Shown one piece after another: positions 1 to 64,000 of a DNA stretch of 64,000 nt. Positions within the stretch are counted from its first letter, which is position 1; the number at the start of each line of letters is the position of its first letter. This DNA comes from Chloropicon primus (lineage: Eukaryota; Chlorophyta; Chloropicophyceae; Chloropicales; Chloropicaceae). Both the position numbers and the translations under genes were made by a program. Below the pieces are notes generated by a model. It did no database searches, was not told where the DNA came from, and saw only the letters and a list, made by a program, of their open reading frames with translations. Location: the NCBI GenBank assembly GCA_023205875.1, contig CP060766.1, positions 186,001 through 250,000 of the forward strand, written 5' to 3'.

Positions 1-1974
1 TTCACAACGAAGCTGAGGCAAACACCTCAGGTAAGAACTTTTTCCTCTACTTTTGCTCGAGAGGAAGGAAGGAAGGAGCGCTGTGTGGATTTGGATTGGA
101 CTGACTTGCTCTCGACATAATAATCTCTCTCTATCTCTATCTCTCTTGGTTTTTGTTGGCAGGTCGAGGCGGAGGAGGTGTTCGACGACTTCATAGACAA
201 TCTTCCCCTCGCGAAGAAGTACTTGCTGAGAATTGAGGGCCGTCTCCCATGGGAGCAGCAGGCGAACAAGGGCAACGCGACGGAGGAGGAGGCGGCCTTC
301 CACCGCATTCATATGCTGCACACCCAGTTGCACACTTTGTGCACCAACAGCAAGCAGGCTGCCGATTTCATTGGGCAGAGGGTAAGAGATCTGCCGAAGA
401 GCACCATAGATACTCTTCTGTCCCTGTTGGACCAGCTGAATGACTTCAACTTGAGCGACTACATCCGCCTGCTGGTCTACTGCGCGGACAAGACGAAGAA
501 GAAGGGAAGGAAGTCGAGGCCAGAGACGAGGGAGGAGAAGGTGGAACAGGAGAGGATGATCAGGTTCACGCGGCTGAGGAGGGAATCGATAAGGAGGTCG
601 GTGAACCTGAGGGCCAAGCAGACTGAGAACATGCCGCTAGAAAAGTTCGTGAACGTGATGACGAGGGCCAGGGGCCATAGCATCAACAGCCACCCCTACA
701 CCCCGCCGTCTCGACCGGTGAGCCCGAACAAGAAGAAGAAGGATCGGATCAAGAGGCTGAAGACGCCCCCGGCGGGCTCGGGATTCTTCTCGACCTCGTC
801 CGCCGACTTAGTGAGGGACTCTCTGCTTTTCGTTCAGAACGAGAGGGACCTGAACCACACTCCACTGCCGACGGGGAACACGCTCAAGGACAGGTTCCGG
901 ACGGCTGGCGCTGCCATCGCCGGCTTCTTCAATCTGGACATGGAGGAGGCCGACGAGAATGAGAACGTGCAGAGGGTTTCCACGCCAGAGAGGCTGGGAA
1001 TTAATCTCGACGACCACGAGGCCCTTCAGATGTATTCCGACCAGTGCATCAAGAGCGGCATCTCGCGCCACCCCAAGGTTCTCTTCCAGCTGGCTGGGGA
1101 GGCTTTGGAGCTCGAGGGGTGCCACCTGGGTAGAAAGGGGATGCTCCCCATCATCGAGACCCTGAAGCAGTCCTCCACCCTCAAGCTGAGGAGGATCAAC
1201 TTCGTGGATAACCACGTCACGCCCTCGCTGTGCGCCATGCTGGTCTCCGTGCTGACCACGAACCACGACCTCTTCGTGAACCACCTCGACCTGTCGTTCA
1301 ACAAGATCTCGGACGCGGGTTGCGGATCGATCGCGAACATGATCGCCTTGGCGGACAGGGACCCGGACGACGAGCTCCACTCCCTTTTCCTGGTGTCGTG
1401 CGACATCGGGCCGAAGAGCCTCAGCAGGCTGTTTTACTCCCTGAGCGACAACTTCAACTTGCAGACGCTGGACATCTCGAAAAACGTCTTGGACAAGCAG
1501 GCCGCGGGTCTTCTGGGCAGCTCCCTGCTCACGAACACCACCCTCGTCAGCTTGACCATGCAGGAAGTCGGGCTGAATGTGGCCCACATTCAGAAGATGA
1601 AGGAGGGCCTGGCCAAGAGCAAGTCCTTGACCTACCTGGATCTCTCCCAGAACCTGGGTGTCGGTTCGCCGGGAGCCGTGCTGATCTGCGAGGCCCTGCT
1701 GGACAACGACAAAGTGGAGCTGGTGAACCTGTGCAAGTGCCAGATCGACAGCAAGGCCGGGCCGACCCTCGCGGACTTGGTCATGCTGAGCAAGTCCCTG
1801 GAGGACCTCAACCTGTCCTACAACATGCTGGGAGAGACGGCGGTCTTGGCCCTGAACCTTGCCGCCCAGCGCCAGAGGTTCGGCACGGAGGTTTCCGTCC
1901 ACCTCTACGACTGCTCGTCCCCCAAAAAGTACCCGGACGGCAAGAGCACCTCGAGAAGGACGCTGTCTCCCTAA
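1..1974 (+). CDS. Leucine-rich-repeat protein, 5' end outside window
   Basis: Visible exons are 1..30 and 163..1974, joined in phase 0 across an intron with a clean donor (GTAAGAAC at 31) and a T-rich acceptor ending ttggcAG at 162. The true start lies upstream. The first about 250 residues are helical and then basic (many K/R). The C-terminal half carries RNase-inhibitor/RanGAP-type leucine-rich repeats of about 28-30 residues, with repeated LDLSFN, LDISKN, LDLSQN and LNLSYN cores. Such LRR proteins usually act as protein-binding scaffolds, and similar ones occur in axonemal and signalling complexes. I cannot assign a specific partner. The stop is TAA at 1972-1974 and TGTAA lies at 2100. Confidence 0.75.
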
Positions 1975-2761
1975 GTAAGGGCACATTCATTCGTTTGGTT
2001 TGGTTTGGTTTTGTGTGTGTGTGTGTGTGTGTGTGTGTACAATCATAATTAATGACCGTCGTCGTCGTCGTCGTCGTGCGCGCGGCGAGGGATCCAACAT
2101 GTAACACTTGCTGTATTCTAATTGTTTCCACCTTAAAAGAGAGAAGAGAAAACTCCCTCTCTGGTGAGAAGAGCCGAACCACCTGTCTCTGCAGAAGAAT
2201 CAATCCGACGGCCTCTCCCGATCCATCACATGAATTGACATGAATCAAAAAAGTTTTGCTCTTGCCCTCCGTCGTCCAGTACCTCGTCGACTTTCTGAGG
2301 ACGAGGAGATCGTTTTCGTTTTCGTTTTCGTGAAACAAATCCGAGGTACGGAAGCAAGCACAGCAAGCAAGCAAAGATGCATCGGTCGTCATCCAACAAC
2401 GGCAGTTCCGCATTCATGCATTCATTCATGCATGCACCACGTTGTCGTCGTCTTCCTCCAGCCAAGCAAGCCAAAGCTTTGAGACCCCGCAACTCAGCAG
2501 ATCTTTGATTTTCCGACGGCGGAGAATCAAATCGGATCAGAACCCAAAAACAAAAACGAGAGGCTGACAGCGCAGCAGAGAAGGAGAAGGCTTCTGTTGT
2601 TGAGTGACAGGTGGAAGGGACGCGAGGAGAAGGCTGAGGTTGAGGTTTCGTCCCTCGGTCATTATTTTTTTTTGATACGGGTCTCGTCTTAATATCTTAC
2701 GTTTGCTCTTCTTCTTCAAGAAGCCGTTTTGAGTTGGATACGCACGATACAACAAAGCGTC
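1975..2761. other. Intergenic gap with microsatellites
   Basis: Between the LRR stop and the pyrophosphatase start. It holds a (GT)n run at about 2012-2038, a (GTC)n run at about 2056-2076 and a short (TTTTCG)n run near 2313-2330. I see no coding region with convincing protein character. A C/T-rich stretch just before 2762 may be the promoter or 5' UTR of the pyrophosphatase. Confidence 0.6.
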
Positions 2762-3688
2762 ATGAGCGCAGCCAAGTTGGTGAGACCTAACCTAAGCGTG
2801 GCCAGGAACATGAGGGCGAGTCAGGCCGCTGGTGGTCCTGCGCGTTACGCGAGGAGCGAGCGGTCGAGCGTCCTCGTGGAGCGCTCGAGTTCGAGGCCGC
2901 TGAACTCATTGGCCGTCAGGGGATGTGGCTGGAACGTGCAGCACCACCACAAGAAGGCGTTCAGGCTGTTCTCTACCTTCAAGTCCGAGGCGAGCGGAGA
3001 CATGACGAGTCAGGACTTCAGGATCTTCTTCAAGGACTCGTCGAGCAAGGTGGTGTCCCCGTGGCACGACATCCCGCTCAAGAGCGGCGAGGGGACCTTC
3101 AACTTCGTGTGCGAGATCCCGAAGGAGACCTCCGCGAAGATGGAGGTGGCGACCGACGAGAAGTCCACCCCGATCAAGCAGGACATCAAGAAGGGTAACT
3201 TGAGGTTCTACCCTTACAACATCAACTGGAACTACGGCCTGTTCCCGCAGACCTGGGAGGACCCGGGCCACATCGACAAGGACTGCGAGGTCGCGGGGGA
3301 CAACGACCCAGTGGACGTGGTCGAGATCGGCTCCAGTCAGTTGGAGATGGGTGGCGTGTACGAGGTCAAGGTCCTGGGAGTTTACGCCATGATCGACGAC
3401 GGCGAGCTCGACTGGAAGGTCATCACCATCAACGTGAACGACCCAAAGGCCGACAAGGTGAACAACGTCGACGACATCGAGAGGGAGTTCCCAGGGGAGC
3501 TCGAGAAGATCTTGATCTGGTTCCGCGACTACAAGATGCCCGACGGCAAGCCGCAGAACAAGTTCGGTTACGACAACAAGTGCCTTGACAAGGACTTCGC
3601 CCTCAAGGTCATCGACGAGACCCACGAGTTCTACAACAACTTGAAGTCCGGGGCCCGCGAGAACACGGAGGAGCTCTCTCTCTCCTAA
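2762..3688 (+). CDS. PPA: Inorganic pyrophosphatase, family I, organelle-targeted
   Basis: Hydrolyses pyrophosphate to two phosphates and so pulls biosynthetic reactions forward. The first in-frame ATG is at 2762, giving 308 residues. The first about 80 residues are rich in R, S and A with few acids, as in a mitochondrial or plastid presequence. The rest is a eukaryotic-type soluble PPase. The family signature DNDPVDV (metal-binding aspartates) is visible around residue 181, and KGNLRFYPYNINWNYG and WFRDYKMPDGKPQNKFG match conserved blocks. It is intronless. AATAAA at about 3703 and TGTAA at 3719 follow the stop. Family I identity is firm. Which organelle it enters is inferred only from the presequence. 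Confidence 0.93.
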   Translation: MSAAKLVRPNLSVARNMRASQAAGGPARYARSERSSVLVERSSSRPLNSLAVRGCGWNVQHHHKKAFRLFSTFKSEASGDMTSQDFRIFFKDSSSKVVSPWHDIPLKSGEGTFNFVCEIPKETSAKMEVATDEKSTPIKQDIKKGNLRFYPYNINWNYGLFPQTWEDPGHIDKDCEVAGDNDPVDVVEIGSSQLEMGGVYEVKVLGVYAMIDDGELDWKVITINVNDPKADKVNNVDDIEREFPGELEKILIWFRDYKMPDGKPQNKFGYDNKCLDKDFALKVIDETHEFYNNLKSGARENTEELSLS

Positions 3689-3730
3689 ACTCGCCTTGCA
3701 AAAATAAAGAACATCCATTGTAACAACCAA

Positions 3731-3932
3731 CCAATGCTGCCTCTGCCCTGCTCTGCTCTGCAGGACACAGAGAGAACAAGCAGCTTGGTCAGAATGATTC
3801 CAAGAGGGTTACCGTGGCTTCCAAGCGTTTCGTGGGATGATTCACTTTCGTTCACTCACACCCTCCCTTCCCATCACCTCTGACCCCACCAATGCTGCCT
3901 CTGCCCTGCTCTGCTCTGCGGGACACAGAGAG
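3731..3932. repeat. Direct repeat pair (about 44 bp) upstream of the SDR gene
   Basis: Bases 3731-3774 and 3889-3932 are nearly identical (two visible differences), 158 bp apart. The second copy forms the leader just before the short-chain dehydrogenase start. The first copy has an intact ctctgcAG, which could serve as a splice acceptor, where the second reads ctctgcGG. Confidence 0.85.
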
Positions 3933-3945
3933 AGCGAAGATCATC

Positions 3946-4779
3946 ATGGCGACGAGGCTGATCGATGCGAAGACGGTCCTGGTGACGGGAAGCAACCGCG
4001 GCATAGGGCTTCAGTTCGTGAAGCAGTTCCTGTCCAAGGGGAACCATGTCGTAGCCACCGCAAGGAACGTGGACAAAGCGACGGAGCTGCAGAGGCTCGT
4101 GTCGGAGAACGAAGGGAAGCTGACGGTGGCTCCTTTGGATCTGTGTGACCCGGAGTCCATAGCCCGCTTGCCGAGTGAGATACCTTTCGAGCGCGTCGAT
4201 GTGGTCGTCAACAATGCAGGTGAGTCTCACGTCTCCGCCTCGTGACGAAGGTGTGTCCACTGACTTGGATCTCTGTCCATGCGCTTCTCATCCTCAAACC
4301 TTTCAATCAATCGTCGTCGTCACGGACTGAAAGGAGTTTCTGCCAACTTCAGGTCCCTCGAGGATACCAGCTCGGGGGTGATGATGGACACGTTCAGGGT
4401 CAACACCGTGGGTCCTCTGCTCGTCGCTCAGGCTATGGTGGCATCCGGAAAGTTTGGCGGAGGGGATGACAAGGCGATTCTGGCGAACGTGACGAGCAAG
4501 ATGGGTTCGATAGATGATAACGGATCTGGCGGTTCGTATGCGTACAGGGCGAGCAAGTGCGCCCTCAATATCGTGACCAAGTCCCTGAGCATTGACCTGC
4601 AGGACAAGAACATTGACACGATCCTTCTTCACCCCGGCTGGGTAAGGACGGACATGACCAACGGCAGGGGCTTGATCGACGACGTGACTAGCGTGAAGGG
4701 AATGATTTCCGTGCTCGAGGACCAGCCCGAGCTGAATGGCAAGTGGTTCGATTACAAGCACGAGGCGATTCCCTGGTGA
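3946..4779 (+). CDS. Short-chain dehydrogenase/reductase (SDR)
   Basis: Exons 3946..4219 and 4334..4779, 239 residues. The acceptor ending gaaAG at 4333 is required: the later AG at 4352 would bring an immediate stop, whereas 4334 gives the expected NNAGVSANF. Classical SDR marks are the Rossmann motif TGSNRGIGL near residue 13, NNAG at about 88-91, a Ser in the strand before the active site, and the catalytic YRASK (YxxxK). SDRs use NAD(P)H to reduce or oxidise carbonyl and alcohol groups. The closest general look is the carbonyl-reductase/C-factor type, but the substrate is unknown. An in-frame ATG at 3892 lies inside the repeated leader and is less likely to be the start. Confidence 0.9.
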
Positions 4780-5601
4780 GGACTCTCGTTGATCCGTCTC
4801 CCTGCGCGTGCGTGTGTAATAAATAATCCGTCCAAACTCGTGCGCAGGGCCAAGACCACCCACTGATGGATGAGCTTGTGGCCGCATCATCTCCACCACA
4901 TCAACGCGCACCTGAACTCTTTGTTTGCCGGGGCTCCTTGGAAAGAGGAAGGAGGGAAGGTAACCTTCCTCAAGGACCACTCCTCTCGGCCTTGCCCACA
5001 CCTCCACCCCCACCTCTATCCTCCTCGTCCTCCCCCTTCCTCGTCTTCCCTCAGCTCAATCCTTTCAAGTGAGGGCTCTTTGGAAAGAGGAAGAGACAGG
5101 GAATCAGGCAAAGGGGTCCTCCTCCCGCCCCTTGGCACCTTCCCCTCGATCACCCCCCTCCTCCCTCCTCCTCCCTCCTCCCCCCTCCCTCCTCCCTCCT
5201 CCTCGAGAGGAGTTTTCCGTTTGAATCCCTCGTTTCTGTCACTTTCTTCAAGACGGCATTACTACCCTCCTCTCCCTCCTTCCATCATCACCCCATCGTA
5301 TTTCCTTAATCAAATCCAAGATGCCGGGGAAAGAGCGTATGCTCCATTACCCCAACGACCAAGGCGACCACCTTGAGCAAAGGCGCGACCTTTGGGCGGA
5401 GTCAGAGCAAGGTAGACCGCCGCAGAAGCAAAGGAGGGCGACACATTGAGGTAGAGGAGCTCGCGAGCTTTCCGCACATACCTCACTTGTAGCATTTTGC
5501 CTCAGGGTGAGAGAGTACGGCGTCAGGAGGTGTCGTGGCTCGACAGAGAGAGAGAGAGAGAGAGCAGAGGGGTGTAGGAGGGAAGGACGAAAGGAGTGAC
5601 C
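4780..5601. other. Intergenic gap, pyrimidine-rich
   Basis: Mostly C/T-rich low-complexity sequence. It contains two related motifs, GGCTCCTTGGAAAGAGG near 4934 and GGGCTCTTTGGAAAGAGG near 5076, plus a CTCGCGAG near 5459. These resemble the promoter motif found elsewhere in the window. Proline/serine open frames here are artefacts of composition. Confidence 0.5.
5321..5449 (+). CDS. Possible 42-residue ORF or upstream exon, uncertain
   Basis: An ATG at 5321, directly after aatccaAG, opens a 42-residue frame ending TGA at 5449. It is hydrophilic and mixed in composition (starting MPGKERMLHYPNDQGDHL), unlike the surrounding low-complexity DNA. It could be a small protein, a 5' leader exon with an upstream ORF of the gene at 5602, or chance. 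I do not recognise it. Confidence 0.2.
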   Translation: MPGKERMLHYPNDQGDHLEQRRDLWAESEQGRPPQKQRRATH

Positions 5602-6534
5602 ATGGCGGAGAACGTTCCACAAGGTGCCGCCTTCGATAGGTCGTACAAGGAAGAGACGAGCTTTATCAACCACGTACCGAAGACGAGAGAGGAAAGAGAA
5701 GCACTGCGAGACAAGGACAAGCTCGAAAAAGTCAGACTCGAGGTAAGTTTTTTGGACGTCAAGGTGACGGGCCCAAGCATGGAATGCTTGCGGATGCTCG
5801 GTCCCTTCTCCTCCTTGCCTTGGCAAGGGGCCGCCCTTCTGACGAGAAGGATTCTTTTCGTTTGTTTTTGGTCTTGGAAACCGTCTTGACTTGACCCAGG
5901 ATCGCAAGGGATGTTACTACAAGTACGACGGGAACTCGGAGGACAACATCCTGCTGCCACCGCAGAACTCGTTGGCTTACCAGGATGACACCGAGAGGTT
6001 CTATCGCGACTTTGCGGCGGAGGAGTACGGCAGAAGGCTGGAGAAGAAGTTCAAAGACGACGAGCGCTACGCGAAGAAGAGGGCTGAACTCAGCGAGAGA
6101 GAGGTAGAGCGTTGGAACAAGATGGAACGGGAGTACGTGGAGAACGAGGCCAAAGCGGAGGCTTTGCAAGACAGTAGCGCGGCGAAGAGAAACGCCAGCA
6201 GCGTCAACTACAACGTCATCACCTTGAAGTACGCCAACACTCACGGAGGACAGCTCTTGAAGTACGAGGTAAGTAGAAAGAGCAACAACAACAACAACAA
6301 CAACAACAACAAGGAGAGTCGTGTTGCGTGGAGCCTAGCAGTCTGACCAGAACGTTCTCGGCGATTTTCTCCCTTTGCGCCAAACAGGATGATACCATTC
6401 GCTACCGAGCAACGCTGAGAGGCAGAGCCCTGGAGCAAAAGATGTCGAGCGTGGAGTACGACCTCCTTACCGGCGACGCAAAGATAGACAGGGTCAAGGT
6501 GTCGGACAAACCAGAGCCACCCGTGGCAAGTTGA
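5602..6534 (+). CDS. Conserved charged coiled-coil protein, possibly ciliary
   Basis: Exons 5602..5742, 5900..6268 and 6388..6534, all joined in phase 0, giving 218 residues. All donors are GTAAG. The middle is a charged helix (residues about 75-140, many E/K/R). The C-terminal third contains SVNYNVITLKY, then DDTIRYRATLRG and a YDLLTGD segment. From memory, this 'xYNxIT...RYRA...YDLLTG' pattern recurs in small proteins restricted to flagellated protists and animals, so an axonemal role is possible. That is an inference and I cannot name the family. Intron 2 carries an (AAC)n run. TGTAA follows at 6607. Confidence 0.8.
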
Positions 6535-6690
6535 ACAGGGAAAAAGGGCAGCGAGCAGGCAAGGCGGAAGACGAAAGCCGTTCCGATGTTGTTGTCCAAT
6601 TGTTTTTGTAATTCACTTGAAAGAGAAGACGCAATCTGGATTTTCCAAAATGCAAACCGAGCGTAAACTACAACCAAAGCTTGTTGTTCT

Positions 6691-7704
6691 TCAGAACGGC
6701 GGAGGAAACTTGTCCACCTGCTTCTTGACCTTGGACTCGTACTCTTTCAAGTTCTTCGTGTAATCAACGTACGCCTCTGTCTGCGCGGGACTGTTTGGGT
6801 TAGGGTCCGTCAGTAAGTCCTGAATGCCTTGAAGAATCTGCTTAATGTTAATGGAGGGTACCCAGCCCTCATCCTATTTGCGAGTAACAAATGCAGGGAG
6901 GAAAAGGAGCGAGCACAAGGGTCAGCCGCGAACGAGCAGTCCCGATCACCCGGCGAGCGTACAAAGGCCAGCAAAACAAATATGTTTTGTCGTCGCGTCG
7001 CGTCGCGTCGTCGGCAACTCACCTCATTTAGAATACTCAAGCAAACTGTGCCCGAAGGATATACGTTTGGGTGGTAGAAGTTCGCTGGAAAGCGACACTG
7101 TTCAATCACCACAATGCAGAGAAAACAATCGCCAAGTCAGCCAACCCCATTCCCCATCCTCTCTTGTTCTACCACCAGGTCGAGCTTTTCTCGCAAGGAG
7201 GCTCCCCCTCGCCGATGCTTCTCGTTCTTCGTGGCGTCCAAGGAGCTCTCAGGTATGTTCCATCGCATTGCGCCGACTCACCTTTGGAGGCTTCTGAGGA
7301 TAGTCTTCTGGAAACTCCATCCCGATTGGATAGTACCCTCCCTCCCAGATGGTGTCCTTCCTTCCCGGTATGTGACACTTCCACTTCATCAGGTTCTGGA
7401 CACCGTCATTGGTCTCCGGCCTCGCGAAGAAGCCTGGCGGATGGTCCTTCCTCCAGCGCTGCAAGAAGCGGCGAACACCAAACAAGTTTTGACTTACGTT
7501 AGCTTCAAACAAAAACTCTGACAGACGAGACGAGGTGTGAGAGAGATCTCGATCTGGTCTGCGCGTTCGGTTTGCTCGTGACTCTTGTTTGGCATCTCCG
7601 TGGGATGGGAAGAGGAGACCCTTCTTCTGAGGGGGAAGGTACTTCGTCGTCGTTCCTCCTACCTTTCGCTCTTGGGTTATCCTTCCCCTCGCTATGCTAC
7701 TCAT
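6691..7704 (-). CDS. UBC9: SUMO-conjugating enzyme UBC9
   Basis: Exons on the minus strand are 7663..7704, 7282..7458, 7023..7097 and 6691..6873, all phase 0, giving 158 residues, exactly the usual UBC9 length. The protein starts [14 protein letters not shown] and continues [11 protein letters not shown], both UBC9-specific. [17 protein letters not shown] contains the catalytic cysteine (residue about 92), which carries the SUMO thioester. Two features set UBC9 apart from ubiquitin E2s: the RKDHP N-terminus and the [14 protein letters not shown] stretch. It transfers SUMO from the E1 to target lysines, mainly in the nucleus. The short first exon (14 codons) hides the gene from simple frame scans. 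Confidence 0.95.
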
Positions 7705-7958
7705 GTTCCCTTCCCTCTCGGTGTCAGCGTCTGCCGCTTTGCTGCTGATGCGAGGACTGAGAGATTGGAGAGGCAGCCGAGCAGCAATCAGGGGGATGAA
7801 GGGGGACAAGAGAGAGAGGGGGTGATGAAAGGTACAATGGATTGCTTGCAAAGTATTATAGCTGGGGGGGGGGCTGATGGTACAGACTTAACTTAATATC
7901 GATACAATACAATACACGAACGTCGTGGGATCCCAAGAGAATCGATGCATTCGGGTGG

Positions 7959-9470
7959 TTACCGCGGCCCTGCGGTTTTCTGTTTCCGGACGAAGAGTGC
8001 CAAGAAGAAGCCGTCGGATTTGTCCTTGTTCGGGTTTACTCTGACGAGCTTATCACAGGTTTCGAACAAGGGGTAGCCCCTCCTCGGCCACTGGGGGAGG
8101 GCTTTCTCGAGCTGGAAGCCCAGCCTCTCGGCCTCTGCGAGGACCGATGCGACGACCGTTTCGTTTTCCCGAACGTGGATGGAACAAGTGGAGTACACCA
8201 CTCTCTCGACGTTTGGAAAGTTCAGGGCGTGCCTGAGACACTTCTCCTGGAAAGATGCCAGGGTGTCCACCCTTCTCTTGTCGCTTTCGCTTTGCTGCGG
8301 GCTGGAATCCGATGCCTTCAAGCCGAGGAGGTAGTCGCCCCGTGAGTGAATGGTGCCGCTGCCGCTGCACGATGGATCCAGCAAGATGGCCTTGACCGCC
8401 GCGAATTTCTTCTCCTTCCTGTGGTCCACAGCCAGGAAATCCCTGAGCTCCGGCAGAACGATGCTCCCTGCCCCGCAGTGCCTCACGTTCTTCTTCAGCC
8501 TCTCAAACCTGTTTGGGTCCAGATCAAAGGCAAAGATTTTGCCGACGGCGGCTTGGTCCCTCCCGCCCGTGGCATTCGAACCGCCGCTCGCCATGGCAAG
8601 GTGGGCCGCCAGCTGCGTGGTCTTGTTCCCGGGAGCGCTGCAAGCGTCTATCAGGCACCAAGACTTTTGGAGGGGCTCCAGGGCGTGGACTGGCATGCAA
8701 CTGGAGAGGCCCTGCTGCACGACGGATCCGTTCCTGACAAGCCTTTGGCTGTACAAGTCCGTGACCGATGCAGGCAGCTCCAGCACGTCGCCCAAGTACT
8801 TGTTTCTCTTGACATTGTCGGCGCCGTACTCCGCCGAAAGAGACTGAAACGCCTCGTCCACGGAAATCTTGAGCGTGTTCACCCGTAGGTACTTTGGGAA
8901 CGTCTTCGATTCCAGCGGGGAAAGGAGTTTGCCCCCGTCGGAGTTTGAAGAGGATGGCCTTGTCTTCACCAAGTCGTAGGCCTCAACGAGCTCAGTCTCC
9001 TGCTTCACCACAGGATTAAACTTTCTCGACTTTTGTATCTTGTCCCACTGCCCGAACAGGAGCTCGTAAACCCATACGTACACGAGACCAGCCTTTCTGG
9101 TCGTCCCCGCGCCAGAGTCCGCAAAGCTGGCTGGCTTGTCCTCCTCACCGCCGTCACCCTTGGTTCTGAACTTTCCCTCCGGAAGGACGAACTTCGCTTC
9201 CCTCAAAACTTCTTTTATGATCGTCAGGTGCTTGAGAGTCTCGCAGCACAGAGCGTAGACCTTTTTCTTGTTCTGGATCTCGTTGGCGTACACCAGCGAC
9301 TTGATAGAAGCTCCTCCCCTCCTCTGACTTTTGGCACGGAGCAGCTGGGCCACGATGTCGGCAGCTTGGTGGTGCGCCGATTGGAAAGAGCCCCCATGCT
9401 GCTTTTGGTCGCCGTGCCTTGCTCTGCCCCGAGTCTCCCCTCCTGGAGGAGAACGCCTCGGCCTCTTCAT
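7959..9470 (-). CDS. NSUN5: rRNA cytosine-C5 methyltransferase, NSUN5/Rcm1 type
   Basis: Uses S-adenosylmethionine to methylate a cytosine in large-subunit rRNA. One exon, 503 residues, starting at the first ATG (9470). The frame is open slightly further upstream but without an ATG. The SAM-binding motif DACSAPGNKTTQLAA lies at about residues 268-282, DPSCSGSG (motif IV, releasing cysteine) near 365 and VYSTCS (motif VI, catalytic cysteine) near 424. Both cysteines used by RNA m5C methyltransferases are present. The N-terminal region with VYANEIQNKKKVYALCCETLKHL matches the NSUN5/Rcm1 branch rather than NSUN2 or NOP2. It is divergent from the uL2m gene at 9849 and shares its promoter interval. 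Confidence 0.92.
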   Translation of the reverse strand: MKRPRRSPPGGETRGRARHGDQKQHGGSFQSAHHQAADIVAQLLRAKSQRRGGASIKSLVYANEIQNKKKVYALCCETLKHLTIIKEVLREAKFVLPEGKFRTKGDGGEEDKPASFADSGAGTTRKAGLVYVWVYELLFGQWDKIQKSRKFNPVVKQETELVEAYDLVKTRPSSSNSDGGKLLSPLESKTFPKYLRVNTLKISVDEAFQSLSAEYGADNVKRNKYLGDVLELPASVTDLYSQRLVRNGSVVQQGLSSCMPVHALEPLQKSWCLIDACSAPGNKTTQLAAHLAMASGGSNATGGRDQAAVGKIFAFDLDPNRFERLKKNVRHCGAGSIVLPELRDFLAVDHRKEKKFAAVKAILLDPSCSGSGTIHSRGDYLLGLKASDSSPQQSESDKRRVDTLASFQEKCLRHALNFPNVERVVYSTCSIHVRENETVVASVLAEAERLGFQLEKALPQWPRRGYPLFETCDKLVRVNPNKDKSDGFFLALFVRKQKTAGPR

Positions 9471-9515
9471 CAAGTGTAACCTCCGCTCCAACCTTCAACC
9501 TTGCGCCCCTTGCTT

Positions 9516-9712
9516 CGAGCCAAGGCTTCTTTCGAAAGAGGAAGAGGTTATCCCTCGATCTCCTCGTCGTCCTCGTCCCCTCAAACCCCTCCTCCCCCTC
9601 TGGCTCGTCCAGACCTCTTACGATTGCGTTGCTTTCCTCCTCCTCCTCCTCGTCCAATCCTCACCACAGCTCCGTTTCCTTCGAGGGGCGGCTCTTTCGA
9701 AAGCCCTCGACA
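9516..9712. promoter_or_regulatory. Divergent promoter with two copies of the TCGAAAG motif
   Basis: Between the 5' ends of NSUN5 (9470, minus) and uL2m (9849, plus). Two palindromic cores are present: GGCTTCTTTCGAAAGAGG at about 9521 and GGCTCTTTCGAAAGCCCTCG at about 9690. The same core recurs in other divergent gaps of the window. A function in transcription is inferred from position only. Confidence 0.5.
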
Positions 9713-9848
9713 AGACGCTTGCCACTGTCTGGCTTCCTCCCGCACCTCCTTCCTCCTTCCGTCCCCCTCGAGCCGCTTCCGCTTCCCTCCGCTCGCCCTC
9801 TGGTGCAGACCTGGGCCGCCAGTGGGGAAGAGAAGAGTGATCGCAGCG

Positions 9849-10195
9849 ATGGCGTCGTTCATGGCGTCGTTCGGAAGACTCGCCGGCCTCGCGAGGTCCG
9901 TGCGCGAGGCGGTGGTGGTAAACTACGGCGTCGCGACGAAGGCAGTTCATGCGCAGACCAGGAGCTACGCTCCCATGAAGTTGTACAAGCCAACGACGCC
10001 AGGACAGAGGCACAAGATCACCGTGAGGAGAGACCACTTGTGGAAAGGAAAACCATTCAGAGCCTTGACGAAAGGAAAGAGGTCCACGGGAGGTAAGTCC
10101 ATGAGTCGGAGGGATCGTGCGATACCGTCGTCTTCGCCCCGTATAGACCTCGAGCAAACCTCTCTTTCCACGGAGCTCCATCCTCCATCCTCCTC

Positions 10196-10236
<41 letters not shown>

Positions 10237-11111
10237 CATGAAGCGTGAAGCGTGAAGCGTGAAGCATGAGCTGACGTGTTTTGTGTTGTGTCTGTGGATG
10301 GGTTGAAGGACGGAACAATACGGGAAGGATCACTGCGTTCCATAGGGGCGGAGGGCATAAGCGGAGGCTGAGGCTTGTTGACGTTCACAGGACTCTGTAT
10401 GGGGTGGAAGGGACCGTGAAGAGGCTGGAATATGACCCGAACAGGTCTGCAGACATTGCCTTGGTGGAGTACGACCACCCTGGGAACGTGGAGGGAAGCC
10501 AGGGGGACGAGATTGCCGACCTGCTGGCGAGCAACTCCTTTGTGAAGAAGAGGCATGCGTACATCATCGCCCCGGAGGGTCTGAAGCCCGGCGATAGAGT
10601 GGTGTCGAACGGTAAGGACGCGGCCGTGTCCCCAGGAAACGCTTTCAAGCTGAGAGACATTCCGGTGGGGGTGGAGATCCACAACATTGAGCTTAGGCCG
10701 GGGAAAGGCGGGCAGCTCGTGAGGTCCGCCGGTGTCACCGCCACCCTGATGAGGAGGGAGGCGGAGGACGGGTACTGCATTGTAAAATTACCCTCCGGGG
10801 AGCAAAGATACGTCCTCGGTGAGTGCATGGCAAGCATCGGGGCCGTTGGCAACAAGGACCACCACAACAGAAAGCTAGGCAAGGCCGGGGCAAACAGGTG
10901 GAGGGGTCGGAGGCCCGTGGTGCGAGGCGTGGCAATGAACCCAGTGGACCACCCCCACGGAGGAGGTGAGGGAAAGTCCTCGGGAGGCAGGCCGAGCTCG
11001 ACGCCGTGGGGCAAGCCCACAAAGGGCTACAGAACCAGAAAGAAAAAGAAGGAGAGCGACAAGTTCGTACACTTGAGTAGGCACCACGCGAAGAGGAAGA
11101 AATCTCGCTAA
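9849..11111 (+). CDS. MRPL2: Mitochondrial ribosomal protein uL2m
   Basis: Exons 9849..10092 and 10309..11111, 348 residues. The intron contains a (CT)n run and ends gttgAAG, and the junction restores [21 protein letters not shown], a hallmark of bacterial-type L2. The C-terminus has the L2 signature [20 protein letters not shown] and then a basic tail. The N-terminal about 45 residues ([20 protein letters not shown] and on) are basic, hydroxylated and free of acids until E20, as expected for a mitochondrial presequence, and bacterial L2 homologues start near the [12 protein letters not shown] stretch. A plastid destination cannot be fully excluded, but plastid L2 is usually plastid-encoded. 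L2 helps build the peptidyl-transferase centre. TGTAA at 11146. Confidence 0.92.
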
Positions 11112-11224
11112 GTTCTCGGGAAGGGCCTGCGAGAGCGGAGCGTTTTGTAACTTAATGGTAATTGGAATCGAAGATTTATACAAGCCTTCCTTGACCGCGT
11201 GCCCTCCACCAGAGGCCCTCCCCC

Positions 11225-12436
11225 TTAAACGACCCTTCCCGTGTCCGCGTAGTGCATGTCGTCCTGCTCCTGGGTGGACTTGACGTGGAGTCTGATCTCA
11301 GCCTCCTCGCAGAGCTCCTCCGCCATCTTGTCCGCCTCCTCGCCTCCCAACGAAATCACCGCGGTCGTCTCTGGCTCGTATTCCAACGTGTCGTCGTCGT
11401 CAAAAGCATCCAAGAAGCTCGAGGTGTGCACGATCGTTTTCACTCCATATTCCTTCTCCCAAGACTCGAAGAGGGCTTCGTAGCACACGCTGTCCTCGTT
11501 CGCGACCTTGTAGTAAAGCCTGACGTCCTCCCTGTAAGTGAGATCGAGGCTGCCCCTTCCCATGGAGGTCTCGATCATGGCTCTGGCCGTTCCAACGCCT
11601 TTGCCCTCTGCGCAAATCAAGATGGTCGAGTAATTGTAGACGCTCTGAATTGGCCCCCTGAAGCTCAGGCCCGATCCCAGGAACGGCCCAACCTCAACGG
11701 CCAGGCTGTCCGGGTCCGAGTCCTCCGCCTCCGGCCCGAGATCGTAAACCTCTGCGCCGTCGTCCGGTGAAACCAAGACGCTCAGGCGGGCCTTGACGTT
11801 CAGGGGCTCCTCGGGAAGCTTCGTTTGACCTGCCCTCAAGTCACCTCGAAGCTTCAGCAGGGCGGCGTGCTGGTCCTCCGCGGGAAAGGGAGCGCAAGAC
11901 GGAACCAGGGCGACCGGCTCGCTCCCTTTCACTTTAAGCTGGCAAAGCTTTCCCACGGCGCAGTACGAGTTGCGGAGCGACACCAGCTCCCTGCTCGTCT
12001 CCACCTTTCGTGATTCACGCGGCGAGAAAGAGAAAGAGTCAAGTCAGTACACGCGCGGCAGTCGACCTCGTTCGACACGAGCCAAGAGCCCGAAGAAGTT
12101 CCTCCTCCTCCTCACCTCGAGCACGAGCTCCCTCAGCTTCGGGAAGACCTCCCTGTTCTCGACAACTCGAGCGTAGTTCCACTCGGGTGTCTCCGTACCG
12201 GCAACCTTCGCCCTGTACTTCCCCGCCCTCTCGAGCTTCTCCTGCTTCATCTGCTTCAACTCGTCCACGATCTCCTCCTCGTCCAGGACGGCGGAGCCCT
12301 CGTCGGAGGGCTTCTCCAGCACACGCCTGCAAACGCTCGCTCTCCTTCGAGAGGTCGCGATCCTCGACCGGATCCCTCCGTCCGTCGCGCGACGGCTCGC
12401 GACCGCGCTTGAGCTGCAGACAACCCTCGAGGCCAT
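11225..12436 (-). CDS. PKIWI502-like FAD/NAD(P)-binding oxidoreductase, organelle-targeted
   Basis: Exons 12116..12436 and 11225..12004 on the minus strand, joined in phase 0 (366 residues). The start at 12436 gives a transit-like N-terminus rich in S/R (MASRVVCSSSAVASRRATDG). The C-terminal half resembles a ferredoxin-NADP reductase core: SLRNSYCAVGKLCQLKVKG (flavin domain strand), then PIQSVYNYSTILICAEGKGVGTARAMIE, a pyridine-nucleotide-binding fold, and a strongly acidic tail region. Plants and algae have similar plastid proteins called PKIWI502. I infer a plastid redox function, with electron donor unknown. An in-frame ATG further upstream (12577) falls in the promoter motif region and was not used. 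Confidence 0.75.
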
Positions 12437-12526
12437 CGCAAAGCAAGCAAAGATATTCTTTTTCAATCCGATTCCTTTTGTCCTCGCTCTCGAGAGATAT
12501 CTCGCGAAACCTGGGCAATATTGGTG

Positions 12527-12567
12527 TCGATGGAAAGAGCGCGAGACGTGCTTTCGATCGATTGACC
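12527..12567. promoter_or_regulatory. Copy of the inverted-repeat promoter motif
   Basis: TCGATGGAAAG, GCGCGAGA and then CTTTCGATCGATTGACC, about 90 bp upstream of the PKIWI502-like start. It has the same arm-centre-arm plan as the copies at 58915 and 59104. Confidence 0.5.
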
Positions 12568-12689
12568 TCCCCGCCAAACCTCTTCCCGTCCTCCCGGCGC
12601 AATCTCCTCCCCTTTTCTTGACGTTCCCCTCTTCTCCTCTTCTCCTCTTCAGCCTTATCCTGAATCAAGCGTTCCCTTTTTTGAGATTT

Positions 12690-12722
12690 CTAAAACCTAA
12701 ACCTAAATCTAAACCTAAACCG
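12690..12722. repeat. Short interstitial CCTAAA (TTTAGG) array
   Basis: Four to five imperfect CCTAAA/TCTAAA units in a row. It resembles telomere-type repeats but is too short to show a former chromosome end. Confidence 0.5.
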
Positions 12723-13191
12723 CCCAACCTTCTCTTCTTCCTCGGGTTCCAAAGGTTGGGCGAATCGTCAATCAAGGAGGAGAGAAGGAGAACAGAAGAC
12801 CAGGCTGTCTATTTCGTGAGCATGAGGGTTTCTCTTTCTCTTTTCCTCTCTCTTTCTCTTTCTCTTTCTCTCTCTCTCTCTCTTCTCTTTCTTGAGGATC
12901 ATGCTTTGCTTTGACCAACAACAACAGAGAGAGAGAGAGAGAGAAAGAGAATGCTACCAAGAAGAAGAGCAAACCTCTCCAAGCAACAACAACACAGAAA
13001 GGTCTTGTGTCCACACGCACAACGCACCTCTCTCTTCCTCCGTCTCTTCTCCCAATACTTATACTAAAACCAAAGTACCAAGGTTCATCCAATGGACAAG
13101 TTCTTGATGTGTAGGAATTAAAGAATTGACAAAAGAAAGAAGAAAAAGAAAGAAAGAAGAACAAGAGACAAGTGGAAAGTTTCTTCTCTCT

Positions 13192-13243
<52 letters not shown>

Positions 13244-13581
13244 TTTATCTATCTTGGACTCACTCCCTCACTCACGTTTGGTTTTTGAGACGCTTCAAGC
13301 CGTCAGCAAAGGGTCTGTATTGGCTAGACTTGAAAGAGGGACAAGTAGGACGGTGGACAAGTTGGACAACGACTTTGTAAGCGTTTGCCTTGACCAAAGG
13401 GCGACAAGGTCTGCAAACCCTGGACTAGCAGCTGCTGCTCTCTGTGTGTGTGTGGGGGGGATACATGTGCCGTGACACTCGTGCGTAGGTCAACCTAATC
13501 CCCGAGCGTTTGCGCTCTACACAGACGAGGAGTTGACTGTGAGGTTTACCGTATACCGGAGTGACCGAGTATTTTGGCACA

Positions 13582-16290
13582 ATGGAGCACGAGTATGGAA
13601 TTGGTGACGTCTTCGGGACGATTATACCGTCGTGCTCGCCCTCCGTGAACACGAGTTGCGCCGAGTCGTACTATGATAAGGGTTACGTCGTGTACGACAA
13701 GTACAAAGAGTGCTATGATTCCTGGATCATGCTTCCAGGGTTTTTGCTCTTGCCTGACGAGCTCCTGGCGTTGGTCTTCTTCTTCGTGCTCATCTACTGC
13801 TTCTTTGGAGTCGCCATCATCAGTGACATCTTTATGGAGTCCATTGACGTCATCACAGAGAAGGAGAAAGTGGTGACGAGAAAGACGGCGAATGGTGACA
13901 TCATTCAGTTTAGTGTAAAGTATTGGAATCCCACTATCGCGAACTTGACCCTCATGGCCTTGGGGTCGAGTGCGCCAGAGATTATGCTGGCCCTGATCGA
14001 GACGATCATGAGCCTGGACCAGGAGCCGGGAAAATTGGGTCCATCCACTATCGTGGGTTCCGCGGCGTTCAACTTGTTGGCGATATCATCCGTCTGCGTG
14101 TTCGCTATCCCAACGGGAGAGACCAGGTCGATAGAGGAGCTGACGGTGTTCAAGTGCACGTCCTTCTTCTCCGTTTTTGCTTACATCTGGCTCTACATCG
14201 TGTACGCCGTGTGGACGCCCGATGAGATCACCATCGTGGAGTCCGTCATCACCTTCCTGTTCTTCCCACTGATGGTGCTGCTAGCGTACCAGTGCTCAAA
14301 GTATGACAACAGGAAGGCAGCTGCTGCGAGAGCCAAGGAGAAGCTCGAGGAAACAGACACCGAGAGAGAGAAGGCTGAAGCTAAAGCGACCAAGGAGCTT
14401 AAGTTGGAGGATATTGAGGATGCCGTGTCAGGGAAGGGACAAGGGAAGAAGGCGAAGAGGAGGTCGAACGCGAGCGTCATCTCCATATCGATGGAGACTG
14501 CAGGTGGCGTGATGATGTCCGCGGACAGGTCAAGGATAGCAGCGCTGCTCAAGATGGCAGGTGATGAGAAGGTGGACACGGAGGCCGCTTCGAACAAGAT
14601 TTACATGAGTGAGGCGGTGCCTGAAGTGGGAAAGTCTTGGAACAAGCTCAAGTTCCGCATGAATGCCGTGCGTGGGCTGACGGGGCAAAGGCATCTTACT
14701 CTGGCAGAAAAGATGTCCCAAAGGTCAAAGGGGAACCAGATCCTTCCAACGGTAGAAGAGAGGGAGGAACCTTCTTCTCCCCTGGGAAAGAAGAAGGTGA
14801 AGAGAGTGTCGGCGTTCATGAAGACAAAGTACGACAAGCCGGTCTTCTTCTTCAACTCTAGCACTTACGCCGTGAAGGAGAGCGAAGGCTCGGTGAAGGT
14901 TATTGTGAGGCGCGGAGGTCCTCTGGACTCGACGTGCGCTGTGGAGTACTACACTGAAGACGGTACCGCAGAATCCCCAGCCGACTACCTTGCCGTCGAT
15001 GGAATTCTCAAGTTCAGCGCAGGACAGGAGATGGCCGAGATCGAGATCCCAATCGTGGACGACGACTTGCCAGAAGCGGACGAGAGCTTCTTTGTGTGCC
15101 TCAAGAACGCTTCCCCCGAGAATGCGTCGATCCTGCAGCAGCAAGTGGAAGTCACAATCATCGATGATGACATGCCTGGAATCTTTGCCTTCAAGCAGTC
15201 CACCTACTCTGTGACGGAGACTGCAGATGTGGTCGAGCTTGATGTGTTGAGAAAGAGAGGGTCTACTGGGGTAGTCAGTGTCAGGTACGAGACTGTTGCC
15301 GACACTGCTGTGGAGGGCAAGGAGTTCCAACACTCTGAAGGTGTTCTCACCTTTGATCAGTATGAGATCAGGAAACCTATCTCCATCACGCTTATTAATG
15401 AAGAGCAGCTTCAAGATGTCAAGCTATTCAAGGTGAAGTTAACAGATGCCCAGGGGGGTGCTACGATAAGCAAGAGGACTCATGCAGTTGTCAAGGTCAA
15501 GCCAGACGAAAGAATCGATGAGATCGCAAGAAGGCTGTCTCGACTCATGAAAGAAAAGAAGGACATCCTGAGCAGGAGGAAGGAGGAGAAGGAATGGGTT
15601 TCTGCCTGGAGGAACCAGTTCATCGAAGCCATGATCCCCTCGGGGGCCACGTACATCAACGAGAACGGAGAGGAGGAGCCTCCTTCGGCCGCGGAAGCCG
15701 TGATGCACTACATTTCGATCTCCTGGAAGCTCATTTTTGCGATTGTTCCTCCTGCTGAGCTGTACGGAGGTTGGGTAGCCTTTTTCACATCCTTGCTCTT
15801 CATCGGAGCGATCACCGCCATCGTCGCTGCATTTGCGGAGTTGTTTGGCTGCATGGTCGGCTTGAAGGACGAGATCACTGCCATCTCATTTGTGGCATTG
15901 GGCACAAGTCTGCCTGACACTTTTGCTTCCCGACAAGCTGCGCTGCAGTGCGACAACGCCGATGCAGCTATTGGCAACGTCACCGGGTCCAACAGTGTCA
16001 ATGTCTTTTTGGGTTTGGGTCTGCCCTGGCTCCTGGCTTCGGTCTATTACAATGCAAAGGGTGAAAAGTATTTGGTATCGGGAGCAGATAAGCTAGGGTT
16101 CAGTGTTGCGGTCTTTTCTATCGAAGCAGCACTAGCGATAGGCGTCTTCTTCTTGTCAAGACTGAAAAGGTTCGGAGGAGGAGAGCTTGGAGGGACTTAC
16201 AATCAAAAGCTTTACAAGGGAATCTTCTTCATTTCCTTGTGGGTCTTATATTTGATACTCTCCGGGTTGTATATCTACGAAGACATTTAA
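13582..16290 (+). CDS. Na+/Ca2+ exchanger with two Calx-beta domains (NCX/SLC8-like)
   Basis: Plasma- or organelle-membrane exchanger that removes Ca2+ using the Na+ gradient. 902 residues, intronless, start at the first ATG (13582). Order: N-terminal membrane block with alpha-1 repeat ALGSSAPEIMLALIET (about residue 124) and GPSTIVGSAAFNLLAIS; a long cytosolic loop with a charged helix (AAAARAKEKLEETDTEREKA); two Calx-beta domains (about 421-525 and 532-635) with acidic Ca2+-binding stretches such as VDDDLPEADES; then alpha-2 repeat ALGTSLPDTFASRQAA (about 771) with GNVTGSNSVNVFLGLGLPW and the final membrane segments. The full animal-like NCX layout in an alga is noteworthy. Ion selectivity is inferred from the family. 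Confidence 0.92.
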   Translation: MEHEYGIGDVFGTIIPSCSPSVNTSCAESYYDKGYVVYDKYKECYDSWIMLPGFLLLPDELLALVFFFVLIYCFFGVAIISDIFMESIDVITEKEKVVTRKTANGDIIQFSVKYWNPTIANLTLMALGSSAPEIMLALIETIMSLDQEPGKLGPSTIVGSAAFNLLAISSVCVFAIPTGETRSIEELTVFKCTSFFSVFAYIWLYIVYAVWTPDEITIVESVITFLFFPLMVLLAYQCSKYDNRKAAAARAKEKLEETDTEREKAEAKATKELKLEDIEDAVSGKGQGKKAKRRSNASVISISMETAGGVMMSADRSRIAALLKMAGDEKVDTEAASNKIYMSEAVPEVGKSWNKLKFRMNAVRGLTGQRHLTLAEKMSQRSKGNQILPTVEEREEPSSPLGKKKVKRVSAFMKTKYDKPVFFFNSSTYAVKESEGSVKVIVRRGGPLDSTCAVEYYTEDGTAESPADYLAVDGILKFSAGQEMAEIEIPIVDDDLPEADESFFVCLKNASPENASILQQQVEVTIIDDDMPGIFAFKQSTYSVTETADVVELDVLRKRGSTGVVSVRYETVADTAVEGKEFQHSEGVLTFDQYEIRKPISITLINEEQLQDVKLFKVKLTDAQGGATISKRTHAVVKVKPDERIDEIARRLSRLMKEKKDILSRRKEEKEWVSAWRNQFIEAMIPSGATYINENGEEEPPSAAEAVMHYISISWKLIFAIVPPAELYGGWVAFFTSLLFIGAITAIVAAFAELFGCMVGLKDEITAISFVALGTSLPDTFASRQAALQCDNADAAIGNVTGSNSVNVFLGLGLPWLLASVYYNAKGEKYLVSGADKLGFSVAVFSIEAALAIGVFFLSRLKRFGGGELGGTYNQKLYKGIFFISLWVLYLILSGLYIYEDI

Positions 16291-16445
16291 TGGGTTTTTT
16301 TTGATCGGGTAGCTCACTTTTATGAAAAGATTATATCTTACAACTTTACTTCTTTACCCTCCCGCGGTGTTGCTGGTTTCCCTGTTACTTTACAAATCAC
16401 CCCCCCCCAGCCCCACTCCTGCTGTTTACAGGCTGCCGATCCTCC

Positions 16446-18092
16446 TCAAGCCTTCGCAGCCTTGCGGGGCCTGCGTATTGCCATGAAGAGAGCGGTGAGG
16501 CCGGCGAAGGCCAGCCAAGCGTAGATGAAGACGTTCTCAATGTACAAGACGCTGAGTCCCCACAAGTGCTCAACCTCGTTTCCAAAAATGTCTTGAACCT
16601 CTGTGCTCTCCGCGTACACGGCGAAGGCCTGGGCACAGAACTGAATGACGGCCTGCGTGCTCAGCAGAATCAAGGCCACGTTGAAAAGGAAAGAGCTCAT
16701 TAGAGTGCCTCCCACTTTCATCGGGTGCACCGAGATTATCAAGAGGTTCAAGCCAAATTTTGCGCACCCCTTCACTGTGATGGCGATCAAGTAGAAGCAG
16801 AACAACGCAAAGGCGGCGGTGCCAAACAAGGGGAATGCCTTGTCGAGCTCCATGAAGAAGTCGTTCAAGAACGCGCTCTCAGGTGGATCCACAAGCATGT
16901 ACAAGGCTATGTGGACGATAAGAAGCAGGGAAAGGATAGTCGTCAAGAACCCCAAAACAAGCTGCATCCAGTACCCGAGCACCGTCATGATCCAAGCGGT
17001 CTCCGCGTTCTCTCCCTGAGGGTACACCTGGTTCAGCTTCTCGTGACCCTCTTCGAGGAGAATCAGGGACTGGTTCACTTTCTTTAGCTTCTTCCTCCAC
17101 TGCCTTGACTTTCCTTGAGTTTGCTCCTCCCTCCTCAGATCCGTTGCGACCTCCTTGATCTCTTTGGCTTTGATGGCTAGCTTCTTCGCTCGCTGCATGT
17201 ACTGCGTTTTCGTGATGGTGGCTTGGGGCCTCCTGACAAACGAGAGCAGCGAGTCGATAGGCAGCGTCACCATTCCTATGCCGGCAAAGAGGGCAAAAAG
17301 AAACCAACCGACGAGGGAGGAGAGGGCAATCACGTAAACCGGGAACGATACTCTTATCGTCCACGTCTGAGTTTCCAGGCCCACAGTCGAGGCATCGCAT
17401 ATTCCGTCGGGAGCATCTTCCCAATCAGAACCCGATGGCCTTATGCATTGAGTTGGCAACAGTCCCGTGGCGTTCAGAGGGGTTATGCCGGAGAACAGCT
17501 GCTCCACGGGGTACTCCACGAATCCGGCCAGACCATACGCGAGTCCGAGCACCAGGCCAGCCACCACGGAGGTCACCATGACCCACATCAGGGCGCTCTT
17601 CACTTTTTTGACGCCGGAGAACTCCACATCGGCCTCGTAGTAGAACGTGGCGAACGGGATGACAAAGAGGACGAGGATGCTCCCAGTCATGTACACGGTG
17701 TACCAGAGCTCCTGTGGGCCAGTGGGCATCGCCAGAAGAAGGAGGGGGTAGCGGCAGGAAAGACGAGAAACCACGAAAGTCAGACTTTGCTTCCTCCACG
17801 AGTGGGGCTCCCCCCACGCAAGCCTCCTTACCTTCATGGGCATGGCAAAATTGCAAGCACTCAGTGCGAGGTGGTCCCCACAGGCGGACCTGTTCGCGAC
17901 GTCGAGTGGGAACATGAGCACGGACATCATGGCCAAGCTCAGTCCAAAGACGACGACTATTTTTGGTACCCATGCCTGGTTTCTGTCCTCTGGGTGCTGA
18001 AAGTTTACGAGTATGTGCAGGTTTGCCCCAACGACGAGGAAACCCACGACTATAGTCACGATAATCAAGAACCAGTTGTATCCTTCCGCCAT
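16446..18092 (-). CDS. LMBD1-like multi-pass membrane protein
   Basis: Exons 17832..18092 and 16446..17711 (minus), 508 residues. The 120-nt intron (donor GTAAGG, acceptor gcccacAG) is a multiple of three and has no stop, so a retained form would add 40 residues. I remove it because exon joining gives the smooth ACNFAMPMKELWYTVYM. Nine or so hydrophobic segments flank a central charged coiled coil (MQRAKKLAIKAKEIKEVATD). The conserved FPLDVANR segment matches the LMBR1/LMBD1 family, in which human LMBD1 assists lysosomal cobalamin export and relatives act as receptors. The role here is unknown. Downstream TGTAA (minus) at 16390-16394. Convergent with the exchanger, 155 bp apart. Confidence 0.82.
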   Translation of the reverse strand: MAEGYNWFLIIVTIVVGFLVVGANLHILVNFQHPEDRNQAWVPKIVVVFGLSLAMMSVLMFPLDVANRSACGDHLALSACNFAMPMKVRRLAWGEPHSWRKQSLTFVVSRLSCRYPLLLLAMPTGPQELWYTVYMTGSILVLFVIPFATFYYEADVEFSGVKKVKSALMWVMVTSVVAGLVLGLAYGLAGFVEYPVEQLFSGITPLNATGLLPTQCIRPSGSDWEDAPDGICDASTVGLETQTWTIRVSFPVYVIALSSLVGWFLFALFAGIGMVTLPIDSLLSFVRRPQATITKTQYMQRAKKLAIKAKEIKEVATDLRREEQTQGKSRQWRKKLKKVNQSLILLEEGHEKLNQVYPQGENAETAWIMTVLGYWMQLVLGFLTTILSLLLIVHIALYMLVDPPESAFLNDFFMELDKAFPLFGTAAFALFCFYLIAITVKGCAKFGLNLLIISVHPMKVGGTLMSSFLFNVALILLSTQAVIQFCAQAFAVYAESTEVQDIFGNEVEHLWGLSVLYIENVFIYAWLAFAGLTALFMAIRRPRKAAKA

Positions 18093-18239
18093 GGTGGCGA
18101 AGTGCTCGCCCGCTCACCAACCCTTCCTTTCCCCCGAGACGACAGAACACACAAAGCAGCAGCAGCAGCAGCAAAAGTTTCAGCGTTTTCGTTTTCCTCC
18201 CACAAAATCTTCAAAACTCGTCCATTCCCTTCCACCAAG

Positions 18240-18255
18240 GGCTCTATCGAAAGAG
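18240..18255. promoter_or_regulatory. TCGAAAG motif in the LMBD1/NHP2 divergent gap
   Basis: GGCTCTATCGAAAGAG, with a half-match GATCTTTGAAC about 15 bp further on. It lies between two divergent starts (18092 minus, 18525 plus). Confidence 0.45.
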
Positions 18256-18524
18256 TATGGAACGATCTTTGAACTTGTTCTTGTCCTTTTGCCCTCCCCT
18301 TTTGTCCCTCTCCTGCATCAAGGCTCACTTACCAAGGTCTTGGCCCAGTTCTGCGCTCCAATCTTGTCCTTGGGATGAAACCACCAGCACAGAGAGAGAG
18401 AGAGAGAGAGAGATTGAGGGGCGGCGCTGGCGAAGCGAAGGAACGCTTGAAGAAAGGACGGGACGAAGGCGAGGGGAAAGGTGCACGAGGCGACGACAAG
18501 GAGGTTCATTTCATCATCATCATC

Positions 18525-19321
18525 ATGGGAACGACGAGACTCGTTTCACCCATAGCGAAGCCAATGGCGGACGACAAGCTCAACAAAAAGATATTGAAGG
18601 TAAGTTTTTCTTTCTTCTTCACGATGGGGAGGTTTGGGTTTTCTCTCTCTCTCTCTTTCGTGGCATGGAGGAGTGCGTGCGTGTGGCGGGAACACCATCT
18701 CTTCGATTGAATCCCTCCCTCCCTCCTTCCCTCCCTCCTTCCTCGTCGTCGTCGTCGTCGTCGTCGCTTGCTTTGGTCCAAGGCATCCCACTGACAAGGT
18801 TTTGGTTTTGGTTTTGTTGTTTGTGATGTTTTCGTTGCGTAGGCCGTGAAGAAGGCCGCCAAGGTGAAGGCCTTGAAGAGGGGTGTGAAGGAAGTCGTGA
18901 AGGCCGTGAGGAAGGGCTCGAAAGGGACTTGCATCATAGCGGGCGACGTGTCGCCGATAGACGTGCTTTCTCACGTCCCGGTGCTCTGCGAAGACAACGA
19001 GGTGCCATACGTCTTCGTTCCCTCGAAGGAGGTGAGGAACTGGCAGATATCCCAGCGCGCCGTCTTCTCTCTCTCTCTCTCTCTCTCTCCCCGATTCATT
19101 CGTTACCGTGTGCCCGCCTGTCAACTGACCCCTTCGCTCGTGTTTCGCCTTTCCAGGAGCTCGGAGCGGCTGGCTTGACAAAGCGCCCCACTAGCTGCAT
19201 TCTCTTGCTGCCAAAGCCTTGGAAGGAGAGCAAAGACACCGACAAGGATGACGTGAAGAAGTACGTCGAGTCCTACGACGAAATCAACAAGAAGGCTAAA
19301 GACGTTGCACTCGTCTTTTAA
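18525..19321 (+). CDS. NHP2: H/ACA snoRNP protein NHP2 (L7Ae family)
   Basis: Exons 18525..18599, 18843..19031 and 19157..19321, all phase 0, giving 142 residues. NHP2 binds H/ACA guide RNAs with dyskerin, NOP10 and GAR1 and supports rRNA pseudouridylation and telomerase RNA stability in the nucleolus. Diagnostic stretches are RGVKEVVKAVRKGSKG, IAGDVSPIDVLSHVPVLCED, VPYVFVPSKE and LGAAGLTKRPTSCILL. The L7Ae RNA-binding core is complete. The start may instead be the ATG 13 codons later (MADDKLNKK), since the first codons follow an (ATC)n run. TGTAA at 19404. Confidence 0.93.
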
Positions 19322-19724
19322 GCGCTGAGACAGGATCGTCATCATCGTCGAACACACGACTGTGGGGGGTGGGGGTTGAAATAAACGCAGTGAGTAATGC
19401 ACTTGTAACATCAAAGTTAAGTCGAGTACACGTACATCCATGCTGGTGGTGGTCACCTTCCTCTGCTGGTCGATGGTCACAAGCAGTAGCACCCGCGAGC
19501 CGGCTTTTGGTTTGGAAAAATCTTATTTTCATTACACCAGCAATATATATATCCTCAGTCGCCGCCGTCCAAAGCGTGCCATCGTACAAACCCCCTAGAA
19601 AAAACGATGACCAGCTTTGGCGGTCGCAAGCCTGCCGAAAAAAAAAGTAGGCCTCGAAAAACCCACCGGAAAAAAAATATTTTGAACCACCATCATTTCG
19701 CAAACTCCGCCACTACTACGAGTT
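19322..19724. other. Convergent gap between NHP2 and the hydroxylase
   Basis: 403 bp containing both 3' ends. Contains TGTAA at 19404, an ATAT run near 19544 and A-rich stretches. No gene and no copy of the promoter motif. Confidence 0.6.
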
Positions 19725-20801
19725 TCACTGCTTTCTGTCCAAGAAGGTCTGAGAGTACTCTCTCAGCAATTCCGAACCCTCTTCGAAAGAGTTGAGGACG
19801 AAGTACTTCTTCTGAAAACCGTCCTTGTAGGACATCTTTGGCTGCTTGGCCCAAGGGTCCAGCGGGGCAAACTCCGGGTTACCCGTCCTCATGTGGTCGA
19901 GCTCGCCGTAGCTGCTGAGGACTCCGGCGCCAAAGGCCTTAATCTCCTCGTCCTCCATCACGACGCCGAACTCGACGGTGTACCAGTACACCTTGGTGAG
20001 GTGCCAGATCTCCTTGTCCGTCGCGTACAAGGACGCCAAGCCGATCTGCTGCACCATGTCCGCGTAGTACTTGTTGGTCAGCATTGGTATGTGACCAATA
20101 ATCTCGTGGATCAGGTCAGGCTCCGGAGTGTAGTGAGGCTGGGACCAGTGCCTCATGTACTGAGTGGAGTGGAAGGTCTTGAACGCCAGACCGTTGAGGA
20201 AGTCTCTCGGGTGGAGGAGTCCAGCCACTGGCCTGATGGCAAACCCGCTCGTCTCCTGAAGAACTTGGTGAACGTCCTGGAGCTGGGGAACCACGTCCGG
20301 CCTGAAGTCCAGCTTGTCGATGGCATCCAGGAACTCCTTGCACGCGTGGGTCGGAAAGAGCTGCTCGAGCTCCTCCAAAGCCTTGGCCCAGGTCTCCACC
20401 TCCTCCGGCCTGTACTCCAGTCGAGGGATCTCATCCCCAGGCAAGATGTCACGGGCCAACCCGGCTATCCAGGACCTCCTCTGCTTGTAGTCCTCGTCCT
20501 TGAACCCAGGGTGGTCCTCGCTCAAGTTGTGATCGAACCCAAGGATCTTTCCATTGTCTATGTCATGGATGCTGGTCGGAATCACCCTCACCTCCTCGTT
20601 CTGCTCGTTCTCCAGCGGAGGTGCCGCCCTCGCCAGAACCTCCTGCCTCCTCGCCAGAACCTCCTGCCTCCTCGCCGCACCACCAAACCGCCTCCCGCTC
20701 TCGCTCCTCACACCACCGCAAGGATACCGGGCGAAGGACCTCGACCCCTCCACCTTTCCGCCCAACCCGACGCAACCTCTCACACCTCTGCCTCCCACCA
20801 T
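19725..20801 (-). CDS. PAH: Aromatic amino acid hydroxylase (phenylalanine 4-monooxygenase type)
   Basis: Fe(II) enzyme converting phenylalanine to tyrosine. 358 residues, single exon, first ATG at 20801. The catalytic domain is complete: IRPVAGLLHPRDFLNGLAFK, the family signature PDLIHEIIGHIP with both iron-binding histidines (about 230), and YWYTVEFGV with the third ligand glutamate. There is no N-terminal ACT regulatory domain. Instead there are about 75 residues rich in G, R and S that look like a transit peptide and include a tandem seven-residue repeat (RRQEVLA twice) from a 21-bp minisatellite (about 20629-20670). Algal and moss plastid homologues are known to use a folate cofactor; whether this one does is an inference. 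Confidence 0.93.
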   Translation of the reverse strand: MVGGRGVRGCVGLGGKVEGSRSFARYPCGGVRSESGRRFGGAARRQEVLARRQEVLARAAPPLENEQNEEVRVIPTSIHDIDNGKILGFDHNLSEDHPGFKDEDYKQRRSWIAGLARDILPGDEIPRLEYRPEEVETWAKALEELEQLFPTHACKEFLDAIDKLDFRPDVVPQLQDVHQVLQETSGFAIRPVAGLLHPRDFLNGLAFKTFHSTQYMRHWSQPHYTPEPDLIHEIIGHIPMLTNKYYADMVQQIGLASLYATDKEIWHLTKVYWYTVEFGVVMEDEEIKAFGAGVLSSYGELDHMRTGNPEFAPLDPWAKQPKMSYKDGFQKKYFVLNSFEEGSELLREYSQTFLDRKQ

Positions 20802-20889
20802 GCCTCCCTCTCGACAAATAAAAATGCGCAACCCAACCCCAACCCCAACACCAAGCAAACCTCAATCCTCAACGAAATCCGTCGACCAA

Positions 20890-20926
20890 GGTATCAATCC
20901 AAAGCTCGCAAGACAAGCTTTCGCTC
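20890..20926. promoter_or_regulatory. Copy of the inverted-repeat promoter motif
   Basis: GGTATCAATCCAAAG, then CTCGCAAGACAAG and CTTTCGCTC. About 90 bp upstream of the hydroxylase ATG. Confidence 0.5.
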
Positions 20927-21340
20927 AACGTCGTCCCCTTTGCGTTTCCGACGCGTTTGCCGTGCACCAGGCAGCCCCAAAGCCTTGGCCGTCCTCTTTT
21001 CGTTTCTCCGCCCTCGTGTTCTGTTCTGTCTTCTGCTGACGAAGCCTCGATATTCTCCGAAAATGGCGGGAATGTAGAAAATGGGTCTTGAGTGCCTCAC
21101 GTTTTTTTGGAGTTACAACGAAAACGTGCTAAGATGGGATTCCTACTTGCTGACTTTTTTCTTGTTGTAAATAACGTCTCCCATAGAATATACCATACAA
21201 GAGAAAACCAGCGAAGACACCAAGGAGGGGGGCCAAAGGTATCCATGTCACAAGATGAGGACCAAGATGAGGACGAGGACGAGGACGAGGAGGATGGATG
21301 GAAAGGAAAGGAAAGGGTCACAACGCTAGTAACATGCTAC

Positions 21341-21405
21341 TGGGCCAACGCTAATAATGCTGGGCCAACGCTAATAATACTGGGCCAACGCTAATAATAC
21401 TGGGC
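21341..21405. repeat. 20-bp tandem repeat overlapping the HMG gene stop
   Basis: Three full units of TGGGCCAACGCTAATAATAC (one with a G/A difference) at 21341, 21361 and 21381, plus a partial unit. The HMG-box stop codon (21391-21393) lies inside the last full unit. Confidence 0.9.
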
Positions 21406-22449
21406 GTAAGGGTCTCTGACTTTCTCCAAGTAAGTGACCCTTTCTTCTATCGTCATGGCTTTGATCTTCAGGTACTCGTCCTTCATCAACGCTGCTTTGT
21501 TTCTGAATACCTCTTGCTCCTCGCACGTCATGGTCTTCCACTTCTCAGCTGCAACCTCGCACAATATTCTGTTGCCCTCGAACGTCTTCTGTTTGTTGTC
21601 GCAAGGCGACGATGGCGCAGTTCTGAAGTGGCGGTAGAACAGGAGGTAGGCGGTCGGGGGCCTGTGCGGTCCTTGAATGTACTTGAAGCTGAGCTTCCCT
21701 CCCCTCTCGTTGTACCTCTTCATCTCTTCCTTGTAATCCAGCTGCGCTTGGCGGGCCATCTCGACGTACTTCTCCTTTTGTCGGACATCGAGAGTTCTCC
21801 ACTTCTGCCCCGCGCATTTCGACCAGACCACCGCATCGTTCTTCTCCCCGGCCTTCTTCCTCTCTTGACAGTACTCATCTCGAAAGAAAGCAAAGCTGGA
21901 CTTGGGTTTCTTTGGCTTTCTGGGGTCTTTCTCCTTCAACTTTTTTTTCTTGACCTCCTTGCCCTTTCTAGCGGGCTTGGCCTGGCCACCAGGCAGCTGT
22001 CCGAAAGAAAGCCACGCACAAACACACACACACACACACAAGTCAGAGTCAAGTCGCCACTTTTTGTTTTTGTTTTTGTTCTTGTTCCCACGACTTACCT
22101 TTGGCTCGGGTTTCTTCTCCTTCTTCACTTCGACCTTGACTTGGGTCACAGTGATTTTGTGCTTGGCAGGGTTCTGGTTCTTGGTGCTCACTTTGGGAAG
22201 AAGAAACGGTTCGTCCAACAAGAAGCGTTCATTGTTGAACAAGAACTCGTTGAGTAACTCTGTGATACCGCACTCGCCCTCCCCCGGCTTCGCGCACCCC
22301 TTGAGCGTGCTGTCCGGCCAATGGTCGAACTCTGTGAATCCAACAAAGTCAGGCAGGGGAGAGGTATACATGGGGTGAATCCCAAAAGGTCTTTCCCACA
22401 GGTGCGTGGACGCCGGAAAGACCTCACCGGTGGAGACGCTTTCCGTCAT
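21391..22449 (-). CDS. Protein with two HMG boxes
   Basis: Exons 22099..22449 and 21391..21996 (minus), 318 residues. The 102-nt intron is in frame and stop-free, but it includes a (GT)n-coded cysteine/valine run and is bounded by a good donor (GTAAGT) and acceptor (cggacAG), so I treat it as spliced. A lysine-rich linker (KGKEVKKKKLKEKD) precedes HMG box 1 (RKPKKPKSSFAFFRDEYCQE to KYVEMARQAQLDYKEEM); box 2 runs from GPHRPPTAYLLFYRHF to MKDEYLKIKAM. HMG boxes bend DNA, so the protein is likely a chromatin architectural factor. The N-terminal 100 residues are not recognisable. The last codons and stop derive from a tandem repeat. Confidence 0.85.
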   Translation of the reverse strand: MTESVSTGEVFPASTHLWERPFGIHPMYTSPLPDFVGFTEFDHWPDSTLKGCAKPGEGECGITELLNEFLFNNERFLLDEPFLLPKVSTKNQNPAKHKITVTQVKVEVKKEKKPEPKVSRGNKNKNKNKKWRLDSDLCVCVCVCAWLSFGQLPGGQAKPARKGKEVKKKKLKEKDPRKPKKPKSSFAFFRDEYCQERKKAGEKNDAVVWSKCAGQKWRTLDVRQKEKYVEMARQAQLDYKEEMKRYNERGGKLSFKYIQGPHRPPTAYLLFYRHFRTAPSSPCDNKQKTFEGNRILCEVAAEKWKTMTCEEQEVFRNKAALMKDEYLKIKAMTIEERVTYLEKVRDPYAQYY

Positions 22450-23634
22450 TACTCCTCACTACACTTTCTCTCGCAAGCTGTTCCTCCTCGCTAGGGTTTG
22501 GGTTGCCCAAATTCCTCTCTCACGCACACCGCGCAACGCACACCGCAAAAAAGGCGCGCGTCGTCTTGGTCCGCGTGTTTGCTCTTGTGTCCGAACAACA
22601 ACGACGCCGACACCGCAAAGGCAAACGCTTGGGATCGACGACTTGAGTTCGAAGCGTTTTGCCTTGCCGCCTCACGCCACTTGGACACTTTATCACAAGG
22701 GGGCGGTCAGAAGGACACCCGGTGAGAAAACCACAAAAAAATATATATATTGATAGTATATAGATAAATAAGTCAGTCACGTGAACGTATCGCTTTTTCT
22801 TATCCTCATGTTGTGATCTGACTCATCTGACTATCGAGAAGTTGTAAAGCTTGCGAAGACGTTACCCTTGAGAGGGGATGGAAGGGGATTGACAAGCGTT
22901 TTCAACGTGGGACCCCTCACGTCGATCTCATGGGACCACTTCACTCGTCGAAATTCTTCTCAACGGCTGAGGCTGACCTGGAGTAAGCTGTAGTAACCTG
23001 AGCCTCAAGAGTAGATAGGAACGAAACGGAAGGTCGGCTTCTTGGCACAGTCAACGTGCCAAAGGCGAGGAAGTGTCCCCCGAGGCTCTCTCAAGCCCGC
23101 AGGTAATAGAAGGGTGACGGGGTAAGTGGTCGGGTACGGGCCATAGAGGAGAGGAGAGGATGGGAGAGGAGAGGAGAGGAGAGGATGGGAGAGGAGAGGA
23201 GAGGAGAGGATGGAGCTCGAGTAACTCGCGCCGCCGTCGGGCTTCCCCTTCCCCCAGTACAAGGACACGATCACCAGCATGACACGATCTTGTCCCCTCC
23301 CAGTACACTTCATGCTCGCCTGGTGGTCACACTGAAATTCTGACTTTTGGTTTTTTGTGGTCGAAATCAAACCACCGGCAGGGATCGAGGCCGCGGCGCG
23401 GAAACGAGGTGAGTTCGGAGCGACCTGAGCGATCTGAGGGGGGTCGTGCGCACCGGGAGGGTTCACGGATGAATAATACGTCTCTTGATCTTTCGAACGG
23501 TCCCTCCCTTGAAAGATCTGGACCGGGATGAAGTGGTTTGGACGAGTTCAACTTGTTCTTCTTCGTAGAAACTGAACCCGAATGAATGCCTTGCTCGTTC
23601 TCGTTCTCGTTAAGGTAGATAGATAGGCATAGGT
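22450..23634. other. Divergent gap between HMG and ELIP genes
   Basis: About 1.2 kb. Contains an ATAT run near 22738-22750 and a GAGAGGAGAGGATGG-type minisatellite at about 23146-23214. The promoter motif at 23488 is listed separately. Open frames here lack protein character. Confidence 0.55.
23488..23519. promoter_or_regulatory. Inverted repeat GATCTTTCGAAC / GTTGAAAGATC-type motif
   Basis: GATCTTTCGAACGG and CCCTTGAAAGATC form a near-perfect stem about 115 bp upstream of the ELIP start. It is a variant of the recurrent motif. Confidence 0.5.
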
Positions 23635-24318
23635 ATGAACTGTACAGTATCATCGAGCTTGAGCTCCGCTCGCGCGAAGGCGGTAGGCGTCGCCGTCGCC
23701 GGAAGGAGGGCTTCCAACTCGGCGGCGATCTCGTGGAACAAGTCCGCTCGCCGTCACAAGGTGAAGGCGAGAGCAGAGGAGGACGAGGAGGCCAAGGGAG
23801 TGATGGCTGACATTGGGCTCGGGGATCTGGAGGAGGTGATGGAGAAGGCCTCCGGAGGGAGCACGACCTCGGACATGATGCCGGAAGACATGGATGGCCT
23901 GATGAAGTTCCTCGGCGCGGAGGACGTGGACTTTGCTCAGAAGCTCTTGGTAGAAAAGTACGGCGAGTCCCTCTACAGGGAGCTCGGGTTCACCAAGCAG
24001 GCTGAGACGATCAACGGCCGACTCGCGATGATTGGTTTCCTCGCGGGGTTCGGAGGCATCTTCGCCGGCGACGTGTTGACGCAGTTCGCCACCGCGCCCA
24101 AGACCAGCCTCGTCGTCGCTCTTGGGATCATCGCGGCCACTCTTGTCCCGAGCGTGAAGCCGGAGGGGTACATTCCTAGCGGGGTTAAGGACGGCGTGAT
24201 GAAGGCCTACGAGGGAGCGGGCCTCTCGGACATCTTCACCCCGAAGGCCGAGCTTATTAACGGCAGAGGCGCCATGATCGGCTTCTTGGCCCTCACCGTG
24301 CTCTCCATCATTTTCTAA
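23635..24318 (+). CDS. ELIP-type chlorophyll-binding-like protein
   Basis: Thylakoid photoprotection protein of the LHC superfamily. 227 residues, intronless. Residues 1-50 form a plastid transit peptide (S, A, R, K rich: MNCTVSSSLSSARAKAVGVA) with no clear hydrophobic signal peptide ahead of it, which suggests two-membrane plastid import. Two chlorophyll-binding helices share the LHC core: ETINGRLAMIGFLAG (about 122-136) and AELINGRGAMIGFLAL (about 205-220), with a middle hydrophobic helix SLVVALGIIAATLVPS. Three helices with pseudo-symmetric first and third fit ELIPs, which accumulate under light stress. An N-terminal extension after the transit peptide (residues 50-115, acidic, MPEDMDGLMKFLGAED) is unusual and unassigned. 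Confidence 0.88.
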   Translation: MNCTVSSSLSSARAKAVGVAVAGRRASNSAAISWNKSARRHKVKARAEEDEEAKGVMADIGLGDLEEVMEKASGGSTTSDMMPEDMDGLMKFLGAEDVDFAQKLLVEKYGESLYRELGFTKQAETINGRLAMIGFLAGFGGIFAGDVLTQFATAPKTSLVVALGIIAATLVPSVKPEGYIPSGVKDGVMKAYEGAGLSDIFTPKAELINGRGAMIGFLALTVLSIIF

Positions 24319-24396
24319 GCGCGCGCCGCGGGCGTGGGCGTGGGGGCAGCACGATCGATCCGTCAAAGGCTTTGGAAGCCAAGCGTAAGCTTTTGA

Positions 24397-25371
24397 TTAA
24401 AACTGGATTTCTGTGTTCACGGGGTTCTTCAAGAAAAGGAATCGAAGCCCGCCAAAATCCAAGAAGGAACCGTTTTGCAGCGCCGCCCGCCTCTTCGTGG
24501 GCACCACCTTGTTGTCCACCCTCACCTTCCTCTGACCAAAGTTCTGGAAATGAAAGCTTCCGTCGGGAAGCATCTTGATGATTCCTTGCTGCCTCGACAC
24601 TTTGCTGCAGTTCCCCTCCAAGCTCAAGTCCACGTCCACGAGCTGGTGCTTTGTGTTCCGGCCCACCGACATTTCTGGCCTGGAGAGAAAGTACGCTGAA
24701 TTCTTCCCCACAAGACATGCCAGCGCACCTTTGGAGCTCGACCTCCTCGAAAATATCGACAACGCGGTCTTCTCCAAGGCTCTGATCCCTCCCAGTTTCT
24801 GGCGAGCAGCCTTCTGCCGCCTTGCCAAGGCCTCCTTGGTGGCCCCTTCGCTGCTCAGCTGCACCTTTCCTGACACAATGTCCTCCTCCACCTCGGACAC
24901 GCTCGGCAGGTCACAGTCTTTGGACGCGTAGTGCAATGCTAGGCTCTCCACCCCCCCGCCTCCCCCCGCCTCTGCTCCCCCAGCCCGCCCGCCCTCCACA
25001 GCTTTGTCCTCCTGCTCGCCCCCACCTTCCTTCTCCTTCTCCTTCTCCTTCTCCCCTCTCCCTCTGATCTTTTGTGCCCTGGACGACAGCTCGTCCAGAA
25101 GAACCCAGTACTGCTCCTTGTACAACTCAATCAACCGAGCCACCTTCTCCTTCCTCCTCCTCACCACCTCGATCGCGCTGAGAGCATCAGGTATGGAGTC
25201 CAGAAAACTCGTTGGGACACCTCCCTGCTCCGCTTCGTCCGCCACCTCGCCGCCGAAGCCGTCGTAACGCATGTCATCCGGCACGCTGGGTCCTGCCTCT
25301 GCCACTTCAACCTCCGCACCGACTTCCTCCTTCCCCTCCTCGACCTTCCTCTCGATCTCCACCTCCATCAT
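24397..25371 (-). CDS. MCRS1: FHA-domain protein, MCRS1/MSP58-like
   Basis: 324 residues, single exon, first ATG at 25371. The C-terminal about 110 residues are an FHA domain in the MCRS1 style: MSVGRNTKHQLVDVDLSLEG, then SKVSRQQGIIKMLPDGSFHF and LDFGGLRFLFL. The 'VDVDLSLEG...KxSRxQGxIK' wording is characteristic of MCRS1, a subunit of NSL histone acetyltransferase and INO80 complexes. The N-terminal part has the MCRS1-type helical stretch EVVRRRKEKVARLIELYKEQ, a low-complexity E/K/G linker and ARRQKAARQKLGGIRALEKT. I infer a nuclear chromatin role. Its 3' end lies only 78 bp from that of the ELIP gene. Confidence 0.85.
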   Translation of the reverse strand: MMEVEIERKVEEGKEEVGAEVEVAEAGPSVPDDMRYDGFGGEVADEAEQGGVPTSFLDSIPDALSAIEVVRRRKEKVARLIELYKEQYWVLLDELSSRAQKIRGRGEKEKEKEKEGGGEQEDKAVEGGRAGGAEAGGGGGVESLALHYASKDCDLPSVSEVEEDIVSGKVQLSSEGATKEALARRQKAARQKLGGIRALEKTALSIFSRRSSSKGALACLVGKNSAYFLSRPEMSVGRNTKHQLVDVDLSLEGNCSKVSRQQGIIKMLPDGSFHFQNFGQRKVRVDNKVVPTKRRAALQNGSFLDFGGLRFLFLKNPVNTEIQF

Positions 25372-25444
25372 CTTCCTCAATCAGCAGCCACAACACCAAC
25401 ACCTCCACAACCCTTCCCTCGCGTCCAACCCTTCCAATGAGCGC

Positions 25445-25695
25445 ACCAATCGAAAGCTCGCGAGATGCGCTTTCGTCCTGCGGTGACCTCCGACGCGCCT
25501 GCCCTCGTCTTCGTACCCAACTTTCCTCCCAAAGGTTCGTTCGCTCGCTCGCTGCCCTCTCGACGACTCCAAAACCCTTTTGTGTTGGGCCACAAGGAGC
25601 GACGAGCGAGGCGAGGCGAGGCGAGGCGAGGCGAGGTATTCTGGTTCTTGGACAGACAGTGGTGAGGATCAATCGAAAGTACGTCTCTCGGGCTT
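25445..25695. promoter_or_regulatory. Divergent promoter with two motif copies and a GCGAG minisatellite
   Basis: Between MCRS1 (25371, minus) and the methyltransferase (25799, plus). Copy 1: CAATCGAAAG, CTCGCGAGA, CTTTCG at 25447-25475. Copy 2: ATCAATCGAAAG at 25668-25679 followed by GGGCTTTCC. A (GCGAG)n run at about 25605-25636 lies between. Confidence 0.55.
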
Positions 25696-25798
25696 TCCAA
25701 CGACACCTTGGTTGACCCTTGATTCGTCGATTAGAGCTGACTCTGACGGTATTGATGCTGTTTCTGAAGAGCAAAGTGTGGGACATCCGATCCACACT

Positions 25799-26800
25799 AT
25801 GTTGTGCACCAGTGGATTGCTGAGAGGGTCAGGGGGTCTAGGGGTGAGGAGACTCATGTCAGCGTGCGGAGGAGCGTCCTCGATTGCTGGAGGGGTCAGA
25901 ACGCTGAGAGGTGGAGAGAACAACAACAACAAGTGGCTTGATCAAGCGCAGAGAAGAGGGATGTCCAAATCCACTGGTTTCGATGCTGAGGTCTTGAAGC
26001 TGTACCGCATTGTGAACACGAACCTTGTTCCAATGTGGGCCAAGATCGTGGAAACGGTTGGCAAGGAATCGGGAGGGAAAGGATCCGTCCTGGATTTGGC
26101 TAGCGGGCCCGGGAACCCATCCATGCAGTTGGCCGAGGCGTTTCCGCAGCTCAAGGTCAAGTGCACGGACGCCAGCCCTGATATGGTGGACAAGGCAAAG
26201 GCCCTGGCCAAGGAGAAGGGCTTGTACGATAAGCTGGAGTTCGAAGTTTTGGATCTGGAAGACCTCTCGGCAATTCCTTCGGGATCGCAGGACATGGTCA
26301 CCGTCTCTCTGGGCTTCATGTTCCCAGAAGACCTGAAGAAGAGTGTTGAGGAGGTGCATCGCGTCACGAAGCCTGGTGGGACTTTGGTCACAACGGTTTG
26401 GCGCGAGGTTCCTATGATGGAGCTGGTTGCTGATGTCATGGAGGAGCTCTTGAACAAGAAGCTTCCCCCTCCTGCGATCAACCCACTGTCCCTCAAGGAA
26501 AACAGCGCCTTGGATGGTCCACTTCAAGACGCTGGCTTTGAGATCAAGTCGAGCGAAGAGCTTCCCATAACCTTCAACCTTGGGACGAGAGAGGAGGCTT
26601 GGCAGGTTGGAACACTTTTTGACAGAGCCATGCTGAACGAACTGCAGGAATCTGGTGAGGAAGGGGACGTTTTTGGAAAGTTCAGGACCATCTTTGAAGA
26701 GAAAGCCGAAGGAATGTGGATCCAAGATGGCGACAGTGAAGTTTTATGCATGCCGGATCCTGGCATTTATCGCCTTGTTGTGGCCAAGAAACCTTTGTGA
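25799..26800 (+). CDS. Class I SAM-dependent methyltransferase, probably mitochondrial
   Basis: 333 residues, intronless. The first ATG in a plausible position is 25799, giving an R/S/G-rich presequence of about 55 residues (MLCTSGLLRGSGGLGVRRLM). The Rossmann core shows motif I VLDLASGPGNPSMQLAEAFP, an acidic strand end KCTDASPDMVDKAKA, motif II-like DMVTVSLGFMFPEDLKKSV and post-motif VTKPGGTLVTTVWRE. This resembles UbiE/COQ5-type and methyltransf_11 enzymes acting on small molecules, but the COQ5-specific signatures are not evident, so the substrate is open. Convergent with the GH-like copy A, only 74 bp apart. TGTAA at 26853. Confidence 0.82.
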   Translation: MLCTSGLLRGSGGLGVRRLMSACGGASSIAGGVRTLRGGENNNNKWLDQAQRRGMSKSTGFDAEVLKLYRIVNTNLVPMWAKIVETVGKESGGKGSVLDLASGPGNPSMQLAEAFPQLKVKCTDASPDMVDKAKALAKEKGLYDKLEFEVLDLEDLSAIPSGSQDMVTVSLGFMFPEDLKKSVEEVHRVTKPGGTLVTTVWREVPMMELVADVMEELLNKKLPPPAINPLSLKENSALDGPLQDAGFEIKSSEELPITFNLGTREEAWQVGTLFDRAMLNELQESGEEGDVFGKFRTIFEEKAEGMWIQDGDSEVLCMPDPGIYRLVVAKKPL

Positions 26801-26874
26801 GGCCGCACGCACACTTTGCTATTGTCCATCCATGAGAACCATGCGATGTTTCTGTAAACAAAAATTCTTTCTTT

Positions 26875-29415
26875 TTAATGTACAACTATCGTGCAGTCCC
26901 CTTGCTTTCCTATCACGCACGCCTCCTCGGAGATGTCAATGCCACCAGCGCTTTCGTGAGCAAAGAACAGGCGCACCTCCTCGCCAGGGAAGCCCACAAC
27001 AACAACAAGCACATGAGACGAATCAAAAGATATGCCCTTGATGCGCTGCGGCGATGTGGGAACAAACTTGTCGAGCTCTCCCAATATGCCAACGCCGTTC
27101 GGAAGGACTTTTGCAAAGTGCCAAAGCTCGTGATCCAGCGGATCCATTGCAGGCAAAGTCACAACAGAGCCAACAAATGGCATGCTCACGACCTTGATCC
27201 GTGTCACGTCAAAGTCGGGGACATGGTAAGCCAAGTACGTTGCGTTTGTGGACGACGGGGGGGACTCCACCACGTTCAAGACATCCCTCAGACTCAATGA
27301 TGTCGCGTTCTGCACGTCAGCAGCAAGAACATGCATCCAAGCCTCTTCGCCGATCCGGCTGTAAGTCCCCCAGATCTCGCTCCTTGCGGGGAACTCCCCC
27401 TTGGCTCCACCGAATGCCTCAGAAACAAGGCTGAAGTCCATTGCCGTCATTGCCTTGGAGGGCTTGAGCAGCAAACCATCCTCAGAGCACGTCCTCATGA
27501 TCAATGCCTTGTCAGAGAAGCCAACGCCGTCCGCAATTTGGACGGGTCCCGTGCTCAGGAGGGCAACGAGAACCTCGAGCTCTGGCCTCGCCTCCACAAA
27601 GTCACCTTCGGATCCCCCTGGCTCCGTGCGAGAAGTGTACACGCCGTCCTTGCTCGGGGCAAGACCAATGGCATTCACGAAGATAGAGGACCTGCCGATG
27701 CGCCACTGCCACGCCCTGTCCGTAGGACCGTAGTCGTTACTCGCCCTGATTTGCGTCACCGCTGGGACCTCCAGGCTCTGAAGGGCGTGTCGTGGGAAAG
27801 CCATACAGTACTGAATGTTCACGTTGTGGGCAGATGCTGCTGCCCCCATCTGCAGGAGCCACGCTCTCCCAAGCGATGCATCCTCCAACAGCTTGGTCAT
27901 TCCCAAAAACTGAGGCCAAAGCCAATCTTGCTCGTACGTTGCAAGGCCCCACTCCCTCGTAGCCTGCTCAAACAAGTAGTCCCAAAATGTCTCGTCCGCA
28001 GGGAGAGAGTACGCGTCCGTTGTATTGCAAGGGCACCCTGTGTCGTGCACAAACTTGAAGCTCCCTCCATGGAGCTCGTCGTACTCCGTTCTGTTGCTCC
28101 AAAAGCGATTGTGAGCCGTGAAGGCCCAACCAGTCTGCTCACCAAACTCTCCCATCCCTCTGTTGCCGCCGCGGAACACGTCGTCCCTCGCTTCCCACAG
28201 AATGACGGAGTGGTCCGATGGGTCTCTGTAATACCACCAGGAGTCAAGCAAAATGTTTTTGTACGGAATACCTTCAGCTTGGCTGTACTCATACACGTCC
28301 ACAAGCGTTGCATTCATGTCCTTGCCTTGCTCTGGATTGTAATAGTAGTAAGAACCTTTATCGGTTGTGTAACCCAAGTACTCGTTCGTGATGTCATCCT
28401 CCACGGCCCTGTGCGGAGGCTTGCCGTAATACGAGAGCATGTGGTCCCCCCACGACCGAAACGCGTGGTTGATGCCCCGGTTGCTCGCAAATAGAACGTG
28501 AGACACGGAGAAACCGGCAGGAATTCTCCCCACGCTTCCCATGATCCCCCAATCCACCACGCCGCCCTCGCTGGAGTCCACCGATGCACTCATGAAGTTG
28601 CTGTGAGAGCTGATGACGATGGCATTTCCGTTCTCATTGAAGAGAGCAATGGGGCCAGAGGAGAGACCTCCCATGACCACATCTTTGTGCCACAGACCAA
28701 GGTTGGGCCCCTCGGCGCCGTCCTTTCCGTTCTCAAAAATGCCATAGTACTCCATGAATCCAAGCTCCTCCTCGGAAGCACCTTCGACCCTTGCAAAGGA
28801 TGGAAAAGCAGACGACAGGCCTTGCCAGATCATCGAAGCGCACGAATCGCATTGGTCTACCTGTGGCCTCGTGGGACTGCAGCTCAAGCCATCGCTCTGG
28901 GTGCCCACAACCTCGTTGGGAAAGTGTTGGTCGAACAGAACCAGGTTCCCAAGCGAAGGGAACCACTTGATCTCGCCTACCATGGTTGCCACCGTCCCGT
29001 TGTCGAGGCGAGACTGCTTCGACACCCACTCCCACGACACGCCCTCGTACTCCCCCAGCTTTGCATCCACTCCTCTCAGCTCTTCCGTCCTCACGAGCTC
29101 CAGTTTCCCGTTCCCCTCGGTGCACACCTCGCCCAAGTGGCGCAAGTACGACCGTCCGGAGGTCAACCACCGCTTCCCATCCACAACGATCGAGTACGAT
29201 GCCTCCCCGGGATTCTGACCCAGCTCAACCTCCAGCAGAGGCCCCTCTCCCTCCCTCATCATCTCCCTCTGCCTCGAGCTCTCCCTCTGCCATGCCTCGT
29301 TCCCGCCTCGCGATGCGCACGCCAAGTCGACGAGGAGAAGAAGGAGAGCCGCCAGAGTGATGCCACGACCCCCGAGGGTCACTCCCTTCGCCATTATCGC
29401 CGCCTCAGTCGCCAT
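26875..29415 (-). CDS. Secreted glycoside-hydrolase-like protein, copy A
   Basis: 846 residues, single exon. Signal peptide at residues 1-34 (hydrophobic LAALLLLLVDLACAS). The middle has the look of an (alpha/beta)8 glycoside hydrolase related in style to GH31/GH36: KNILLDSWWYYRDPSDHS, REWGLATYEQDWLWPQ (candidate catalytic Asp after Gln) and AVTQIRASNDYGPTDRAW (candidate acid/base Asp). Several NxT/S sites (NGTV, NRTE, NTTD, NATS) fit secretion. The substrate is unknown and the family call is by general resemblance only. It is about 99% identical to copy B next door and has only about 100 bp of private sequence upstream, so it may depend on copy B's promoter or read-through transcription. Confidence 0.7.
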   Translation of the reverse strand: MATEAAIMAKGVTLGGRGITLAALLLLLVDLACASRGGNEAWQRESSRQREMMREGEGPLLEVELGQNPGEASYSIVVDGKRWLTSGRSYLRHLGEVCTEGNGKLELVRTEELRGVDAKLGEYEGVSWEWVSKQSRLDNGTVATMVGEIKWFPSLGNLVLFDQHFPNEVVGTQSDGLSCSPTRPQVDQCDSCASMIWQGLSSAFPSFARVEGASEEELGFMEYYGIFENGKDGAEGPNLGLWHKDVVMGGLSSGPIALFNENGNAIVISSHSNFMSASVDSSEGGVVDWGIMGSVGRIPAGFSVSHVLFASNRGINHAFRSWGDHMLSYYGKPPHRAVEDDITNEYLGYTTDKGSYYYYNPEQGKDMNATLVDVYEYSQAEGIPYKNILLDSWWYYRDPSDHSVILWEARDDVFRGGNRGMGEFGEQTGWAFTAHNRFWSNRTEYDELHGGSFKFVHDTGCPCNTTDAYSLPADETFWDYLFEQATREWGLATYEQDWLWPQFLGMTKLLEDASLGRAWLLQMGAAASAHNVNIQYCMAFPRHALQSLEVPAVTQIRASNDYGPTDRAWQWRIGRSSIFVNAIGLAPSKDGVYTSRTEPGGSEGDFVEARPELEVLVALLSTGPVQIADGVGFSDKALIMRTCSEDGLLLKPSKAMTAMDFSLVSEAFGGAKGEFPARSEIWGTYSRIGEEAWMHVLAADVQNATSLSLRDVLNVVESPPSSTNATYLAYHVPDFDVTRIKVVSMPFVGSVVTLPAMDPLDHELWHFAKVLPNGVGILGELDKFVPTSPQRIKGISFDSSHVLVVVVGFPGEEVRLFFAHESAGGIDISEEACVIGKQGDCTIVVH
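26891..29415. repeat. Tandem duplication unit A (about 2.5 kb)
   Basis: Matches 29515-32039 with an exact offset of 2624 bp. The unit begins at the ATG of the reading frame and ends a few bases before its stop. Outside it the flanks are unrelated. Confidence 0.95.
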
Positions 29416-32048
29416 AGCTGGTCGACTTGTCCATGGGATGAGTGACCTTTATGATGCTTGATTCCTGAGGGATGCATCTGCTGATCAGAGGAAAAGGAAA
29501 CGAGGAGGATTATTGTGCAGTCCCCTTGCTTTCCTATCACGCACGCCTCCTCGGAGATGTCAATGCCACCAGCGCTTTCGTGAGCAAAGAACAGGCGCAC
29601 CTCCTCGCCAGGGAAGCCCACAACAACAACAAGCACATGAGACGAATCAAAAGATATGCCCTTGATGCGCTGCGGCGATGTGGGAACAAACTTGTCGAGC
29701 TCTCCCAATATGCCAACGCCGTTCGGAAGGACTTTTGCAAAGTGCCAAAGCTCGTGATCCAGCGGATCCATTGCAGGCAAAGTCACAACAGAGCCAACAA
29801 ATGGCATGCTCACGACCTTGATCCGTGTCACGTCAAAGTCGGGGACATGGTAAGCCAAGTACGTTGCGTTTGTGGACGACGGGGGGGACTCCATCACGTT
29901 CAAGACATCCCTCAGACTCAATGATGTCGCGTTCTGCACGTCAGCAGCAAGAACATGCATCCAAGCCTCTTCGCCGATCCGGCTGTAAGTCCCCCAGATC
30001 TCGCTCCTTGCGGGGAACTCCCCCTTGGCTCCACCGAATGCCTCAGAAACAAGGCTGAAATCCATTGCCGTCATTGCCTTGGAGGGCTTGAGCAGCAAAC
30101 CATCCTCAGAGCACGTCCTCATGATCAATGCCTTGTCAGAGAAGCCAACGCCGTCCGCAATTTGGACGGGTCCCGTGCTCAGGAGGGCAACGAGAACCTC
30201 GAGCTCTGGCCTCGCCTCCACAAAGTCACCTTCGGATCCCCCTGGCTCCGTGCGAGAAGTGTACACGCCGTCCTTGCTCGGGGCAAGACCAATGGCATTC
30301 ACGAAGATAGAGGACCTGCCGATGCGCCACTGCCACGCCCTGTCCGTAGGACCGTAGTCGTTACTCGCCCTGATTTGCGTCACCGCTGGGACCTCCAGGC
30401 TCTGAAGGGCGTGTCGTGGGAAAGCCATACAGTACTGAATGTTCACGTTGTGGGCAGATGCTGCTGCCCCCATCTGCAGGAGCCACGCTCTCCCAAGCGA
30501 TGCATCCTCCAACAGCTTGGTCATTCCCAAAAACTGAGGCCAAAGCCAATCTTGCTCGTACGTTGCAAGGCCCCACTCCCTCGTAGCCTGCTCAAACAAG
30601 TAGTCCCAAAATGTCTCGTCCGCAGGGAGAGAGTACGCGTCCGTTGTATTGCAAGGGCACCCTGTGTCGTGCACAAACTTGAAGCTCCCTCCATGGAGCT
30701 CGTCGTACTCCGTTCTGTTGCTCCAAAAGCGATTGTGAGCCGTGAAGGCCCAACCAGTCTGCTCACCAAACTCTCCCATCCCTCTGTTGCCGCCGCGGAA
30801 CACGTCGTCCCTCGCTTCCCACAGAATGACGGAGTGGTCCGATGGGTCTCTGTAATACCACCAGGAGTCAAGCAAAATGTTTTTGTACGGAATACCTTCA
30901 GCTTGGCTGTACTCATACACGTCCACAAGCGTTGCATTCATGTCCTTGCCTTGCTCTGGATTGTAATAGTAGTACGCACCGTTGTCGGTTGTGTAACCCA
31001 AGTACTCGTTCGTGATGTCATCCTCCACAGCCCTGTGCGGAGGCTTGCCGTAATACGAGAGCATGTGGTCCCCCCACGACCGAAACGCGTGGTTGATGCC
31101 CCGGTTGCTCGCAAATAGAACGTGAGACACGGAGAAACCGGCAGGAATTCTCCCCACGCTTCCCATGATCCCCCAATCCACCACGCCGCCCTCGCTGGAG
31201 TCCACCGATGCACTCATGAAGTTGCTGTGAGAGCTGATGACGATGGCATTTCCGTTCTCATTGAAGAGAGCAATGGGGCCAGAGGAGAGACCTCCCATGA
31301 CCACATCTTTGTGCCACAGACCAAGGTTGGGCCCCTCGGCGCCGTCCTTTCCGTTCTCAAAAATGCCATAGTACTCCATGAATCCAAGCTCCTCCTCGGA
31401 AGCACCTTCGACCCTTGCAAAGGATGGAAAAGCAGACGACAGGCCTTGCCAGATCATCGAAGCGCACGATTGGCATGTTGCTCTTTGCGGTCTAGTGGGA
31501 CTGCAGCTCAAGCCATCGCTCTGGGTGCCCACAACCTCGTTGGGAAAGTGTTGGTCGAACAGAACCAGGTTCCCAAGCGAAGGGAACCACTTGATCTCGC
31601 CTACCATGGTTGCCACCGTCCCGTTGTCGAGGCGAGACTGCTTCGACACCCACTCCCACGACACGCCCTCGTACTCCCCCAGCTTTGCATCCACTCCTCT
31701 CAGCTCTTCCGTCCTCACGAGCTCCAGTTTCCCGTTCCCCTCGGTGCACACCTCGCCCAAGTGGCGCAAGTACGACCGTCCGGAGGTCAACCACCGCTTC
31801 CCATCCACAACGATCGAGTACGATGCCTCCCCGGGATTCTGACCCAGCTCAACCTCCAGCAGAGGCCCCTCTCCCTCCCTCATCATCTCCCTCTGCCTCG
31901 AGCTCTCCCTCTGCCATGCCTCGTTCCCGCCTCGCGATGCGCACGCCAAGTCGACGAGGAGAAGAAGGAGAGCCGCCAGAGTGATGCCACGACCCCCGAG
32001 GGTCACTCCCTTCGCCATTGTCGCCGCCTCAGTCGCCATTACCCTCAT
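29394..32048 (-). CDS. Secreted glycoside-hydrolase-like protein, copy B
   Basis: Near-identical to copy A from the ATG at 32039 on; an in-frame ATG at 32048 adds three residues and may be the true start. The signal peptide, barrel region and candidate acidic residues are as in copy A. The C-terminus differs: where copy A ends CTIVVH, copy B reads CTIILL and runs on about 35 residues through the spacer, ending in a TAA at 29394-29396 that lies 20 bp inside copy A's coding start, so the two frames overlap. Protein differences from A cluster in two short patches (TDNGAYYY versus TDKGSYYY, and RATCQSC versus VDQCDSC). It has a normal upstream promoter region shared with eIF4A-III. Confidence 0.7.
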   Translation of the reverse strand: MRVMATEAATMAKGVTLGGRGITLAALLLLLVDLACASRGGNEAWQRESSRQREMMREGEGPLLEVELGQNPGEASYSIVVDGKRWLTSGRSYLRHLGEVCTEGNGKLELVRTEELRGVDAKLGEYEGVSWEWVSKQSRLDNGTVATMVGEIKWFPSLGNLVLFDQHFPNEVVGTQSDGLSCSPTRPQRATCQSCASMIWQGLSSAFPSFARVEGASEEELGFMEYYGIFENGKDGAEGPNLGLWHKDVVMGGLSSGPIALFNENGNAIVISSHSNFMSASVDSSEGGVVDWGIMGSVGRIPAGFSVSHVLFASNRGINHAFRSWGDHMLSYYGKPPHRAVEDDITNEYLGYTTDNGAYYYYNPEQGKDMNATLVDVYEYSQAEGIPYKNILLDSWWYYRDPSDHSVILWEARDDVFRGGNRGMGEFGEQTGWAFTAHNRFWSNRTEYDELHGGSFKFVHDTGCPCNTTDAYSLPADETFWDYLFEQATREWGLATYEQDWLWPQFLGMTKLLEDASLGRAWLLQMGAAASAHNVNIQYCMAFPRHALQSLEVPAVTQIRASNDYGPTDRAWQWRIGRSSIFVNAIGLAPSKDGVYTSRTEPGGSEGDFVEARPELEVLVALLSTGPVQIADGVGFSDKALIMRTCSEDGLLLKPSKAMTAMDFSLVSEAFGGAKGEFPARSEIWGTYSRIGEEAWMHVLAADVQNATSLSLRDVLNVMESPPSSTNATYLAYHVPDFDVTRIKVVSMPFVGSVVTLPAMDPLDHELWHFAKVLPNGVGILGELDKFVPTSPQRIKGISFDSSHVLVVVVGFPGEEVRLFFAHESAGGIDISEEACVIGKQGDCTIILLVSFSSDQQMHPSGIKHHKGHSSHGQVDQLWRLRRR
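29515..32039. repeat. Tandem duplication unit B (about 2.5 kb)
   Basis: Partner of 26891-29415 in direct orientation. A 99-bp spacer (29416-29514) separates the units. The sequence differs at a handful of scattered bases plus two dense patches. Confidence 0.95.
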
Positions 32049-32172
32049 GCTCCTTCCCTTGGCTTGGGAACAGACGCCGAACCGTTTCAGTTTCTGTTCC
32101 CTTCGCGGCGCTCGAGAGAGAGGAGAGGAGAGGAGAGGAGAGGGGAAGAGGCCAAGGGAGGAGGCGTCCACC

Positions 32173-32209
32173 GATCGAAGGGTCTGGTCGCGAGCTCTGG
32201 ATCGATACC
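32173..32209. promoter_or_regulatory. Copy of the promoter motif between GH-like B and eIF4A-III
   Basis: GATCGAAGGGTC, GGTCGCGAGCTC and GATCGATACC, in the same order as elsewhere. It lies in the short (260 bp) divergent gap. Confidence 0.45.
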
Positions 32210-32308
32210 TTACATTCTTGTGCTCGTCGGTCGTGTTGGGAACATACCAAACGAGAGAGAGATCGAAAGGGAGACGGAGAGAGGAGAGAGAGAGAAAGAG
32301 AGAGAGGG

Positions 32309-32791
32309 ATGCCAAGGCGTGAAGGAGGGAGGATGCCAAGGCGTGAAGCGGAAGGTGAGGCTCGAAGGCAAGGATTTTGTTTTTGCCAAGCTTGGGTTGC
32401 GCTGACTTTTGCTCCACCCACCTTTGTTCCACCTTTCAGGAGCTGACTTTGAGGTCTCACAAGGTGTGTCTGTCGTCGACACCTTCGACAAGATGGGCCT
32501 CCGTGAGGACCTCCTTCGTGGCATATACGAGTATGGCTTCGACAAGCCGTCGGCGATACAGCAGCGTGCTGTTGTTCCGATCATCAAAGGGAGAGACGTG
32601 ATTGCACAAGCTCAAAGTGGTACAGGAAAGACTTCTATGATATCCTTGGCCGTCTGTCAGAATATCAACACGGAGACTAGGGAGTAAGTCAAGGGCACTG
32701 AGGTGGAGTCCCGCGGCATTGAAAAGCAAATCGAAATGGAATGGCTTGAACCTGAAAGAATTTCTGGGCCCTGACAAGTTTGCCTCCCTCC

Positions 32792-32838
<47 letters not shown>

Positions 32839-33790
32839 CGTGCGTGCGTGTGCGTCGTACCGCACAAACAGGGTGCAGGCTCTTATCGTTTCGCCCACGA
32901 GAGAGCTGGCGACCCAAACGGATAAGGTTATCCTTGCTATCGGAGACTTCATGAACGTTCAGACGCACTGCTGTATCGGAGGCAAATCGGTCGGCGAAGA
33001 CATCAGAAAACTTGATCACGGCGTTCACGTCGTGAGTGGAACCCCCGGAAGGCTTTTTGACATGATCAAGAGAAGGACCCTGAGGACCAGGCAAATCAAG
33101 CTCCTGATCCTGGACGAGGCGGACGAGATGCTTAACAGAGGTTTCAAGGAGCAGATCTTCGACATTTATCGCTACCTTCCTCCTGAGACGCAAGTCGTCC
33201 TGGTGTCGGCCACCCTGCCCCAGGACGTCTTGCAAGTGACGGAGAAGTTCATGACGGATCCTTTGCGGATTTTGGTGAAGCGGGACGAGCTGACCCTCGA
33301 GGGAATCAAGCAGTTCTTCGTTGCTGTTGAGAGGGAGGAATGGAAGTTTGATACGCTGTGCGACTTGTACGACACGTTGACCATCACTCAGGCCGTCATA
33401 TTTTGCAACAAGAGGAAGAAGGTCGAGTGGCTCGCTGAGAAGATGAGGGCGAACAACTTCACGGTTTCTGCCATGCACGGAGACATGCCTCAGAAGGAGA
33501 GGGACTTGATCATGTCTGATTTTAGGAGCGGGACGTCGAGGGTTCTCATTACTACGGATATTTGGGCAAGAGGGTTGGACGTGCAGCAGGTGTCCCTGGT
33601 GATCAACTACGACTTGCCGGTGAACCGGGAGCTCTACATCCACAGGATCGGCCGTTCGGGGAGGTTCGGGAAGAAGGGCGTGGCCGTCAACTTCGTCAAG
33701 GACGACGACTTGAACACGCTCAAGGACATCGAGCAGTACTACAGCACGCAGATCGACGAGATGCCAATGAACGTCGCGGACTTGATTTGA
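32309..33790 (+). CDS. EIF4A3: DEAD-box RNA helicase eIF4A-III (exon junction complex)
   Basis: Exons 32309..32354, 32440..32683 and 32872..33790, 402 residues. eIF4A-III clamps spliced mRNA as the core of the exon junction complex. All helicase motifs are visible: AQSGTGKT (I), PTRELA (Ia), GG and TPGR (Ib), DEAD (II), SAT (III), ARGLD (V) and HRIGRSGR (VI). The III subtype is supported by [20 protein letters not shown] and the C-terminal end [13 protein letters not shown]. Exon 1 is short and contains a 19-bp tandem duplication giving [16 protein letters not shown]. It is a predicted exon, supported by its donor (GTGAGG) and phase. Intron 2 carries a (GT)n run. The 3' half of the gene is duplicated at 37412. 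Confidence 0.93.
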
Positions 33791-33946
33791 GAACGAAGCA
33801 CGGCTCATAAGAACTTTATCTAAGTAAGTTACATGCTCACGCGCCCCCGCCCTTCGCAGTCGCCGTCGCCGCCGCCGCGAAAAAGAGGGGGCCCGCGTTC
33901 GTTTTTAGTCAGCGCGTGAAAAAAGTCTGAGTCTTAAGAGTCTGAG

Positions 33947-34855
33947 TCATTGTGAAGGATATGGAATCAGAGAGGATCGAGCTCGTCCCTCACGGCGGCA
34001 TCTCTCCTTGTTCCAGGGGCACCTCTTGTAAATTAACCACTGGAAAACTTTGAGATGGCCTCTTTTCGCTGCCATGAGGGTCATTTCCGTGTGCCACAAG
34101 CAACCTTGGCTGCTTGCATATTGCAGCACGCTCAAGTGACCTCGCTCAGCAGCGACAGCGCAGATTGTCGATTCATTCCACGGGCAGCCCTCGCTCCGGG
34201 CCCACTGCAAGCATTTCAAGGAACCAATCGCAGCAGCCCAATGGCATGTCCTTTCATCCCAAGCGCACCCCTGACTCCTCAGCCACTGCAGGATCTCCAA
34301 GTGACCGCTATCAGACGCCCACGCACAAGTCCACCTGTCCATCAAGAGCGGTTTCTTGTTCTCTGGTATGTCGCTCCAGTACGTCTTAAGCACATCCAAA
34401 TAGCCGCTACTCGCTGGGACTAGGATGATGATATTCATGCACGCAGGTGCAGTCTCGGTCATGTTGAATCGCCTGCTCCACCAAGCGCACCAGTCCCTGC
34501 TGAAGTTCTCACAAACCTGGATTCCATCCTCCATATAGCATAGTCTGGTCACGAGCTTTCTCCCCGCCTGCTGCTGCGCCTCACGAAGCTGCTTCGAAGT
34601 CAAGGCGAAGGCCATGACGTCTTGATTTTCGATCTTTGCCGCAATCTTTGTCCATATCTCCGTCGGGAGCTCCGGGGTCGTCGCGTTCTCACTCGCCTCC
34701 GTTGTCCTTCTCCTCTTCCTACCGCTGCTCGTCTCTCCCTCGCCACCACCATCTGTCCCCTTCGCTTCGAGCTCCTGCTTCAGCTGCGCGTTACGTTCTC
34801 TTGCGCATCTTGGAGATCTTGGATCTTGGATCTTGGATCTTGGCTGTCGATACAA
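33947..34855 (-). CDS. F-box protein with ankyrin-like repeats, 5' end unresolved
   Basis: The frame encodes an F-box-like segment (ELPTEIWTKIAAKIENQDVM) followed by four to five algal 'GHLEILQWLRSQGCAWDE' type ankyrin-like units (WLRSQGCAWDE, WARSEGCPWNE, YASSQGCLWHT, WLIYKRCPWNK). Such proteins usually pick substrates for SCF ubiquitin ligases. There is no ATG between the upstream stop and the F-box: the frame opens at a TTG near 34855, and the first in-frame ATG is 34615, inside the F-box. The start is therefore either in an upstream exon (an acceptor-like atcgacAG sits at about 34848) or non-AUG. The 5' part includes a tandem ATCTTGG-type decamer. Confidence 0.7.
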   Translation of the reverse strand: MYRQPRSKIQDPRSPRCARERNAQLKQELEAKGTDGGGEGETSSGRKRRRTTEASENATTPELPTEIWTKIAAKIENQDVMAFALTSKQLREAQQQAGRKLVTRLCYMEDGIQVCENFSRDWCAWWSRRFNMTETAPACMNIIILVPASSGYLDVLKTYWSDIPENKKPLLMDRWTCAWASDSGHLEILQWLRSQGCAWDERTCHWAAAIGSLKCLQWARSEGCPWNESTICAVAAERGHLSVLQYASSQGCLWHTEMTLMAAKRGHLKVFQWLIYKRCPWNKERCRREGRARSSLIPYPSQ

Positions 34856-35036
34856 TTATGATGCAGTGCTATGAGGCCGCGATGGCGGGAGGCGAGCGCG
34901 CGAGGAAAGAAGTTGGAGTGGTTCGGCAACCATACGGTTTGGTTTTCTTTCGAACGATATCGTTTCAAGCAAAATTTAGGTTAGGTTAGTTCGAGTGCCT
35001 GCTCTCTCTCCCTCCCCGCGCCGCCCTCGGCACGGC

Positions 35037-37002
35037 TCAGTACATGCGCCTGAGAACCGGGAGGCTCCTGATGCCGTACGCGCACGGCCACAGCAGCAGG
35101 TGCGTGGTGATCGTCACGAAGAAGAAGGCTCCCCAGATGCACCCCTCCACGAGCGGGTCCGCCCTCTTGGTGGTGGTCGCGAAGTTGAGCGCCTCCCCCA
35201 GCACGTTGACCCCCGCCGCCTTGAGGATCTCAACGTAGGCCACGAAGAGGGGCATGTAGAACAGGGTCTGGTTGGCATAGGCGGCGTAGGAAGTCTCCCA
35301 CACGGCCCTCGTGATCTTGGAGGGGCTCGTGGTGTTGAACCACCTCGACCACGCGTGCAGGATGACGAGGGTCACGGGCACGGTGTAGACGGGCGGAGTC
35401 AGGCACGCGAGCAGCTCGCTGTCCAGGCGCAGGGCGCCGGCCGCGACCTCCCAGTACTGCGCGAGGTCACAGAAGAAGATCACCCAGAACCCAAGGACGA
35501 TTGCCCTGAGGGTCCAGACCACCCACGCGTCCATCTTCTCGACCCCAGCGAGCCACCGGTTCCTGCCGCCGACCACGCCCGCCGCAAAGGCGGGAAGGTA
35601 CTCCGCGAGGCCGAACTCCCAACGATTCATGTCCCCAAAGTGGTCGTAGCCGGTGCCGTGGACCGCGGCGCGGACGCTGTAGAAGACCCCGCCCAGGCCA
35701 AGGCCGAGGACCATCAGCAGGAAGGGGTGGGGGAAGGGGATCCTGGCCGGCTTGGTGAACTGGGCGATCACAGCGTACGCGACTGAGAGAGAAAGAGAAA
35801 GAGGGAGGGGAGGCGGAGTCAGAGCTGTCCCTCGAGAGGCGTCGGCAAATTGAATCTCGCCTGCCCCACATTCGTTGTCTTGGGGACTCACCTGTGAAGT
35901 TCAGGAGCCACAGGATGAACCATGTGGGCCCCTGGGCGTAGAGGTACCTGAACTCGAGGAGCTGAGTGATGGTGCCCGCGTTTGCGCCAGCCATGCCGAC
36001 CAACGCCATCAGCATGTTGTCTGGAAGCAGGCGGTGCTTGGCGTACTCCTTGAGGCCCATCCACAGCAGCGGGGCGAGGAAGGAGGAGTAGATCAGGAAG
36101 GGCCCCCCGAGCCTGACGATCTTGCCCAGCACAAACCCCCTGAACCCCTTTTTGTCCAGGCTCTTGGGGCAGAACAGGGCCGAGATGAGGAAGAACACGG
36201 ACATCCAGAAGCGGTTCAGGGTGGTGACGAACCACCGAGCTCCGGTCCAGAACGTCGTGTGGTAGGCCCCCGCGCCGCTGGCAGCGGAGAGGCACCCGAG
36301 GTAAGCGGAGACGTTGTCGCTGAGGACGTCGACGATGTGAAAGGTGACCACCAAGAAGATCAGCAGGGACCGCAGGTTGCTGAGGTAGTTCGTGCCGCCC
36401 TTGAGGGGCTTGTCGTCGTCCGCGGCCCTCCCCAACGACTTCATCGGCGTCCTCATCTTCCCCCCCTCCTTCAGGGCCGGGGCCTCCTCGTCGCGCGCCG
36501 ACTGAAGCCGGACGGAGCGCATGGACGCGCGGAGGGTCGCGCCCGCGGCCAGCTTCCTCAGGCTCCTCTCCGTGTTATTCAGCGAGCGACAGGGCAGGAC
36601 CCGCAAGCTCCTGCCGGACACGACGACCTCGTCGAAGCAAACCGGCCGTGGCTGGGGGTCCTCCTCCGCATTGGTGGTGGTGGTGGTGGTCGTCCTCCTC
36701 GACTCCCGCCAGGATGACAGGACGGGCCAGAAGACGCAGCCCAGCCCGAGGAGGCCGATGGCAGTGAAGTTGGCGGCGTTGAAGTAGGCGGAGTGACGAG
36801 CCGCATCCGTGCTGTTGCCGAACTCGTCTAACGGGACGGCGATGCGCCAGGCCGCGACGACGAGGAAGAGCACACTCCAGGTGATCTCCAGCCAGAGGGC
36901 GGTTACGATCGACGCACACTCGTAACGCAGAGGCACGTCGCGGGCATGGCCCTTCGCCCCGACCTGCTCTGCGACGCCGCGCACCTCGGTCTTGCTCACC
37001 AT
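35037..37002 (-). CDS. Acyltransferase-3 family multi-pass membrane protein
   Basis: Exons 35892..37002 and 35037..35782 (minus), joined in phase 1, 618 residues with start at the first good ATG (37002). N-terminal transmembrane segments and a long basic loop precede the acyltransferase-3 core, which begins NLRSLLIFLVVTFHIVDVLS (the family's R-x10-H pattern) and continues with RFWMSVFFLISALF, GPTWFILWLLNFT and several further hydrophobic helices. The family moves acyl groups onto extracytoplasmic sugars or lipids in bacteria and occurs in animals and algae. The substrate here is unknown. The N-terminal about 200 residues have no recognisable domain. Confidence 0.8.
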
Positions 37003-37411
37003 ACGATCTCTCCCGGTCTCGGTCTCGGTCTTGGTCGCTCGCCGCGGGGCGGCGCGATCGTAGTAGAGGTTCGTTCTGTGGTGCGCTGAGGTCGATGGTC
37101 GCGGTCGTACGCCGATGTGCTCGCGAGTTCCACGCGTACCTCTCTCCAAGCCCCCCGGCGACAAGGCTGGGCGCTCGTGATTTGGGCATCCGCTTTTTCC
37201 AAGCGTTACAAGAGAGTCGGGGAGTAGACTAATCCCGTGCTGGTGTGTCGCGTGACGTTCAGGTCACGCCCATGACCTCCGGATCATGCCCGCTCGGTCG
37301 GGATCACCCCCCCTACGCGCCCCCGCCTCCATTTGCTCTTCCGCGTTGCGTCAAAGAGATCACGAGCAATCACTCCTGGATTGGCGCGCGGCGGGCGGAG
37401 GGGGCGGCCTG
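37003..37411. other. Gap upstream of the acyltransferase
   Basis: Contains the acyltransferase 5' region and a GC-rich stretch leading to the duplicated eIF4A-III piece. No gene seen. Confidence 0.5.
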
Positions 37412-37875
37412 CACGGAGACATGCCTCAGAAGGAGAGGGGAGGGACTTGATCAGACATTGATCATGTCTGATTTCAGGAGCGGGGCGTCGAGGGTTCTCA
37501 TTACTACGGATATTTGGGCAAGAGGGTTGGACGTGCAGCAGGTGTCCCTGGTGATCAACTACGACTTGCCGGTGAACCGGGAGCTCTACATCCACAGGAT
37601 CGGCCGTTCGGGGAGGTTCGGGAAGAAGGGCGTGGCCGTCAACTTCGTCAAGGACGACGACTTGAACACGCTCAAGGACATCGAGCAGTACTACAGCACG
37701 CAGATCGACGAGATGCCAATGAACGTCGCGGACTTGATTTGAGAACGAAGCACGGCTCATAAGAACTTTATCTAAGTAAGTTACATGTTCACGCGCCCCC
37801 GCCCTTCGCAGTCGTCGTCGCCGCCGCCGCGAAAAAGAGGGGGCCCGCGTTCGTTTTTAGTCAGCGCGTGGTGAA
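37412..37875 (+). pseudogene. Duplicated 3' fragment of eIF4A-III
   Basis: Bases 37412-37875 match 33474-33919, covering the last third of the helicase (from HGDMPQKE through the stop) and the 3' UTR, with very few substitutions and one 22-bp insertion near 37436. Motifs I to III are absent, so no helicase can be made. A frame open from 37245 could read into the C-terminal domain, but without the N-terminal domain. It ends where the match to the parental 3' flank stops, close to the 3' end of the NAC-beta gene. Confidence 0.9.
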
Positions 37876-38010
37876 AAAAGGTTCATAAGAAAATGCACTT
37901 CCTCGCCCCCCGCCGCATGTTTTTTTTCCTTCCAGTCTCTCCAACGGCATCCCACCGATTCAGGTTTGCCCTTCCCTCCTGTAGTCTTGTGCTTCTCCCC
38001 CCCCACCTGC

Positions 38011-38445
38011 TTAGGAGGCGGCCTCGAAGTTCTCGACCTCAGGAATGTCCTCGTCCTTGGAGCTTCCGGCAGCGGCCTCCTGCTTCTGGAACTGCTCGGC
38101 TATCTTCCTCAGGTTGTTGAGGTTATCCGGTCCCAGCTGTGGGATGATTCCAGGGAGCAAGTCCTGAAGCTTCTTGTTCTGAGAGTTTCCGCTAACGATG
38201 TAGGTGTTGGCAGCAATAGACGCCTGAACCTTTGGGTTGGTGAAGTGAATCACGTTGTCGTCCTGGAAGATGTTCACCTCCTCGATCCCGGGGATCGTGT
38301 TCACTCCGAGCCTCCTCAGGGTGTTCTGAAGCCTCTTGTCATCAGTTCCAGCGGTCTTGTGAACGGCTTTCTTCTTCCTCCTCACGGTTCCCTTTCCGCC
38401 GATGCGGACGTCTCCCGCCATCTTTCTCAGCTTTTCTACGTTCAT
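38011..38445 (-). CDS. BTF3: Nascent polypeptide-associated complex beta subunit (BTF3)
   Basis: 144 residues. The ATG lies exactly at an exon start, after gtttcgcAG at 38446, so the 5' UTR is likely spliced. The protein begins MNVEKLRKMAGDVRIGGKG and RRKKKAVHKT, the ribosome-binding signature of NAC-beta, followed by the NAC dimerisation domain (IPGIEEVNIFQDDNVIHF, NPKVQASIAANTYIVSG) and an acidic tail. With NAC-alpha it binds the ribosome exit and screens nascent chains. Confidence 0.95.
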   Translation of the reverse strand: MNVEKLRKMAGDVRIGGKGTVRRKKKAVHKTAGTDDKRLQNTLRRLGVNTIPGIEEVNIFQDDNVIHFTNPKVQASIAANTYIVSGNSQNKKLQDLLPGIIPQLGPDNLNNLRKIAEQFQKQEAAAGSSKDEDIPEVENFEAAS

Positions 38446-39388
38446 CTGCGAAACGAAAAGCGCGCGAAACAGACACACACACAAACCAAGAAACCGTTGC
38501 GTCAGTTAAAACTTCTTCCTCCTTCCTCTCCGCCGCGACGAGACCTCCTCCACTGCATGCTCTCCATGCCCTCCATGCCCTCCATGGCCAAAGAAAAGAC
38601 CTCACTCTTTCGAGGTCTTCCCCTTTGTCAAAATCCTCGACAGGGGGGTCTATGGAAAGGCCACGAAACCCGCATTACGATTACGTGACACCCTCCTCGA
38701 CCCAACCCTCCTCCCGTCCCGTGTCCGTCGTCTTACCTTGGCCTCTTCCTCTTCCTCGCCGTCAGTCAAGTCTCGTCGTTTCTATTGTGAAGGAAAACCC
38801 ACGCCACGACGCCGCCGCCAAACCCGACCCGATCCACGTTACTTTAAGTCAAGCATCTTTCCCTTCAACAAAATATTCGTTACTCCAACTGAGAAAACGA
38901 AGAAAACGAGAAAATTTTCGATCTGTTCCGGCGGCATGGACACCTATCACTCGCTTTTACACTTCTTTATACTGGAAATATCGATGAGAGATTTCCGGGT
39001 CGCCCAAGACGTCAAGGAACGGGGGAGGCGAGGGAGAGAGAGAGAGGTCGACGCTTTCGCTCTTCGTGGACGGAGAGTAGGTTCGATAGTGCGGAAAGCG
39101 TCTGGATTGGACGAAACTAGACCTCGAGATCTTTCGAAAGAGCCATCGCTCGAAGGATTTGGCCCAAGGGATCGTGGGGTTTGGGGCGAAGGGAGCGGCG
39201 TGAGACCAGGCAGCATTGCATTTGGTTTTGGACGGGAGTGAACGCGGAGCGGCGAGCGGAGGACGCGGCGAGGAGAACGTGGCGTCGGCGAGGAACTGGA
39301 GATCGATTTCTTTCGACGGACGGGTAGGTCGAGGGTTTCGGCGAAAGCATTGGGTCGAAGGAGCGAGGCAGAGGAGGGAAGACGTCGT
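38446..39388. other. Divergent gap with promoter motifs
   Basis: 5'-5' gap between NAC-beta and the helical-repeat protein. ACTCTTTCGAGGTC at 38603 and GGTCTATGGAAAGGCC near 38648 resemble the recurrent motif, with a stronger copy at 39119. There is a short ATGCCCTCC-like repeat near 38560-38585. No gene seen. Confidence 0.5.
39119..39161. promoter_or_regulatory. 43-bp motif shared with the eIF3e promoter
   Basis: ACCTCGAGATCTTTCGAAAG, AGCCATCGCTCGAAGGATTTG. It matches 44493-44534 at nearly every base. It sits 230-270 bp upstream of the start at 39389. Confidence 0.6.
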
Positions 39389-40204
39389 ATGGCTTGTGCG
39401 CGGTGGGTGCGCCAGGGCGCGGCGCTGGCGAGGAGGGGGAGCGCAACGCCCGGCGTCGTGGGTTGCGTGTTCATCGGCGGTCTGGACGCGACGACGCCGG
39501 TGAGGCACTTGGCGGTCGGCGGCGGCGCCAACGTGAACGCTCTGGCGGACCAGTACCTGGACGAGATGAGGAGCCTCAAGCAGATCACGGGCCCGAGGAA
39601 GATCACGGAGCTTCTGGAGTTGTGCGAGAGCCGCCAGGACTTTGAGAAGGCCGTCGAGGTGCTTCGCCTCTCCCGGGGTTTGATGAACAACAGGAAGCAG
39701 TTCACCCCGTACAGCACGAACGTGACCAAAGCGCTGTTGGCGTCGTCCGACAAGGCGGAGGCCCAGGACGTTCTGTTCGACTTGGTCAGGGAGAGGAATT
39801 TGCTGGGGCTGCCCTTCTCGAAAACGAGGCTGCTGCGAGTCCTGAAGACGGTGCTGACGGATGCCGAGCCCATGCTGTTCAACGACGACTCGAAGATGTG
39901 GGAGGTCTACCACACGGCGGTCACCCAAGTGAAGGAGGAGAGCGGAGAAGTCTCGGCGAACATAGTCAAGCACATTCTGAGGCACCTGGTGCGGCACGGA
40001 AAGTCCGAGCTCGCGCTCGAGATGGCAAGCGACTTGGGCCGGATCTCGCCAGCGGCCTTGGACGCCAAAGCCATCGTGGACAGGTTCTCGAGAGACTTTG
40101 AGGAGCCCGGCGACGGTGGCGAGGCGGCGGCCGCCGAGGACGCGGAGGAAGAAGAAGAAGGCTCGTCGGGCGAGGGGGAAGAGGGGGGCGAGAGCGCGAA
40201 GTAG
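39389..40204 (+). CDS. Mitochondrial-type helical-repeat (PPR-like) protein
   Basis: 271 residues, intronless, start at the ATG 39389. A basic presequence (MACARWVRQGAALARRGSAT) is followed by a short hydrophobic stretch and then helical repeats reminiscent of PPR or MRPS27/PTCD-type proteins: KITELLELCESRQDFEKAVE, NVTKALLASSDKAEAQDVLF, VSANIVKHILRHLVRHGKSE and LALEMASDLGRISPAALDAK. The last 35 residues are strongly acidic (E/G-rich). I infer RNA or mitoribosome association from the repeats and targeting. A specific function cannot be given. Confidence 0.7.
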   Translation: MACARWVRQGAALARRGSATPGVVGCVFIGGLDATTPVRHLAVGGGANVNALADQYLDEMRSLKQITGPRKITELLELCESRQDFEKAVEVLRLSRGLMNNRKQFTPYSTNVTKALLASSDKAEAQDVLFDLVRERNLLGLPFSKTRLLRVLKTVLTDAEPMLFNDDSKMWEVYHTAVTQVKEESGEVSANIVKHILRHLVRHGKSELALEMASDLGRISPAALDAKAIVDRFSRDFEEPGDGGEAAAAEDAEEEEEGSSGEGEEGGESAK

Positions 40205-40314
40205 GCCGGAGCCTATCCCTCGAAAAAAAAAAGTGGTGCCTTGTCGCTTTACAGTTTTCGTTTAGGTGCGAATTCGGGTCGAGACAACGTCTGCGAGCGT
40301 GCCATCTCGGTGTC

Positions 40315-41379
40315 TCACAGCTTTCTGATGGTGATGGGCCACGAAGGAAACTTGTTGTGCCAGTAGGCAACTCCGTAGCTGGTCGTTGCGGGGGGCGGGG
40401 AAGGGAAAGGACAGTTTCGGGTCAGTGGGTTCCGCCCGGCTTTTGTGTCAGGCTAATTTGAAGAAGTTGTGAGACTTACTGCTCGAGCGTCCTCTTTGGA
40501 TCGTCCAGCTTCTTGCCGGCGTAAGCAAGCTTCTGCATGCCTGGGATGATGCCTCCTTTCTCCTGTGGTCCGAGCGCAACGAAAGAGAAGGGAGTAAGTC
40601 AAGTTATTTATAAATGCAGTTGTGTGAACTCGATCGAAAAGCACGCAAGCACGGTGCTCACTCACCTTAATCACAAGTCTTAGGTCCTCGATGGTCATTT
40701 TGGGCGAGACGTCGATCGTGAAGGGACCTCCGGAGTGCTTGCCATTCTGGTCTCTCTTGCTCCCGTACTCCTTCTCGGTATGCAACTCGCTCTGGACCGT
40801 GAGCTTGATGGTGGGCATGCCCTCGTATCTGAAGCCCCTCGGAACGTAGCCGTGAGGCACGCCCGTCTCGTACGCCTTCTTTCTGTCCTCGTCCTCCTGC
40901 TCTTTCGAGGGCTGGTACAGCGGCTTCCAGTCTACGCAGCCGTCGTTGTCGTCGTCGTAGAGAGAGGGGGAGAGAGAGAAGTCCCACGACAAGCGCGTTA
41001 GTACGCCTCGCGCAAGGCACTGAGGCGGAGGAGGGTGACCTACCTGAAAGCTGGCCGCCATCGGGCTGCACTACGGGCTCGTACTTCTCGTCCTCGTTGT
41101 AGAACGGGTAGTTGTTCGGCGGGACCGCCATGTACCCCGTTCGGCCCGTCCCTTGTGGCAGCAGGAAAAGAAAGAGTTCAAGGGGAAATAAACAAAAAGA
41201 GTTCCCCTTCAGTACGCCGCGAAGAAAGGAAAACCAAAGAGGAGTGAACGAAGAGAAGCGAGGGCCTCACCTGGCGTGGGGTTGTACTTGGTGACCGCAT
41301 CGCTGTTCACCTGCGCCAGATCCTCGTAGTCGGCCTTGAGCGCTGCGATCTCCTCCTGCTTCCAAGTCGTCGCAACCAT
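40315..41379 (-). CDS. Ubiquitin-like-domain protein, five exons, no diglycine end
   Basis: Exons 41271..41379, 41044..41151, 40666..40931, 40480..40562 and 40315..40378 (minus) splice to 209 residues with consistent phases. Residues about 113-209 form a ubiquitin-like fold: TIKLTVQSE, a roughly 20-residue charged insertion, FTIDVSPKMTIEDLRLVI (compare ubiquitin TLEVEPSDTIENVKAKI), EKGGIIPGMQKLAYAGKKLD (compare [20 protein letters not shown]), DPKRTLEHYGV, and a final strand WPITIRKL. It ends at the last strand without Gly-Gly, so it cannot be conjugated and likely serves as a docking domain. The N-terminal half (YMAVPPNNYPFYNEDEKYEP and on) is unknown. Five small exons hide it from frame scans. 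Confidence 0.8.
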
Positions 41380-41835
41380 CCTGGGTGACCCTTGAGTAGA
41401 AAAAGTCCCGCGTCGACGGTGCTAGGGTCTCTCAAGGATGGGATTGGTCAACCAACTACTACTACTACTACGACGACGACTTCGCGCCTCTGCTTCTCTC
41501 GCAACGCAACGGAGCGGATAAGAGAAGCCAATCCAAACGCTCGAACGTGTCAGTCAGTCTCCTCGTCGGAGAGCGAACGAGAGAGGGAGAGCGAGCGAGC
41601 GAGAGCGAGAGCGAGAGATCCTCCTGTCGGTCGGGCCCGGCGAACTCACCTCCGATTTACGATGTCTTGTTCTGCCTGCCTGTCCGTCTCTCGCGCCGAG
41701 ACCCCGAAAACCCTTTTCCGTCGCTCGCCCCCTCGAGCGTTTCATTTCCTCCTCACGGCCGTTACATTTTTTTACACCCGAATCCAAACCCCTCCGTCAT
41801 CATCGGAGGGACCGCCAGGAGCTTGGGAGACCAAG

Positions 41836-43057
41836 ATGGTCGAAACGGAGACCAAGGCGGGGACCTTTGGTGGATGCTGTGGTCCAGAGCGGCTCGGCTC
41901 TTTCCCAACATTCCATGGTGACCTCTTGGGAGCTCTTCATGGTTGTGGCACGTTTGGCGGAGACTCGGGAAGCATGCAAGGGGCTGGGGAGGTTGGGGTC
42001 GGCGAGGAGAACGGGCACCGGCGGTCGGGGGGTGGGGTGGGACCACCGCCGCCGGGTCCGAGCGCGGTTGGGGCTCCGGGGTTGGAGGGTCCGCGCGTGA
42101 GGACGGCGGAGACGGCCCAGAAAATGCTGCGGGTGATCGCGACGGATGAGGTGGACGTGGAGACCTCGGAGCTCCTCGACAAGGTGAGGGAATCCATCAC
42201 GGAAGTCAGCGCAAACAAGTAAGTCCCGCACGCCACTCCGCTCCCTCGTCGTCGTCGCCGCAACCACTGACTGACCCCCGATCCTTTTGTTTTTCTCGCG
42301 CTCGCTGCCCTGGGACGTGGGCGTCCGCGCCACGCTCAACAATCTCGCCACCAGGAAGCCGAGGAAGCGGGCGAGGCTGAGGGACAGCGCGGACTGGACG
42401 ATCCAGGGCCCCGAGCCCCTCGCTGGCCTCGCCGGGGACGGGCACGAGGGGACCGGCGCCGGAGCGGATTCGATCGCCGAGGGCCCGGGCCTTGCCGCCG
42501 CGGCGGTCGAGGGGGGTGGCGGGGGGGAGACGGGGGATCTCCTCAAGCTGGCCGCCGGCCTGCTCGGCCCCGAGTCCGGCGAGGGCGCGAGCGGGGCGGA
42601 CATCAACTCCTTTGCCCTGAACGCCGTGGTCGTCCTCGCCAAGGCGGCCCTGAGGAGGGACGGGGAGAGCCCAAACACCAGGGCCTTGCAGGAGACTCTG
42701 GAGAACATGCACCTGCAGTACAACTCCCTGGCGAACGAGACCTCGTTCCTGCAGAGCAAGCTCAAGAGGGAGAAAGACACTTGCAGCGGCCTGGAGAGGG
42801 ACGTCGACCGGATCAGCAGGGACATCTGCGAGCTCAGGGAGGAGAACCGGGGGCTCAAGACGGAGCTCGAGGGCCTGGAGGCCCAGGTCCGGTGCAGAAT
42901 CTGTTACGAGAGCAGGAGGAACTGCCTGCTGATGCCCTGCCTCCACCACTTGTTCTGCACTCGGTGCATAGACCTCCACTTCCAGTCGAGCGGGGCCAGG
43001 ACGTGCCCGGTCTGCCGAAAGGGGGTGAGCGGCGTCCTGGTGACGCAGCTCGAGTAG
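41836..43057 (+). CDS. RING-finger protein with coiled coil, putative E3 ubiquitin ligase
   Basis: Exons 41836..42218 and 42355..43057, 361 residues from the ATG at 41836; an in-frame ATG at 41662 would add 58 residues and is possible. The junction (AA|G) yields SANKKPRKRARLRD, a basic, nuclear-localisation-like stretch. A glycine-rich low-complexity middle is followed by a coiled coil (about 245-300, LQETLENMHLQYNSLANETS) and a C-terminal C3HC4 RING: CRICYESRRNCLLMPCLHHL, FCTRC and CPVCRKG, with all eight metal ligands. RING proteins of this layout promote ubiquitin transfer. The target is unknown. Followed by AATAAAA near 43108. Confidence 0.8.
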
Positions 43058-43381
43058 TAGTAGAGAGAGAGCTGAACAGGCAGGCAGGCAGCCAGACAAG
43101 GAGTGCTAATAAAAACGCTTTTGCCCTTACAGTTACTTACTCATCATCATCACTCGCAGAGAAGAAGAGACAGAACAACGGAAGAGAGAGGGGGGGAGAG
43201 AGGGCCACCTAAAAATTCTATACGCGTGACCCAAGCTCCTGCCCAGCTCGCTCCTCCTTCGTCCCCCAACCCCGCGCCGTCGTGTGGGCTCCGTCCCCGC
43301 AAAGGCCTTGAGAATACAAAGCTACTCGTGTTCATAGTAGGTCAAGCCCCCCCCATTTTGGCTAAAAGCATAAGAGAAACC

Positions 43382-43930
43382 TCACGCGGAGGCCTTTCTC
43401 ATGGCGATGAGGTCAGCCTTCTTCGCTTCCCAGAAAGACTTCGCGGTCTCCATCCTGGCGGCCTCGAGCTCCTCGATGGCCTCTCCGTACTTCCAACCCA
43501 CGGCGGTCGAGAGGTCCCCGAGAACGACGTACTTGTGTCCGTGCTGCAATCTGAGAACCTTCAAGGCCTCTGGGACGACGAGCTTCTTCACCTTGTCGTA
43601 GGGAGCAGGGCATCCCTCGAAGGCCTGGAGTCTTCCGAGGGCGAGGGCACCGCGGTGCGTCTTGTGAGGAACCATTCCTCTAATGGTCCTCCACAAGATC
43701 TTCGCTGGAGCTTTGTAGTGGTAAGGCCCCTTCCTTGGCGCCGTGAGGTGCCTCTTCCTTCTGAACCTCTCGTACTTCATCTTCTGCCTGACGAACCCAC
43801 CGCTGACGCAAATCTTCTCGCACCTCACGGCCACGACCTTCTGGCCGTGAAGGAGCTGCTTGGCGATGATGCTCGCCAAGCGGCCGAGCATGTGCCCGGC
43901 GCAATCGATCACAACTACCTCAGGTGCCAT
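43382..43930 (-). CDS. RPL13A: Cytosolic ribosomal protein uL13 (L13a)
   Basis: 182 residues, intronless, full length. Starts [20 protein letters not shown] and contains the uL13 signature region [20 protein letters not shown] and [16 protein letters not shown], typical of eukaryotic L13a. It is part of the 60S subunit near the exit of the L1 stalk side. Convergent with the RING gene. Confidence 0.96.
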
Positions 43931-44633
43931 CCTTCTCCTTCTCCTTTCTCCTTCTCTGTTCGACTGATCACCCCGAGCTCGTCTCCTCGACCCCGCCTCT
44001 TTTCGCCCTGGCGGCGGCTGCTACTTCACATTTGAACTAAAAAAGACTTTTCCGAAACTCGAATTTGGGACAACAAGCGATTTCCACTTTCAAGGGTAAC
44101 GTCTTTTGTAAAATTATACAGAAACGAAACATTTCCAAATGTCACATTTGGGGCGGTGGCGGCTGAAGGAAATGCGACGGGTTTCGTGTAGAAAACCCGT
44201 GTATAAGAAAATCGATCGAGTGTTCGAAGTTTTCCACATTTCAGGTTTTCGAATTTCGAATACGAATTACGGAAAAGTTTCGTCCAGTAGATCATGCCGT
44301 GTTTCCAGCGGATTGGAGTTTTGGGAATGTTGGTGTCGCGGAAATGTTCGAGCAGTCATTTTCACGATCTGACGAGCACCCGATCGACGCGAGGACGACG
44401 CCCAGCGACGAAGGTCCTCTTGGTGTTCGGAACGAGTTCTCGGACGGAGGACGACGAGGAGGACGAGGGAGACCTCTGTGACGCGAAAGTTCACCTCGAG
44501 ATCTTTCGATAGAGCTCTCGATCGAAGGATTTGAACTCGATTGTAGGGAGGAGCAGCAGAAAGCCAGGCAGGCCAGGCCAAGGAGCCCAAGGAGCGAAAG
44601 AAGAAGAAGAAGAAGAAGAAGAAGAAGAAGAAG
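43931..44633. other. Divergent gap with an AT-richer island
   Basis: 5'-5' gap between uL13 and eIF3e. Bases about 44035-44290 are clearly less GC-rich than the surroundings, with ACATTTC/GAAAATCG-type words and no coding frame. The motif copy at 44492 and a (GAA)n run at 44600-44633 right before the eIF3e ATG complete it. Confidence 0.5.
44493..44534. promoter_or_regulatory. Motif copy upstream of eIF3e
   Basis: ACCTCGAGATCTTTCGATAG, then AGCTCTCGATCGAAGGATTTG. It contains two TTTCGAT/ATCGAA half-sites and is nearly identical to the copy at 39119. Confidence 0.6.
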
Positions 44634-45923
44634 ATGGCGGACCAGGACGCGACGAGGTGGGACATCACGTCGAAGATAGCGGGGAACTTGGACAGGCACT
44701 TGGTGTTCCCGCTTCTCGAGTTCCTGCAGACGAGGGGCATCTACCCGGAGGAGGACATCATGAACTCCAAGATAGAGCTGCTCAAGGACACGAACATGGT
44801 GGACTTTGCGATGGACATTTACAGGCAGAACAACGGGACGGAGGAGGTGCCAGTGGAGATGACGGAGAGGCGCAAGGTGGTCATAGGGAATCTGACGCAG
44901 CTGCAGGAGACGGCTGCTCCTATAGTGGACTTTCTCCTGGACGAGAACAAGGTGAAGGACCTGAGGAACGACAAGGCGTACAACATAAAGATGCTCCAGG
45001 ACCAGTACAACATCTCCCAGGACGACATCGAGGTCCTGTTCAAGTTCGCCAAGTTCCAGTTCGAGTGCGGCAACTACTCGGCCTGCGCTGACTTCTTGGT
45101 CCAGTACAGGGGGCTCTGCACCAAGCTGGAGAAGAGCTTCAGCGCCCTGTGGGGGAAGTTCGCGTCGGAGATCCTGCTGCAGAACTGGAACGAGGCCCTC
45201 GAGGACCTGAACAAGATCCAGGAGTACATTGACTCCAAGTCGTTCACCTCCGCCCTCGCCCAGCTCCAGCAGAGGATCTGGCTAATCCACTGGTCCCTCT
45301 TCGTGTTCTTCAACCACGAGAACGGCATGAACTTCCTGGTGGACATGCTCGTCCAGGACAGGTACGTCAACGCCATCCAGACGGGGGCCCCCCACATGCT
45401 CCGCTACCTCGCGGCCGCGGTCATCATCAACAAGAAGCGCAGGAACATCCTCAAGGAGCTCATCAAGCTCATCAAGAGCGAGAAGTACATCTACTCGGAC
45501 CCCGTCACCGAGTTCATTATCTGCCTGTTCGTGGACTACGACTTTGAGGGGGCCCAGAAGAAACTCAAGGAGTGCGAGGCCGTCCTCGCCAACGACTACT
45601 TCTTGACCGCCTGCGTGGACGACTTTGTGGAGAACGCCAGGCTCTTTATCTTCGAGACGTACTGCAGGATCCACGAGACGATAGATATGAAAATGTTAGC
45701 AAACAAGTTGAACATGGACCAGGAGAGCGCCGAGAAGTGGATCGCCAACTTGATTAGAAACGCTCGCTTGAACGCAAAGATAGACTCGCAGCAGGGCACT
45801 GTGGTCATGGGCTCGCAGCATCCGGGTGTCTACGAGCAAATAGTGGAGAAAACGAAGAGCCTCACGGCCAGGACGTACCACCTAGCGAATGCTGTCATAG
45901 GCAGCGGCAAGGTGAACTCCTGA
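44634..45923 (+). CDS. EIF3E: Translation initiation factor eIF3 subunit e
   Basis: 429 residues, intronless, slightly shorter than the animal protein (about 445). Part of the octameric PCI/MPN core of eIF3 on the 40S subunit. N-terminal eIF3e domain WDITSKIAGNLDRHLVFPLL, EFLQTRGIYPEEDI; TPR-like middle; C-terminal PCI domain with RIHETIDMKMLANKLNMDQE, SAEKWIANLIRNARLNAKID and GTVVMGSQHPGVYEQIVEKT, all textbook eIF3e blocks. A (GAA)n run immediately precedes the ATG. Confidence 0.96.
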   Translation: MADQDATRWDITSKIAGNLDRHLVFPLLEFLQTRGIYPEEDIMNSKIELLKDTNMVDFAMDIYRQNNGTEEVPVEMTERRKVVIGNLTQLQETAAPIVDFLLDENKVKDLRNDKAYNIKMLQDQYNISQDDIEVLFKFAKFQFECGNYSACADFLVQYRGLCTKLEKSFSALWGKFASEILLQNWNEALEDLNKIQEYIDSKSFTSALAQLQQRIWLIHWSLFVFFNHENGMNFLVDMLVQDRYVNAIQTGAPHMLRYLAAAVIINKKRRNILKELIKLIKSEKYIYSDPVTEFIICLFVDYDFEGAQKKLKECEAVLANDYFLTACVDDFVENARLFIFETYCRIHETIDMKMLANKLNMDQESAEKWIANLIRNARLNAKIDSQQGTVVMGSQHPGVYEQIVEKTKSLTARTYHLANAVIGSGKVNS

Positions 45924-46077
45924 ACCCCCTCTTTAATACTTGTGTGAAAAAAGAGTCTGTACTTTGTTATGTCCATTTTATTACTTGATACAAAACTTAC
46001 TTGTCTCTCTCTCTGGTGTGCGTGTGTGTGTTGTTGTTGTTTTACAATGTTGCCCTTTTCCATGGCGCCGCTGCTTC

Positions 46078-49000
46078 TCACCTCCGGTCCAGGATGGAGG
46101 GCATGTGCTCGCTGTTCAGAAGGGTCTTCCACCTGTCCACAAGGCCGCTCTCGAACTCCTTCTTTTTCTTCTTTTTCTTCTTCTTTTTCTTCTTCTTCTT
46201 CTTCTCCTGCATGTCTATCATGAGCTTTTTGGGGAAGGTATGGGTGAAGTTTGTCTCAGAAACGGCCTCCCTGATTTCAGTCCAGTACATCGACTCTGCC
46301 TTCTCCTCCATGTCGGCCGAGAGGAAAGAGTCTGCCAACTTCTTTGCCCCTTGGGGGATAATCACGGCCTTCTTGAGGTGGTCCAGATCTGTCTCTTGGT
46401 ACCGCAAGTACGTCGTTTGCAATGCAGCAGAAAAGTTGAGGCCGAGGGGGTCGTCATCCTGGTTCTTGTTCACAGGTTGGTTGACGTTAAAGAAAGAACC
46501 TCGCCTTGCCTGGCGGGCCAAGGACACGTCAGGCAAGGTGAAGATGCTTCTCCTCCTTCCGGCACGCCTCACGTCGCGTGCAGACCGCTTGGGTTGGATC
46601 TTCTCTTCTTTCCTCCTCTGGATGTTCTTCAATTCTTGTCTCTTCCTCTGCAGGTCGCTCGCTACTTTGCTGTTCGAGGTGAACATTCTGACCTTGTCGG
46701 AGCTCAAGGGGGGGAGCGTGTCGATCTCGCTCATAAGAGCCCGAGACCTCTCTTCCGCCGAAAAGGGGTCCTCCTCCTCGGACCTCCTCTCGTAGTCAAC
46801 TCCCCTGTCATCGCTAAGCGCGACTTCCTTCTCAAAGTCTCCGATCTTGATTGGCTGCGTCACGCAAAGGAATCGCCCAAAGGCAATGAGCATGTCATGC
46901 TTTTCGTTGATGAAACCGATCTGAGTCGGCGCCATCCGGAACGGGATCTCAACGAGCTGCTGCAGGTGCTTCCCCTTCAGGACCTTCCATATGATCACAG
47001 AAAAGTCCTCGCTCGAGGAGGCGTAGATGGAGGAGGACTGGTGGACGCAAATGCTCGTGAGAGCTCTCTTGTGAAGAGCGCACGCGATGGCCGGGTCGCT
47101 GCTCAGCATGCCAGTCATGACGTCACTTCGGCCTCCCAGCCTCGAAAGGTGAAGCCTCCAAAATTCGACGTTTCCATCCTGGAGCCCCACTGCCACTTCC
47201 ACGGGCTCCCTCCTCGACTGCTTTGCGGCAAAGCTGTTCAGGGTGAAGCACGTAAGAGACGCCGAGGATATGGATCTTAGCGACGTCACAAGCAAGAGCC
47301 CGCTTCTCTGTGCTTGTGTCGATATTCCTGAAATTCCCGCTGCCCTGGATTGCGCAGCCTTGTCGTGCAAGTGCCAGATCTTGATGACGCCCTCCATGCC
47401 CGCGGAGATGATGAACTGCCGCCCAGAGATGACGTGCTCAAGGAACATCACTCTCTTGGTGTGCGCCTTGTGGAACTCTGGTTTGAACTGCGTCATTGGC
47501 AGCTGGTGGAGGATGATGGTCCCCTCCTCCGTGCCCAGAATGATGACTTGCTTCTGGAAGTTCTTCTTCCACTTGTTCGCCGCCATCAGACCCTTGAGCC
47601 CGCCACCCAGGGAGACAGACTCCTTGTTAAAAGTCGCAGTTTTCTGCAACCTCCTCGTCTGGCCCCTTGCTATGAACTCCATCGCCGTTATCGCGCTCGA
47701 GTCGTTCTCGTTGTTCTCGATAAACTGAATGGTTTGCCCATTGCCAACATCGACTATGCTGGTGTGGCCGCTGCTCCATCCGACGATGATTCTGCCGGAG
47801 GCTTTGTGGCAGATCAACGTCGATATCTCTGCAAGGTGGCCCTTCGTGTTCGTCCCGTCGCTCTTTGTCATCTCAGCTCCAACGAGAGGGGCCTTTGGCG
47901 CGAGGAGCTTGCTGTCGTGTCCCACAGCCGTGTACATCATGTGGATCGTCGAGCCCTGGCAAAGCACAGAGACGGGGACGCCGCTCTTCTTTTGGTTCCT
48001 GTACAACGATTTCCGGACCTCGTCCTCCTCTAGGATCTGAAAGTTGATTACGGGGTGAGAGCAACTGGACAGAAAGTGGGTCGAGGTGTGGTACTCGACC
48101 AAGGCCACGTTCGGACCGAACGCGATGAGGAATGGCAGGCCAGACGCCCCCGATCCGTTGTCCATGCTGGATCCCACGGACATTCCTTTGGCGAGCACGT
48201 TGAGGGGCTCGACGTCCCTGACAACGAACCTGGACGTGCTCCCCAGCTGGTCATTCAGGGGCAGCGAAGATATGTCGTCCCTGTCCTGGATGATCTCGTC
48301 GTACTCCGAGTTCCCTCCAGAGAACTGAGGAAGCTGCAACGAGTCCCACTCCTCGAAATCTGAGAGGTGCCACCTCTTCAAGCACCCGTGGTTGTCCACA
48401 GAGAAAAGGGAAGACGTCTCTTCGTGAATGCAGATCGACTTCACGGGAGCGTTGTGGCCCAAAAGGGTCTCGACCAGCCTGAGCTCGCTCTCTTTCACGT
48501 CCCAGATCTTGATCGTCTTGTCCATGGACGCCGTGAAGAGGTGCTTGGTGCCTTCCCGAAAAGCAATGCAGGTGATCGGCATGTCGTGGACATTCATGAG
48601 AACGTACATCAAGAATCCCGTCTCGACGTTCCAGACTTGGATGCTCACCTCTTGCACCGCAAATATCCTCGCGTGGATCGGGTCGTACAACATGTCCCTC
48701 AACCACTCAGCACCCGTGCTGGCGGGAACGTTGAGCTCGTCGTTCTTCTTCACGTCTATCTTTTTGTATTGAACCTTGCCGCCCTGCTTTGTTACTGTCA
48801 TCTCCGTCTTCCACACCTTTATCACATTCTCGACTCCCGTCGTCAGCACCATCTTCTGCTTCATACAATGGCAAGCGCACAGAATGGGCCTCACGTGGGC
48901 ATCAATCGAGCTCATCTCTTGAAGGATTCTGCTTCCAGAGGCGTAGAAGAGCACCAGCTTCCGCCGGTTCCTTATCGCATAATACACGTCGTGGTTCCTG

Positions 49001-49398
49001 TTGTAGAACAGACTTTCTGTTGTAGTATCCGCAGGAAGGAGCGTGCTATGAATAAGCTCTTTCGTTCTTGTTGACCACAGATACAGCTTGTGGTTGTCGC
49101 TGCACAAGACCTGCTCCCGTATCTCGTTGCAGCAAAGGCTCACGACTTCGAAGCTGCACGAGAAACAGTGTCTGTATATGAAGTTCGCAGGGCACCTCAC
49201 AGACTCCTGCTCCTTCTTCGCCTCCTCAATCTCCTTGTCACCTGTGCCCGCCTTGTCCGGACCGAGGAGCTCCCTCCTCCTCGCGCTCTTCTCCCTCTCA
49301 AGCTTCTTGCGCATGGAGTTCACGAACTTTGTGGGACTCCCTTGGGCTGCCTTCCCAGGACTCCTCGTCGGGCTTTTCGTCGGGCTGACCACAACCAT
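46078..49398 (-). CDS. Large WD40-repeat protein, possibly ciliary
   Basis: 1106 residues in one exon. The N-terminal about 70 residues are basic and repeat SPTKSPTRSP-like phosphorylation motifs. Two beta-propellers of WD40 repeats follow (examples: GVENVIKVWKTEM, SMDKTIKIWDVKE, GMEGVIKIWHLHD, SEDFSVIIWKVLK). The C-terminal about 250 residues are charged and helical and include a run of 15 lysines (about 1064-1078, from a CTT tract at 46157-46205). The overall plan resembles large WDR proteins of cilia and flagella, but no specific orthologue is clear to me. Downstream TGTAA (minus) at 46042-46046. Confidence 0.82.
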   Translation of the reverse strand: MVVVSPTKSPTRSPGKAAQGSPTKFVNSMRKKLEREKSARRRELLGPDKAGTGDKEIEEAKKEQESVRCPANFIYRHCFSCSFEVVSLCCNEIREQVLCSDNHKLYLWSTRTKELIHSTLLPADTTTESLFYNRNHDVYYAIRNRRKLVLFYASGSRILQEMSSIDAHVRPILCACHCMKQKMVLTTGVENVIKVWKTEMTVTKQGGKVQYKKIDVKKNDELNVPASTGAEWLRDMLYDPIHARIFAVQEVSIQVWNVETGFLMYVLMNVHDMPITCIAFREGTKHLFTASMDKTIKIWDVKESELRLVETLLGHNAPVKSICIHEETSSLFSVDNHGCLKRWHLSDFEEWDSLQLPQFSGGNSEYDEIIQDRDDISSLPLNDQLGSTSRFVVRDVEPLNVLAKGMSVGSSMDNGSGASGLPFLIAFGPNVALVEYHTSTHFLSSCSHPVINFQILEEDEVRKSLYRNQKKSGVPVSVLCQGSTIHMMYTAVGHDSKLLAPKAPLVGAEMTKSDGTNTKGHLAEISTLICHKASGRIIVGWSSGHTSIVDVGNGQTIQFIENNENDSSAITAMEFIARGQTRRLQKTATFNKESVSLGGGLKGLMAANKWKKNFQKQVIILGTEEGTIILHQLPMTQFKPEFHKAHTKRVMFLEHVISGRQFIISAGMEGVIKIWHLHDKAAQSRAAGISGISTQAQRSGLLLVTSLRSISSASLTCFTLNSFAAKQSRREPVEVAVGLQDGNVEFWRLHLSRLGGRSDVMTGMLSSDPAIACALHKRALTSICVHQSSSIYASSSEDFSVIIWKVLKGKHLQQLVEIPFRMAPTQIGFINEKHDMLIAFGRFLCVTQPIKIGDFEKEVALSDDRGVDYERRSEEEDPFSAEERSRALMSEIDTLPPLSSDKVRMFTSNSKVASDLQRKRQELKNIQRRKEEKIQPKRSARDVRRAGRRRSIFTLPDVSLARQARRGSFFNVNQPVNKNQDDDPLGLNFSAALQTTYLRYQETDLDHLKKAVIIPQGAKKLADSFLSADMEEKAESMYWTEIREAVSETNFTHTFPKKLMIDMQEKKKKKKKKKKKKKKKEFESGLVDRWKTLLNSEHMPSILDRR

Positions 49399-50383
49399 GA
49401 TTGCCTATGATTGTCCACGACCCCTCACAAGCCTCCTCGTCAAACTTCGAGCTTCCTGGTACCACCAAGTTAGCTTCTCTCACCGCCACAGGAACTCGCA
49501 GTCCTTGTTGCCATTGTCCAAACTTTCCATCTTCCAACGACCCAAAAGCTGGCACTTCTCAGTCGTCCCTCCTTCTCCCCCCTCGCCGGACGGTCCTGAG
49601 CTTCTCCTCGAAAGTCTCTGGCACTCCACCGATCCTTGGCCACAAGGCCTGCCCTCCCCCTGGACCCGTCACTCGCACCTTCCAGAGCAAGCTCACTGCC
49701 TCACTCCAAACCTTTGTCTGTCTGTGTGTGTGTGTGTGTGTGTCGTATTCTTCAAAGGTATACACGTACACGCTTGCTTTTCGTCCAAGGACTCCTCCAA
49801 GTCCAAATGCTTGACTCAGTGTGCGCCACCACTGCACCCTGACCCTGACCCTCGCTTCCAACCACGGCTTGGCTTGGCCTCCTTGCCTCCTCCTTGCCTC
49901 CTTGCTCCTTCTGTCACCCTTGGCTTGGGACCAATGCTGTCGTATTCTGTTAAGTAAAAGGTTCTGACCTCTCCGGTCAAAGAGCCACACAGCAAGATCC
50001 AGCAAGAGCCTCGCGGAGGTCGCCAAGGGAGGAAAGGAAAGGAAAGGAGCAACGGGGTTGTTGAGGCCTGTCCCATTGCCATTGCCATTGCCATTGCCAT
50101 TGTCAATTCACCGTGTGACCCGCTCGTCGGTGGTCTGTCAACGAAAGCGCTCGCTCTGGGGTCAAAAGGGACAGAGCAAGAGCAAGCGAGGCTTGTCTCC
50201 AGAGCAAGGAGAGCCTTTGGGCAAGTAAGGGAAGGGGCAAAGAGGGCTGCTTGAGGGTTGCTTACCACCCCGGCCACGAGAAGGGAGACCTGTGCTAGAC
50301 TTTCGTGCACTGGGCATATGCACACCACCTAAGGCTTGCGAGTTGGTTGGTCTGTGACAACAAGAACAACAACAGCAGCAAGT
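49399..50383. other. Divergent gap with simple repeats
   Basis: Between WD40 and the 50384 gene. (GT)n at about 49725-49745 and a (GCCATT)n run near 50075-50102. A 170-codon minus frame (49816-50328) has composition bias (AMAMAM from the repeat) and no recognisable content. No gene seen. Confidence 0.5.
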
Positions 50384-51433
50384 ATGAGTCTGCTGGACGA
50401 GGAGTACTATGGCTCCATGAGCGACAGCGACGGGGAGGAGAACGAGGAGGTAAAGAAGGAGCTTCTCTCCCTGGAGCTTCCGATACCGGTGACGTTCGAG
50501 AAGATCCACAAGAAGGTGGACAAGGAGAGGGAAGACTATTTGGCGAACAAGAAGGACGGGAACATCCGGAAGAAGAAAGAGGACGATATCCTGGACAGGG
50601 TCTCCGCTCACGTTCTCAACAACCCGCCGTGCAGGAGGCTCGTGAAGGCAGCTTTCGCGGAGGAGAAGGCCCAAGACCTGTACCCAGCGGAGCGAGACGT
50701 CCACGGCCTGGCCCTGTACGGCGGTTACAAGATAAAGACGGAGCCCGTGGACTTCAACTACTGCACTCTGAAGATCGACAGCAACAGCTGGCAGCAGGCC
50801 AGCGCGCCGAAGCTGTACAAGAGCTCCCGGCCGCTCGGCAAGGAGAGCGAGAAGGAGGAGAAGCCCCTGGAGGTCACCAGCTTCACCTTGCAGCCGGAGA
50901 CGGACTTCCCCAAGCCCCTCACGGAGCTCACCCAGTCCTTCTCCCAGTACTCGTCGATGCGCTCGACGGTGGAGAGGATCCCGGCGTCCACTTCGGTGTC
51001 TCCGCACTGCACGCCCTCCAACGTGGGCCCCGGGAGCTACGACGTGGCGACCTCCATGGTGAAAACGAAGAGGAAGCAGAAGTACGCGTCCAGCATGTTC
51101 CGAAGCAGGAGCTCCAGGTTCCCCGGGAAGCACTTCGAGAACTCGAGCTTGGGTTACTCTTCCATCGCGGAGGACAAGAGGGCCTGGTCGAACAAGGGTT
51201 CCAAGTTCGAGGACTCGAAGCGCCAGCTGGTGAGCAGGGAGAAGAAGGCCATCCCGGGGCCGGGGTCCCACCTTCTCCTGCGCTGGCCCAAGTCGGACCC
51301 CAGGCTCTACTCCTCGCCGGAGAAGGTCTCCGGCCACGCCGGGTTCTACTCCAGGGGCGTGAGCGCGAGCTCGGGCACGAGCTTGCACCACGACAACTCC
51401 AGCCTGTACGCCAAGACCATGACGATAGAGTGA
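50384..51433 (+). CDS. Uncharacterised protein with a SHIPPO-like motif, possibly flagellar
   Basis: 349 residues, intronless. The N-terminus is acidic (MSLLDEEYYGSMSDSDGEEN), then a charged helix (IHKKVDKEREDYLANKKDGN). The C-terminal half is rich in S, P and basic residues and contains VGPGSYDV and IPGPGSHL, the PGPGxY pattern of SHIPPO/STPG proteins that line sperm and algal axonemal or cortical microtubules. Only two such motifs are seen. A microtubule-associated role is an inference. Confidence 0.72.
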   Translation: MSLLDEEYYGSMSDSDGEENEEVKKELLSLELPIPVTFEKIHKKVDKEREDYLANKKDGNIRKKKEDDILDRVSAHVLNNPPCRRLVKAAFAEEKAQDLYPAERDVHGLALYGGYKIKTEPVDFNYCTLKIDSNSWQQASAPKLYKSSRPLGKESEKEEKPLEVTSFTLQPETDFPKPLTELTQSFSQYSSMRSTVERIPASTSVSPHCTPSNVGPGSYDVATSMVKTKRKQKYASSMFRSRSSRFPGKHFENSSLGYSSIAEDKRAWSNKGSKFEDSKRQLVSREKKAIPGPGSHLLLRWPKSDPRLYSSPEKVSGHAGFYSRGVSASSGTSLHHDNSSLYAKTMTIE

Positions 51434-53072
51434 GGAGGGATAGGAGTAGGAGGAGTATAGGATCGAGGAGGAGGACGAATGGTTTTTGGAGCCTGAGAAT
51501 GAGAGGAGGAGGAGGAGTCTCGTGGTGGGGGTTGTCGGGAACCGACCAAGGTGTTTTATGAATCAGACGAAAAACCATCCTGCGATGAATCTGTTATTAT
51601 TATAATAATTCTAGTGATTATTGGACCAATAATTCTTGTGCTGCTGCGGCCTTGTGCTGCGGCTTTGTTTGCTTTGTTGGCGACGATACGCAATACTACG
51701 GAGGAGGAGCGAAAGTCGACGACACAAGAAGGAAAGAGGAAGGGGGGGGTGGGGTCCAAAAGGGTTGTGGCGACAGCCCTTTTGGAAGCCAACCCAGCCT
51801 AACGACGATCGGTGGTGGTGGGTAGTCAACCGATCGTCATTACGCTTTTCGCCCCAAAGCCCCGGACCGTTCCTCCTCCACCAGTGGTGAGGAAATCTTG
51901 GACAGACATTTCCCGCCCTAAAGGAAGAAAGGAAACGAAATTAATCCTAAAAAGAGAAAGCGTCTCCCTCTCCCTCTCCGGTGGTTCCACAAGATGAGAA
52001 CAAAACGTCTTGCATTGCATTGCAGAAGAGAGAAAGAGAGAAAGAGAGAAAGAGAAGCTTCCCCTCTCGTCTCTTGTCTCTCTTCTCTCTTGTCTCTCTT
52101 GTCTCTCTTGTCTCTCTTGTCTCTCTTGTCTCTCTTGTCTCTCCAAAGCCAAAGTCGTAATGTGATGCGATGACCTAGTGAGCCAAGGCGCGCGCGCTCT
52201 CTCTCTCCTGCTGGCGCCTGGAGCTGGAGCTAGGTCATCGAGCCACCTCCTCCTGGCGGTGAGATCACAAAGGGTTTACTACACGAAGAAGAAATATCCT
52301 TCGTGGAAACGAAGGCCCAGAATATACCATAAGAGACGTTCTACGTAGAGTGCAACTCGCGCTTCTACTTGAACGCCTCATGAAGAAGACGATAAAAGTT
52401 CGGCGAATTTGGGTGGAGAGAGCGCGAGAGACGGGAGCAAAGGTGCGATCGGTCGTGGAGGCAAACTGCTACGGTGTTGCGGTGGTCGAGGGCGGAGGGG
52501 GACCAAGGGGGCGCGCGGACAAGAAGGTCGTGGCAGCGAGACAAGGGCGCAGGTCAGTTCTCTTTGTTCCGTGGTCAACTCTTTTGTTGGTCTTGCCGGC
52601 GAAACGTGCACGGAGGTGGAGCGAGACAAGGGAGGCTTCCACAAAGGACGACGACGACTTGTTCTTGTTCGCCGGAAGGGGACGAGTGTTTGAATTGAGA
52701 GACGGAGGAGAGGGAGGGAGAGTCTCTCTTCGTTTGTTTCTCTCGCCGCTTCCCTTGGCTCGAGTTTGGTCGTTCCGGCCTCTCGGCGGAAGGATCAGCG
52801 ACGACGGAACACCGAGTTCTGGCTCCGGCCTGTGGCATTCCTGTTCAACTCTTTCCTCGCTCCGAGGAAGCGGAGGCTTTGGGGGCTTCTGTGCTACCGG
52901 AGGGGGAGGGGACCTCACTCATGTGTCCTGCCGCGTGACGGCTTTGCGTGGAGTTGAAGATTGGGGTGCGTGTTTTGTTTTTGTTTTTTGCGCCTCGCAG
53001 TGATAAGACCTAAAGCGAGGGAGCGCGTGATTGAGTAGTGTATTGGACCGACCGACCGAACGCGGGCGCACC
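51434..53072. other. 1.6-kb gap upstream of PP2A B56
   Basis: Mixed sequence. An AT-rich patch at about 51590-51640, a (TTGTCTCTC)n-type minisatellite at about 52076-52143, GA-rich tracts near 52025-52050. A plus frame at 52350-53003 is R/G-rich and unconvincing. It may contain 5' UTR exons of the B56 gene; I cannot place them. Confidence 0.5.
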
Positions 53073-54470
53073 ATGTTGAAGAGCGTGAAGCAGAAGCTGG
53101 GGGTTCGGAGGAATCAGAGTCGAAAGCATGACGACAAAGGCAGCTCCGGGATGAGCACGTCGAACAAGCCGCTCCTGCCGGTGCTGAACGAGTCGAACGC
53201 GTACTTTGCGTACGCGGAGCCCCTGCCGACGTTCAGGGACGTCCCCTCGGGGGAGCGGCAGATCCTGTTCGTGAAGAAGCTCCACCTGTGCTCGTTCACC
53301 TTCGAGTTCAACGACGCGACGAAGAGCGTGAGGGAGAAGGAGATAAAGAGGCAGACTCTCCTTGAGCTGGTGGACTACGTCAATCAAGGCCAAGGGAAGT
53401 TCGGGGAGGCCATGTATGAGGACATCGTCTTCATGCTCTCGCACAATCTGTTTCGAACCCTTCCGCCAGGAAGAAGCTCCATCGAGAACGAGATGTTCGA
53501 CCCGGAGGAGGAGGAGCCGACCCTAGAGCCAGCCTGGCCCCACTTGCAGATCGTATATGAGTTTCTGCTGAGGTACATCGTTAGCGAGGACACGGAGGCG
53601 AAGGTAGCGAGGAAGTACATAGACCAGCGTTTTGTGCTGAAGCTTCTGGATCTCTTCGACTCGGAGGATCCGAGGGAAAGGGACTACCTGAAGACGATTC
53701 TGCACAGAATATACGGCAAGTTCATGATGCACAGGCCGTACATTAGGAAGTCGATCAACAACATATTCTATAGGTTCATCTTTGAGTTTGAACGCCACAA
53801 CGGGATTGCAGAGCTGCTGGAAATTTTAGGGTCTATCATCAATGGCTTTGCCCTGCCCTTGAAGGAGGAACACAAAGTATTCTTAGTCAAGTGCCTGATA
53901 CCTCTGCACAAGCCAAAGTGCGTATCTATTTACCACCAGCCCTTGTCCTACTGCGTGACGCAGTTCGTAGAGAAGGATCCAAAGCTTGCGGACGTAGTAC
54001 TAAAGGGTTTGTTGAAGTACTGGCCACTCACGAATTCGCAGAAGGAGGTCCTCTTTCTGGGAGAGCTGGAGGAGATTCTCGAATTCACCCAATCCACAGA
54101 ATTCCGGAAGATCATGAAGACCATGTTCACCGTGTTGGGCAGGTGCTTGAAGTCTTCGCACTTCCAGGTGGCCGAGCGTGCCCTCTTCTTGTGGAACAAC
54201 GATTATGTTGTCAGCATGATCGCACAGAACAAGGAGACGGTCCTGCCGATCATCTTCTCTGCTCTGGAGAGCAACTCTCGGAACCACTGGAACGCTGCTG
54301 TCCACGGCTTGACGTGCAACGTGAGGAAGATGTTCATCGACATGGACAAGGGGCTTTGGGACAAGTGCCTGGCAGAATATGAGGAGACTCAGTCGGCGAA
54401 GCCTGGGAAAACCATAGCGAGGAAGAAGGACTGGGAACGGCTTGAGCAGCAAGCCAAGAATGCAACATGA
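53073..54470 (+). CDS. PPP2R5: PP2A regulatory subunit B56 (B')
   Basis: 465 residues, intronless, start at 53073 after a GC-rich leader. B56 binds the PP2A A/C core and chooses substrates carrying LxxIxE motifs. The HEAT-like core is complete: [100 protein letters not shown] and [21 protein letters not shown]- and C-terminal tails are short, as in plant and fungal forms. TGTAA at about 54479. Confidence 0.96.
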
Positions 54471-54698
54471 ACTAACTAAGTGTAAGAATAGGCATAAGTA
54501 TAGGCATTACATCATTGCATATATAAAGAAAGTGCAAGCGATCGATCTCTCTCCTCTGGGGTTTGCGAAAACCCAATTTTCACGGAGGGGACCACTTGGG
54601 ACAAGGATGGAGTGGTGGAGAAGGGGTGCGAGGGCAAGAGGGAAGGGGTGGGGAGACCAGGGCCCAAGAATGAAAGGATCAGCGAGTCAGCTTTCGAC

Positions 54699-54836
54699 GG
54701 ACCAAGAAATGATTGGATTTCCGCTTGATTGCTTTCTAACGTACTCGGCGGCGGCCTCGTGTCGGCGGCAACGACGACGACGGTGATGATCAGAATAGAC
54801 AATCATGGCCAGAGGCTAAAGAGTGACATTTGTAAC
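54699..54836. repeat. Direct repeat, copy 1 (3' flank of the HARE-HTH gene)
   Basis: About 140 bp matching 56824-56965 in the same orientation, including GGCGGCAACGACGACGAC and a shared end GTGACATTTGT / TTGACATTTGT. Similarity is imperfect (roughly three quarters of bases by eye). Confidence 0.75.
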
Positions 54837-54883
54837 TACACTTTGCTTATACAGCTTGCTTACTCTGCCTAAACTCTCCCTCC

Positions 54884-56362
54884 TCACTCTTCCTGCTTGA
54901 CCTTGACGATGGAAGGGGCCGTCTTGCTTCGTGTTCTCTTCGACGACGGACGACGAGGAGCCTTGCAGAGCCCAACCTCTTCGAGGTACTCTCTCTTCAC
55001 AATGCATTGTTCCTTGTCGCTCAGCTTAAGAGATGCGTCCGCAAAGATCAACCTCAACGCCTCGTTGTAGTCCTCGATCTCTCTCTTCTTCTCTGATGAC
55101 TTGCTGTCGTAACGCTGGGCCTCCTGCACTGCGCTGGCGTACTCCTCCTCCGTCATCAGGCCGGACTCGAGAGCCTCTCTCAAATCCAAAGCATAGGGAG
55201 AAGGAGAAGGAGATCTCGTCGTCTTCATGTTGTTGTTGTTGGTGGTGGCGTTGGAATTCTGCTCATTGAGGTTGTCGGCGGTTGATCGATTCAAGTATTC
55301 CTTGGCAATTGCATATATTCCGCGTTCAGTGCGAACAAAGCGGGGGCTCTGTGAACACGCACAACAGACAGTGGCCCGCATGATCTCAACATCAGTAGAA
55401 AGAGAACCATCTTTCCGCTTGAACACATACAACTTCTTGGCCTGGATCTTGGCATGGATCTCTCTGTAGTGCAAGCTCCCTCCCGCTTCTTGAAGAACAC
55501 GATAGATGGCATCCCGAAGCGGTGAGGTGCTGACAGCACCTTGAGTATTGGACCCATTCAAGTATTCCTTGGCAATGGCATACATTCCCAAGGCAGTGCG
55601 AACAAAGAGGGGGCTCTTTATACAAGCAGAGCGGACGCTCTTCCGCATTCTCTCAACATCAGTATGAACAGAACCATCCATACGCCTGAACACATATAGC
55701 TTCTTCGCCTTGATACGGGCAAGGATCTCTTTGACGTGCAAGCTCCTTCCCACATCTTGAAGAACGCGATAGATGGCATCCCGAAGCGGTGAGGGCTTGG
55801 CAGCAACTTGAGTATTGGACCCATTCAAGGGTTCCTTGGCAATGGCATATGTTCCACGTGCAGTGCGAGCAACGCGGGGGCTCCTTGAACAAGCAGAGCT
55901 GACAGTTTCCCTCATTCTCTTCGGATCAGTACAGACAGAACCATCTTTTCGCCTGAACACATGTAGCTTCTTCGCCCGGATCCGGGCAAAGATCTCTTTG
56001 ACGCGCAAGCTCCCTCCCGCTTCTTGAAGAACGAGATAGACGGCAGCCACAAGAGTTCTCTTTCCATTGCGAGTCCTGATAGGACGTGCGTTGCCTCTTA
56101 TCATAGTCACCTCTGCTGGCTCAGGCTGAAAAGACGAACCCGCACCACCACTATCCTCCTCACTGTCACTCTCCTCTTCGATGATCGTCGTAGAGCCCGT
56201 CGAGAAGCTCGCCAAACACTCTCCGTCCACGTCCATGTCCATGGCACCTGGGGACAACCCTCCCTTGTCGTCATCACCACCGGCGACGGCCCTCGCCGCC
56301 GCGATCATCGCCGCCGTCGACCTGGTGCGTGTCCAGCATATCTGTCTCGTGGGACGCCTCAT
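54884..56362 (-). CDS. Protein with three tandem HARE-HTH-like winged-helix repeats
   Basis: 492 residues, single exon; start chosen at ATG 56362, with 56308 an alternative. Three repeats of 88-89 residues (about 100-355) each run like SPLRDAIYRVLQEAGGSLHY, REIHAKIQAKKLYVFKRKDG, then a variable 15 residues and SPRFVRTERGIYAIAKEYL. The A..VL......s..EI...I..k.l...G.Y.L pattern matches the HARE-HTH winged helix of ASXL and bacterial RpoE-like proteins, which is thought to bind DNA. DNA copies of the repeats are very similar (267-bp and 264-bp spacing), pointing to recent internal duplication. The C-terminus has an EF-like acidic helix and a basic tail. I infer a nuclear DNA-binding role. Confidence 0.75.
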   Translation of the reverse strand: MRRPTRQICWTRTRSTAAMIAAARAVAGGDDDKGGLSPGAMDMDVDGECLASFSTGSTTIIEEESDSEEDSGGAGSSFQPEPAEVTMIRGNARPIRTRNGKRTLVAAVYLVLQEAGGSLRVKEIFARIRAKKLHVFRRKDGSVCTDPKRMRETVSSACSRSPRVARTARGTYAIAKEPLNGSNTQVAAKPSPLRDAIYRVLQDVGRSLHVKEILARIKAKKLYVFRRMDGSVHTDVERMRKSVRSACIKSPLFVRTALGMYAIAKEYLNGSNTQGAVSTSPLRDAIYRVLQEAGGSLHYREIHAKIQAKKLYVFKRKDGSLSTDVEIMRATVCCACSQSPRFVRTERGIYAIAKEYLNRSTADNLNEQNSNATTNNNNMKTTRSPSPSPYALDLREALESGLMTEEEYASAVQEAQRYDSKSSEKKREIEDYNEALRLIFADASLKLSDKEQCIVKREYLEEVGLCKAPRRPSSKRTRSKTAPSIVKVKQEE

Positions 56363-56823
56363 GATGAAACAAAGCACCGCACGACACTGCGCAGCTCGAC
56401 GAAGACTTGCCTTTCTCTTCCTCGTCACACAACCGAGCCAACAACTCACGAAACAAACTTCGAGGCACACCTCCACTAACGCCTGTCGTCTCAAAAGAAG
56501 GACCACTCTCCTTCTTGCCAAAACCTTCAGCCGAGGTATCAATCGAAAGCCCTTGAGATGCCCTTCCGTTCTTTTAACACCTCCTCCCCTTCTTCGTCCC
56601 CGTCCTCGCACAAAGTCCTCGACAACAACACCTTCCCTCTCCCTTGTCGTGCGACGAACCCGAGCGTTAATTCCCACGCTCGTTTTCAACTCCTTCTTCT
56701 AGGTTTCGCGCGAGGAAATCCTGCAGGAGGGGACGCCGAACCAGGAGGATGGAGGGATGATGTGATGTAAGGGGACGAGGGAGACCAGGATCAAGGACTT
56801 GCTTGCTCTATCAAGCCTTCCGT

Positions 56824-56965
56824 GGACCAAGACAAAGAAATGAATGGATCCGCCACTTGCTTTGTAACGCACGCGGCGGCCTCATGCCGGCGGCAACGAC
56901 GACGACGACGATGATATAAGAATAAGAACAATAATGGCTCAAAGACCAAAAATTGACATTTGTTA
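56824..56965. repeat. Direct repeat, copy 2 (3' flank of SF1)
   Basis: Partner of 54699-54836. It lies immediately downstream of the SF1 stop, as copy 1 lies downstream of the HARE-HTH stop, so the two minus-strand genes share a 3' flank. Confidence 0.75.
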
Positions 56966-58816
56966 CCCTATGTCGTTCATGAACTTGGCGTACTCGTCCT
57001 CCATCTTTTCTGCCGTTGGCGGTGGTGGCGGTGCTTGCTGTTGTGCGGGCGGCGGTGGGGGTGGGGCGTCCTCCTCCTCCGGTGGCGGCGGAGGGGGCGG
57101 GGGTGGAGCCATGCTTCCCGGGTCGGCGGGGTAGCCTTGCCAGCCCTGGTCCTGGTAACCCATTCCCATGCCGCCCATACCACCCTGGTCATAATAACCT
57201 CCTTGTCCATAATAACCTCCCGCTGGCGCGCCCATCTGGTGGTTGTATTCCGCAGCTCCGGACGGAAGGTGCTGCTCGGCGGGGTGCCCGCCGTGCATCG
57301 GCCCTTGCTGCTGGTACATGCCGCCGTGCTGGGGCCGCATGAATTGGCCTCGGCCGCGAGGCTCGGGCCCGCCTCTGTTGAACTGCTGCGGAGGTGGTCT
57401 GGAACTGCGGGGAGGAGGGCCCTTCTGCCCTGCAACCCGCACCGCGAGCCTCCTCCCATCGATCTGGTACCCGTCCAAGTTCTCCACAGCGGCCTTTGCC
57501 GCCTCCTTGTCCCCAAACTTCACAAACCCAAACCCCCTGGATTCGCCCGTCACTTTGTCGGTAATGATCTTCGCTTCCTGCACTCCACCATACGTCTCAA
57601 ACAACGAGTGCAGGTCTGGCTCCCTCATGCTCCTCGGGATGTAGCCCACGTACAGGTTGGACTCGTCGATTTCTCTCTCTCCCCCCGGGCCCCTGTCCCC
57701 ACCTCGATATCCGAGGCCCGGACCGGGGCCTCCTCCTCCTCCTCCTCCCATTCCCCTTCCGCGGCCCAGAGGCGTCAAGTTAGGGTTGCCAGAAGACGGC
57801 TTCGGCCTCTCCTGCGTCCTGCCACCAACCTCGTCCAAGAAGTTCTGGTACTCGTTGTCCAGCTTGGAGGGGTCCTCGCCCGTAAATCTGGCCACGTCCT
57901 TCTTGTACAAGTCATCAACCTGCGCTTTGACTTGGTCAGACAGCTTGTACACATCCGTTGCCGCTTCCTCCTCCCTTCGCTTCTGCCAGAAGTCCTCGCT
58001 CCTCAGGGTGCCGTTCAGCTCCGCGAGCTCCCTCAGCTGCATCCTCTTGTGCTGGTTCCTCGACTCGTCCACGGGCACAAGGAGTTGCTCGACCATGGCC
58101 ACGGCCTTGTCCAGACCCTCCTGGTTGTCGCAAGTGACCACCACGTGGAGCTCCTCATTCTCCGTCGGATCGTGCCTCCCCTGCAAAGCGTTCTGGTTCG
58201 TCCTCCCCTCCTTCACACTTCCCTTCCCCCTCAGGGCGATCTTCGCACCAGTCTCGCGCTCCATGCGCTTCTGGGTGTTCCCCCTGGGCCCAATGATCAG
58301 CCCAATAAAGTTGTATCCGGGGTACTCGCGCGTCGGCACGAAGAGCTTCTTGCTCAGCTTCTCCCGCCTGTAGTCTGAAGGCGGCTTGAAGTTGGAGCTC
58401 TGCACCAGCTTCCCAATGAGGTCCTGCCTCTCCTTCAGAAGCCCCTGCTTGATCCTCTCCTCCCTCGTGTTGGTTCGCTTGCCACTCGCGTCGTACTCTG
58501 GCGGAGGCGAGGGCGACCGCTCACTCGCTGGCCTCCTGTCCGCAAAGTCGTTCGAGTTCAACCGCTTGTTCACCTCGTCCAGCCTCTCGTTCAGCAGGGC
58601 GCCCTCATCGTACCCCGCACCAGGGACAACGAGAGCCCTCGTGTTCTGCTGGATGATCCCCGCCAAGCTCGGCGGGATCACGACCTGCTTCCCCCCTCCC
58701 GTCGCCACCGCCGTCGCCGGCGGACCGGCATCGGCCGGAGCCCACCTGCTCTTGCGCTTCCTGCCGCGCCTCTCCCCGCCGCCCGAGTCCCACCTCGGCC
58801 CCTCGGATGAACCCAT
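56963..58816 (-). CDS. SF1: Splicing factor 1 / branchpoint-binding protein, with an RRM and no zinc knuckle
   Basis: 617 residues, intronless. SF1 recognises the intron branchpoint and partners U2AF. Visible order: UHM-ligand motif RKRKSRW (about 18-24), which binds U2AF large subunit; helix-hairpin domain ([13 protein letters not shown] and following); KH-QUA2 domain ([33 protein letters not shown]); a helical stretch where the zinc knuckle normally sits, then [14 protein letters not shown] (the SF1 'DxEYxxxMxExG' block); an RRM ([29 protein letters not shown]); and a G/Q/Y/P-rich tail. No CX2CX4HX4C motif exists. The C-terminal RRM resembles plant SF1 proteins. Confidence 0.92.
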
Positions 58817-58912
58817 ACCTCAACCAAACACCCTGCTCCGCTCGCCCAAGCCTTCTCTTCGCCTCACACGGCGACACGCGGCGTCGATCCTCGTAACACC
58901 CGTCGAGTGACC

Positions 58913-58955
58913 TATCAATCGAAAGATCGCGAGACAAGCTCTTTCGATCAATACC
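58913..58955. promoter_or_regulatory. Best copy of the inverted-repeat promoter motif
   Basis: CCTATCAATCGAAAG, ATCGCGAGACAAG, CTCTTTCGATCAATACC. The arms ATCGAAAG and CTTTCGAT are perfect inverted repeats around TCGCGA. About 100 bp upstream of the SF1 start. Confidence 0.6.
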
Positions 58956-59103
58956 CTCTACGCCCCCTGCCGCGCCCCGTGCCGCTCTCCAGTCCCCTCT
59001 CCCGTCGGTCCCAAACCCACCTCACTCTCCGCTTCCTCGCCACACACCTTGATGCACTTCACGTTAGCCTCAAATCTACTTCAAATCCTTCCACCGAGGG
59101 CTC

Positions 59104-59139
59104 ATTCGAAAGCTCGCGAGACAAGGTCTTCGATCACGC
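59104..59139. promoter_or_regulatory. Copy of the inverted-repeat promoter motif
   Basis: ATTCGAAAG, CTCGCGAGACAAGG, CTTTCGATCACG. Same layout and spacing as 58913-58955, in the SF1/lipoyl-KGD4 divergent gap. Confidence 0.6.
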
Positions 59140-59352
59140 GGATCTCCCCCGCAACCGCGCCACCCTATCGACCCTCCTTCCTCCAAGAAGACTCACCTCT
59201 CTCTCTCTCTCTCTCTCTCGATCGCCGCCGATCGAGGAAAACTGAAATATCCTTTTCCCCTTGAAGACCTTTTTTGGACCTTTTCGCCAGAGGGTCGACT
59301 TCGACGGGTCCTGGACTGCGACACGGCGGTCTAAAGCGAAAAGGGAAGAAAC

Positions 59353-59390
59353 CTATCGAAAGTACAACTCACGGTCTTTCGATTGATACC
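59353..59390. promoter_or_regulatory. Copy of the inverted-repeat promoter motif
   Basis: CTATCGAAAG, GTACAACTCACGGT, CTTTCGATTGATACC. Third copy in this gap, about 115-150 bp upstream of the start at 59503. The centre lacks CGCG. Confidence 0.6.
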
Positions 59391-59502
59391 TTACTTGACT
59401 TGGTTTTCTCTCTCCTTCCACTTGGTTTTGTGGAACTGAAACGTTTTCACTCAGGAGAGAGGATTGAGAGATTGTATATTGCATTATCGTTTATCATTTA
59501 TC

Positions 59503-60595
59503 ATGTTGAGGAGGGTTTGTGTTCAGGCTCCCGTCGTCAGGAGGTGCCTCGCGACGCTTTCGAGCAAGACCTTCACCTCCACGACCTTGACACCTTGCGA
59601 GAGGAAGCAGAACCAGAACCAGGTGAGAGGCCGTGCCCCCCTTGGAGGGAGGAGACGGAAACCATTTGAAGCTCTCCGTCTCTCTCTCTGTCTCTCTCTC
59701 TCTGTCTCTGTCTCCTCGCGTGTCCGTCTGAGGTTTGGCAATGTGCTGACTTGTCTGTTTTGTTGGCTTCAGTCCGTTGCAAGGAATGGGAATAACACGG
59801 CAGCGTGGGTGAGAGATTATAGAGCCACGGTGTTCGCGGCCAGCAGCGTAACCATAGGTGTGCCGAACATGGGCGACTCGATTACAGAAGGGGAGATTGC
59901 AGCGATCATTAAGGCGCCAGGTAAGGCCCACGTGTCCGTGCCAGAGATAGAGGGAAGAGACCCTTTGGTCAGTGTTCGCTGCGCAGCGAGAGGGAGAGTA
60001 GTGCTGACCGGAACCGTTTCTCTCTTGACCACTGCTAGGTGACGCTGTTGCGGAGGACGAGGTTGTCGTCCAGGTCGAGACCGACAAGGTGACGATCGAT
60101 ATCCGATCTCCAGGCTCAGGAGTCGTGGAGGAGATCATGGTCGCCGAGTCGGACACCGTGGTGGTTGGCCAAGCGGTGGCCAAGGTGAGCCTGGGAGCCA
60201 CGGCGGAAGCTTCTGGTGCGGCAACGACCGCCGCAGCGGTGGAGGAGACTCCCCAGGTCGTGGAAGAGGTCGTGGTCGAGGCAGCCTCCGTCGCTTCGGC
60301 TTCCGATGCAGCGGACCACGACGCCAGGGTTCCTCTGATTCACTTTCCAAAGAGGAGGACGGAGGCTGGAGAGTGCATAAGCATGCTCTCCGCGGAAGAC
60401 AGGGCGAAGCTCGGCCTCTCTGGTGGCGCTGCCGTGGCGGAGCCCCAATTCAAGGGCCTCATCATCACGGCATCTAACCCAACCAGCGACCCTTCCTGGA
60501 GGAACTACAAGCCAAATTATGACGACCACCTTCGAAGGAGGGCCATCTCAGAGAGGGAGATAGAAAGCATCATGCTTGGAGGTGCCACAGACTGA
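59503..60595 (+). CDS. Mitochondrial lipoyl-domain protein fused to KGD4/MRPS36-like motifs
   Basis: Exons 59503..59622, 59773..59920 and 60039..60595, 274 residues. Residues 1-40 are a mitochondrial presequence (MLRRVCVQAPVVRRCLATLS). Residues about 65-142 form a 2-oxoglutarate-dehydrogenase-type lipoyl domain: VPNMGDSITEGEIAAIIKAP, GDAVAEDEVVVQ and VETDKVTIDI with the lipoyl lysine at about 106. An Ala/Glu/Val linker follows. The C-terminus has PLIHFPKRR (about 188-196), matching the E3-binding PLIRFPDRR of human MRPS36/KGD4, and YDDHLRRRAISEREIESIML, GGATD, matching its YRRKLVSQEEMEFIQRGG end that binds the E2 core. There is no peripheral-subunit-binding domain and no E2 catalytic HxxxD motif. 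I infer an E3 adaptor that also carries a swinging lipoyl arm. Confidence 0.88.
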
Positions 60596-60818
60596 GCTCC
60601 GTTTCGATTGGTTGTTTCAAGTCGATTCTTTCTAATCTATTTTCAAAACAGGGAAGAAACAAACCAAAAAAAATCCTCGTCGTCCTCGTCGTCGACTTTA
60701 GTCTTCTCACCCCCTCAAAGCGGTTCTCAGACCCGAGCGCTCGCCCCGCTTGCTCTGCCATCAAGGACTTGCGCAGGTCCAAAGGCCACCGCCCTTTCCA
60801 TGACCCGTGTGGTCGTGC

Positions 60819-61220
60819 TCAGGCAGACGTCGACGTCTCCTCCACTTTTGTGGTGACCTCCTCATTGCTGACACTGCTGCAGCAACTGGTTGAAGCTGCT
60901 GTAACAAAGTCCGAGTACGATGCACCCATCCCACACCCCAAGCCAAAGGTGAAGACGGAGGCTCGAGAGCAAGGCCGTCCTGATCACAGGCACACACACA
61001 CAATCAATATCAATATCAATATCAATATCGATGCAGAGAGAGAGAGGAGGTTGTCAGTATATGATGGTGTTGGTGTTCGAATGGAGGAAGTGGATTTTCG
61101 AGTGCAATTGTACTCACTGAACAGAAGAAGAGCAGCCGAAGCTCCTGCAAGTGCCCCGTAGATCCCTCTCCTCACCACACTCTCCACCACCTTGTCACAG
61201 TCACACTCCTGCTGGCCCAT
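60819..61220 (-). CDS. MIC10: MICOS subunit MIC10
   Basis: Exons 61118..61220 and 60819..60979 (minus), 87 residues. The donor (TTCA|GTGAGT) and acceptor (gatcAG|GACGG) join in phase 1. The protein begins MGQQECDCDKVVESVVRRGI and has two hydrophobic hairpin segments with glycine motifs, as in MIC10: GIYGALAGASAALLLF, a basic turn (RRPCSR), and VFTFGLGCGMGASYSDF, which parallels human LAFGSGMGLGMAYSNC. MIC10 bends the inner membrane at crista junctions by oligomerising through these glycines. A short Ser/Thr-rich tail follows. It is not visible as one open frame. Convergent with the lipoyl-KGD4 gene and divergent from PPCDC. Confidence 0.85.
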
Positions 61221-61291
61221 GCCTCCTCCTCTCCTCAGCAGAAGCAGCTGCTGATGGCTCTCCTGACTCGAATGGCGTCCAAAATCGAAGA

Positions 61292-61561
61292 GCGAAGGGT
61301 CTAACGAAAGATCAAGAGACGTGGAATGGTATGCTGCCGCTCTCCTCCCCTTCTCTTCCCCACCTCGTCCTCGAAATCCTCGCGATCCTTCGGCAAGTGC
61401 GACCACTCGACGCGCCAGCTGCTCACTTCTTTTGGAGGGGAGACGCCAGCGAGGGAGAGAAGAGCTTTGCGGAGGAAGTGGACGACGAGGAGGACGACGG
61501 AGTGAGGAGGAGCCTCCAGGAAACGAGAGATCATCTCGCGATCTTTCGTTAGACCCTTCGC
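61292..61561. repeat. 270-bp element bounded by 22-bp perfect inverted repeats
   Basis: GCGAAGGGTCTAACGAAAG plus ATC at 61292-61313 is the exact reverse complement of 61540-61561. The arms contain the ACGAAAGATC form of the promoter motif, and the inner side of the right arm has CTCGCG. It occupies the MIC10/PPCDC divergent gap, with the arms 72 bp from the MIC10 ATG and 85 bp from the PPCDC ATG. Confidence 0.85.
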
Positions 61562-61645
61562 TTGACTCCATCGAGTCACGACGTCCATGGATGGTTCGCA
61601 TCAGTTGGATGGGTCCAAGGGAAGGATAGTTTGGACGAGTGGGTG

Positions 61646-62263
61646 ATGAACGTTTTAGTCGCTGCAACTGGCAGCGTAGCGAGCGTGAAGGTTCCAGAAC
61701 TCGTGGAAGAGTTTGTCTCACGAGGTAATCGTGTCCGGGTGATCCTGAGCGAGACGGCATGCCACTTTGTCACCAAGCAGGAGCTCGTGGACCACTTCGA
61801 GAAGCGGCCTACCGAGCTGTTTCATCCCACTGCGGACGTTTACTTGGAGGAGGACGAGTGGAAGACTTGGGGAAAGATGGGGGACCCCGTGCTTCACATT
61901 GAATTGGGCAAGTGGGCGCACGTTCTGGTGATTGCTCCCCTGTCTGCGAACACTCTTGCGAAGATGGTGAACGGATTGTGTGACAACTTGATCACCAGCG
62001 TGGCGAGGGCGTGGGACTACTGTCACGGGCCCGTGGTTGCGGCACCAGCGATGAACACGAGAATGTGGACCCACCCGGTGACGAGCGATCACATAGAGAC
62101 CCTCAAGAGGAGGGATAAGATCCGGATCGTGGACCCCGTCGTGAAGGCCCTGGCTTGCAAAGATGTCGGGGTGGGTGCGATGGCGCCGGCCGGAGACGTC
62201 GCTGACGCTGCCCTCGACGCAATTCAAGAGGCAAGGGAGAGGCCCAAGAGCGACCAAAGGTAA
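61646..62263 (+). CDS. PPCDC: Phosphopantothenoylcysteine decarboxylase (coenzyme A synthesis)
   Basis: Flavoprotein converting 4'-phosphopantothenoylcysteine to 4'-phosphopantetheine. From the ATG at 61646, 205 residues. Diagnostic blocks: VAATGSVASVKVPELVEEFV (FMN-binding), DPVLHIELGKWAHVLVIAPL with the catalytic His, SANTLAKMVNGLCDNLITSV, PAMNTRMW, and CKDVGVGAMA with the active cysteine. The reading frame ends TAA inside an excellent splice-donor sequence (AAAG|GTAAGA), and a good acceptor (ttctgttgtAG) lies 80 bp on, so a 3' intron is possible. The 3' end approaches the oppositely oriented kelch gene within about 100 bp. Confidence 0.93.
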   Translation: MNVLVAATGSVASVKVPELVEEFVSRGNRVRVILSETACHFVTKQELVDHFEKRPTELFHPTADVYLEEDEWKTWGKMGDPVLHIELGKWAHVLVIAPLSANTLAKMVNGLCDNLITSVARAWDYCHGPVVAAPAMNTRMWTHPVTSDHIETLKRRDKIRIVDPVVKALACKDVGVGAMAPAGDVADAALDAIQEARERPKSDQR

Positions 62264-62363
62264 GAGGATGGGTGGGAGGTAATCACATTGCGTCGTTGTG
62301 TGTGTATGGTATAATGTACTATAAACTTTTATTTTCTGTTGTAGCGTCGGACAGAAAATGCTA

Positions 62364-64000
62364 TTACTTGGTCCTGAACGACTTGGAGTCAGACCACAAG
62401 AAGGAGCCATCTCCAAAAAGCGCTTTGACGCAGAAGATGTACTGCGTGTTTGGCCGCAGGCCCATGACCTTGAACCGCGTGTACTTGCCCTCGCAAATCT
62501 CTTTCACTACACCAGTGTTCGTCGCCATCATCAGCTTGTACGACTTGATCCTCTCCAAGTTCTTCGCCGGTGGCCTCCAGACCACCTCAATCGTGTTGGA
62601 CGTCGTCATCCCCGTGTCGATGAGCTCGAACTTGTCCTGGGAGTCTTCCTGGTTGTACTTTTGCTGGGAGTTCAGCCCTTGAATGTTCTGCGGCAAAGTG
62701 ATGTCGACGATCTCTATCTCATCGAGGTGACCTTCCTGGTTCGCCTTGACACGGAACAGCTGGCTGCCGAAGAAAGTGCAATAGGACCGCACGGGTTTCT
62801 GAAGCAGAAGCTCGGGCGTGCTCTCTTGGAGGCACTGCCACTCCAAACTCTGCAAGTCCAACACCCAGAGGTCCGTCAAGGTCTGTGTTCTGCCGCTGTC
62901 CGTGATGGTCACGCCACCAGAGATGAACAAGTACTCTGAGCTCAGGGTGGCGGCATGGTCGTACCTAGCCTGGGGAGACCGCGCGCTCCCGACTTGGATG
63001 TTTGTCCACGTGAACGTCTCTATCTCCAAAACGTTCACTTCGTTTGAAGCGATCGTCCCGTTGGACCCGCCGAAGAGCCACATGTGCCTGCCGTCGTCGG
63101 TGCAGCACAGGGAGCATCCCTTCATAGGGGCAGGGACAGAACCCGATTGCTGGGGCTGGTGCCACTGCATGGTCTCGAAGTCCAGCATGAAGACGTCGTT
63201 GTGGTAAATGAGATCGTCGTTTTGCACGCCGGGGCCGTACAGGTTCCTGAAACCGCCCTTGGATGGAGAGAAGGACGTACCGCCAAACAGAATCAGTTTT
63301 TCCCTCGCAGGGCACGCGGCATGGCCTTCCCTAAGTCCACACTGGCCTTTGGTGATGAGCTCGCTCCATTTCATGGTATCGATGTTGAACACTCCCACAT
63401 TGTTGATGATCTGTATCGTTTGCCCCTCCTTCTCGTCCACCGTCGTCGTCTTTCCTCCGAGGACCACCACTTTGGTTGCACTGATGATACAGGAAGCGTG
63501 TCCGGCCCTCTTCCAGTTCGTGGTGGACGACATGTTGCCGAGCCGGGCAATTTTGGGCTTGACAACCTCCCACTTGTTGTTCTCCAGGTTGCACATCGAG
63601 ATTCCGTTCATGTCGTTCTGGCTGCCAGCGTAAACGAAGTCCCTCTTGTCCTCCCCCTCGGTCGCGTAGCCTCCTATGAGCACCAGAGACTTCCCAGCTA
63701 TGCAAGTGAGCGTGCTCTCCACGTTATCCATGGGCAGTTCGCCACGAAGCCTGTACTTGGAGTTCTTCACAAGCCAAGGCTCGCCAAAGAGGACCATGAA
63801 CTTGGTCTCACCCTCTGCCTTGAGCCTCAGCTCGTCGTTCTCCTTCTCGGTCTGCGCCAGCTTCAGGTGCACCTCCTCGAGGGTCTTCTGGGCCTTCTCG
63901 AGCTCGTCAGACAATTTGGTGACCGTGGTGTCCTGCTCTTTCAGCGTGCTCTCCAAGTTTGATATCTGGTCCTTGTACTTGGAGCTCTCCTTGAGAGTCT
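62364..64000 (-). CDS. Kelch-repeat protein with N-terminal coiled coil and C-terminal FN3, partial
   Basis: Stop TAA at 62364-62366; the frame is open to the window edge, so the 5' end is missing. Visible from the N side: coiled coil (LKEQDTTVTKLSDELEKAQK, EEVHLKLAQTEKENDELRLK), six or so kelch blades with the usual GG and spaced Y/W (examples LVLIGGYATEGEDKRDF, EKLILFGGTSFSPSKGGF, RHMWLFGGSNGTIASNEVNV, EYLFISGGVTITDSGRT), then a fibronectin type III domain (NTIEVVWRPPAKNLERIKSY, LRPNTQYIFCVKALFGDGSF). Kelch propellers bind proteins. The order resembles HCF-1-like and protist kelch-FN3 proteins, with no further assignment. Confidence 0.82.
   Translation of the reverse strand, partial: TLKESSKYKDQISNLESTLKEQDTTVTKLSDELEKAQKTLEEVHLKLAQTEKENDELRLKAEGETKFMVLFGEPWLVKNSKYRLRGELPMDNVESTLTCIAGKSLVLIGGYATEGEDKRDFVYAGSQNDMNGISMCNLENNKWEVVKPKIARLGNMSSTTNWKRAGHASCIISATKVVVLGGKTTTVDEKEGQTIQIINNVGVFNIDTMKWSELITKGQCGLREGHAACPAREKLILFGGTSFSPSKGGFRNLYGPGVQNDDLIYHNDVFMLDFETMQWHQPQQSGSVPAPMKGCSLCCTDDGRHMWLFGGSNGTIASNEVNVLEIETFTWTNIQVGSARSPQARYDHAATLSSEYLFISGGVTITDSGRTQTLTDLWVLDLQSLEWQCLQESTPELLLQKPVRSYCTFFGSQLFRVKANQEGHLDEIEIVDITLPQNIQGLNSQQKYNQEDSQDKFELIDTGMTTSNTIEVVWRPPAKNLERIKSYKLMMATNTGVVKEICEGKYTRFKVMGLRPNTQYIFCVKALFGDGSFLWSDSKSFRTK

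Follow-up and report, generated by a model that had tools for sequence, protein, structure and literature searches.

A lipoyl domain of E2o type joined to KGD4/MRPS36-like blocks in the green alga Chloropicon primus: a possible E3 adaptor with its own arm

In bacteria, the E2 chain of the 2-oxoglutarate dehydrogenase complex (E2o) consists, in order, of a lipoyl arm, a linker, a peripheral-subunit-binding domain (PSBD), which is the E3 binder, and the core. KGD4 (MRPS36) is a small stand-alone protein without a lipoyl domain, of 103 amino acids in human and 123 in yeast. The PSBD is described as lost from eukaryotic E2o, with MRPS36 proposed in its place, and in mammals the N-terminus of KGD4/MRPS36 cross-links to E3 (dihydrolipoamide dehydrogenase) and its C-terminus to E2o (PMC9974300). 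Even this canonical role is debated, since the complex in lysates of human cells is reported to have become no more active when MRPS36 was added (Leandro et al., as cited in PMC8146983). In Chaetomium thermophilum, KGD4, termed E3BPo, is described as 'fused' at the N-terminal end of a database entry for holocytochrome c synthase (PMC10203282), which may only reflect annotation. The pyruvate complex has the mammalian E3-binding protein (E3BP, or protein X), described as an E2 paralogue with E2 domain topology (PMC10156792).

The window analysed here is a stretch of 64,000 nucleotides, bases 186001 to 250000 of contig 13 of Chloropicon primus, and the genome searched comprised 17,584,162 bases in 20 contigs. 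C. primus RCC138 is a tiny marine green alga with approximately 0.5 short introns per gene, and the G+C content of its genome is given as 57.44% (PMC12301720); that of the window is 56%. On the forward strand at window positions 59503 to 60595 lies a gene of three exons, referred to here as the LD-KGD4-like gene. It encodes 274 amino acids, arranged as a mitochondrial-type presequence, a lipoyl domain (LD), an Ala-rich linker, the block PLIHFPKRR and the C-terminal end RRRAISEREIESIMLGG. Exon 1 (59503 to 59622) holds the start codon and the presequence (residues 1 to 40, with E33 as its single acidic residue), exon 2 (59773 to 59920) the remaining presequence region and the start of the LD, and exon 3 (60039 to 60595) the remaining LD, the linker, the KGD4-like region and the stop codon TGA. 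Both introns are of the GT...AG type. Intron 1 (59623 to 59772; GTGAGAGG...TTCAG) has 150 bases, while intron 2 (59921 to 60038; GTAAGGCC...CTAG) has 118 and lies within the LD.

A lipoyl-domain gene and a neighbouring KGD4 gene might have been read as one by mistake. However, exon 3 is a single uninterrupted frame that starts within the LD, takes in both KGD4 blocks and ends at the stop, and the only methionines of the protein are at residues 1, 73, 123, 205 and 268. As there is no ATG between the LD and PLIHFPKRR, a separate KGD4 containing PLIHFPKRR cannot start there. Upstream of the start codon there is an in-frame TGA at 59437, with no in-frame ATG from there to 59503. The junction at intron 2 is supported by homology, because the spliced LD aligns without gaps to the LD of the genome's own E2o, whose frame is uninterrupted at that site. 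A gene-model artefact is thus highly improbable. The gene and its domain layout are real, and from the frame, the splice sites and the homology the LD and the KGD4-like part are predicted to share one mRNA. The first-pass annotation had read one spliced frame with a presequence, an LD with ETDK, a linker, PLIHFPKRR and a C-terminal block, and the open 274-residue frame bears this out.

Tail to tail with this gene, on the reverse strand, is a two-exon gene (60819 to 61220) with a DUF543 match (PF04418, 42.7 bits), a family which we take to be MIC10; the gene is thus MIC10-like. Further downstream, an open reading frame on the forward strand (61553 to 62263) matches the Flavoprotein family (PF02441, 115.2 bits) and is presumably a phosphopantothenoylcysteine decarboxylase of HAL3 type. 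On the other side, a long reverse-strand ORF (56963 to 58819) has KH-like, RRM-like and proline-rich stretches and by eye resembles the splicing factor SF1/BBP.

The lipoyl domain (59848 to 60184, residues 66/67 to 138) is of E2o type. Pfam Biotin_lipoyl (PF00364) matched residues 67 to 138 of the 274-residue protein with 59.6 bits (E 2.7e-16), the best NCBIfam match was sucB, the 2-oxoglutarate dehydrogenase E2, and the best match in the Protein Data Bank (PDB) was an E2o chain. The marks of such a domain, a Biotin_lipoyl match, the DK lysine and an E2o as nearest relative, are all present. K106 of ETDK (residues 103 to 106; codon at 60086 to 60088) is the candidate lipoyl-lysine. ETDK and its surroundings, DEVVVQVETDKVTIDIRSPG, are identical in the E2o paralogue of this genome, and K106 is predicted to be lipoylated. 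At E values up to 10 the full protein brought up four Pfam families, and neither the 2-oxoacid dehydrogenase catalytic domain (PF00198) nor the PSBD (PF02817) was one of them; the frame ends at 60595. The earlier reading of a full lipoyl domain that belongs to 2-oxoglutarate dehydrogenase and is not followed by an E2 catalytic domain therefore agrees with the profile matches.

Over the LD and the first linker residues, 67 of 85 positions are identical to those of the genome's E2o. Over these 67 codons for the same residue the third bases are alike in only 34 cases, and dN is 0.12, dS 1.33 and dN/dS 0.09 over 76 codons (from our own Nei-Gojobori script). Together these values indicate an old copy kept by selection. 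The linker, rich in Ala, Val and Glu (60185 to 60331, residues 139 to 187), is E2o-like as far as VEAAS (residues 169 to 173). The first introns of both genes are in phase 0, after QNQNQ in the LD-KGD4-like gene and after LQNQK in E2o, where exon 1 is our own prediction from the genomic letters. Intron 2 has no counterpart in E2o. The similarity of the linker up to VEAAS and the position of the phase-0 first intron suggest that the E2o gene was the donor, and the presequence, arm and linker are very probably derived from it. Most simply, the 5' segment of the E2o gene, which encodes presequence, arm and linker, would have been duplicated and fused to a KGD4 gene.

Alternatively, the protein may be a KGD4 adaptor whose LD is structural, serving as an extra anchor on E1o or E3 or fixing stoichiometry, lipoylated or not, and standing outside turnover. 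An 'unloaded' lipoyl domain is said to be able to anchor peripheral subunits (PMC10203282), and E2o has arms of its own, so that a further one is not needed for catalysis. In contrast, the LD is under strong purifying selection and its lysine stands in unaltered surroundings, as expected of a substrate arm, and both points favour a working one. A purely structural LD is therefore considered unlikely, and we judge that the arm is probably active and lipoylated.

The C-terminal part of the protein carries two blocks in the order found in KGD4/MRPS36. The N-block, PLIHFPKRR (60332 to 60358, residues 188 to 196), matches the E3-binding end of KGD4/MRPS36, and the C-block, LRRRAISEREIESIMLGG (60530 to 60583, residues 254 to 271), matches the end that binds the E2o core. 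Sequences of human MRPS36 and yeast Kgd4 served as references. The N-block is identical at seven of nine positions to human PLIRFPDRR, while the likeness to yeast is weaker and confined to PLIHF/PMIKF. At the C-terminal end, RRRAISEREIESIMLGG aligns with human RRKLVSQEEMEFIQRGG and yeast RYKPINEHELESINSGG. Twelve columns are invariant in the window protein and the two reference sequences, and ten of these fall in the two blocks. The LD-KGD4-like protein contains the motif P[LM]I.F...R followed by R...[IV]...E.E.I..GG with no more than a few residues left before the stop, a pattern which was itself drawn from the two reference sequences and the window protein and so is not an independent definition. 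Residues 197 to 253, between the blocks, do not clearly resemble KGD4 of human or yeast.

These features leave room for a second view of the tail, in which its likeness to KGD4 is a chance or short-motif mimic and the protein a truncated E2o paralogue with some other tail, for example a regulator or a lipoyl carrier. Profile scores lend this view some weight. Kgd4-YMR31 (PF10937) was the sole Pfam family listed for the last 93 residues, with 13.9 bits, and the last 29 residues reached 16.0 bits at positions 97 to 116 of the 116 in the model. Both scores are below the curated cut-off of 22 bits, and a query with the full-length protein did not bring up PF10937 even at E values up to 10. Profile-profile comparison with hhalign gave a probability of 50.5% (E 1.6e-4) covering the C-block only. 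The middle region without clear similarity points the same way, and neither PF10937 nor human MRPS36 recovered the gene when used to search the genome. The weak N-block match to yeast counts against an adaptor. A structure prediction from the single sequence of exon 3 alone (residues 91 to 274) was uninformative, with a mean pLDDT of 34.9 and a pTM of 0.19.

However, human MRPS36 itself scored 25.8 bits on PF10937, merely 3.8 above the cut-off, compared with 104.9 bits for yeast Kgd4, and the model thus seems to lean towards fungi. Local alignment of the last 93 residues with the human reference gave a score of 62, which none of 5000 shuffles reached; for the yeast reference the score was 46, reached by three of 5000. 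When both blocks were scored in order, the human score was reached in none of 20000 shuffles and the yeast score in four. Among 3749 ORFs, those of the window and the fetched loci, the LD-KGD4-like frame ranked first with a yeast-plus-human profile, at an E value (0.0076; runner-up 0.055) which combines two matched stretches, the best single one having 0.58. A profile of the C-block likewise put it on top (E 0.0025; runner-up 0.16). The two blocks also stand in the correct order and at the correct C-terminal end; they are attached to an arm of E2o type, and the E2o of this genome has no PSBD match. A chance resemblance thus seems improbable, and the C-terminus is very likely homologous to KGD4/MRPS36. 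The KGD4 assignment made in the first-pass annotation is supported in part: the shuffle, motif and ranking tests favour it, while a significant match to the family profile, by which it was to be checked, was formally not obtained.

Other copies of KGD4 were sought in the same genome. The PF10937 profile gave no match, the LD-KGD4-like gene included, and is uninformative for this purpose since the 14 control genomes also gave none. Human MRPS36 did not recover the LD-KGD4-like gene; its lone genome match, at C15:415043-415294, is a different locus with an E value of 0.09 and 23% identity, runs across a TAG and was rejected. The last 93 residues matched only themselves. The pattern ExExIxxGG occurs at 18 places, with a KGD4-like context only at the LD-KGD4-like gene; by eye, the other 17 have none. 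The most suggestive of these, C20:201254 (EREEIKAGGEVP*), is by eye flanked by two ORFs, one of which looks like the terminal part of a ubiquitin protease, and C16:136120, the second of the two places with a stricter form of the pattern, is in a frame without KGD4 context. A motif-based search would miss copies that are divergent or spliced within ExExIxxGG, and this limited search suggests that the LD-KGD4-like gene may be the only KGD4 of the genome.

Relatives outside the genome were also sought. The last 93 residues had none in the virus and prokaryote collections viral_contigs and genome_contigs, nor did a query built from the three-sequence alignment (window, human and yeast) in genome_contigs. 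The PDB yielded no KGD4 chain when queried with the window C-terminus and the yeast and human sequences. Among the literature matches listed for KGD4, MRPS36 and E3-binding proteins there was no lipoyl-KGD4 fusion, and the 'KGD4..' strings returned from PMC4584976 are specimen numbers only. Such fusions may sit unremarked in eukaryote sequence databases. It is possible that the arrangement is ordinary in green algae, where KGD4 would generally be fused to an LD and filed under a lipoyl-domain name. The accounts of KGD4 in PMC9974300, PMC10203282, PMC7050145 and PMC8146983 deal with animals and fungi, which leaves room for this, while no such case appeared among the listed literature matches. 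We regard it as doubtful; it is in any case compatible with an E3 adaptor. Within the literature covered, an E3 adaptor of KGD4 type whose lipoyl arm stems from E2o would be a new variation on a known tether.

Five loci of the genome match the acyltransferase (E2) family. One, G000:C2:431538-432221 on contig 2, is the E2o (TIGR01347, 511 bits with a cut-off of 379), in which Pfam found only an LD and a catalytic domain. No PSBD match was obtained in this E2o, and the four PSBD matches of the genome all fall within the other four E2 genes. The first-pass annotation had proposed to look for this, and the result fits the account in PMC9974300, in which eukaryotic E2o has lost its PSBD. Two of the other E2 genes, G000:C1:307287-308018 and G000:C4:773403-774128, encode closely alike acyltransferases that by eye resemble the E2 of the mitochondrial pyruvate complex, with one lipoyl match in the C1 frame and two in the C4 frame. 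Five matches to Pyr_redox_dim are candidates for E3. Beside the one E2o there are two E1o-type genes (G000:C11:436431-436877 and G000:C17:215216-215656; PF16870, 159.7 and 144.8 bits), and each of the two E1o types might prefer a different lipoyl arm.

The best explanation, to which we give a rough probability of 0.58, is that the LD-KGD4-like protein is an E3 adaptor of the 2-oxoglutarate dehydrogenase complex with its own E2o-derived lipoyl arm. The adaptor function, taken by itself, is likely. The C-terminal block would dock on the E2o core and PLIHFPKRR would hold E3, while the N-terminal LD, on its Ala-rich linker, would swing to reach E1o, the active site of E2o and the adjacent tethered E3. 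From the N-terminus, the chain would thus present the arm, a linker of approximately 49 residues, the E3-binding block, a spacer of approximately 57 residues and the core-binding block. The fusion would restore, on a second, non-catalytic chain, the ancestral order of arm, linker, E3 binder and core anchor, with the KGD4 blocks standing in for the PSBD and the core domain. An arm next to E3 could be reoxidised nearby and be of use to E1o and E2o sites in its neighbourhood. The mitochondrial location, the binding of E3 and of the core and the catalytic use of the arm are predictions from the encoded protein.

Like KGD4/MRPS36, the LD-KGD4-like protein has the two conserved blocks of the ends, arranged in the same order and presumably with the same partners, and the C. 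primus genome likewise has an E2o without a PSBD match. It differs in that KGD4/MRPS36 stands alone and has no LD, whereas here an N-terminal lipoyl arm is present. With the E2o of its own genome it shares the LD, the linker and the position of the first intron, but the catalytic domain is found in E2o only. E3BP of the pyruvate complex is likewise a non-catalytic chain with a lipoyl arm, a linker, an E3 binder and a core anchor. However, E3BP has a PSBD and an inactive acyltransferase-like core, neither of which the LD-KGD4-like protein matches, its own elements being short KGD4-like blocks. E3BP also serves the pyruvate complex, while the LD-KGD4-like protein would belong to the 2-oxoglutarate complex. 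A third arrangement is that of PDB 5u25, a dihydrolipoamide dehydrogenase with an N-terminal LD, of which residues 12 to 127 of chain A are matched by the LD of the window protein (E 2.2e-5). There the arm is within the E3 chain itself, whereas in C. primus it would be on the adaptor. It is a more tentative suggestion, at slightly less than even odds, that the E2o order has been re-created in trans with a different E3-binding element, so that each tethered E3 has a dedicated arm. The protein would then be a counterpart of protein X by convergence, in a complex where the E3 tether known so far has no arm.

The means by which E3 is kept on the eukaryotic 2-oxoglutarate complex now that the PSBD is gone, and whether KGD4 has a direct role in this, are debated in PMC9974300 and PMC8146983. 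If the proposed reading is true, a natural fusion of the complex's own lipoyl arm with KGD4 would provide evidence of an independent, evolutionary kind for KGD4 as a component of this complex. The fusion also offers a ready construct for probing channelling from arm to E3. Again if true, a second 2-oxoacid dehydrogenase complex would have an armed subunit like protein X, made from other parts.
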